DNA of 35,980 bases from Microcaldota archaeon (lineage in GTDB: Archaea; Micrarchaeota; Micrarchaeia; Micrarchaeales; CABMGC01), in contig JAJZLN010000029.1 in assembly GCA_021803425.1 (NCBI GenBank), positions 1-35,980 on the forward strand. The letters are read 5' to 3'. Positions within the stretch are counted from its first letter, which is position 1; each line of letters opens with the position of its first letter. Positions 1-35,980 of the stretch are shown piece after piece. The notes beneath the pieces are model-generated. The model saw only the letters and a list, made by a program, of their open reading frames with translations. It did not search any database and had not been told where the DNA came from. Made by a program: the position numbers and the translations under genes.

Positions 1-1
1 C

Positions 2-292
2 TGCTATATTGAAGGGAATGTTCTCCTCGTAGATTCTGTGGAGGGCAGGGAGAGGATAAGGAATGATGCTTTCTTCGGAGTGATAAGAAAGGACATCGAA
101 GAAAGGGCGAAGCTGCATGGAGCGGATACTATAATCTTCAGTGAAGGTGCGATAAATAAAACGCCCAGAGACTTCCTGAAGTTCCTGGAGAGGCAGGGAG
201 CAGAGAGGGGCAGTATAGAAATGAAGATCGATACGCAATCATATTTAGAGGCGAACAGGGGAAAGGTTAGAGGATGCCTGATTAGGGTCTGA
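2..292 (+). CDS. C-terminal part of an unknown protein (5' end outside window)
   Basis: An open frame enters from the left edge and reads about 96 residues to a TGA at 290-292. The ORF track starts it at a GTG at 38, but the frame is open back to base 2, so the real start is probably upstream of the window. The visible part is charged, with an alternating helix/strand look (a 'NVLLVD' strand, then 'DIEERAKLHGADTIIF', then 'RDFLKFLERQGAE'), which suggests a small soluble alpha/beta domain. I do not recognise the family and assign no function. The next gene is on the opposite strand, so this is the last gene of its transcript. Confidence 0.6.
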   Translation, partial: CYIEGNVLLVDSVEGRERIRNDAFFGVIRKDIEERAKLHGADTIIFSEGAINKTPRDFLKFLERQGAERGSIEMKIDTQSYLEANRGKVRGCLIRV

Positions 293-554
293 TGCTTAGT
301 CTTGCATTTGCAGCACAGACTACATATTTTTATACAATGCCGTAATCATTCTTCGGCACCTCTGCAATCCTTTCAGAGATATATTTAGGATTAACGCGGT
401 GCTTCTTTAGTATATTAGCAAGCAATTTTATCGATCCGGTTGCCAAGCATGAAATTTTCATATAATTCAATAAGCTTTCCGTAAAACATATTTCTGTCCT
501 AGATTTGCCAACTTTCATGCAAAATGCAAGTAACAATTATTGTGCAGTAAGTAT

Positions 555-1319
555 CTAGGCAAGTACAACATAGTTGACTACATAGGCAATGATAAATCCT
601 ATGAGAATGCCTGCATATGTGCGCCAGACCAACATGTTTATCTCTTTCCTGTCTTCTGATCTGCTCCTGTTTATGTTTACATGGAAAAGCACTAACACCA
701 CATATAATATGGCGGCACTTGCAATGGCATCGAAGAACACTATGAATATTCTGGAAAAGAATACCAATCCTATCAACGTCCCAATGATTGTAGGCATGCC
801 GCTTATGAGGAATGCGCCTGTGATGAATTTCTTTTCTATTTTTACCTTTGTTCCCACAAGCGATGCGGCAATAGGGAAGCCTTCTGTTATGTTCTGCAAG
901 GTGAATCCTATCACCGATATTGCGTATATTGTGATAAGGCCTGCAGCTGCAGCAGAGCCGAATACGAGGCCTTCAGTAAGATTCTGAAGCCCAATTCCAA
1001 AAGCTGCAAGTATCGACGTCCTCTTTGGATTTTCCTCCGGATCTCTGCTGCCCTTCGGTATTATGAAAAACAGGAACGAAACTGCAAATGCTACTATAAA
1101 CACAAGCTCAAGCGGATCTATTATCGTGTTGTTTCCAAATATCGCTGCTACATCTCCATAAATGTCCATTAGCAGAAATGCGAGCATACCTGCAGCTATT
1201 GCATTGAGCAGAAGAATCTGCTTAAGCTTGATCTTTTTGTAAAATATTATCGGCATTGAAAGAAATACCGAAAAGCCCATTACAATTGAGAGTGCAATAG
1301 TGAGATAAAACGAAACCAT
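555..1319 (-). CDS. ZIP-family divalent metal transporter
   Basis: A 254-residue integral membrane protein with about eight hydrophobic segments, the usual size for bacterial and archaeal ZIP (ZupT/GufA-type) transporters, which carry Zn2+, Fe2+ or other divalent metals into the cytoplasm. The two family metal-site motifs in helices 4 and 5 are recognisable as 'LQNLTEG' (about residue 111) and 'LQNITEG' (about residue 141). In both, the usual leading histidine (HNxxEG) is glutamine, which may change metal preference. The variable loop between helices 3 and 4 is short and has no His-rich stretch. The ATG at 1319 has a GGTG-containing site about 7 bases upstream. It may be the last gene of a minus-strand run with the HAD and unknown genes. 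The family call is solid; the substrate is unknown. Confidence 0.85.
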   Translation of the reverse strand: MVSFYLTIALSIVMGFSVFLSMPIIFYKKIKLKQILLLNAIAAGMLAFLLMDIYGDVAAIFGNNTIIDPLELVFIVAFAVSFLFFIIPKGSRDPEENPKRTSILAAFGIGLQNLTEGLVFGSAAAAGLITIYAISVIGFTLQNITEGFPIAASLVGTKVKIEKKFITGAFLISGMPTIIGTLIGLVFFSRIFIVFFDAIASAAILYVVLVLFHVNINRSRSEDRKEINMLVWRTYAGILIGFIIAYVVNYVVLA

Positions 1320-1413
1320 GTCTTTACACCAAACGCTATAACTTAGTTATATTCCTCCTAATGCTTAAAAAATGAGCAGGAGCCATGCAGATCTATTTTA
1401 ATGTCCAACAAAA

Positions 1414-2190
1414 CTAATTATTCGTAATCCACTCTCCGGCTTCATTCATGTCCTTGAAAATATGATCTGGACTTTCCATTTCTAGATGCTTCTTCAAGCC
1501 CATACCGCACAGGAGGGCTCCGGATATACACCCTGCATCCTTAGCAGCACGTATGTCAATTACTGCGTCACCTAAATATATTATCCCTTCAGGGATGACC
1601 CCCGAGCGCTCTGAAAGCAGCTTCAATCCCTCTCCTGAAGGCTTTGCCATGGTCACATCCTTCGGGGTTATTATATTGCTGCATAGACTTATTATGGAAT
1701 CTGGCACATCCCTCTTCACAGAGTTTATCCCCGAATTTGTAACTATTGATATCTCCTTTCCTGCAGCGTGGACTTTGTTTATTGTTTCTTCCACATCAGG
1801 GTAAATTCTTACAAGCTTCTCAGCATCCTCTGATTCAAACATATCCGCATATGCGTCAACCATGCCATCCACTGTCTCATCGTCAGGGCATTTTTCGCTG
1901 TTCATGCTCACCAAATTCCAGATAAAAGCTTCGGCGTCCTGCCGTTTTATCATATCATATATCCTTGGCTTGTTTTCAATATTGAGTAAAACAGCTATCG
2001 CCTTTATCGATTCCCTCTTGCTGTTTAATCTCCCAAGACCCTTAAAATGCCACAAATCTTTAACTGTGAATTCCTCCAAGAATCTCTTTCCAAGGCCTAT
2101 CTCATCAAGGCCTATCCTATAACATTCATAAACAAGGGTTGAAGAATCCCTCACTACCCCATCAACGTCAAGAGCCATCAGTTTTATCAT
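1414..2190 (-). CDS. HAD-superfamily hydrolase, phosphoglycolate phosphatase-like
   Basis: A cytoplasmic haloacid dehalogenase-type phosphatase of about 258 residues. Motif I is 'DVDGVVRDSS' near the N-terminus (nucleophile and acid/base Asp), motif II is 'SIVTNSG' (Ser/Thr), the motif III lysine is in 'MAKPSGEG', and motif IV is 'YLGDAVIDI'. A helical cap lies between motifs I and II, as in subclass I phosphoglycolate phosphatase/beta-phosphoglucomutase-like enzymes. The ORF track opens at a TTG (2208), but the in-frame ATG at 2190 gives the usual HAD start just before the first strand, so I use it. The gene lies 50 bases downstream of the 2241-2654 gene on the same strand, so they may be co-transcribed. 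The substrate cannot be read from sequence; a phosphorylated small metabolite is expected. Confidence 0.85.
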   Translation of the reverse strand: MIKLMALDVDGVVRDSSTLVYECYRIGLDEIGLGKRFLEEFTVKDLWHFKGLGRLNSKRESIKAIAVLLNIENKPRIYDMIKRQDAEAFIWNLVSMNSEKCPDDETVDGMVDAYADMFESEDAEKLVRIYPDVEETINKVHAAGKEISIVTNSGINSVKRDVPDSIISLCSNIITPKDVTMAKPSGEGLKLLSERSGVIPEGIIYLGDAVIDIRAAKDAGCISGALLCGMGLKKHLEMESPDHIFKDMNEAGEWITNN

Positions 2191-2240
2191 AAGATTGCCT
2201 GCATACAAACCATTCCGTCAAGCAGCTGTACCATTACGGA

Positions 2241-2654
2241 CTATTTCTTCCCGAATCCTGGATCAAGCTCAGAAACCTTAATCACTACCTTATTCACGTC
2301 TCCTTTTATTGCATTTATTATTACATTCACGCTCTTCGCTACTTTCTTGTCAGGGATCAGTCTTATAGCGCCATTCAGGTCTATCATCATAAGTGCATTT
2401 ACCACTGGATGTATTTCGCTCAGCGCAAACCTTACGACACCCAAGAAAACCTTTTCTATCAAATTGGCCTCTCTGTATACTCCTATCGATATCTTAATAT
2501 CGCCAATGTCCCCAGCTTCTCCCTTCCGCACAGCCCTAAGAAGGTCATTTCTTAGCTTCTTATCCTTATTTATGCTGTCTGCAATCCTTTCCAATTTCTC
2601 TTGTTCCTTGCCTGTAGACAGCCCGGCAAGCCCCGGCACCCTTAATATCTGCAT
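2241..2654 (-). CDS. Unknown small soluble protein
   Basis: About 137 residues. There is no signal peptide or membrane segment. The first half is charged and helical ('KEQEKLERIADSINKDKKLRNDLLRAVRKG'-like), and the second half alternates hydrophobic strands and helices ending in 'SELDPGFGKK'. I do not recognise the family. The ORF track uses a GTG at 2663; an ATG lies nine bases downstream at 2654. A TATA-like box (minus-strand tatttata, 2681-2690) lies 23-32 bases upstream, consistent with a leaderless transcript starting at either codon. The gene precedes the HAD phosphatase by 50 bases and is divergent from adkA. The clean open frame and promoter support a real gene; no function is proposed. 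Confidence 0.6.
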   Translation of the reverse strand: MQILRVPGLAGLSTGKEQEKLERIADSINKDKKLRNDLLRAVRKGEAGDIGDIKISIGVYREANLIEKVFLGVVRFALSEIHPVVNALMMIDLNGAIRLIPDKKVAKSVNVIINAIKGDVNKVVIKVSELDPGFGKK

Positions 2655-2663
2655 ATTATACAC

Positions 2664-2798
2664 AATGTCATTATTCCAGAACTATAAATAGTTTTTGTGC
2701 AATAGTAGTTCCTGTACCCATATCATTAGCTGCCTGTTTACAGCCAATTATATTAAGCTTTTCTGATATCATATAATTCAATTAAATCGTGAGGTCCA
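2664..2798. promoter_or_regulatory. Divergent promoter region between unknown gene (-) and adkA (+)
   Basis: An AT-rich 135-base gap between divergent starts. On the minus strand, tatttata (2681-2690) fits an archaeal TATA box for the 2654 gene. On the plus strand, attatattaag (2747-2757) sits at the right distance to give a leader of about 20 bases ahead of adkA, whose ribosome binding site GAGGT is at 2791-2795, three bases before the ATG. These are motif matches only. Confidence 0.45.
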
Positions 2799-3374
2799 AT
2801 GACAAAGCTCATACTCCTGACCGGAACACCAGGCGCCGGAAAATCAACCATACTCAATGGCATTTCAAAACCATCCGGCAGATTCAAGCTTCTCAATATG
2901 GGCAATGAAATGCTGGACATAATGAAGGAAAAGTTCGGCATAACCGATAGGGATCGAATCCGCGCAATAGACGACAAGAGTACAATACTCATAAGAAACG
3001 AGGTAATGCAGAAAATAATAGACGAAAAGCAGGATGCAATAATAGATACCCACGCATCAGTAAAGAATGGCAGGAGATACCGCCCCGGGTTTTCAATTGC
3101 CGAGCTTGAGAAGATAAGGATAAGCGCAATAATCTACATAGACGCTTCTTCAGAGGAGATATTCAACAGGAGGAAGAGGGACAAGACAAGGGTGAGGGAG
3201 AATGACACAACGGCAGAAATCGACGAATGGCGAAGTGTAAACATATCAATAATATCCACCTTTGCGGTATATTTAAATATCCCAATATATATAATATACA
3301 ATAAAGAAGGACACTCCGCTGAAGCAATAAACGAGGTTCAGGCCATAACTCAGGAGTTCTTCGGCAAAGATTAG
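2799..3374 (+). CDS. adkA: Adenylate kinase, archaeal AdkA type
   Basis: Interconverts ATP + AMP and 2 ADP in the cytoplasm. The 191-residue protein begins with the archaeal AdkA P-loop 'GTPGAGKST' (residues 8-16) and has the usual archaeal length. 'IIDTHASVK' (about residues 87-95) matches the AMP-site strand of this family, and the Arg-rich segment 'NRRKRDKTRVRE' corresponds to the lid region. A GAGGT ribosome binding site precedes the ATG. It opens a same-strand run with DUF106, rpl34e, cmk and rpl14e, a typical archaeal arrangement in which secY usually comes just before adk. Here secY is about 14 kb away. Confidence 0.93.
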   Translation: MTKLILLTGTPGAGKSTILNGISKPSGRFKLLNMGNEMLDIMKEKFGITDRDRIRAIDDKSTILIRNEVMQKIIDEKQDAIIDTHASVKNGRRYRPGFSIAELEKIRISAIIYIDASSEEIFNRRKRDKTRVRENDTTAEIDEWRSVNISIISTFAVYLNIPIYIIYNKEGHSAEAINEVQAITQEFFGKD

Positions 3375-3381
3375 AGGGCAG

Positions 3382-3852
3382 GTGAATATTTTGACACTAG
3401 CATTGGAAATAGCAGTAATAGCGATTGCATATGTAATGTTATCGGTAGTGGTGCAAAGGAAGGCGTCAAACTATGCAAGGATAAAACAGATCAAGGTAGA
3501 GATGAACGCAAAGATGGCAGAGCTTAAAGCAATGGGCAAAGACGCGACAAAAGAGCTTATGGCGCAGAAGCAAAAGGAGATAACCTCCCTCGCATCCGAG
3601 AGCATGAGGCACCAGCTCAAGGCCACATTCATAATCCTGCCAATATTTTTCATACTTTTCTATGTGGCGCTGCCGCGCATGTTTCCAGGCACGCAGCCAA
3701 CAATAAATGTAATGTCATTCAAGCTTACATATCAGACATTCTTTATAGCCATAGCCTTTATAGGGGGGCTGCTGTCAAGTATGCTTCTTGCCGTATACGA
3801 AAAAGCAAGATCCAAGCAGCAGGCAAAAAGTGCTCCGCAGCCCATACAATGA
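3382..3852 (+). CDS. DUF106 membrane protein (EMC3/TMCO1 family, YidC-like insertase)
   Basis: A 156-residue membrane protein matching archaeal DUF106: an N-terminal transmembrane helix (about 5-24), a basic amphipathic coiled coil ('RIKQIKVEMNAKMAELK'), then two more helices (about 84-102 and 118-140) and a short cytoplasmic tail. The family is the archaeal branch of the Oxa1/YidC/EMC3 superfamily and is thought to help insert small membrane proteins beside SecY. The gene follows adkA by 7 bases. The listed start is a GTG. A TTG at 3391 is a good alternative because AGGTGA (3380-3385) sits five bases before it and would be its ribosome binding site. Confidence 0.88.
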   Translation: MNILTLALEIAVIAIAYVMLSVVVQRKASNYARIKQIKVEMNAKMAELKAMGKDATKELMAQKQKEITSLASESMRHQLKATFIILPIFFILFYVALPRMFPGTQPTINVMSFKLTYQTFFIAIAFIGGLLSSMLLAVYEKARSKQQAKSAPQPIQ

Positions 3853-3861
3853 GGTATTCAT

Positions 3862-4182
3862 ATGCCAAAACCAATGCACCGGTCAAGAAGCTTCAGGAGG
3901 CTTGACAGGGTAACCAAATCAAACAGGCATGTCATACATTATGAGAGGAGGAAGCCCTCATTTCCGCACTGCGCAATATGCAGGCATGAGCTGAATGGCA
4001 TATCGCTGAGTCCAAGGGGCAAATCTACTTCAACAAATTCTAGGAAATTCGGCGGAGTCCTGTGCGCAAACTGCACAAGCAGCGTAATAAAGCTTGCAAG
4101 CAGGATAGAGCATGGAGAAATGAAGCTAAACGACATAAGCATCTCACATAAGGCATTCGTGCTTCAGATGATCTCGCACTGA
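3862..4182 (+). CDS. rpl34e: 50S ribosomal protein L34e
   Basis: A component of the archaeal large ribosomal subunit with no bacterial counterpart. The 106-residue protein has the basic N-terminus ('SRSFRRLDRVTKSNR') and the zinc ribbon expected of the family: one CxxC pair in 'PHCAICRHEL' (about residue 36) and a second in 'VLCANCTSS' (about residue 69). GAGGT overlaps the DUF106 stop codon six bases before the ATG, so translation of the two genes is probably coupled. Its place between DUF106 and cmk is the standard archaeal order. Confidence 0.95.
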   Translation: MPKPMHRSRSFRRLDRVTKSNRHVIHYERRKPSFPHCAICRHELNGISLSPRGKSTSTNSRKFGGVLCANCTSSVIKLASRIEHGEMKLNDISISHKAFVLQMISH

Positions 4183-4191
4183 GCTGGGTCC

Positions 4192-4713
4192 ATGATAATA
4201 GCAATATCTGGGCTTACTGGTTCTGGAAAATCCACAATAGGCGAGGAGGTTGCAAGGGAGCTAAACATAAAGCATATCTCCACTACGCACAAAAAATACG
4301 CCCTTCCTGGCGAGGAACTGCTCAAATTCACAAAGAACGCCACTCCCGAATTCGAGAGGAGATTTGATAAGCAGATAATAAAGGAAGCAAACGAATCCGA
4401 TTGTGTGGTGACTACATGGCTAAGCCCATGGCTAATAAAGGGCGCCACCGCAAGGGTCTGGCTTCATGCAAGCCCTGAGGTAAGGGCCGTGAGAAAGAAG
4501 CATGAGCTTAAAAAAAGCCTGGATTACATACGCAAATATGTGAAGGACAAGGACACTACAAATGCGAGAAGGTTCAGGAAGATATACGGCGTTGACATAA
4601 ACGACCATTCAATATTCGATATAATTATAAATACTGACGGGCTTAACATATCGCAGGTATCACAGCTGGTGGTATCTCTTTCAGCAATAAAAGAGAAGAA
4701 AATATTCAAGTGA
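4192..4713 (+). CDS. cmk: Cytidylate kinase, archaeal type
   Basis: Phosphorylates CMP/dCMP with ATP in pyrimidine nucleotide salvage. The 173-residue protein starts with the P-loop 'SGLTGSGKST' (residues 6-15). The archaeal-type lid and basic segment follow ('ARRFRKIYGVDI'), then 'FDIIINTDGL', the conserved C-terminal motif that binds the phosphoryl donor in this family. The short archaeal Cmk lacks the large NMP-binding insert of bacterial enzymes, and this length agrees. It follows rpl34e by nine bases in the conserved archaeal cluster. Confidence 0.92.
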   Translation: MIIAISGLTGSGKSTIGEEVARELNIKHISTTHKKYALPGEELLKFTKNATPEFERRFDKQIIKEANESDCVVTTWLSPWLIKGATARVWLHASPEVRAVRKKHELKKSLDYIRKYVKDKDTTNARRFRKIYGVDINDHSIFDIIINTDGLNISQVSQLVVSLSAIKEKKIFK

Positions 4714-4808
4714 AAGTATAAAGGAGTGTATATATTACGGTTGATTTAATATTGATTGCATCAAATTATTGAAGTGAAATGATTAATTTGTATTAATAAT
4801 GTGATAGA

Positions 4809-5108
4809 ATGGCATTGATAGAAGAAGGGAGAGTATGCATAAAGAAGCTTGGCAGGGATGCAGGCAGCAAGGCGGTGATAACAAAAATATTGGATGACAA
4901 CTTTGTCAACATCCGCAGCTCTGTAAGGCCGCATGAGAGGAAGTGCAATGTAAAGCATCTTGAGTTCATATCCGAGAAGGTATCCCTTTCAGACCAGGAT
5001 CAGCTAGCAAAGGCTCTTGAAATAGACAAATCAAAGCTCACTGCACAGCCAAAGGCGCAGAAATCAACCCAATCAAAAGAACAGAAGCCACCAAAAGCCG
5101 CAGCTTGA
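4809..5108 (+). CDS. rpl14e: 50S ribosomal protein L14e
   Basis: An archaeal/eukaryotic large-subunit protein with an SH3-like KOW fold. The N-terminal 'EEGRVCIKKLGRDAGSKAVI' pattern with the conserved G-R-D-A-G turn is diagnostic, followed by 'RPHERKCNVKHLE'. The C-terminus carries an Ala/Lys/Gln-rich, probably disordered tail of about 25 residues ('AQPKAQKSTQSKEQK...') beyond the usual core, plausibly an rRNA-contacting extension. GTGAT lies three bases before the ATG. The 95-base gap after cmk contains TATA-like stretches, so it may have its own promoter. The commonly adjacent cbf5 (tRNA pseudouridine synthase) is absent. Confidence 0.92.
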   Translation: MALIEEGRVCIKKLGRDAGSKAVITKILDDNFVNIRSSVRPHERKCNVKHLEFISEKVSLSDQDQLAKALEIDKSKLTAQPKAQKSTQSKEQKPPKAAA

Positions 5109-5305
5109 TATACGCAATCCTTAGGATTCTGCAGGAGATGCAGATGGCAAAGAATACGAGGCCGTGCTTTCTGCAATAAGTTCATGTATTCAGATGCCTT
5201 ACTGTAACTATTTGCTCATATAAGCGTATAATAACCCTATTATTACAAATTCAAAATCTAAAATTATGGGGTTAATTTAATAAGCATTTGCTGTATAATA
5301 TACTT

Positions 5306-6553
5306 ATGAAAGAGCTATTTCACAGGGATCTGGAAGATGACATAATCAAGTTTATTGATAGGAAGGAGATAATCATAATACGTGGTCCGAGGCAATCCGG
5401 CAAGACTACACTGTTAAGGCTTATAAGTGACAGGGTTAAGGGCACAAAGAAGTTCTTTGACTTGGATATACTGATGGACAGGAATGCTGTAGAGAGATCG
5501 CCTCTTGAATTTGTAAAGAGTTTGGGCGAAGGAAAATTAAATCTATTTCTTGATGAAATCCAGCGCCTTAATGAAGGCGGCGAGAAACTCAAGATAATAT
5601 ACGACAACATGGAAAACGTGAAGATATTTGCCACAGGCTCTTCTTCGCTGCAGATAAAATCTAACATATTGAATTATTTGGTTGGGAGGGCGTTTGTATT
5701 TGAACTATTTACCCTAAGTTTCGGAGAATTTCTAATGTTGCGTGATGAGCAGTTATACAAAATATTCAAGGACAGGAAAAACTCTGTATTGAAGTTCATT
5801 GATTCTGGTACTGGTATAAAAGAGTCAATTCTTGAGCAAAAATTCCAAATACTGCTCAAAGAATACTTGATATTTGGGGGATATCCTGAAGTTGTAAAAG
5901 CCAAGACCGCAGACACTAAAAAGACCATCTTAAAGAATATTGTAAGCAACCATATAGATAAAGACATCGTATCCTTCTTCAGGATTGAAGATACATGGCG
6001 CTTCACAAATTTCTCCAAGGCGCTTTCCTTCAACATTGCAAATCTATTCTCACCAGCATCAATATCGAGAGAGATAGGCATATCCTATGCAAGAACTGAG
6101 AAATACATGAACATGCTCATCAATACATACATAATAAGCCTTCTTAGGCCGTATCACAAGAACCTCACCACAGAGATTAAAAAAGAGCCAAAGCTTTATT
6201 TTATGGATCTTGGTTTCAGGAATTCGGTAATGGAAAATTTTTCAGATTTTGATAATCGGGATGACAGAGGCAAACTAGCGGAAAATTTTGTTTTCAGGGA
6301 GCTTACGAGTCTGAATTTCAAGATAAAGTACTGGAGAACCACATCAAAAGGAGAGATTGATTTCGTAATAGAAAAGGAAAATGAGCTGATACCCATAGAA
6401 GTGAAACTGGGCGGCGGAGCTCTAGGCAAAAGTTTTCACAGTTTCTTAGATACCTACAAACCCAAGAGGGCTATAATATTCACTGGCGGCGAATTCAGGA
6501 TGCAAAAGCTCAGTACAACTACCATATACTGGCTTCCTGTATCTTATATATAA
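5306..6553 (+). CDS. AAA_14/DUF4143-type ATPase
   Basis: A 415-residue archaeal-type P-loop ATPase of the very common AAA_14 + DUF4143 family. Walker A is 'GPRQSGKTTL' (about residue 27) and Walker B is 'LNLFLDEIQ' (about residue 77), with a sensor-like 'IFATGSSS' after it. The middle region is helical. The C-terminal DUF4143 part has 'GEIDFVIEKENELIPIEVK', which resembles a PD-(D/E)xK nuclease core, although activity of this domain in the family is not established. The start is the ATG at 5306; the ORF track extends six codons further to a TTG with no ribosome binding site. The gene is monocistronic, with an AT-rich promoter region upstream. These ATPases occur in many copies in archaea and often behave as mobile or defence-linked accessory genes. 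The biological role is unknown. Confidence 0.85.
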   Translation: MKELFHRDLEDDIIKFIDRKEIIIIRGPRQSGKTTLLRLISDRVKGTKKFFDLDILMDRNAVERSPLEFVKSLGEGKLNLFLDEIQRLNEGGEKLKIIYDNMENVKIFATGSSSLQIKSNILNYLVGRAFVFELFTLSFGEFLMLRDEQLYKIFKDRKNSVLKFIDSGTGIKESILEQKFQILLKEYLIFGGYPEVVKAKTADTKKTILKNIVSNHIDKDIVSFFRIEDTWRFTNFSKALSFNIANLFSPASISREIGISYARTEKYMNMLINTYIISLLRPYHKNLTTEIKKEPKLYFMDLGFRNSVMENFSDFDNRDDRGKLAENFVFRELTSLNFKIKYWRTTSKGEIDFVIEKENELIPIEVKLGGGALGKSFHSFLDTYKPKRAIIFTGGEFRMQKLSTTTIYWLPVSYI

Positions 6554-6597
6554 TAGAATATCCGAATAGAAGAGAGTGCCAGAAATCTAATCGCAGT

Positions 6598-6843
6598 TTA
6601 TTTGCGCATTTCCTTCTTCAGTTCATGCCATTTCTTCGCATATGATACTGTGAGTGCCGCAGGCCATGCCGCAAACGCTATCGAAACTGCGGCAAATCCA
6701 ATGTTTCCGTTCGCCATATTATCAAATCCAACTGCCAGAAACATTCCCGCAACTCCTCCGGAACCCAATGTCGCAATCTTCTCATCATTGCGTACAAGAA
6801 ACATGTTGTAATTGTCGTGCAGTTTTTTCATCATTTTTTTCAT
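6598..6843 (-). CDS. Small membrane protein of unknown function
   Basis: An 81-residue protein with a short basic N-terminus ('MKKMMKKLHDNYNMF'), two hydrophobic helices (about 26-42 and 47-66) separated by 'DNMANGN', and a basic C-terminus ('KKWHELKKEMRK'). A convincing ribosome binding site GGATGAT lies three bases before the ATG. The topology with basic ends suggests an inner hairpin with both ends in the cytoplasm. It is divergent from the aminotransferase and convergent with the AAA_14 ATPase. I do not recognise the family. Confidence 0.6.
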   Translation of the reverse strand: MKKMMKKLHDNYNMFLVRNDEKIATLGSGGVAGMFLAVGFDNMANGNIGFAAVSIAFAAWPAALTVSYAKKWHELKKEMRK

Positions 6844-6927
6844 TTTATCATCCGGCTTTCATCATCAAGAACAAAGATTGAAATACATGTATATAAATTA
6901 TTGCTCCGAATCAAATAATGTAATATC

Positions 6928-8259
6928 ATGAAGTTCAAGATCACAGAGAAGATAAAATCGATAATCAAGCGAGACGGCAAAGTAATGATGACTACGACCC
7001 GAGGCGATGTCCCGCTTGTTATAGAGAAAGGAGATGGGGACTTCATATACGATGTATCTGGCAACAAGTTCATAGACTTCTCATCGCTGATAGCGGTATA
7101 CAATTTCGGCATAAATGCCAACAAGGAAGTCAGGGAGGCCGTGAAGAAGCAGGCAGACGTGCTTATGCATGCAGCATTCACCGATTTTTATTCGGAGATT
7201 CCGGTAAGCTTCGCGGAAAATCTCCTGACAATGTTTCCAAAAGGGTTTGGCAAGGTGTTCTTCTCCAATTCCGGTACTGAGGCAAATGAAGCCGCAATAA
7301 AATACTCAAAGCTGTTCACAAAGAGGCAGTACCTTATCGGCTTCTACAACTCATTCCACGGAAGAACACACGGTTCCTTGTCGATAACATCATCAAAGCT
7401 TGTCCAGAGGGAGCACTTCGGCCCGTTCAATTCCACTGTCCACGTTCCTTATGCATACTGCTACAGGTGCCCGTTCGGCAAGGAGTATCCTTCATGCGGT
7501 CTTGAATGTGTTGATTACATAAAGAAGAATGCGCTCGGAAAGGAGGTTCCTCCAAAAGAGGTCGCAGCCATATTCATAGAGCCGGTTCAGGGGGAAGGAG
7601 GCTATATAGTGCCTCCTAAAGATTTCATAAAGGAAATAAGGAATATTGCAGACGACAATGGCATAATACTTGTATCTGATGAAGTGCAGGCAGGCTATAT
7701 GAGGACCGGCAAATTCCTGGCGATGGATAATTTCGGAGTCACTGCCGATATCTATACTATGGCCAAGTCCATGGGGGGCGGCTTGCCAATAGGTGCTACG
7801 ATAACAAGGAGTTCGCTAGGAGATGTGCCCGAAGGCGCGCACTCCAACACATATGGCGGCAACCTCGCGGCAGTCGCAGCCGCAAACGCCCAACTTAGAT
7901 ACCTTAAGAAAAACCTGTCAAGCATAGAGATGCAGGCCACTGAGAAAGGCAGGATTGTCCTGGACAGGCTAAACAAGATGAAGGACAAGTATGAGATAAT
8001 CGGCGACGTGAGAGGATTGGGCTTCATGATAGGAATAGAGTTCGTGAAGGACAAGAAGTCCAAGGAGCCTGCTCCCAAGGAAAGGGACGAAGTCGTAGTA
8101 GAGGCGTTCAACAATGGCCTTGTCATGCTTCCATGCGGAGCATCGACACTCAGGATAATACCTCCGATAACCATATCAATCAAAAACCTTGAAGAAGGGC
8201 TCGATATATTAGAGACTTCAATAAGCAATGCGGACAGGAATCAAAAGCGCCGCTCATGA
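6928..8259 (+). CDS. Class III PLP-dependent aminotransferase (GABA/acetylornithine family)
   Basis: A 443-residue fold-type I PLP enzyme. Family landmarks are 'FSNSGTEANEAAIK' (phosphate-binding loop), 'YNSFHGRTHGSL', 'EPVQGEGGY' (the Glu and Gly-rich strand), 'LVSDEVQAGYMRTGKF' (the PLP-ring Asp) and the Schiff-base lysine in 'MAKSMGGGLP' (about residue 280). Archaeal members of this group include ornithine aminotransferases and broad-specificity amino-acid racemases of Thermococcales, so either transamination or racemisation of amino acids is possible. No arginine or GABA pathway genes are nearby to choose between them. A Cys pair cluster ('YCYRCPFGKEYPSCGLEC') in the middle is typical of the archaeal subgroup. 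The stop overlaps the convergent deoC stop by six bases. Confidence 0.88.
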   Translation: MKFKITEKIKSIIKRDGKVMMTTTRGDVPLVIEKGDGDFIYDVSGNKFIDFSSLIAVYNFGINANKEVREAVKKQADVLMHAAFTDFYSEIPVSFAENLLTMFPKGFGKVFFSNSGTEANEAAIKYSKLFTKRQYLIGFYNSFHGRTHGSLSITSSKLVQREHFGPFNSTVHVPYAYCYRCPFGKEYPSCGLECVDYIKKNALGKEVPPKEVAAIFIEPVQGEGGYIVPPKDFIKEIRNIADDNGIILVSDEVQAGYMRTGKFLAMDNFGVTADIYTMAKSMGGGLPIGATITRSSLGDVPEGAHSNTYGGNLAAVAAANAQLRYLKKNLSSIEMQATEKGRIVLDRLNKMKDKYEIIGDVRGLGFMIGIEFVKDKKSKEPAPKERDEVVVEAFNNGLVMLPCGASTLRIIPPITISIKNLEEGLDILETSISNADRNQKRRS

Positions 8260-8994
8260 TTTGTGCAGCTTGGCAAGCTTCATTATCTCTTCATATATTG
8301 CTGCAGTCCCGCTTGCGCCTACCCTAAATTGCAAAGGATCCGGTTTTCTTCCGGAAGCTTCAATGAAGTCAAGTATCTGCTGGTATGTGCGCACGCCTCC
8401 TGAAACTTTTATGCCAACATTCCCTTTCCCAAGCCTCTTGGATATGTCATTCATGAGCTTGACATTGTCTATGTCTGCCCCCGATGTCCTGTTTCCTATG
8501 GACTTTGCATATGCTTCATCAGCGAATCCTGTGCTGGTCTTTATGAAATCAGCGCCGGACATGAATACTGCTTCATAAACTTTAGGTTTTTCCTCCCCTG
8601 TGAGATAAGCATCCTCAGTTATTACCTTGATTTTCATGTTTCCTGCATGTGCTTCACCAGATACCGATTTTAGATCGCTTAAGACATCGCCGAACCTCCC
8701 TGATTTCGCTGTGCCTATCTGGACCACAATGTCTATCTCGTCAGCAATATTTACAAGAGATTTTATCACTCCGTTCCTTTCCTCAGTATTCATCGCACCA
8801 AGAGGAAAGTCCACCACCACAGCAAGCCTAAGATCATATTTTCTGCTATTGATCCTTTCTCTTGCAAGCCTGGCATACAAAGGCGCTATGCACACTGAAT
8901 ATGTTCCGAGCTTTGCAGCTTCGTCTATCAATGACTCTACCTGCGCGGCTGTAGAGTATGGCTTCAGTAGCGTGTGGTCTATGAGCCCCATCAT
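8254..8994 (-). CDS. deoC: Deoxyribose-phosphate aldolase
   Basis: Cleaves 2-deoxyribose 5-phosphate to acetaldehyde and glyceraldehyde 3-phosphate in nucleoside catabolism. The TIM-barrel landmarks are 'LIDHTLLKP' at the N-terminus, 'DEIDIVVQIG' (the catalytic Asp region), 'FIKTSTGF' with the Schiff-base Lys, and 'GIKVSGGVRT' with the second Lys. The open frame extends upstream to a TTG at 9063, but homology begins right after the ATG at 8994, which gives about 246 residues, close to the family length. The upstream 23 codons look non-coding. It is convergent with the aminotransferase gene (shared TCATGA) and divergent from the DUF929 gene. Confidence 0.9.
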   Translation of the reverse strand: MMGLIDHTLLKPYSTAAQVESLIDEAAKLGTYSVCIAPLYARLARERINSRKYDLRLAVVVDFPLGAMNTEERNGVIKSLVNIADEIDIVVQIGTAKSGRFGDVLSDLKSVSGEAHAGNMKIKVITEDAYLTGEEKPKVYEAVFMSGADFIKTSTGFADEAYAKSIGNRTSGADIDNVKLMNDISKRLGKGNVGIKVSGGVRTYQQILDFIEASGRKPDPLQFRVGASGTAAIYEEIMKLAKLHKS

Positions 8995-9107
8995 CTTTCT
9001 TGCCGGATTTATTGTCCCTGATTCTTGCAATATATTACCATAATTGATTTGAACAGAAAACAATATAAAAAGTCCATTTCATTATACTAGGAGTTTAAAA
9101 TGGTGCC

Positions 9108-10145
9108 ATGCCTAAAAACAACAATTCCAGCCGCGCAATTGAGAAATACCAGAAGACCGTCAAGCAGCTCAGGCTCATAACGTCAATATCTCTCGTGCTA
9201 GGCATAATCGCCATATTCATCTCTATATATTCAATATATGTGGTCACTCCTGGCTTTTACTCCTTGCTTTCTTCTCACGTAACTACAGCTGCAAACAATA
9301 CTACGGCGCAAACCTCAAAGTTTCCCACATTTGCGGGAATAGACGACCCTCTTAATTCGACCCAGCTCTCCGTTATAAACAATGCGCCCAATTCATATTT
9401 TGAGACTGCAGGCTTGATGTACCTTAACGGGTCGATTTCCAATCCAATCTTCACGAAAACAAATGCCGTCACCTCATTCACTTACAATAACAAAACATCC
9501 GTCGTATACCTTGGCTCTATAACATGCATATTCTGCGGGGAAAACAGGTGGGCGATGGCTCTTGCTCTCTCAAGGTTCGGCAACTTCTCAAAACTTTTTA
9601 TCGGGTATTCATCCCTTAATGACGGCGATGTGCCCACATTGTACTGGACTTCGCTTGACTACAACACTTCAACAACTACGATAGGCAATTACTATTCAAG
9701 CAGGTACATAAATTTCTTTTCAATAGACGATGTAAAGCCGATAACCGGTGGATTCAACCTAAACACCATGCCGCAGATGCTCTCAAACATAAAGGCGCGC
9801 GGCAACCAGACATATGTAAATGCCTTTGATTATATAATCAATCTTAGCTCAAGGAATGCAACCGCATTCACCGGCACCCCGTATACTATATGGGGCAATT
9901 ATCAATTTGAGGGCGCAGATGCTGCTGATTTCGGAAATTCGACTCCTACTAGCGGGACAGTGGCGCTGTCATACATGACCCATGCACAGGTATTCTCGCA
10001 GCTTGCACATCCTTCTGACCAGTTTGCATGGACGGAATATGCCGCTGCAGACGTTTACACGGCAGCAATCTGCAAGTCTATAGGCAACTCTGCCTCCGTA
10101 TGCTCCCTGCCTTCAATACAGGAGATCGAAACCGCATTCAAGTGA
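9108..10145 (+). CDS. DUF929 membrane-anchored thioredoxin-like protein
   Basis: A 345-residue protein with a basic N-terminus, one transmembrane helix (about 25-46), and a large extracellular domain preceded by a Thr/Asn-rich linker. The domain matches DUF929, an archaeal family with a thioredoxin-like CxxC. Here the motif is 'VVYLGSITCIFCGENRW' (Cys140, Cys143), which resembles the strand-CxxC-helix of thiol-disulphide oxidoreductases. Several N-x-S/T sequons fit an exterior location. The next gene, five bases downstream, is a membrane protein with a Cys-Gly-Cys motif, so the pair may move electrons or make disulphides in cell-surface proteins; that is inference. GGAG lies 14 bases before the ATG, farther than usual, and a competing ATG at 9100 opens only a 26-codon frame. 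Confidence 0.75.
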   Translation: MPKNNNSSRAIEKYQKTVKQLRLITSISLVLGIIAIFISIYSIYVVTPGFYSLLSSHVTTAANNTTAQTSKFPTFAGIDDPLNSTQLSVINNAPNSYFETAGLMYLNGSISNPIFTKTNAVTSFTYNNKTSVVYLGSITCIFCGENRWAMALALSRFGNFSKLFIGYSSLNDGDVPTLYWTSLDYNTSTTTIGNYYSSRYINFFSIDDVKPITGGFNLNTMPQMLSNIKARGNQTYVNAFDYIINLSSRNATAFTGTPYTIWGNYQFEGADAADFGNSTPTSGTVALSYMTHAQVFSQLAHPSDQFAWTEYAAADVYTAAICKSIGNSASVCSLPSIQEIETAFK

Positions 10146-10150
10146 TTTAG

Positions 10151-10648
10151 ATGATCAAGAGCAGCAGGCGGCTTATCGCCCTGAAGAGGATATTCGAGTC
10201 ACCTGTTTATGTTGTACTTGCAGTTGCGGCTGCAATAATATTCTATTTCCTGTTTGAATATCTTGTTGCTTCCTCTAATCATGGCTTGCTCATATTCTTC
10301 ATACCTCAATATTACATATATGCGCTAGTGGCTACTTCAGGAATCCTCCTATCGATAAGTGTTTTTACGGTAATGCACTCATTATCAAGGAAGCTTTCTG
10401 GCGCGACAGGCGGCATATTCAGTGTGCTTCTCCCTTCAGTTGGAGGCCTTGTCGTGAGCTGCGGCTGCGAATTTCCAATACTAGCATCTTTACTTCTCTT
10501 CTTCGGAATCAACACTTTTGAGGCGATAGGATTGATATCAATAATCAGCACGTATCAGACCTGGATAATTTCAGGAATGGTTCTAATAAATCTTGCACTT
10601 ATCTATTTCTATGCAGGCTTGGCATATCCGCCCCGAAGAAAGCGCTAA
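10151..10648 (+). CDS. Membrane protein with intramembrane Cys-Gly-Cys motif
   Basis: A 165-residue protein with four predicted transmembrane segments (about 18-38, 56-74, 92-118 and 124-155) and basic ends. Between a Gly-rich loop and the third helix lies 'VVSCGCEFPILA' (Cys104, Cys106), a CxC placed at a membrane interface. It follows the DUF929 gene by five bases and is almost certainly co-transcribed. A CxC pair in a membrane protein next to a thioredoxin-like partner suggests thiol/disulphide exchange or metal handling, by analogy with DsbD/VKOR-type partners, but it is not recognisably a member of those families. Function unknown. Confidence 0.65.
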   Translation: MIKSSRRLIALKRIFESPVYVVLAVAAAIIFYFLFEYLVASSNHGLLIFFIPQYYIYALVATSGILLSISVFTVMHSLSRKLSGATGGIFSVLLPSVGGLVVSCGCEFPILASLLLFFGINTFEAIGLISIISTYQTWIISGMVLINLALIYFYAGLAYPPRRKR

Positions 10649-10712
10649 TAATTTGACTGGTACTTGTTATGGTATGCAGTATGGCCAGGTTAACAAAAGC
10701 AGCGACACTGCT

Positions 10713-13388
10713 TCAAGCCTTTACCTTTTGCATCATTCTCCTTTCCTTGAGGAACCTGTCCCAATAAGGCTCGCTGGACTTAAGCTGATCCCTCAGTATA
10801 GGGGCGTAAGTCGTCTCTATCAATTTTCCGTCATGCGCCTTCATGTTCATGAACAGGTATCCATTCAGCTTGTCTTCAGAAAGGAATGGAATATGCAAGG
10901 TCTTGTTGTGTGGGTTTGTAGCCGTATTCTGCATCGTAGGCCCTTCAGCAACTACTGAATTCTTTGTTGTAACCTCTTTGGATTCATGCCAATGGCCTCC
11001 AACTACCGCCTGCGCCCCGCTTCTCTGCGCTTCAAGGAAGGCCTCTATGCCATGCTCCTTTGCAGGATGCGAATGCCTCAGGTTAAATTCAATTCCATTG
11101 AACCAGAACGTTTCTGCGGCTATGTCGCTTCCGCTTCCGGTCTTTACATGCGTTTTCCAGTCATCAGGGAGCTTTCCGGACTTCTCAAACCCTTCAAGCA
11201 GCATGTCTATATGCGCTTTCAGCATTGTTGCTTCGTCGTGCTGCCCATCCCTGTGGGTCTTATTGTAGTGGTTGCCTGATATTATGGCTACATATCCCCC
11301 TCTTGAAACAACATCCAATACTAATTCCTTAACTGATTCTACGAATACTGCAGCCTGGGAATCTATGTTGGAAAGCACGTTTTTATCCTGCCTTTCGTAC
11401 CTTTCAAGCTTGGCGCGCATTATCTCATCTTCATTCAGACCTTTATTCTTAAGCCAGCTCACATATTCTGTCATTATTTCCGTATTTGCCTCCGGTCTTT
11501 CCACATACTTGAAGTTGCCGAGGTTTCCTTCTATATTATCTCCGTCAAGCACAAGCATATCGACCTTCTTGTTAAGAGCGTCTTTTGCTGCTGCTCTAAG
11601 CATTTCAATGCTTCCATAATTACCTACATGGGCATCTGTGATTACTGCAACTTTTATATCCTCTGCAGCTTCGGGCATTTTGTCTTTGGCATTAGGCACC
11701 AACGATAAAATAAGCTTTTCATCTGCATATGCAAGGTCTCCGTCCTTTATCTCCGAAGGCCTTTTGCTGGATAATATGGCCCTCTCAAGTTCAGGGTCGT
11801 GGCCAGCCACTTTCTCATGCGTGCCTTCGCCAAGTGCCTTGACAAGCTGTTCAGCAGCGCCTGCCTGCTCTATATCATCTTTTATTCTTTCTTCCTTTAG
11901 CAGGGGCACCCCCAAGGTCTTGTGTGCAACGGATCCGTCTCCATGCACTTGCACCACGCTGGCACTCTGGTCAAGTAGCATTTTGGATCCGTCAGATTCA
12001 TCGGTTTTTACTCTGTTAAGGTAGGTTTTCGTGCTCTCTGCAACGGAGAAGAATGGGCCTTTTGACAAGGCAGCAACAACAGTGCTTGACTGGTTTTCCC
12101 AGGCTTCCATCGAAAAGGAGCTATATCCGTTTCTAGATCCGATAAGCACATTCAGCGGCGTGTTGTCTATCTTTCTTTTCTCCTCCTCCATTCCTTTAAA
12201 TGTCACGTATGCCTCTCTTACAAATGCCGTATTGCTGCTCTTCTTGTATTTACTTGAAGATATTCCGAGACCATCCGTGATTATCACGTTAAATTCAAAC
12301 CCGTTGATTTTATTGCGGTAAATTGACAGCTTCTCTTCCTGGATTGTTACCTTTCTCGTCCTTCCTATTGCGTTCTTTAGTATCGTCCTATAATTATTTT
12401 CGGCTAATCGGTCAACAATGTCATTCACATCTTTAGGTAGGGGTATGTGCCCCGTAAACATGTGTATGCCTGCGCTATTCACCATCAATTCCTTAGACGC
12501 AGTTCTGGAAACCGCTTCATTATACCTTTTTGTCAAGGCTTTTTGCCTGTTTCCTATCGCCTTTATATCCGATCTTAGCTTTTCATATTCCTCGGTCTCT
12601 TCAGGGGTCCTTTGTTCGGCCTTCTTCGCTTCGTTAAGCTTACGTGTAACCTCTGTCATCTGACTGTTTGTCTCATTAAGCATCTCATCTATCTTCTCCT
12701 TGTCAAGTTCCGTGTGTATCTGCATATTCAATAATTCAAGCAGCGACTTCCTTTCCTGCAGCTCATCCAGCTCCTCTGAATTGATCTTAAAGTTAAGCTT
12801 CGCACGTTCCAGCTCCTTCTTAAGGCTCTCCCTTTCATGGTCGTTTGCAGCTTCCTCTATCCTTCTTGGTATGTTGGTTTTGGATTCTGAAAGGCTCTTC
12901 ATCTGCTCCTTGCGTGCATCTATCTCTTTTTTTATTGCTTCTATTTTCGGTTCTATTATGTTTTCAAATCTCTTCTGCTTTATCTTTTTGACCGCATCCA
13001 TGTACATCCTTGATAGGTCAAGCTTGAGCGTCTCAAGGTTCTTCTCATCGGCCTTGCCCATAACGTATATAAATGCCGCATTTTCAGGAAGCGCAGATGA
13101 AAGCCTTTCAATATGCGGCTTTATGACCGCAGCAGCGCCTTCCAGGTCCTGAACTCCGCTCCTTATCACCCTTAACTTGTCCTTGTTCCTTTCCCCTCCC
13201 CTATTTATCGGCATTTCCGGAAGCACGCCCCCGTTCACTACAAAGACATCGGGCTTCTCATTCTCCTTGAGGTTCTTTATATAGTGCGCAAGTCCTATCA
13301 GTCCGTCTTCATTCATGTATGTCTTTGCGCCGTTGATCTCAGACACTACAAATATGTTAAAAGACTTGCTTTCAATGCCACCTTCCAT
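10713..13388 (-). CDS. Tandem metallophosphoesterase protein with coiled-coil insertion
   Basis: Numbering is for the 900-residue ORF. The C-terminal domain (about 586-860) is a complete calcineurin-like metallophosphoesterase: 'VITDAHVG' (591-598), 'VLDGDNIEGN' (622-631), 'IISGNHYNK' (711-719), 'RHSHP' (780-784) and 'VVGGHWHES' (804-812). The N-terminal half looks like a second, degenerate copy: 'IFVVSEINGA' (21-30), 'VFVVNGGVLPE' (57-67), 'FIYVMGKADEKN' (115-126) and 'VLIGSRNGYSSF' (423-434), each missing the metal ligands. A charged coiled coil (about 135-305) is inserted in that copy. There is no signal or membrane segment, so it is cytoplasmic. I use the ATG at 13388 because a TATA-like box (13421-13430) lies 38 bases upstream of it but too close to the ATG at 13415. 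The substrate is unknown: nucleic acid, nucleotide or phosphoprotein are all possible. Confidence 0.8.
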   Translation of the reverse strand: MEGGIESKSFNIFVVSEINGAKTYMNEDGLIGLAHYIKNLKENEKPDVFVVNGGVLPEMPINRGGERNKDKLRVIRSGVQDLEGAAAVIKPHIERLSSALPENAAFIYVMGKADEKNLETLKLDLSRMYMDAVKKIKQKRFENIIEPKIEAIKKEIDARKEQMKSLSESKTNIPRRIEEAANDHERESLKKELERAKLNFKINSEELDELQERKSLLELLNMQIHTELDKEKIDEMLNETNSQMTEVTRKLNEAKKAEQRTPEETEEYEKLRSDIKAIGNRQKALTKRYNEAVSRTASKELMVNSAGIHMFTGHIPLPKDVNDIVDRLAENNYRTILKNAIGRTRKVTIQEEKLSIYRNKINGFEFNVIITDGLGISSSKYKKSSNTAFVREAYVTFKGMEEEKRKIDNTPLNVLIGSRNGYSSFSMEAWENQSSTVVAALSKGPFFSVAESTKTYLNRVKTDESDGSKMLLDQSASVVQVHGDGSVAHKTLGVPLLKEERIKDDIEQAGAAEQLVKALGEGTHEKVAGHDPELERAILSSKRPSEIKDGDLAYADEKLILSLVPNAKDKMPEAAEDIKVAVITDAHVGNYGSIEMLRAAAKDALNKKVDMLVLDGDNIEGNLGNFKYVERPEANTEIMTEYVSWLKNKGLNEDEIMRAKLERYERQDKNVLSNIDSQAAVFVESVKELVLDVVSRGGYVAIISGNHYNKTHRDGQHDEATMLKAHIDMLLEGFEKSGKLPDDWKTHVKTGSGSDIAAETFWFNGIEFNLRHSHPAKEHGIEAFLEAQRSGAQAVVGGHWHESKEVTTKNSVVAEGPTMQNTATNPHNKTLHIPFLSEDKLNGYLFMNMKAHDGKLIETTYAPILRDQLKSSEPYWDRFLKERRMMQKVKA

Positions 13389-13533
13389 AAATTCCCACTG
13401 ATAATTAAATACCATGCTATCTTTTTAAATCTGTTCTGCAAACTTGTTTTTTCAAGTTCCATGATTTTGTACTGAATAGAGTTTGTCGTTGACAAGGAAT
13501 AAAGTTAAAAGCTTTATTATACAATATGAGACC

Positions 13534-14022
13534 ATGGACGGGGTATTCCCCACTGGCACAGGCATAAGCCGTGTCAGGGCGATAATAAACATACTAAAGC
13601 AGAATAAAGGCCATATGGGCATGACCGAGCTGGCAGAGGAATCTGAGGAAGATGTGGATGACCTGCTGCCCCAGATCGAAGCCTGCAAGCTTCTTGGGCT
13701 ACTTGTCGTTGATGATTCTGAGCTGAGGCTGACTGATCGCGGAGAGAAGCTTACGTTCTCTAATTTTTCGAAATTCATAAGAGAGAGCCTTGCCAGCATA
13801 GAGCCCTTCAAGAGCGCAATAAAGATAATCAGCGAAAACGAGGTGCAGTCTGCAGACCTTTTCTCCGGATTGAGGTCAAGAGGTATAATAATACATGGCA
13901 ACGACGCAACAAACGATATGCTCCTGAAGAGACTTTTTCTGAGATGGGGCGTAAGGTCCAAGCTTTTTGCTTATAATTCAGATACAGATGCATGGTCGGT
14001 GCATAAAAGCACAAACAGCTGA
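13534..14022 (+). CDS. Stand-alone AAA-associated C-terminal domain protein (ABC transporter partner)
   Basis: About 162 residues from the ATG at 13534; the ORF track starts 17 codons upstream without support, while a TATA-like stretch lies about 20 bases before this ATG. It matches the AAA-associated C-terminal domain (AAA_assoc_C) usually fused to the C-terminus of archaeal nitrate/sulphonate/bicarbonate ABC ATPases. The N-terminal winged-helix-like part reads 'MTELAEESEEDVDDLLPQIEACKLLGLL', followed by 'LRLTDRGEKL', and the C-terminus has 'LLKRLFLRWGVRSKLFAYNSDTDAW'. The matching ABC ATPase gene is next door on the opposite strand and lacks this domain, so the domain has probably been split off and now acts in trans. 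Its role is not established in the literature I know; regulation of the ATPase is the simplest guess. Confidence 0.72.
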   Translation: MDGVFPTGTGISRVRAIINILKQNKGHMGMTELAEESEEDVDDLLPQIEACKLLGLLVVDDSELRLTDRGEKLTFSNFSKFIRESLASIEPFKSAIKIISENEVQSADLFSGLRSRGIIIHGNDATNDMLLKRLFLRWGVRSKLFAYNSDTDAWSVHKSTNS

Positions 14023-14184
14023 CTTGCCTTATAAAAAATCAGGCCAATTCATCTATTTCGACAAGGAAGCCTGCCACCTTCCGTGGTTGGCGGTTTACCA
14101 AGCTTTTTGAACGGTTCCCTGTTTTTGTATAACGGCATATGTGTATACAACTGCAATCCAGCGACTCCTCGCTCCGCAATGCGG

Positions 14185-14946
14185 CTATTTGGCTAGGAGA
14201 GCATATATGCTGTCCATTATGTCAGTGAATTGCTTTGACCGTTTGTCTCTTGGCCTTGCGCCGCTCATTTTCATAATCTTCTTCACCCTTGACGGCTTAT
14301 TTGACAGCACAATAATCTTGTCCGACAGTTCTACAGCCTCTTCAACATTATGGGTAACCATGACTACTGAATTGACCGAGATATTCTTATTTTCAAGCAT
14401 ATATACTATGTCTGACCTCAGTGTATTGGCGGTCAGTTCGTCAAGAGAGCTGAAAGGCTCGTCCATAAGCAGCACCTGCGGATCCGAGGCTATCGCCCTC
14501 GCAATGCCTACACGCTGCTTCATTCCGCCGCTAAGCACATTAGGGTAATGCGACCCAAATCCCGAAAGCCCGAACCTGTCCAGCAGCTCTGCGGCCTTCT
14601 TGGTCTTTTCGCTGTCCTCAAGGCCCGTTAGCGAAAGCCCGATCTTTACATTGTCCATGTTGGTAAGCCAGGGAAGCAGGGCGAAATCCTGAAATACGAA
14701 GGATATTTTACTGTTTGGCCCTTCTGTGCGCTTGTTCATGAACGTCACTTCGCCCGACGAAGGTTTTATGAGCCCCGCTATTATTCTAAGCAGGGTAGAT
14801 TTTCCGCATCCAGAAGGCCCTATTATGGAGACAAATTCCCCCTTTTTGACTTCGAAGGATACATTTTCCATTATGTCCAGGTTGCTGTTCTCAAAATGGA
14901 AAGATACATTATTTACTGATATTATCGTAGGCCTCGGCATATGCAT
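14185..14946 (-). CDS. ABC transporter ATP-binding protein, NitT/TauT (SsuB/TauB) type
   Basis: The cytoplasmic ATPase of an importer, about 253 residues. Walker A is 'GPSGCGKSTLLR', the Q-loop is 'VFQDFALLPWL', the signature is 'LSGGMKQRVGIARA', Walker B is 'VLLMDEPFSSLD', and the H-loop is 'VMVTHNVEEA'. 'DFALLPWLTNMDNV' is characteristic of nitrate/sulphonate/taurine-type ATPases. It has only a short tail after the nucleotide-binding domain, unlike archaeal relatives that carry an AAA-associated domain. The ORF track begins at a TTG at 14949; the ATG at 14946 overlaps the last base of the permease stop (TGATG), which is the likelier coupled start. Confidence 0.9.
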   Translation of the reverse strand: MHMPRPTIISVNNVSFHFENSNLDIMENVSFEVKKGEFVSIIGPSGCGKSTLLRIIAGLIKPSSGEVTFMNKRTEGPNSKISFVFQDFALLPWLTNMDNVKIGLSLTGLEDSEKTKKAAELLDRFGLSGFGSHYPNVLSGGMKQRVGIARAIASDPQVLLMDEPFSSLDELTANTLRSDIVYMLENKNISVNSVVMVTHNVEEAVELSDKIIVLSNKPSRVKKIMKMSGARPRDKRSKQFTDIMDSIYALLAK

Positions 14947-16532
14947 CAACTATACACTCCTGCAAGCTTTTTGTAAAATCTCTTCCACAGGAACGTGTTT
15001 ATGATAAGTATCATAACTACAAGATTTAAAAGCGCAAGCCCCATTATGGCAAGCCCTCCGCCTCCAGATGTAAGTGACGTATCAAGAAGCTTTCCCATTC
15101 CCACGCTTACGCTGCTTATCACAGTGGATCCGGATATGCCTGTAGTTGTGAAGTACTCTGCAACTATGCTTGCATTCCATTCTGCGGCTATGCCTGTCAT
15201 TGCTCCTGTAACCAGTCCAGGAAGAATTGCTTTTATGTAAATGTTGCGCCACGCATTCTTTCCCTTCACCCCGAAAATTTTCTGAACCTCGAACACATTG
15301 GACGGCAGCGTTCTTGTGCTTGCTATTATGCTGAAGATTATATACCATATGCCGCTGAGGAAGAATATTACGAATGCAACAAGCTCACCGTGCCCCGGAT
15401 ATTTGCTGAAGCCTACTGCAATGGCGGGCAGCAGAATTGTGGCAGGTATGGAAGCCATTACCTGAAACAGAAGAAGATATTCCGAGCTCCTGTTTGTCAT
15501 GAATATTATATATACGCTCAATGGTATGGAGATGACAAGTATTGCAAGGAAGGCCAGCCAAACCCTTGCGAACGATGCAGCAAGTGCTTGCAGGATAATC
15601 GCTTCTTGTCCTGCAAGAGAGCCGTTGGAAGCAAAAATCAGCGCCACCACAACTAAGATAAGTAATGCAAGCGGCGCATAAAACCTAGAAATGTCGATCT
15701 TTGGGCGCGCAATCCTTGTAATGTGGCTTATCGGTTCGAAGTATGCATGCTTTTTCTGCGCGGCTACGCTGAAGCCCTCGGAATCGAACACGGCCCTGTT
15801 CCTCGGCAGCTTCTTTCCTATCCAGTCAAGGAATTCCTTTTCATAATGCATCCTTCCGGAAGCCTCCTTCTGCCTCATGTGTTTTGTGGAGTAATCTTCA
15901 AGAGGTTTGAAGAAGAGAAATCTTGTCGCAACAACAAATACGATGAACACCGCAATTCCCAGAATATAAGCCGCACTTCCCTGCGAAGCTAGCGATATCA
16001 GCGCAGTGCCTATCCCATACTTAACCTGATAGTTTGTATTGCCTATTGAGAATATCTCGCTGGTCACCAAATAGAACAGCCCTATGGACCACGAAAGTAT
16101 TGACTGCTCCACTATCCTTGGAAATGCCGCCGGAAAGTATATCCTCCTCAATTTAGACCATCCGTCAAAATGATAAAGCTCGGCAACCTCCATGAATTCC
16201 TTCGGTATGGTCTTCACTGATTCGTACACGCCCAATATGATATTCCATACCATGCTCGTTACTATCAGGAATATTACTGCGGCATTTATGCCTATATAGC
16301 CTGGGAGCAAGAACACGAAAACGAAAATCACTACAGGAAAAAATGCGAGGATAGGCACTGTCTGCAATATGTCTACTATCGGGATAAGTATCTTTTCAGC
16401 AGTGCGCGATGTGGCTGCATATACTCCCACTGCAATGCTTATGATGAGCGACAGCCCCAGCGCAATAAACATTCTGACCCACGACGCAGAAGTGTCTAAA
16501 ATCAGTTGTAGCAGCAGCCATACAAAATCCAT
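14946..16532 (-). CDS. ABC transporter permease, two fused NitT/TauT-type permease domains
   Basis: A 528-residue membrane protein containing two copies of the binding-protein-dependent permease domain. Copy 1 has its EAA loop at 'EVAELYHFDGWSKLRRIYFPAAFPRI' (about 137-162). Copy 2 has 'FEVQKIFGVKGKNAWRNIYIKAILPG' (about 405-430). A basic cytoplasmic linker ('KHMRQKEASGRMHYEKEFLDW') joins them, giving about twelve helices in all. Such fusions are common in archaeal members of the sulphonate/nitrate/bicarbonate family and form the whole membrane channel as one chain. The ATPase follows with a one-base overlap. No substrate-binding protein gene lies in the window, so the substrate cannot be inferred. 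The gene is divergent from the V4R gene, with TATA-like sequence in the 71-base gap. Confidence 0.88.
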   Translation of the reverse strand: MDFVWLLLQLILDTSASWVRMFIALGLSLIISIAVGVYAATSRTAEKILIPIVDILQTVPILAFFPVVIFVFVFLLPGYIGINAAVIFLIVTSMVWNIILGVYESVKTIPKEFMEVAELYHFDGWSKLRRIYFPAAFPRIVEQSILSWSIGLFYLVTSEIFSIGNTNYQVKYGIGTALISLASQGSAAYILGIAVFIVFVVATRFLFFKPLEDYSTKHMRQKEASGRMHYEKEFLDWIGKKLPRNRAVFDSEGFSVAAQKKHAYFEPISHITRIARPKIDISRFYAPLALLILVVVALIFASNGSLAGQEAIILQALAASFARVWLAFLAILVISIPLSVYIIFMTNRSSEYLLLFQVMASIPATILLPAIAVGFSKYPGHGELVAFVIFFLSGIWYIIFSIIASTRTLPSNVFEVQKIFGVKGKNAWRNIYIKAILPGLVTGAMTGIAAEWNASIVAEYFTTTGISGSTVISSVSVGMGKLLDTSLTSGGGGLAIMGLALLNLVVMILIINTFLWKRFYKKLAGVYS

Positions 16533-16603
16533 GTTTATTAAAACTTCAGAGATTAATATAAGTCTTTGCGTAGAATTTATAGTGCAAAGAGAAAAAGATC
16601 CGG

Positions 16604-17563
16604 ATGAAAACCAAAAAGGCCAAAGCAGTCAAAAAGAAAAACATCAAGCCAATTCATAATAAAAATGTGCTGAAGAACAAAAGTCATTACGACCTCGAGG
16701 ACATAATAATAGACATGCTGCTAAATTCGGATATAAATACAAAGAACGGCACAGATATAGAGGATCTCATATACAGTTCAACGAGGAATACTGCTAAGCT
16801 TGGTTATTATTTTGGGTTTTCAGTGGGCAGGTCAATGGCCCTGAAGCTTGATAGCAGAAAAGAGTTCATCATGATGCTTGATAGGATAGGGCTTCACAAT
16901 GCATTATACCATCCTCTAAGGGACCATATAATAATAATGTCAAAACCTGAAAAGAATTTCAGGAGGTCGCGCCTTGCGTACCCCATACATGTATATGAGG
17001 CCGGTGTGATAGCCGGCTACCTTTCGACATCTTCAGGCATGAAAATAAATGTGAATGAGAAGAGATGCGTGTATAATGGGGCATCAGAGTGTCAGTTTGT
17101 GGCGTCTCCGGAACAGTCTGCCCCTGCACTAGTAAAAAATGGCATAAGCGGCATATCTCACGCAATAGCCGCCTCGTTTAATAACGGCGCATATTCAAAG
17201 TCGCTGCCGGAATACCACAGGATTCTGTCAAATCTCCCGCTTATAGACGGCGGCATTTCAAGTCAGGTACTCAAAATAATGGTGCTCTCTGGAGAGAAAA
17301 TGCCATCAATGACCACCGTGCAGTTTAACAGGGTGGTGAGCAACATAGCCAACTACTACGGTGTAAATGATTACAGCATAGAAAGGCGCGGAAGCAAAAA
17401 GATTATTAAATTTAGATATGGCAATTATAATTCGCTGCATTCGTTTGTTTCAATGCCGGCAGCTATCATTGTGGGCATTTCCAATTCAATGGGGAAAAGG
17501 CCACAAGTTAGTTTTGTAACGAACAGGGACAAAAGTTACACCACAATAATAGAACTTTCATAG
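16604..17563 (+). CDS. V4R-domain protein
   Basis: A 319-residue soluble protein with a very basic N-terminus ('KTKKAKAVKKKNIK'), which suggests nucleic-acid contact or a disordered tail. The middle (about 60-170) resembles a V4R (4-vinyl reductase-like) ligand-binding domain: a helix 'LGYYFGFSVGRSMAL', then 'VYEAGVIAGYLSTSSGMKINVNEKRC' and the ending 'YNGASECQFVA', where the C-x(7)-C pair is typical of the family. V4R domains bind small hydrophobic molecules or metals and often sit in regulators. The C-terminal 150 residues have no motif I recognise. It precedes secY by seven bases and is probably in the same transcript, an unusual partner for secY. Confidence 0.6.
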   Translation: MKTKKAKAVKKKNIKPIHNKNVLKNKSHYDLEDIIIDMLLNSDINTKNGTDIEDLIYSSTRNTAKLGYYFGFSVGRSMALKLDSRKEFIMMLDRIGLHNALYHPLRDHIIIMSKPEKNFRRSRLAYPIHVYEAGVIAGYLSTSSGMKINVNEKRCVYNGASECQFVASPEQSAPALVKNGISGISHAIAASFNNGAYSKSLPEYHRILSNLPLIDGGISSQVLKIMVLSGEKMPSMTTVQFNRVVSNIANYYGVNDYSIERRGSKKIIKFRYGNYNSLHSFVSMPAAIIVGISNSMGKRPQVSFVTNRDKSYTTIIELS

Positions 17564-17570
17564 GGATGAT

Positions 17571-19034
17571 ATGGGGATACTTGATAGCATACTTTCGCTG
17601 ATACCTCACGTCAAGAAGCCCAGCACTCCGCTTTCGTTCAAGGAGAAGCTCAAGTGGACCGCAGTCGTAATGGCCATATACTTCGGATTCTTCAGCACTC
17701 CTGCGTTTGGGGTAAGCAGGGCCGCACTCAGCCAGCCTGTATTGCAGCTGATAAACATAATATTTGCCGCAAGGACCGGCACCCTCATAACAGTTGGGAT
17801 AGGCCCGATAGTGCTGTCAAGCATAGTGCTGCAGCTCATACAGGGCACAGGCCTGCTCAAGATAGATCTTTCAGATCCTCAGCAGAAAGGCAAGTTCCAG
17901 GGAATACAAAAACTTTCTGCAATAGTAATTGCAGTAGTGGAGTCAATAATATTTACGTCCACAGGGTACGTCCCGCTTGCAAGCAGCAGCTACTTCGGAA
18001 TAGTCGTGCTGCAGCTTGCAGTAAGCGCAATAATAGTGATATTCCTCGACGAGATCATGGTTAAGTACGGGCTCACATCGGGCATAAATCTGTTCATTGC
18101 CGGTGGGGTGGCATACGCAGTGATAGCCGGAACTGTCAATATATTAATCCCAGGGGCGCAGATTGCGCTTGCAAACGGCGGCGCTTCCGCAATACCAAAC
18201 GCGTTCCTTGCCTTCGGCCCACTCATATTCGCCATACTGGTGATGCTGATAAGCATATACGCATATGACATGAAGGTCGAGCTGCCGCTTGCGTTCAGCC
18301 AGCTGAGGGGAGTGGGGGGCAGGCTTCCAATACCCTTCCTTTACGTAAGCGTGCTTCCGGTCATACTCGCAACTTCGCTCATAGTCTCGCTGAGCGTATG
18401 GTTCTCATTCCTTGCGCATGTAAATACTGGGACGTTTGCGAGCGTAGCACACTTCATAGCTCTCTATCAGATACAGCAGTCTGCAACCGGCGCGACAAGC
18501 ACGATACTCGTCGGTGGCGTCTTGTATCTAATATCCCCGAACTTTCCGCTTCCATACCAGTCGCCATATGGCATAGGCGGATACGGTCCATACGTTTCAT
18601 ACCTTCTTTCAAGCAGCAGCCAGTTCTACATGCCGTGGGGCGGCATAATCTATGTGCCTGAATGGATCCACATAATAACATACACATTATTCCTTGTCAT
18701 TCTCTGCATAATATTCGGGAAATTCTGGGTAGAGATGACCGGGCAGAGCCCCAAGAGCGTCTCCGAGCAGCTTCAGGGAATCGGATGGCAGATACCTGGG
18801 TTCAGGAGGGATCCCCGGATAATAGAGAGCGTTCTGAACAAGTACATACCCACAATAACTGTTCTTGGCAGCATATTCGTTGCGCTTCTGGCCTCCTTGG
18901 CCACGCTAACCGGGGCCATAGGCTCCGGGATGGGCATACTTCTTACTGTTGGCATAATGTACATGCTCTATCAGCAGATCGAGAGGGAGCACATGCTCGA
19001 AGGATATTCCTCAATAAACAATTTGCTTTCATAG
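17571..19034 (+). CDS. secY: Preprotein translocase subunit SecY
   Basis: The protein-conducting channel subunit, 487 residues with ten predicted transmembrane helices. The N-terminus 'PLSFKEKLKWTAVVMAIYF' and helix 2a plug region match archaeal SecY (Sec61 alpha). 'TGTLITVGIGPIVLSSIVLQLIQGTGLL' and 'FQGIQKLSAIVIAVVES' are diagnostic. The cytoplasmic loop 'LRGVGGRLPIPFLYVSVLPVI' and the C-terminal 'KFWVEMTGQSPKSVSEQL', which contacts ribosome and insertion partners, are both intact. GGATGAT immediately precedes the ATG. It is not next to adkA or the ribosomal protein genes as in most archaea, but sits between a V4R gene and a small membrane protein gene. Confidence 0.95.
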   Translation: MGILDSILSLIPHVKKPSTPLSFKEKLKWTAVVMAIYFGFFSTPAFGVSRAALSQPVLQLINIIFAARTGTLITVGIGPIVLSSIVLQLIQGTGLLKIDLSDPQQKGKFQGIQKLSAIVIAVVESIIFTSTGYVPLASSSYFGIVVLQLAVSAIIVIFLDEIMVKYGLTSGINLFIAGGVAYAVIAGTVNILIPGAQIALANGGASAIPNAFLAFGPLIFAILVMLISIYAYDMKVELPLAFSQLRGVGGRLPIPFLYVSVLPVILATSLIVSLSVWFSFLAHVNTGTFASVAHFIALYQIQQSATGATSTILVGGVLYLISPNFPLPYQSPYGIGGYGPYVSYLLSSSSQFYMPWGGIIYVPEWIHIITYTLFLVILCIIFGKFWVEMTGQSPKSVSEQLQGIGWQIPGFRRDPRIIESVLNKYIPTITVLGSIFVALLASLATLTGAIGSGMGILLTVGIMYMLYQQIEREHMLEGYSSINNLLS

Positions 19035-19042
19035 GTGATTAA

Positions 19043-19465
19043 ATGATGTCATTGAAATATGCTGACAAAAAATACGCAATGCCTGCAGAGGCCAGGGCAA
19101 TTCAGGATTCTGGCCTGAAAACTGCTTCTAAGCGCGCCATGCGCATCGATGCTGAAAAAGAATCAAAAAAGGAAAACTGGAAATGGTCGCTGATCAAGGA
19201 TATTTTCACTCCTGAAAAGAAGGACTTTTACCACATCGCACAGAGCATGTCGTTGATTGCCAGCACATTAAGCATGTTCGCGCTCGCAGCAGAGTTCCTG
19301 GCATCAAAAATAGTGCCTCCGTTTGCCGGATTCCTTGACAGCAATCCCATATATGTCGCTTCCGCAGTAGCGGCATTGCTGGTGTCTTCGGCCTCCCTCT
19401 TCATTTCTGAACACATCATAAAGAAGAAAGAGAAAAAAGAGAGCGGACAAGCAAACTCAAAATAG
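19043..19465 (+). CDS. Small membrane protein of unknown function downstream of secY
   Basis: 140 residues. The first 70 are charged and cytoplasmic-looking ('KTASKRAMRIDAEKESKKENWKW'). Two hydrophobic helices follow (about 70-90 and 104-123), separated by 'KIVPPFAGFLDSNPIY', and the tail is strongly basic ('EHIIKKKEKKESGQ'). AGGTGAT lies three bases before the ATG, and the gene begins eight bases after the secY stop, so it is co-transcribed and likely made with SecY. It is not recognisably SecE or SecG/Sec61 beta, which have one helix. A role in secretion is a guess from position only. Its stop is three bases from the end of the truncated transposase gene on the other strand. Confidence 0.6.
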   Translation: MMSLKYADKKYAMPAEARAIQDSGLKTASKRAMRIDAEKESKKENWKWSLIKDIFTPEKKDFYHIAQSMSLIASTLSMFALAAEFLASKIVPPFAGFLDSNPIYVASAVAALLVSSASLFISEHIIKKKEKKESGQANSK

Positions 19466-19468
19466 CAC

Positions 19469-20065
19469 TTATTTCAAATCTTTTTCTTCAGATTCGAAAA
19501 AATCCTCGCACCGCTTCAATATATTTGCTACTGTGCCTTTTGAAATGTTAATCTCAAATATGTCCCATAAAACTTCCTCTATCCTTTCCAAAGGCAAGTT
19601 CAAAATTTTATTCAAGTACGAGATCAGAATTACTGTGTGTATATCATACTTCATCTTAGGCAGCGCGTTTGGCACGGTCGCAGACACCTGTCTTCCGCAC
19701 TTTTTGCAATAGTACATTGCGATCTCATGCTCAATAATATATGGCTTGGGCATATGCATCTCAATAACCACTCTTTTTCGTGTCGCCTTCTTCTTTATCA
19801 ATTTGCCTCCGCAATAAGTGCATCTATCCTGTTTAAGTTCGTGATATTCTTTTTTATCGAAATGGCTTGGTCTGCAGTTCCTAATATTATTCGATACTTT
19901 GGTGCCATCTCTTTCAGTACTTTTAATATAAGATTGATTATCCCCTCTTATATGTGATATTTTTGTATGGCTTTTTTTAAGTGATAGAATCGCATTCCTG
20001 TATCTCTCTTTTTCATTTTTTATAATAACCCGCTTTTTCAAGCTCCTCCCCTGCATAATTTTCAT
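19469..20065 (-). pseudogene. Truncated transposase, N-terminal zinc-ribbon part (IS66-like)
   Basis: A 198-residue frame with a basic N-terminus, a zinc ribbon ('CTYCGGKL' about residue 82, 'YYCKKCGRQVSATVP' about residue 118) and a helical region 'ILISYLNKILNLPLERIEEVLWDIFEINISKGTVANILKRCEDFF'. This order matches the DNA-binding half of IS66-type transposases, in which the DDE catalytic domain should follow immediately after this helix. Here the frame ends at a TAA after 'SEEKDLK', so the catalytic domain is missing, either through truncation or because only a remnant was inserted. No terminal inverted repeats are obvious. It sits at the left edge of the AT-rich surface-protein island and may mark how that DNA arrived. 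Confidence 0.65.
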
Positions 20066-20393
20066 CTAAATCAAAATGTCAATAATAATCTTACGCTTTT
20101 TTTGTATTTAAAATATAGCATCAGAATGCAGCTAAACACTTTTTTAAACTCACACATGTTTACTTGTCTAATAATCATCTCAGGTTAAAAACAGGCAGTT
20201 TTCTTAATTTATGCAGAATTTTAAAATTATGTATAATAATAAAACAAGAATACAAAATAATTATGTTTTTAAATAGCCCTTAATTTAGACTTTAAATTAA
20301 TGTCTGTAAAATTATTAAACAAAATTCCATGCAAAAGTAAATATTTAATAATCTTCTTCGTGATGTAAATGTGTTATACTAAACGTGATCTGT
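20066..20393. other. AT-rich non-coding spacer
   Basis: About 330 bases with no supported gene, markedly more AT-rich than the flanking housekeeping genes, with many short A and T runs. It holds the upstream region of the transposase remnant on the minus strand. At its right end are candidate promoter elements for the surface protein: atatttaata at 20341-20350 and ttatac at about 20374. I saw no tRNA, repeat array or inverted repeat long enough to call. Confidence 0.5.
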
Positions 20394-20396
20394 ATG
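20385..20396 (+). promoter_or_regulatory. Ribosome binding site and start codon of the poly-G surface protein
   Basis: GTGAT at 20385-20389 matches the GGTGAT part of the ribosome binding sites used elsewhere in this window (for example before rpl14e and the 19043 gene). It is four bases from the ATG at 20394. This defines the true start of the exported protein, upstream of the poly-G tract, rather than the internal ATG at 20500 used by the ORF track. Confidence 0.6.
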
Positions 20397-21423
20397 GCTT
20401 TTAAGTCGAGTTTGATTAAGGGGGGGGGGGCTAAAGACCAAAAAGATTCCAGTATACGCTGCACTTGCAGCTTCTGCATTTACTATAATAGCAGTTTCAA
20501 TGATGTTGCTGTTCAGCACTACAGTGAAAGCAAGTTCTTATACCTCTAATGTTATAGCGTCTGTTTCTGTAGGTGGAGTATGCTTCATAACTACTACAAA
20601 CACACTTGTTAATTTCGGAAATATAGATCCTACCCAAGGAACTCCCGTTTCAAATGACATAGCGTTTGCAGATTCATTCGGTAATGAACCTGCAAACATT
20701 CTTGTCGCAGGCACAAATTGGATAAATGAACCAGGCTACGGCTCAAACACGTTCTATGTTTCAAACACGCTTTGGAATCCGACATCGGCAAGCCCCGGCG
20801 TTGGCAATGCCTTAACATTATTTACAGGATTTACATCGCTTTTCGACACCCAATTGCAGATTGCGGCTCCGAATCCGTCATTTCCCAGAACTCAAACACA
20901 ACTGTTCGTAGGGGTGAACATACCTGGCGGGGCTCCTGCAGGTCCTTATACCCAGAATATAGTTCCAGGATACTCCTGCCTTACGTATCCAAACCCCTTC
21001 TCAGTTCAGAATGTAATTGCAACTGCAAACGTGCAACCGGCATGCTTCATAAGTCTAAGCACAAATGCGATAGATTTCGGTTCAATAACCCCAACCAACA
21101 GCGTACCAACTGCAAATGCTGTTTCAGTTAATGACCCTGGAGGCAATATACCTGCAAATATACTTGTAGATGCAGGAAACTGGATATCCGGCTCAAATAC
21201 ATTCTATGTTTCAAACACGCTTTGGAATCCTGTAACTGAACCAACATATACTGGAACTCCGCTTAATCTAGCTCCAAATCTTGTAGATACGCTCATACAG
21301 GAGCCAGCGCCCATTATTGCAAATCCAACAACTTCAAATACCCTATACTTTGGTCTTGCAGTACCTGCTGCACAGTCGCCAGGCCTGTACACACAGAACG
21401 TATACATTGAGAATGAGTGCTGA
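20394..21423 (+). CDS. Exported surface protein with a frameshift at a poly-G tract (putatively phase-variable)
   Basis: Translation from the ATG at 20394 gives 'MAFKSSLIKGGG' and then, with 11 G, leaves frame and stops at 20547-20549. If the tract had 10 or 13 G, the same start would read into 'LKTKKIPVYAALAASAFTIIAVSMM', a textbook signal peptide, and on through 307 further codons from 20500. The ORF-track start at 20500 would cut off the basic n-region and most of the hydrophobic core. The mature part is two copies of one module, about 125-135 residues each. Each begins with a Cys ('VCFITT', 'ACFISL'), has 'FGxIxPT', 'PANILV', 'NW' and 'GSNTFYVSNTLWNP', and ends with 'YTQNxxxxxxC'. A related module ends the 1401-residue protein downstream. 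It is probably a secreted or surface layer protein; the function is unknown. A real frameshift, strain variation or a homopolymer sequencing error could also explain the frame break. Confidence 0.7.
20420..20430 (+). repeat. Poly-G tract, 11 G, inside the signal-peptide region
   Basis: Eleven consecutive G in otherwise AT-rich DNA, 24 bases after the start codon. It is the longest G run I saw in the window. Polymerase slippage in such tracts drives phase variation in bacterial surface genes. Here the tract length decides whether the ATG at 20394 is in frame with the exported protein: 10 or 13 G would be in frame, and 11 is out of frame. Confidence 0.9.
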
Positions 21424-21485
21424 GATTATGGTGTATAAAGTCTATGCCACTTTTAAAGTTAATTAAAATAACGTGAATGTATTAA

Positions 21486-22169
21486 ATGCAAAATAAAAAT
21501 ATCACATCTACGCATAGATTAATCTACTTTTCATTAGCACTGCTTCTAATTTCAGGGCTCACATATGCGCAGCTAGGCGAGCGCGCAGGCCCCCTAAATT
21601 TCAATGTGCCTGTAAATGGTTCACAGACCAATCAATGGTATCTAATAAATGAAGGCAATGTGCCGATAAACTTCTACATTTATGCAGAGCAGCCATCTCA
21701 AGTTCCAAATGAAATTACTCCTTCTATAATTACAGTGCCTTTAAATGGCACAATAGCTCCATATTCAACGCTAATTGTAAATGTGTCTGTATCAATGCCA
21801 GCAAACAATATCCCTCACAAAGGCAGCTGGAGCACAATATTGCAAGCGATAGAGACATCATCTTCAAAATCAACTAACGGAGCAAACAGTGCACAGTTAT
21901 ATGCAGGAATTGCAAAGGAGATGTTTATAGCTTCAACAAATGCAATACCTATAACAACCACAACACCTGTGACTACAACAGTGCCGGTAGTATTCAAGCC
22001 TTCAGTCTATCAGATTGTCGTAGTAATATCATTAGTGATAGTGATAGTTATTCTCTACATCATAAAGAAGCTCATAGATAATCTCAAAGGGGACAAAGCA
22101 TTGGCAGGAATAATTACTAAGGCAAAACTGCCAAAGAAAAAAAAACAGTCAAAAAACAAAAGAAAGTAA
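21486..22169 (+). CDS. Exported, membrane-anchored surface protein
   Basis: 227 residues with an N-terminal signal peptide ('RLIYFSLALLLISGLTYA', cleavage probably after 'TYA'). A beta-rich extracellular domain of about 130 residues with N-x-S/T sequons and 'NEGNVPINFYIYAEQPSQ' looks Ig/chaperone-like. A Thr/Pro-rich stalk ('ITTTTPVTTTVPVV') leads to one transmembrane helix (about 174-192) and a lysine-rich cytoplasmic tail. The tail is cut by a TAA at 22167-22169, but the -1 frame continues in the same style ('KKTNKRKRSKRKAKIRK') to a stop at 22220-22222, suggesting a frameshift at the upstream A9 tract. It lies between two exported proteins sharing a module and could be their membrane anchor or assembly partner. 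No family is recognised. Confidence 0.72.
   Translation: MQNKNITSTHRLIYFSLALLLISGLTYAQLGERAGPLNFNVPVNGSQTNQWYLINEGNVPINFYIYAEQPSQVPNEITPSIITVPLNGTIAPYSTLIVNVSVSMPANNIPHKGSWSTILQAIETSSSKSTNGANSAQLYAGIAKEMFIASTNAIPITTTTPVTTTVPVVFKPSVYQIVVVISLVIVIVILYIIKKLIDNLKGDKALAGIITKAKLPKKKKQSKNKRK
22137..22145 (+). repeat. A9 homopolymer in the tail of the anchored surface protein
   Basis: Nine A follow 'ccaaag'. One extra A (A10), or a -1 slip here, would move translation into the frame that encodes 18 more basic residues before stopping at 22220-22222. It is a candidate slippery site or the site of a small indel. Confidence 0.6.
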
Positions 22170-22237
22170 AAAAGACCAATAAGCGCAAACGCTCTAAACG
22201 CAAAGCCAAAATCCGCAAGTAATATCAAGGAATTTTA

Positions 22238-25200
22238 ATGAAGTATACAATATTAGTAGCATTAGCTTTTGCACACATATTTTTCCTTGCCCATGCCTCA
22301 GCAATGAATAATACCACTATAAGCAATGCCACTTCAGCTTCTGCCACAAACTCACTGCCTAAAAACCAGTCCCTAACCAATAACATTAATACTACCAGCC
22401 AAAATATGCCATACCAGCTCACATTTCCAGCTGAAATAAGCAGTGAAGCATCCCAAACACTCCACAGTAAAGCATCTTCAATTCTATCAAACAGAATAAG
22501 TTCTAGAAAGAGGAATGCAGCATTACCGAATATTTTAGAAGTTACCGAATCAATAAGCAACTTCACCAGCATAAACAAACTGCCAGTTAATCTGCAGAAT
22601 ATTTTTAATGGAACAAATAAGATATATACTGAAAATGTGCTTATTGCTTATGCGGCCTTAAACTCGAGCTTTCAAGCTCAAAATTCATATAACAACACAA
22701 ACTTCACATACGTCAATATATACTCTTCATTATATGGAAATAATGCAACCTCTTTTGCATCATACCTGCCTCCTTTTATTCGGTCACCGGCATTTTCTTC
22801 TCCTAATTCATCAGTTAGAAGCATATATGTCAAGTTAAACAAAGGGGAAGGAGATGCAGTAACGAAAATAATATTTCACGGCAATACTACTGAATATGGA
22901 TTCAATAAGCCCATATACCTCTCATTTAACATAAGCAGCCAAATAAATGATTCGAATATAATAAGTGCAGAATATAATTTTTCTGTAAGTAAGCAATGGA
23001 TTTCAAATTTAAATCTTAGCCCATACCAGATCTCATTATATAAATACGAAAATGGCAAATGGGAGCAAATGCCTACCTTGCTTACTGGATCTAATGGCAC
23101 ATACTTCACATATGTAGGAATCTCAAACTCTTTCTCTACGTATATAGTGTCATTCAATCAAAATGCCAGTGTAGGGGATTTGAATCCTGAATCAGTGACT
23201 TTGCACCTTGGATATAAATTATATTTCTGCGAAGCTGGTGCAAATTATACCTTTTCAACATCAGGATCGCCATTTTCATGGATACAGGATGTTGGCTCCC
23301 CTTCCGGGTCTCCACCAAGCGGAGAAAACGCAAGCATAGGACATCAGTCAAGCAACGTCTGCTCAGCATATACCACTAATTCTACGTTTCCTGGTCTTGC
23401 TGTTGCAGGAATAGGCGTAAACCAGACAAATTATATTCTTTTTAAAAATTCATCAAGCAGCTCATCTTCCTCTAACTTGAAGTATGAAGTTGCTAAGAAC
23501 AATTCTTTTGTATTGATAATGACCGCTTCAGGGTATTATGGATTAACCGGAGTGTCAATCCCAAAAGGCTGCAATGTAGACGAATTTGTAAACAATACCG
23601 ACACATTCGAATCGGCTTATATAGCCACATGCCAAGGGCAGCAGGAAGGGACATATTATGTAAATGATTCTCTTTCCTTTTTAGGGTCTTCTACCCTTGC
23701 TGCGTATGTTTTTCTTCCATACACGCTTACGCTTGATGATAATATACCTACTGGTGAGATAGAAACGAATGGCGCAACGTATCCATCGGGAAGCACAATA
23801 CAGGTAATAGGAACAAATTCAGTTTATGCAATTGCGCCGGCAAATTTTGTATTTGTAAATTGGACGACAAGCAATCCTGTTAATCTATCATTATCCAATT
23901 ATACTAGCAATCCCGCAATCCTTACAGTAAATGGGAATGGGACTCTTACTGCAAATTTCAAAGTACAAACCGAATTTACAGAATCCGGACTTCCAAGCGG
24001 ATCAAGATGGGATGTAATATATGACAATATATTTCTGAGCAGTACATCCCCAACAATCAAGTTTTTTACCAATCCTGGAAACTACACATTTTCAATTCCT
24101 GTCCAAAACATCGCTGGCGCAGCCTATGAGCCATCTCCTTCTTCAGGCTATTTAGTTTCAGGAAATTCAACCCAGATAAATTTCACCCCATTGGTAGCTA
24201 ACATATTCGTCCCCAGCAACTCTGTTGTAGATGTAGGGCAGTATGAAACACTTGTAGCAAATGCATCTGGCGGAGTCCTGCCTTATATTTACAATATATC
24301 TATCTCAAATTCGACATTTCCTTCAATTATAATAAACTCATTTGTATCCCCTAAGACAGTGTTGTCTTTATTTTCAGCAACATTTCAGACAACAATATCA
24401 AATTTAGATAATTCTCCGGACTCAGCAAATGTGGTTGTATCTGATGCATTTCCAGCTAAAGCATATTCTCAATACCGCAGATTTTATGTATATCCTGCCC
24501 TAGCTGCGCCTAGAATAACATCTCCAACTCTACCTATAACTCTTGATATGGGCCAATCTCTTAGTATATCTGCATCTGCTCCTTCAGGCGGAACAGGAAA
24601 TTTCCAATACATATGGTCTGTTGTTAATGGCACTTACTGTCCAGGGTTTATTCAGCAATCCAATACGCTTTCATTTATTTATTCTCCAACATCCCCAACA
24701 AGCTTATGTGAATTTGAGATTACTGCAAAGGATATTGGAACGTCTACGCCCGTCTATGTAACTTCAAATCCTACATCAAAAATATCTGTAGATATATACC
24801 CTGAAACCACTCCTAAAGGAGTAAAATTTTATGTGCCTATAAACATCACAAATTCGCAACCAGCCCCAACCCCTCAACAATTTCAGCAGTTCATTCAATT
24901 AAACCTTCTCAATTACTCAGAATATGCCTCCTATAACGGTAATACTGCAAATTTTGAATTCTTTTATGCAAACGGAACAATTATTCCTTCATGGATAGAA
25001 TCAAACAGCTCGAATATTGTTTCAATCTGGCTCAAGCTTTTAACCAGCATTCCCGCAGACTCAAAGACGACGATATATCTGGGTTTCTATAACAAGAGCT
25101 CAAATATTCTGTCAAATTCCGGCTTATTTGGAATAGGCGAAGCGCCGCAGCTAAGCTTACAATACGGAAAATATGATGATGGACAGAGTGTATTTCTGAG

Positions 25201-26443
25201 TTACTTCAATGGTGATACATCAATCAATAATTTTTCTGTATCAAGTGGGTACAACATCACACAAGTCGTTGGAGTCCAGATGCCAAACGGCAACAATGGC
25301 AATGTATTATATATAACTGGCTATAATAGGCACGACTCCGAAAGATACATATCTTTCGTTTATAATTTTGGATATAAAATTCAGCCAAGTATAATTGAAT
25401 CATCTTCTGAGCTGCATGGAAATCTTGGCACAGCGCAGGGAATAGCAGCGGTTCTCAATTCAACATCAATATCCTCAGCAAGCGGCATAGGCGTCACAAT
25501 GGGATATGGTCAAACATACTTCTCACAGGAACATGAAAATTTTGGATCAGTGTCAGTTGATATCAATCCGCAAGGGTCTTCAGTATCGTCTTGGATATAC
25601 GGCAGCGTATTCTTCTCAGGCGCATCTTCATCTTCGTGGAGCGGTTATATATCGCCGCAATTATACTACACAAATAATGGGTATTCTGGCAATGTATCTT
25701 TTCAACCTATAAAATCTGGAGCATACCTTTATATGAGCAGCTTGGGTGCGTCAGGCCAGAAGAAATATCCTTATAATCTCTATATAAATTGGGAAAGGTC
25801 AAGAGCAATCCCACCAAATGGCGTAATGCCTTACGTCTCTTTCTCAAACATATTCGGTCTAAGCAGATTCATTGAAAGCGGGCTGCCACCAAACTCTATA
25901 TGGAATGTAACTTATGATAATATCATTAATTATTCAAATACAGATTCGATAGCATTTTCAACATTTCCTGGAAAATATCCTTTTTCAATACCAAATCAGA
26001 CTGTAAATGGCATAACGTATTCGCCATCTCCTGAAATAGGCTATCTTATTGCTGGAAATATTACAAACATAATTTTTTCCAAGGTAATAGCCTGCACAAT
26101 ATCATTAAATACATCTTCATTTTCATTTACTGGCATTTATCCTAACACCAGCTTGAACACAGACTTTGCCATAAAAGACACCAATGATGGGGAATTCAAG
26201 GCCCTCATATTATTATATGGAGCAAATTGGTTGGGGTCTATGCAATTTGGAGTAAGCAATACATCATGGTCGAGCTCAATAAATACCCCATTTATAAATT
26301 CAAACAAGCTAAGCGCAAGCCTGACTTCAACAAATCTGTATGCATACCCTAACGGCACAAACGTATATTTCGGAATAAATATACCTGGCGGAATTCCAAA
26401 AGGAAACTATACACAAAACATATACATCGAAAATAGCTGTTAG
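22238..26443 (+). CDS. Large secreted adhesin-like surface protein
   Basis: 1401 residues with a signal peptide ('YTILVALAFAHIFFLAHASA') and many N-x-S/T sequons. Domains in order: about 195-308, a PGF-pre-PGF-like domain ('YNFSVSKQWISNLNLSPYQISLYKYENGKW'); about 495-575, an InlB-like repeat ('NGATYPSGSTIQV...FVNWTT'); about 578-652, the first 'TEFTESGLPSGSRWDVIYDN' repeat, a module common in archaeal secreted proteins; about 655-855, two Ig/PKD-like domains; about 858-965, a DUF2341-like domain; about 975-1205, a beta-rich region of lectin-like composition; about 1212-1290, a second 'ESGLP' repeat; and about 1290-1401, the Cys-bounded module shared with the 20394 gene, ending 'YTQNIYIENSC'. 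There is no C-terminal anchor helix or sorting motif, so it is secreted or held by a partner. Likely an adhesin or envelope protein. Confidence 0.82.
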   Translation: MKYTILVALAFAHIFFLAHASAMNNTTISNATSASATNSLPKNQSLTNNINTTSQNMPYQLTFPAEISSEASQTLHSKASSILSNRISSRKRNAALPNILEVTESISNFTSINKLPVNLQNIFNGTNKIYTENVLIAYAALNSSFQAQNSYNNTNFTYVNIYSSLYGNNATSFASYLPPFIRSPAFSSPNSSVRSIYVKLNKGEGDAVTKIIFHGNTTEYGFNKPIYLSFNISSQINDSNIISAEYNFSVSKQWISNLNLSPYQISLYKYENGKWEQMPTLLTGSNGTYFTYVGISNSFSTYIVSFNQNASVGDLNPESVTLHLGYKLYFCEAGANYTFSTSGSPFSWIQDVGSPSGSPPSGENASIGHQSSNVCSAYTTNSTFPGLAVAGIGVNQTNYILFKNSSSSSSSSNLKYEVAKNNSFVLIMTASGYYGLTGVSIPKGCNVDEFVNNTDTFESAYIATCQGQQEGTYYVNDSLSFLGSSTLAAYVFLPYTLTLDDNIPTGEIETNGATYPSGSTIQVIGTNSVYAIAPANFVFVNWTTSNPVNLSLSNYTSNPAILTVNGNGTLTANFKVQTEFTESGLPSGSRWDVIYDNIFLSSTSPTIKFFTNPGNYTFSIPVQNIAGAAYEPSPSSGYLVSGNSTQINFTPLVANIFVPSNSVVDVGQYETLVANASGGVLPYIYNISISNSTFPSIIINSFVSPKTVLSLFSATFQTTISNLDNSPDSANVVVSDAFPAKAYSQYRRFYVYPALAAPRITSPTLPITLDMGQSLSISASAPSGGTGNFQYIWSVVNGTYCPGFIQQSNTLSFIYSPTSPTSLCEFEITAKDIGTSTPVYVTSNPTSKISVDIYPETTPKGVKFYVPINITNSQPAPTPQQFQQFIQLNLLNYSEYASYNGNTANFEFFYANGTIIPSWIESNSSNIVSIWLKLLTSIPADSKTTIYLGFYNKSSNILSNSGLFGIGEAPQLSLQYGKYDDGQSVFLSYFNGDTSINNFSVSSGYNITQVVGVQMPNGNNGNVLYITGYNRHDSERYISFVYNFGYKIQPSIIESSSELHGNLGTAQGIAAVLNSTSISSASGIGVTMGYGQTYFSQEHENFGSVSVDINPQGSSVSSWIYGSVFFSGASSSSWSGYISPQLYYTNNGYSGNVSFQPIKSGAYLYMSSLGASGQKKYPYNLYINWERSRAIPPNGVMPYVSFSNIFGLSRFIESGLPPNSIWNVTYDNIINYSNTDSIAFSTFPGKYPFSIPNQTVNGITYSPSPEIGYLIAGNITNIIFSKVIACTISLNTSSFSFTGIYPNTSLNTDFAIKDTNDGEFKALILLYGANWLGSMQFGVSNTSWSSSINTPFINSNKLSASLTSTNLYAYPNGTNVYFGINIPGGIPKGNYTQNIYIENSC

Positions 26444-26573
26444 ACTCCGTAAATATCCAATTATTTTGTGCATATCGCAAAAAATAATTTTTAGAAGCAA
26501 ACGGCCGAAATTCAAAAAGTTATAGATTACCTTATTATGCTTTGAGCACAAAATTAGATTAAGTGTGAAAAAC

Positions 26574-26621
26574 ATGGCAAAAAAAATGAAACATAAAAAA
26601 GGTAAGAAGGGAAAAAAGTAG
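26574..26621 (+). CDS. Possible 15-residue lysine-rich micro-protein
   Basis: The frame ATG to TAG encodes a peptide of the type 'MAKKMKHKKGKKGKK'. GTGA lies five bases before the ATG and could be a ribosome binding site. The composition could equally come from an A-rich spacer, and its resemblance to the basic tail of the 21486 gene may be chance. It lies just upstream of a strong hairpin, which would suit a short transcript. I list it as possible only. Confidence 0.25.
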   Translation: MAKKMKHKKGKKGKK

Positions 26622-26636
26622 TCTGAAAACTACGAT

Positions 26637-26695
26637 GCATATGCAAGAAGTGTTGTTGCGTTTTTTATGCAACAACAAGTGCTGCTTGCATATGC
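26637..26695 (+). other. Strong two-part hairpin, possible terminator or small RNA
   Basis: The arms gcatatgcaag (26637-26647) and cttgcatatgc (26685-26695) pair perfectly over 11 bases. Inside, tgttgttgc and gcaacaaca pair over 9 bases around a 9-base loop with a T6 run; an asymmetric internal loop separates the two stems. This is far beyond chance for a 60-base stretch. It lies after the adhesin gene and before the DUF1059 gene, in a spacer of about 400 bases that otherwise holds only the possible micro-ORF and promoter-like sequence. It could end the surface-locus transcript, be a structured small RNA, or be a small mobile palindrome. Confidence 0.6.
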
Positions 26696-26843
26696 AAATG
26701 CTTAAGTAAAGGCACTAAAATTCTGTTTTTCTTTTTGAATGCGGTTTAAAGTGTTCTATTTATTTTCTTGAAGACGCCATGCATGTTGCTTAGGAAGCCG
26801 CACATTATATATGCTTTCATAAAGATAAATAATAGGTGTAAAA

Positions 26844-27020
26844 ATGGCCAAAAAATTCGCATGCAAAGACATAGGTATGTCCTGTGGTTTCAAGGCAAAG
26901 GCGGAGTCCGAAGAAGAGCTTATGGGCAAGATAGCCGCTCACGCAAAGTCTGCCCACAATATGGCAACTATAGACCAAGCAACATTGTCAAAGGTAAAGT
27001 CGGCGATAAAGGAAGCCTAA
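26844..27020 (+). CDS. DUF1059 small protein
   Basis: A 58-residue protein absent from the ORF track because it is below 60 residues. It matches DUF1059: 'KKFACKDIGMSCGFKAKAESEEELMGKIAAHAKSAH' with the conserved Cys7, Cys14, His33 and His38, a spacing that suggests zinc binding. GGTG lies 6 bases before the ATG and a TATA-like attatata about 35 bases upstream. The family is widespread in archaea and bacteria with no known function. The ORF track's 26768-27049 frame is a shadow of this gene. Confidence 0.85.
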   Translation: MAKKFACKDIGMSCGFKAKAESEEELMGKIAAHAKSAHNMATIDQATLSKVKSAIKEA

Positions 27021-27072
27021 GGCTCCATATGAAACTGTGCGGGTTATAAATTCCAGATATCCTATCTTAAAT

Positions 27073-27147
27073 CGGGCATGACGGGATTTGAACCCGCAAC
27101 CCCCTGGTCCGAAGCCAGGTGCGCTATCCAAATTACGCCACATGCCC
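27073..27147 (-). tRNA. tRNA-Arg (anticodon TCG)
   Basis: The minus strand folds into a full cloverleaf: acceptor GGGCATG/CATGCCC, D stem GCGT/GCGC, anticodon stem CCTGG/CCAGG with loop CTTCGGA (anticodon TCG), variable loop GGGTT, and T stem GCGGG/CCCGT around TTCAAAT. The discriminator is G, the 3' CCA is not encoded, and there is no intron. It reads CGA and possibly other CGN arginine codons. Confidence 0.95.
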
Positions 27148-27170
27148 ATAAGCAGTATTCTTAACGTTGC

Positions 27171-27180
27171 AATATAAAAA
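27171..27180 (-). promoter_or_regulatory. TATA box of tRNA-Arg
   Basis: Minus-strand tttttatatt lies 24-33 bases upstream of the first tRNA base, the standard archaeal position for a stable-RNA promoter. Confidence 0.6.
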
Positions 27181-27276
27181 CCCACTTTTATTTCGTCATT
27201 TGCGCGCGTCTTCCGTCCCCAAAATATTCATGGAAAGCATTATAAATATTCTATGCGACTATAAAATAGTGATTTT

Positions 27277-27702
27277 ATGATAACTAGCATAGACGTCAAT
27301 AAGATAGAGGCCAACAGGGATACCAAGGAGTCAATATCCAATATGAAATTCAATATAAATTTCGATGACGTCAAGGTAAAGGAGGACAATGTAAATGTCG
27401 CATTCACGTTTGTTGCAGTTTATGAAGGCGTCCCAATGAAAGGGGAGGCCAAGGAAGTTGGAAAACTCACAATAGTTGGCAATGTTGCATCTAAGGAGAC
27501 AAAGAAGGAAGCGGATGAGATTGAGAAAGCGTGGAAGGAGAAGAAGACACTTCCGCTGCAATACGCAGAGGATATAATAAATATACTTAATTTCGAATGC
27601 GGCGCAAGAGGAACTCTTGTTGCCTATTCGATAGGCTTTGTAGCCCCGCTCCCTCTCTCAAGGGCAAAGCTGTCAGAAGGGGCGCAGGGACGGGCAACAT
27701 AG
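27277..27702 (+). CDS. Conserved archaeal protein, possibly SecB-like fold
   Basis: A 141-residue soluble protein. The order of elements is 'SIDVNKIEANRDTKES', then three to four amphipathic strands ('NINFDDVKV', 'NVAFTFVAVYEG', 'GKLTIVGNV'), then a helix with 'EIEKAWKEKKTLPLQYAEDIINILNFECGARGTLVAYSIGFVAPLPL'. The pattern of four strands followed by a long helix and a terminal 'xxPLPL' resembles archaeal SecB-like proteins such as M. jannaschii MJ0357. I make this link from memory of the pattern, so it is tentative. SecB-like proteins hold other proteins unfolded for export. It precedes polB by 38 bases and may share its transcript. Confidence 0.5.
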   Translation: MITSIDVNKIEANRDTKESISNMKFNINFDDVKVKEDNVNVAFTFVAVYEGVPMKGEAKEVGKLTIVGNVASKETKKEADEIEKAWKEKKTLPLQYAEDIINILNFECGARGTLVAYSIGFVAPLPLSRAKLSEGAQGRAT

Positions 27703-27740
27703 CAAAAAGCCAAAACACCTAATCTTAAGCGGGAAGATTC

Positions 27741-30155
27741 ATGGAAAGCATAGAGTTAGACGGCGTAATAGTTGATATAGACTACATAAATATCGATGGA
27801 AATAGTACCATACGCATAATGTTGAAGTCGAACAGCTCAACTTACAAGCTTATTGATCCGGATTTCCATCCATATTTTTACCTTGTTCCGTTCGACAGCA
27901 GCATAGATCCTGATTCAATAGGCAACATGGATATAAGGAGCAATGGCGAACGCATTTTGATAAGGTCCGTAAGGTGGTTTGAAACAAGCCTTAGGGGAAG
28001 GAAGACAAAGGCATTAAAGATAGAAACCAGCAGCACGCGCGCAATCCCGGATCTCAGCGAGAAGCTTGTGGAGTTCGGCGACAGGTACGAATACGACATC
28101 CTTTTCTGGAAGAGATATCTGATAGACAAGAACATATCGCCTCTTAGCGGAGTACATGTATCCGCGATGAAGGATAAGGAAGATCTTATAATAAAGGATA
28201 TCAAAAAATCGGAATCAGCCAGCCAGGAAACCCTGACCCATCTTTCATTCGATATAGAAACCTATAACCCCACAATAGCTCCGCGCCCGGAAAAAGACCC
28301 CTGCATAATGATAAGCTACGCCACAAACGGCAGGGAAGGCGTACTTACCACCAAGGAAATAGACCGCAGCTTCGTAACCCTATACAAGGATGAAAGATCA
28401 ATGATAGAAGGGTTCATGGAAATAATAAAAGATATAGATCCAGACATAATAGACGGATACAATTCATCAAATTTCGACATACCTTACCTCATGGCAAGAT
28501 CAAAAAAGCTGGGACTGCACTTCGACATAACGAGATACGGGGAGGAGCCCAGGGAGGAGAACCATGGCCTGATAAAAGCAATCAAGATTCCGGGAAGGAT
28601 TAACCTTGACGTATACAATGTAACGAGGTTTGTTTCCATAGTCGGCGCCAGCGAGAAGCTGTTAAAGATAAACCGCTTTACCCTCGGCGACGTGTATGCC
28701 GCGATAACCGGCGATACAAAGAGGACCGTTGAAAAGAAAAACATATGGCAGATGTGGGACGGCAAGAAGGAAGACCTTGAAAACCTCGCAGATTACTCGC
28801 TCAGCGACTCAAAGGCGCTTGCGGAGCTTTACAAGTTCTTCATACCTCTTGAAGTAGAGGTATCAAGGGTGACCGGTACCACGCTTGCTGAAGCTGCAGT
28901 ATCCACCACCGGGCAGCTTGTGGAGTATTTCCTGATGAAATACGCATCAATAAACAAGGAACTGATACAGAACAAGCCTTCAGAAGCCGAGATAAAGGCG
29001 CGCACCGACAATCCCATAGAGGGCGCATATGTAATGACTCCGGAAGCCGGAATATACGATAACATAGTGGTGTTTGACTTCAGGGGCCTCTATCCGTCAA
29101 TAATAATAGCAAACAACATAGATCCGTCGTCAGTATGCACGGACTGCACCGAATATTACCAATCCCCTACGGGCACAAGGTTCAGGAAGGGGCCGCAAGG
29201 CATAATACCGAAAGCGCTAGAGCTGCTCATAGCAGAGAGGTCAGAGGTCAAGAAGGCATACAAGAAGGATCCTGACAACAAGTTCCTTGCGGCAAGATCC
29301 CAGGCGCTGAAGATAATCGCAAACTCATTTTACGGATATCTGGGGTACGCGCGCTCAAGGTGGTATTCAAGGGACTGCGCCGCAAGCGTCACTGCATATG
29401 GCAGGGCGGCTGTTCAGCAGACCATGGAGAAAGCCGAGAATTCGGGATTCAAGGTGCTTTATGCCGATACAGATTCAAATTTTCTTTTAATGGGAAAGAA
29501 ATCAAAGGACGATTCGCTGAAGTTCCTTAATGAAGTTAACAAGGAGCTTCCTGGCGCAATGGAGCTTGAGCTTGAAGACTTCTACGTGCGTGGGGTCTTT
29601 GTCGGCAAAAAAGGGAAAACGGGGTCAGGCGCGAAGAAGAAGTACGCCCTGCTTTCAGAATCTGGAAGGATAAAGATAAAAGGATTCGAGCTTGTAAGGA
29701 GGGACTGGTCAAACATTGCAAGGGAGACGCAGAAGAGAGTGCTCGAGGCCATCCTCAAGGAGGGAAGCAAGGAGAAGGCTATAGAGATAGTGAAGGAAGT
29801 CGTGAAGAACCTGAAGGACGGAAAAGTCGAGATGAAGGATCTTGTGATATACACCCAGCTGAGGAAGGCGATTGATAGATATGACAACACCTCCCCCGAG
29901 CTTGCAGCTGCAAAGAAAGCGATAGCCCAGAACGTGAAGAGCAGGGAAGAGATAGAGGGCGCCACCATCGGTTATATAATAACAAAGGAAGGAAATTCAA
30001 TATCTGAGAAAGCAGAGATAGACGAAACTGCCAAGACCTATGACCCTGACTACTACATCAACCACCAGGTGCTTCCAGCCACTCTTAAGATACTCAAGGA
30101 GCTTGGGTTCAGTGAGGAGGAACTGAAAGGCAGCGGATCCCAGAGGAGACTATGA
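27741..30155 (+). CDS. polB: Family B DNA polymerase with 3'-5' exonuclease
   Basis: A replicative-type archaeal DNA polymerase, 804 residues. Exonuclease motifs: Exo I 'FDIETYNP' (about 169), Exo II 'YNSSNFDIPYL' (about 240), Exo III 'YSLSDSKAL' (about 352). Polymerase motifs: A 'DFRGLYPSII' (about 446), B 'KIIANSFYGYLGYARSRWY' (about 520) and C 'YADTDSNF' (about 575), where the usual Gly before DTDS is Ala. All catalytic aspartates are present, so it should be active for both synthesis and proofreading. Length is typical for archaeal PolB. Its stop overlaps the map start (ATGATGG), so the two are translationally coupled. Confidence 0.95.
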   Translation: MESIELDGVIVDIDYINIDGNSTIRIMLKSNSSTYKLIDPDFHPYFYLVPFDSSIDPDSIGNMDIRSNGERILIRSVRWFETSLRGRKTKALKIETSSTRAIPDLSEKLVEFGDRYEYDILFWKRYLIDKNISPLSGVHVSAMKDKEDLIIKDIKKSESASQETLTHLSFDIETYNPTIAPRPEKDPCIMISYATNGREGVLTTKEIDRSFVTLYKDERSMIEGFMEIIKDIDPDIIDGYNSSNFDIPYLMARSKKLGLHFDITRYGEEPREENHGLIKAIKIPGRINLDVYNVTRFVSIVGASEKLLKINRFTLGDVYAAITGDTKRTVEKKNIWQMWDGKKEDLENLADYSLSDSKALAELYKFFIPLEVEVSRVTGTTLAEAAVSTTGQLVEYFLMKYASINKELIQNKPSEAEIKARTDNPIEGAYVMTPEAGIYDNIVVFDFRGLYPSIIIANNIDPSSVCTDCTEYYQSPTGTRFRKGPQGIIPKALELLIAERSEVKKAYKKDPDNKFLAARSQALKIIANSFYGYLGYARSRWYSRDCAASVTAYGRAAVQQTMEKAENSGFKVLYADTDSNFLLMGKKSKDDSLKFLNEVNKELPGAMELELEDFYVRGVFVGKKGKTGSGAKKKYALLSESGRIKIKGFELVRRDWSNIARETQKRVLEAILKEGSKEKAIEIVKEVVKNLKDGKVEMKDLVIYTQLRKAIDRYDNTSPELAAAKKAIAQNVKSREEIEGATIGYIITKEGNSISEKAEIDETAKTYDPDYYINHQVLPATLKILKELGFSEEELKGSGSQRRL

Positions 30156-31057
30156 TGGAAGAATACGATTATGATATAAACGAATTGAAGGCTGCAGGAA
30201 AGGTGTCTGCACTTGCAATGGGGCATGCGCGCACTCTTGCAAAGCCTGGAGCGAAGCTTGAAGATGTGGCGCAAGGCATTGAAAAATTCATCAAGGACAG
30301 CGGGTGCGATATGGCATTCCCTGTAAATCTCTCAACAGACTCCGAAGCCGCCCATTATACTCCCGAACACGGCGATGCAAGAGTAATAGGGGAAAATGAC
30401 GTGATAAAGGTGGACCTTGGCGCAAGGAGGAATACAAACCTTACGGACTGCGCATTCACGCTGTCATTAAACAACAAATATTCAAAGCTTGTCGAGGCGA
30501 GCGAAGAGGCTCTTGAAAACGCGCTGAGCATGGTAAAGTCCGGAAGGTCCGTCTGCGATATAGGCGGAGAGATAGAGAAGACTGCAAGAAAGCATGGATT
30601 CAATCCTATAAAGAACCTCGGCGGCCATGGAATATCTGAAGAGGACCTGCATGCAGGAAAATTCATACCAAACTTCAATAATGGTGATTCAACCCAACTA
30701 AAGGAGGGAGAGCTGATAGCAATAGAGCCGTTCGTGACAACGGGCGTAGGCCAGGTAACAGACGGGAGCACGACGCAGATATATCAGATAATCTCCACCA
30801 GGATGCCAAGATCACAGGAAGCAAGGCAGGTTCTTGAATTCTGCACTGGCAATTATTCAACCTATCCTTTTGCGCTGAGATGGCTCATATCTGGAATGAA
30901 GATCAGCGAATTCATGATAAGAAAGTCTATCTCAGAGCTTATTACAATAGGCGATATAGAGGCATTCCCGGTGCTTGTTGAGAAGAGCAAAGGCCTCGTA
31001 GCGCAGTCCGAGAAGACAGTGATCGTTGGGTCGGAAGGGTGCACGGTAATAACGTAA
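30152..31057 (+). CDS. map: Methionine aminopeptidase, type 2
   Basis: Removes the initiator methionine from new proteins. The 301-residue protein has the pita-bread fold and the five metal ligands: two Asp in 'VDLGARRNTNLTDCAF', His in 'NLGGHGIS', Glu in 'IAIEPFVTTG', and the last Glu in 'AQSEKTVIVG', where most family members read AQFEHT. The helical insertion before the last ligand ('FCTGNYSTYPFALRWLIS') is the type 2 mark, standard for archaea. It overlaps polB by four bases. Confidence 0.93.
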   Translation: MMEEYDYDINELKAAGKVSALAMGHARTLAKPGAKLEDVAQGIEKFIKDSGCDMAFPVNLSTDSEAAHYTPEHGDARVIGENDVIKVDLGARRNTNLTDCAFTLSLNNKYSKLVEASEEALENALSMVKSGRSVCDIGGEIEKTARKHGFNPIKNLGGHGISEEDLHAGKFIPNFNNGDSTQLKEGELIAIEPFVTTGVGQVTDGSTTQIYQIISTRMPRSQEARQVLEFCTGNYSTYPFALRWLISGMKISEFMIRKSISELITIGDIEAFPVLVEKSKGLVAQSEKTVIVGSEGCTVIT

Positions 31058-31220
31058 AAGTGGCAAGTAAAAGAAAACAAAGAAACGGAAGCAAAGCTGA
31101 GACAAGTTCGGAACGGCTGTTTCCAGTTCGCTCCTCTTCGCTCAAGGAAAGAATGTAGGATCCAATACTGAAATGTTTCATTTCAACAAATATCCGTCAA
31201 ACTTTGTAAATTTTCAGCAG

Positions 31221-31230
31221 ATTTAAATAC
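31221..31230 (+). promoter_or_regulatory. TATA box of the MoxR/vWA operon
   Basis: atttaaatac lies 21-30 bases upstream of the ATG at 31251, so transcription should begin at or next to the start codon (leaderless). The 190-base gap after map shows no other signal, so this is where the last operon of the window starts. Confidence 0.6.
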
Positions 31231-31250
31231 CAAAAAAGTACTAAATATGT

Positions 31251-32612
31251 ATGATGATCATGGCCAATAATGCAGGTAGTCTCGGGGAAAAAGCAAAGCA
31301 ACTGAATGCGCTAGAGGATCAAGTGCGGGCGCAGACTGAAGGATTTTTCTACAGCACGCCATTTATTTCTCTTGAAGTGCAGACGCCATCCGGAATAAAG
31401 GACTTGTCCTTGGATTTCAGGGACATGATGCTGATTTCTGCAATGTCCGAGGGAAATGTCCTTGTAAGCGGCAGAACAGGAGGAGGAAAGACCTCAGTAG
31501 CAAGGGCGATTCAGCGCGGCATCTTTGGAGAATCATGCGCATTTTTCCAGATGGATGCAAAATTCGATGAAAACAGGTTCAGGGATATCGCCTTCGGCAC
31601 CATCAAGGAGGGAGGGAACCTCAGCGACGCAAGCACTCCTGGAAAGGCGCTTACTGCCCCGGCACTCATAATAGATGAATACAACAGGGCTCCGCCAGTC
31701 GTAACAAACATCATACAAGGCTGGCTTACCAACGGCTCAGTAACATTGGACGGGGAGAGGACCATATTTCCTGGAGTCGTTATTCCCGGGAGTGGCCATT
31801 ACCAATGGAAAGTTGCCACTGTAAACGAGGGGATTCAGTATATCGGCACTTCTGGGATAGACAAGGCAAGCAGAAACAGATTTGCAATAGAGATGCCTTT
31901 CGACATGTTTCCCCCTACGGATGTAGACAGGAGAAATCTCATCGCGCATGGAAAATTCAAGGAAGATAGCGTTCCAGAGAGTGTGACCGACATGAGCAGT
32001 GCCATGTTCAAACTGATAAGGACCACAAAGGAAGTACCCGTCGACCCTCTTGTCACGGAATTTCTGCTATACGTCCAAAAGGGAGACCTCTGCTATAATT
32101 CGCCTACTGGCACAAAGCTCGGGTTCGATGAATTTACATTGGAGATATGCAAGGGCTGCCATGCAGCCGCTCAGAACAAGGAGATATGTGGAATGACATT
32201 CGCCCCTCCTGAAAAGTCCATTCCAGAAGTGCTTTCCCTTGCAAGGGCGTTTGCAATATACAGGAATTACAGGATTCCAGAATCCGAGCTTACAGTATCG
32301 CTTAGTGACATGTCTGCAGTAATGCCGTTTGTAATGTTCCATAAAATAGATATTGCTGATGGATGGGCGCAGAAATACGGTGGAGGAAGCACATGGTATG
32401 CAACGCAGATGGTTATAAAAGAGATGCAGAGCGCATGGATTCAAGGCACAAGAGCCCTTGCCCCTGTAATAGAGGCAGAGTATGGGGAAAAACAGCTATC
32501 TCCCAGCATGCAGGCTTCAAAAGAAGAAGTGCTTCTTTCAAATCCCAAAGTGGGTCAGGTAAGCGATATGATTCAGCTCTACAGGAAAAGACCAGAGAGA
32601 CTGCATACATAA
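31251..32612 (+). CDS. MoxR-type AAA+ ATPase
   Basis: A 453-residue cytoplasmic AAA+ protein. Walker A is 'VSGRTGGGKTSVAR' (about 71-84), Walker B is 'ALIIDEYNRAPP' (about 137-148), sensor 1 is 'KVATVNE' (about 175), and the arginine finger is near 'ASRNRFAIEMPFDMFPP' (about 200). MoxR AAA+ proteins act as chaperones or remodelling motors, usually partnered with a von Willebrand A-domain protein encoded beside them; such a protein is two genes downstream here. The 150-residue C-terminal part is helical ('LSLARAFAIYRNYRIPESELTVSLSDMSAVMPFV'), matching the AAA lid region. The first two ATGs (31251, 31254) are both possible starts. Confidence 0.85.
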   Translation: MMIMANNAGSLGEKAKQLNALEDQVRAQTEGFFYSTPFISLEVQTPSGIKDLSLDFRDMMLISAMSEGNVLVSGRTGGGKTSVARAIQRGIFGESCAFFQMDAKFDENRFRDIAFGTIKEGGNLSDASTPGKALTAPALIIDEYNRAPPVVTNIIQGWLTNGSVTLDGERTIFPGVVIPGSGHYQWKVATVNEGIQYIGTSGIDKASRNRFAIEMPFDMFPPTDVDRRNLIAHGKFKEDSVPESVTDMSSAMFKLIRTTKEVPVDPLVTEFLLYVQKGDLCYNSPTGTKLGFDEFTLEICKGCHAAAQNKEICGMTFAPPEKSIPEVLSLARAFAIYRNYRIPESELTVSLSDMSAVMPFVMFHKIDIADGWAQKYGGGSTWYATQMVIKEMQSAWIQGTRALAPVIEAEYGEKQLSPSMQASKEEVLLSNPKVGQVSDMIQLYRKRPERLHT

Positions 32613-32636
32613 AGCCCGGATTTCAGATGTGATTCC

Positions 32637-33299
32637 ATGAACAAACAAACAAAGCCGAATCAAATGCCAAAGGAAACCTGGGAGACAGTGAAGCGCGGCT
32701 TAGACATAAAGATAAATACCAAACAAATTGAGAGGGACGCAAAAGCCGCGCAGAGAGTCGCTGCACGAAAAGAAGAAACACAAATCAGACTGCCAATGAT
32801 AATCGAACAAAACATAGATTATCAAGGAACAAAGGACATTGCAAAAAAGCACAACGGAGCCCTAATCAAGCTCGAAAGACTGGTACAGCTACTCAACGAT
32901 CCTGATTTCGTTAAGTCCATAGAAGACACAAAGTCATACAAAAGAGATAGATATACATTTTTTTGGATTGACACAGTAGGTACCAATCTAAATGGCTACT
33001 ACAGAATGAATCCGCAAGGAAAGACATTAGACGAGATGTTCACATTCATATCAAGATTATTTGATAGTGAGGTCAAAAAAGTCCCAAGCAATGAAATACT
33101 CTATTTCAAAAAAACAGATCTGCCTCTGGCTGTGGAAGTCTTTAGCAAGGTCAGTTTTTTGCATGCACGACTGGAAGTAAGTGGTGATGGCTTTTGGCCT
33201 TACTCTACTGCTCCGCTTGTGGTTGTTGAGCAAGCCTCAGCCAAGCCAGTCACTGTATGGCAGCGGATCAGCAAACCCTTTCGACACCTTAAAAAATGA
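32637..33299 (+). CDS. Unknown protein, copy 1 of a duplicated pair
   Basis: 220 residues with no signal peptide or membrane segment. The N-terminal quarter is basic and helical ('VERDAKAAQRVAARKEE'-like), the middle reads 'IAKKHNGALIKLERL' and 'FWIDTVGTNLNGYYRMNPQGKTLDEMFTFIS', and the tail 'APLVVVEQASAKPV' ends in a basic stretch. GTGAT lies three bases before the ATG. It sits between the MoxR ATPase and the vWA protein, four bases before the latter. A second copy follows the vWA gene. The two are near-identical in several blocks but differ strongly at about residues 145-190. No known family recognised. Position suggests a substrate, adaptor or effector of the MoxR-vWA pair. Confidence 0.75.
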   Translation: MNKQTKPNQMPKETWETVKRGLDIKINTKQIERDAKAAQRVAARKEETQIRLPMIIEQNIDYQGTKDIAKKHNGALIKLERLVQLLNDPDFVKSIEDTKSYKRDRYTFFWIDTVGTNLNGYYRMNPQGKTLDEMFTFISRLFDSEVKKVPSNEILYFKKTDLPLAVEVFSKVSFLHARLEVSGDGFWPYSTAPLVVVEQASAKPVTVWQRISKPFRHLKK

Positions 33300-33303
33300 T
33301 TAA

Positions 33304-35292
33304 ATGGAAGATGAACAGATTGATGTAAAACAGATTCTAAGGTCTCAGCTAGCTGCGAAAGGCTGGGATATTATTTACAAACTGGATGTCGAAAGAAAGG
33401 ATACTCCGAATCTTTTTGAGGCAAGCATGGAATCTTATTCTTGGCAACTGAATGTAACTTTAGACACTGCTTTTGAGGAAAAGCTCGGTAAAATAGCAGA
33501 AAAATCAAAGCTTAACATTCAAACTCCGGTTCAAAAGGCGCTGCGCAGCATTGTAGACCATGAAATGGGGCACTGGGAGCTATGTCCCAGCGATATAGTC
33601 TATCTTGAAAGCATGCTCAATTCAGTAAGCAAGGGCCTGTCGAACGGAGGCATGTCAGAACAGGAGGTAAAGCAGTTCTCCCCCTATGTGACGAACATGT
33701 TTTCCGATGCAGTAATCAACTGCAGCCATATGCGTGAGAAGGATTTCAGCGAGGGTTACGGGCTGTTGCAGGCATCAAGAGCATATACTTCACCATCCGC
33801 TTTGGAGAATGGCAAACCTCATTTTGAAGATTATTTCGGCATGTTCATAGACATTCAGATGAAGCTTGCAAGAGACAAAGGCATTAGAAAAATAGGAGAA
33901 AGATACGTAAATAATTACTCTGCAATAGCAAAGATGAGCGAACAGCTTCTTGGAACATTGATAGGAAAGGATCTTGCCAAAAAAGCGTTTTCTAATTCAC
34001 TTAGAAAAGAAGACATGGACGATATTGTATATGTCCTTAAGGACAAGGATTCATGGAACATGAAATCAAAGCGCTTCGCACAGATAATTGCACCTTACCT
34101 CAAAAACCATATCGATGACATGCAGAAAAACCAACATCTTATGCCATCGCTTTCGGGCATTTGCGTAAGCGATTCTGAGGATTCACAAGAGACATCTGAA
34201 AATGACAGGACGATTATAAAACAGGGATTAGACAGGCTTGAAGCCGAAGCCAAAGAAGAATCCGAAAAAACTGGAGGCGAAGAAGGCGCCAAAGCACGCA
34301 AAAAAGGCAAGGACGAAGATGCGTGGGAAAGGGTCGGCCAAAAGATAGCGGGATACGGGGGCACTGATATGAAATATGCCGCAAGACATGAAGTTTATGA
34401 TGAACTGTATAGGCGCACAGCGGGGCAGATTGTCCTCAACTTCCTGGACAAGGGGGAAGAAGCCCCAAGCCTTACCCTTTTCCATATGGCCAGGAGAAGA
34501 TTAGAAGATGGAGAACAGCTTGACAATACTGTTGCATGGGAAAGAACCATTTTTGTAAATGGTGAGCCGTTGCTGTTCAAGAAAGAGATGCCTTTTGATA
34601 TAGACTCGCCAGGGCCATCAAGCAAGGGAAGCTATGAGGACATATTATTCATAGTGGATGTTTCAGGAAGCATGGGATGGCAGGACATTCCGCTCGACGG
34701 CTCAAAGTACGATATGGCTATAAGGACAGTATATTCAGTAATGAATTACCTCGAGAAGAGCGGGAAGGCTCCTTTCCTGAACTACGGTCTCATGCAGTTC
34801 AGTTACGATACCGACTGGTCTGGGTGGAAGAACTACCGGCAGTCTGGAGCTTTAACAAAAAGACTGTTCACAGGCTTCCAAGGAGGCGGCACACTGCTGG
34901 ACCCGGACAAGGTCAATGCTGCTGATTCGAGGCCGAGCAAACACTTCCTTACAATAATGATAAGCGACGGCGAGATAGCCAATTCAGAAGAGGCATTCAA
35001 TGCGTGTTCAAGGGTTGCTGTAGACCATAAGAATGACTTTGTGCTGTTTCAGATAGAGTCCGAAAGCGATTTCGGAGATAAGATGAGGGGCATCGGAGTG
35101 CCGGTCATATCTATAAACCAGCCAGAAGACCTTATAGGAATAACACTGGACATTGTAAGGTCAAAATATGCACCAATATTCAGGCAAGGCGCAAGCCCAG
35201 CTAGAAATACTAAAAAAGAGGATCTGCTGGATCAGGCAAGGGACAGGGACATCACTCAGCCCAAACCAAGCGCTAAAAAGATACACCCATGA
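33304..35292 (+). CDS. HExxH metallopeptidase-like and von Willebrand A domain protein
   Basis: 662 residues. The N-terminal domain has 'IVDHEMGHWELCPSD' (His86, Glu87, His90), a zincin-type HExxH, followed by 'FSDAVINCSHMREKDF', where a third metal ligand may lie. A charged linker (about 295-340) leads to the C-terminal von Willebrand A domain with an intact MIDAS: 'FIVDVSGSMGWQ' (about 452), the Thr region 'GFQGGGTLLD' and 'TIMISDGEIANS'. This architecture resembles predicted metallopeptidase/vWA proteins (COG3864-like) found beside MoxR ATPases. The likely working model is that the MoxR motor remodels and the vWA protein binds targets through a metal ion, possibly with proteolysis. There is no signal peptide, so it is cytoplasmic. 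The stop overlaps the next start (ATGA). Confidence 0.8.
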   Translation: MEDEQIDVKQILRSQLAAKGWDIIYKLDVERKDTPNLFEASMESYSWQLNVTLDTAFEEKLGKIAEKSKLNIQTPVQKALRSIVDHEMGHWELCPSDIVYLESMLNSVSKGLSNGGMSEQEVKQFSPYVTNMFSDAVINCSHMREKDFSEGYGLLQASRAYTSPSALENGKPHFEDYFGMFIDIQMKLARDKGIRKIGERYVNNYSAIAKMSEQLLGTLIGKDLAKKAFSNSLRKEDMDDIVYVLKDKDSWNMKSKRFAQIIAPYLKNHIDDMQKNQHLMPSLSGICVSDSEDSQETSENDRTIIKQGLDRLEAEAKEESEKTGGEEGAKARKKGKDEDAWERVGQKIAGYGGTDMKYAARHEVYDELYRRTAGQIVLNFLDKGEEAPSLTLFHMARRRLEDGEQLDNTVAWERTIFVNGEPLLFKKEMPFDIDSPGPSSKGSYEDILFIVDVSGSMGWQDIPLDGSKYDMAIRTVYSVMNYLEKSGKAPFLNYGLMQFSYDTDWSGWKNYRQSGALTKRLFTGFQGGGTLLDPDKVNAADSRPSKHFLTIMISDGEIANSEEAFNACSRVAVDHKNDFVLFQIESESDFGDKMRGIGVPVISINQPEDLIGITLDIVRSKYAPIFRQGASPARNTKKEDLLDQARDRDITQPKPSAKKIHP

Positions 35293-35980
35293 TTATCATG
35301 CAAAACAAGCAAATAAACCCAAATCAAATGTCAAAGGAAACGTGGGAGGCAGTGAAGCGCGGCTTAGGCATAGTGATAAATCAGGATGAAGTCGAGAGGG
35401 ATGCAAAAGCTGCGCAGAGAGTCGCTGCACGAAAAGAAGAAACACAAATCAGACTGCCAATGATAATTGAACAAGAAGCAGATTATGAAGAATCAAAGAA
35501 CATTGCAAAAAAGCACAACGGAGCCCTAATCAAACTCGAAAGATTGCCACAGCTACTCAACGATCCTGATTTCGTTGAGTCCATAGAAAGCACAGAATCA
35601 TACAAAAGGGATGGATATATTCGGTTTTGGATTGACACAGTGGGCACCAATCTAGACGGCCACTACAGAATGAATCCGCAAGGAAAGACATTAGACGAGA
35701 TGTTCACATTCATATCAGATAGTTTCGACATAAATGTCGAAAAAATTCCACACAATGAAAGAGCCCATTTCCGTAAAAGAAATCAGCCTCTGTCCGTGAA
35801 TGTCAGGAGGTCAGACTTCGAATACTGGCGTCTGATCGTGGGCGATCTCAGCCCTTCCTTTGTCGCTCCTGTGGTGGTTGTTGAGCAAGCCTCAGTCCAG
35901 CCAGTCGCCATACGGCAGCGGATCATCAAATTTCCCTCCAATACCTTACCACCCCCTCAAGCCTTAAAATATAGATATCC
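35289..35980 (+). CDS. Unknown protein, copy 2 of the duplicated pair (runs off the window)
   Basis: The frame opens at ATG 35289, overlapping the vWA stop by four bases, with another ATG at 35298, and continues to the window edge without a stop; it is absent from the ORF track. It aligns along its length with the 32637-33299 protein: 'MSKETWEAVKRGL', 'AAQRVAARKEETQIRLPMI', 'IAKKHNGALIKLERL', 'FWIDTVGTNLDGHYRMNPQ', 'VVVVEQASVQPV'. The divergent segment between the second and last blocks is about 15 residues longer here. The C-terminus also differs and extends beyond copy 1. The tight coupling makes it part of the same operon. Confidence 0.75.
   Translation, partial: MIIMQNKQINPNQMSKETWEAVKRGLGIVINQDEVERDAKAAQRVAARKEETQIRLPMIIEQEADYEESKNIAKKHNGALIKLERLPQLLNDPDFVESIESTESYKRDGYIRFWIDTVGTNLDGHYRMNPQGKTLDEMFTFISDSFDINVEKIPHNERAHFRKRNQPLSVNVRRSDFEYWRLIVGDLSPSFVAPVVVVEQASVQPVAIRQRIIKFPSNTLPPPQALKYRY

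Follow-up and report, generated by a model that had tools for sequence, protein, structure and literature searches.

Several described proteins built on the calcineurin-like phosphoesterase fold have to be considered as closest relatives of the protein presented here. VPS29 and other calcineurin-like scaffolds use the fold of metallophosphoesterases (MPEs) for protein binding, yet they stand alone and are not fused to an active MPE. PolD DP1 has a calcineurin-like phosphodiesterase (PDE) fold as well, and its homologues among the B-subunits of eukaryotic DNA polymerases contain a PDE domain that was turned into an inactive scaffold (PMC4996933). Catalytic roles are described for a particular histidine in Mre11 (H85) as well as in DP1 (H451) (PMC4996933).

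Here, we present a gene from a member of Candidatus Micrarchaeota (genome assembly of 881 kb, 93% complete) that encodes two halves with predicted MPE folds in one single chain, the first with a lost and the second with an intact metal site. It was found in a stretch of 35,980 nucleotides that was analysed as a whole and is designated the window. With a probability of roughly 75% we consider the C-terminal copy to be a two-metal phosphodiesterase and the N-terminal copy its dead scaffold or regulator, the pair likely originating from an ancient MPE duplication.

Gene organization and the C-terminal domain

The open reading frame is located on the minus strand and spans positions 10713-13415 including the stop codon (10713-10715). 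Either of two starts is possible, namely the ATG at 13415 or the in-frame Met10 at 13388. The initial annotation had given an extent of 10713-13388; its end was retained, whereas its start corresponds to Met10 of the longer frame. AF2 was run with 43 family sequences and modelled the whole chain with a pLDDT of 88.2 and a pTM of 0.86, only very low confidence being assigned to residues 1-15. The following parts can be distinguished:

10716..13415, minus strand: whole gene, 900 residues, delimited by the open frame and 48 homologues of 840-1095 residues
11901..13364, minus strand: N-terminal pseudo-metallophosphoesterase domain, residues 18-505 including the insert (AF2 topology, profile match to the C-terminal domain, motif register)
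12366..13055, minus strand: helical insert that separates motif III from motif IV in the dead domain, residues 121-350; six main helices are modelled (AF2 DSSP)
11664..11900, minus strand: interdomain linker, residues 506-584, with the conserved motif (K/R)xPSE (S554, E555)
10791..11663, minus strand: C-terminal MPE domain, predicted to be active, residues 585-875 (Pfam PF00149, E 4e-6; ligands kept in the family; Foldseek matches to GpdQ, PolD DP1 and Rv0805)

The family alignment comprises 48 distinct near-full-length proteins, in which the linker residues S554 and E555 are found 45 and 47 times, respectively. Pfam Metallophos matches the 900-residue protein only once, at residues 587-811. 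In this C-terminal half the ligands of the DxH, GD, GNH, H and GHxH motifs follow each other as D594xH596, GD626, GN715H716, H781 and GH808xH810, so that the complete MPE motif set ascribed to it initially is indeed present. With the exception of H808 each ligand column is kept in 45-48 of the 48 homologues; column 808 contains histidine in 35 and aspartate in 13 of them. These 13 members (e.g., L029, L026 and L024) thus show GDxH instead of GHxH.

A search of the PDB with the C-terminal profile reveals MRE11A, SbcD and PolD DP1 as best matches, all of them weak (E 0.008-0.15), and the weak sequence affinity of the domain to nucleases differs little among several MPE classes. When the whole AF2 model is compared with Foldseek, GpdQ, PolD DP1 and Rv0805 are among the best matches (E 1e-5 to 1e-3) and VPS29 is matched too. 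In the reading we prefer, the C-terminal copy would be a phosphodiesterase with two metals (Mn/Fe type), similar in kind to Mre11, SbcD, PolD DP1 and GpdQ. Its metals, bound by D594, H596, D626, N715, H781, H808 and H810, would activate water while H716 would occupy the place where H85 of Mre11 and H451 of DP1 act. Phosphodiesterase rather than monoesterase activity is what we infer. Perhaps the enzyme is a nuclease, a guess that the weak MRE11A, SbcD and DP1 profile matches favour; the chances of a nucleic-acid substrate are somewhat below even.

The same domain could also belong to a phosphatase or a small-molecule or cyclic-nucleotide phosphodiesterase resembling GpdQ and Rv0805, the dead and the active domain pairing up as a pseudo-dimer. 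Enzymes of the GpdQ type form oligomers around their active sites, and the whole-model comparison has both enzymes among its best matches. The profile matches at sequence level, however, slightly favour Mre11, SbcD and DP1, and the gene is found in no operon context indicating small-molecule metabolism. We regard this alternative as possible but clearly the less probable one.

The helical insert and the Mre11/Rad50 question

The motif III strand of the N-terminal domain (114-118) and its motif IV strands (356-380) are separated by an insert with modelled helices at 121-146, 155-188, 192-235, 239-264, 271-303 and 328-350. Its length amounts to 205-270 residues in most homologues and to 145-148 residues in two relatives from elsewhere in the class. 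Formerly it was described as a coiled coil of about 170 residues; the location behind motif III was correct but the region is longer (approximately 121-350) and consists of several helices with short turns instead of one long hairpin. Helices of 23-44 residues that are connected in this manner point to an antiparallel bundle that does not extend far, and not to an arm of the Rad50 type.

This is of relevance for the proposal, also made at the outset, that the protein recalls a Mre11/Rad50- or SbcD-like machine compressed into a single chain without an ATPase. An ATPase is indeed absent from the chain, and there is some likeness to Mre11 and SbcD, although this likeness is weak (PDB profile E 0.008), concerns the C-terminal domain only and is shown by PolD DP1 as well. 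Beyond that, the idea of a compressed machine is not supported, because the insert is part of the dead MPE, Mre11 and Rad50 are separate proteins, and a CxxC zinc hook is absent from the insert of all 48 homologues. A less demanding version would be a DNA-end processing nuclease similar to Mre11 or SbcD, with the insert as a short Rad50-like arm and the ATPase supplied in trans. In its favour are the PDB profile search with the C-terminal domain, led by weak matches to MRE11A and SbcD, and a low-significance resemblance of the insert helices to SMC coils, but the latter is expected for any coiled coil. Besides the missing zinc hook, two things speak against it: canonical Mre11 and Rad50 are encoded elsewhere in the same genome (together with DP1 and two PdeM-like phosphoesterases), and an ATPase is not linked, no gene of the SMC/Rad50 type being a conserved neighbour in the gene contexts compared. 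This explanation appears improbable.

The N-terminal half

Structure prediction was proposed early as a check, an N-terminal fold unrelated to MPEs being the outcome that would speak against the assignment; the prediction did not give this outcome. Modelled alone (pLDDT 86.6, pTM 0.80), the N-terminal half is predicted to have calcineurin-like topology with the strand order of the C-terminal half. Its eleven strands (18-25, 57-61, 114-118, 356-359, 363-370, 373-380, 421-426, 432-438, 446-451, 485-491 and 496-501) pair one to one with those of the C-terminal half (585-593, 620-624, 708-712, 757-760, 767-772, 775-780, 803-806, 812-816, 821-824, 852-861 and 864-874), which has only one extra strand of three residues (597-599). 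In both modelled halves each loop of motifs I to V follows its expected strand. Foldseek with the N-terminal half alone retrieves a viral calcineurin-like phosphoesterase and a viral PolD small-subunit-like protein with probability 1.00. The E-values are marginal (2.4e-2 to 2.5e-2, and no match falls below 1e-3), which is probably due to the helices outweighing the rest of the model; the best PDB match is the model of YydB from B. subtilis (9a6c_B; YydB/YydD 9a6c).

The N-terminal profile without the insert matches the C-terminal profile with scores of 38.2 (local, P 1.8e-4) and 35.9 (global, 1e-6), compared with maxima of 17.3 and 8.6 in 100 column shuffles and with 20.4 and 4.8 for the reversed profile. 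This alignment is confident over motifs I-II, and motifs III-V are in register only in the global version. Against the profile of its own family's C-terminal domain the N-terminal profile scores higher than against those of DP1, Mre11 or PdeM, none of which is matched significantly. This favours duplication within the lineage, even if such a difference is not a proof. A PDB sequence search with the N-terminal profile returns essentially coiled-coil proteins only. That the N-terminal half is some other Rossmann-like alpha/beta domain with a coincidental motif register might be concluded from the weak external MPE profile matches and the lack of significant Pfam recognition (best Metallophos E 0.028 among 43 members), but it is very unlikely because the topology equals that of the C-terminal half strand by strand with all motif loops placed, the N-C profile score beats the shuffled-profile control, Metallophos is matched by more members than any other Pfam family (though by only 3 of the 43 searched), and a histidine pair survives at motifs IV and V.

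At the places that correspond to the C-terminal ligands the N-terminal half shows SE26IN, NGG63, GK121A122D, D381 and R428N. The residues aligned with the eight ligands are E26, N28, G63, K121, A122, D381, R428 and G430, i.e., none of the eight is a ligand in this protein. Among the 48 homologues the ligands are retained at these positions, in the same order, 10, 5, 2, 1, 0, 9, 22 and 0 times. Any single N-terminal domain has 0-3 of them and never more, and the motif III histidine and the last histidine of motif V are absent from all N-terminal domains. The same motif order with lost ligands, as read originally from one sequence, is thus a property of the whole family, and a search for homologues with a still active N-terminal site yielded none. 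Two positions exceed the background, namely the first histidine of motif V (22 of 48) and the histidine of motif IV (9 of 48), according to a binomial estimate that ignores relatedness and is indicative only. All nine domains with the motif IV histidine also possess the first one of motif V; in known MPEs these two bind the same metal. They belong to L079, L080, L018, L014, L042, L052, L022, L027 and L030, and in these members half a metal site may persist. Both families of the order include domains with the surviving histidines, as do the two class-level relatives, a pattern that fits decay from a once complete site and not chance. The best conserved columns of the N-terminal half are non-ligand positions, i.e., R104 (48/48), D123 (46), N126 (45), P55, P66, P69 and K285. 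Mean pairwise identity amounts to 27% in the N-terminal core, 27% in the C-terminal domain and 20% in the insert. The equal conservation of both cores means that the dead domain is under selection.

According to the preferred reading of an active and a dead copy, one MPE domain would have been duplicated long ago, leading to a stand-alone two-domain protein; duplication within the lineage seems to us a better explanation than fusion of two MPEs. The N-terminal copy would then have lost its metal site and gained the helical insert, which might reach a substrate or a partner. By analogy with the dead B-subunit MPE in eukaryotic DNA polymerases, this copy may act as built-in scaffold or regulator. 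More speculative, and in our opinion rather doubtful, is a Micrarchaeota-specific nuclease in which the internal pseudoenzyme takes the place of a dimeric MPE's second protomer, with the helical arm choosing the substrate or the partner. Such a chain would amount to an asymmetric “half-dead dimer” that regulates itself.

Distribution, genomic context and comparison with known systems

Of 60 related genomes, 29 contain the gene according to a protein search; at the level of the phylum, a profile search detected it in 49 of 301 genomes. Most members come from two families within a single order. Outside this order, G091 and G157 are convincing members from the same class, and a third class-level match (G080) is very weak. 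Its presence is patchy even within the genus, and one genome (G022) contains two copies. In a scan of genome contigs with patterns from close relatives only Ca. Micrarchaeota matched. Pairwise identities within the family correlate with the DP1 identities of 16 genomes (Mantel r 0.83, p 0.0002), which indicates mostly vertical descent with losses. DP1 and Mre11 were found in all 31 genomes searched; by contrast, the MPE fusion gene is dispensable. No relatives were found in viral contigs and phages, and PHROGs matches comprise generic MPE families only. A role in defence is not supported, as matches in the defence library were weak and mostly due to coiled coils.

Within the genus the gene is flanked on one side by an ABC transporter pair with SecY and on the other by a pair of genes for a DUF929 protein and a membrane protein. 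Outside the genus the neighbours differ and none is conserved, i.e., synteny is restricted to the genus. In the window the second pair is located at 9108-10648 on the plus strand (the DUF929 protein followed by a membrane protein of 165 residues); it is kept beside the MPE gene in the genus, and in the sister family two genomes (L071 and L081) have it close to the MPE gene as well. Elsewhere in the window a protein of 1401 residues, rich in Ser, Thr and Asn (22238-26443, plus strand), is apparently secreted and has no significant Pfam match. It shares one BLAST cluster with the nearby frame of 307 residues at 20500-21423 and is likely a cell-surface protein.

Concerning DP1 itself, a DP2-like frame follows the true DP1 gene by inspection. 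The NCBIfam DP1 model does not match the 900-residue protein, and L088 is above the DP1 cut-off. In L129, L130, L105, L122 and L128 (G046, G037, G010, G047 and G044) the DP1 match or frame spans an in-frame TAG or TGA, which could be due to sequencing error, pseudogene formation or recoding.

A literature search found no paper on a tandem of dead and active MPE or on a Micrarchaeota MPE of such type. As far as searched, the family is real and conserved across the order, and it apparently represents an undescribed fusion of enzyme and pseudoenzyme within a known superfamily and not a new kind of system. In the strongly reduced genomes of these archaea (about 0.9 Mb) a gene for 900 residues is costly to retain. 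This clear tandem pair in the calcineurin-like superfamily, kept across one Micrarchaeota order, offers a natural test of selection that keeps a dead MPE beside a live one, with a parallel in the inactivated PDEs of eukaryotic polymerase B-subunits. As some dead domains retain two histidines of one metal site, the course of decay is traceable by sequence.

On sequence and modelled structure, the anatomy of a dead plus an active MPE sets this protein apart from its known relatives. GpdQ and Rv0805, which Foldseek ranks among the best matches of the whole model, to our knowledge consist of a single domain and have neither a dead partner nor a helical insert. Mre11 and SbcD have the same ligand set as the C-terminal domain and show weak profile similarity to it. 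In contrast with Mre11-Rad50 and SbcCD, whose partner is an ABC-type ATPase with a zinc hook that is usually encoded in linkage, the protein described here has neither a linked Rad50 or SbcC nor a zinc hook, and it carries a second, dead MPE in the chain. The motifs SDxHxGS and GDx(I/V)(E/D)G of the C-terminal domain resemble those of PolD DP1, but true DP1 has a gene of its own here and in all 31 genomes searched. DP1 consists of an OB fold before one PDE, whereas here a predicted dead PDE with a helical insert precedes a presumably active one.
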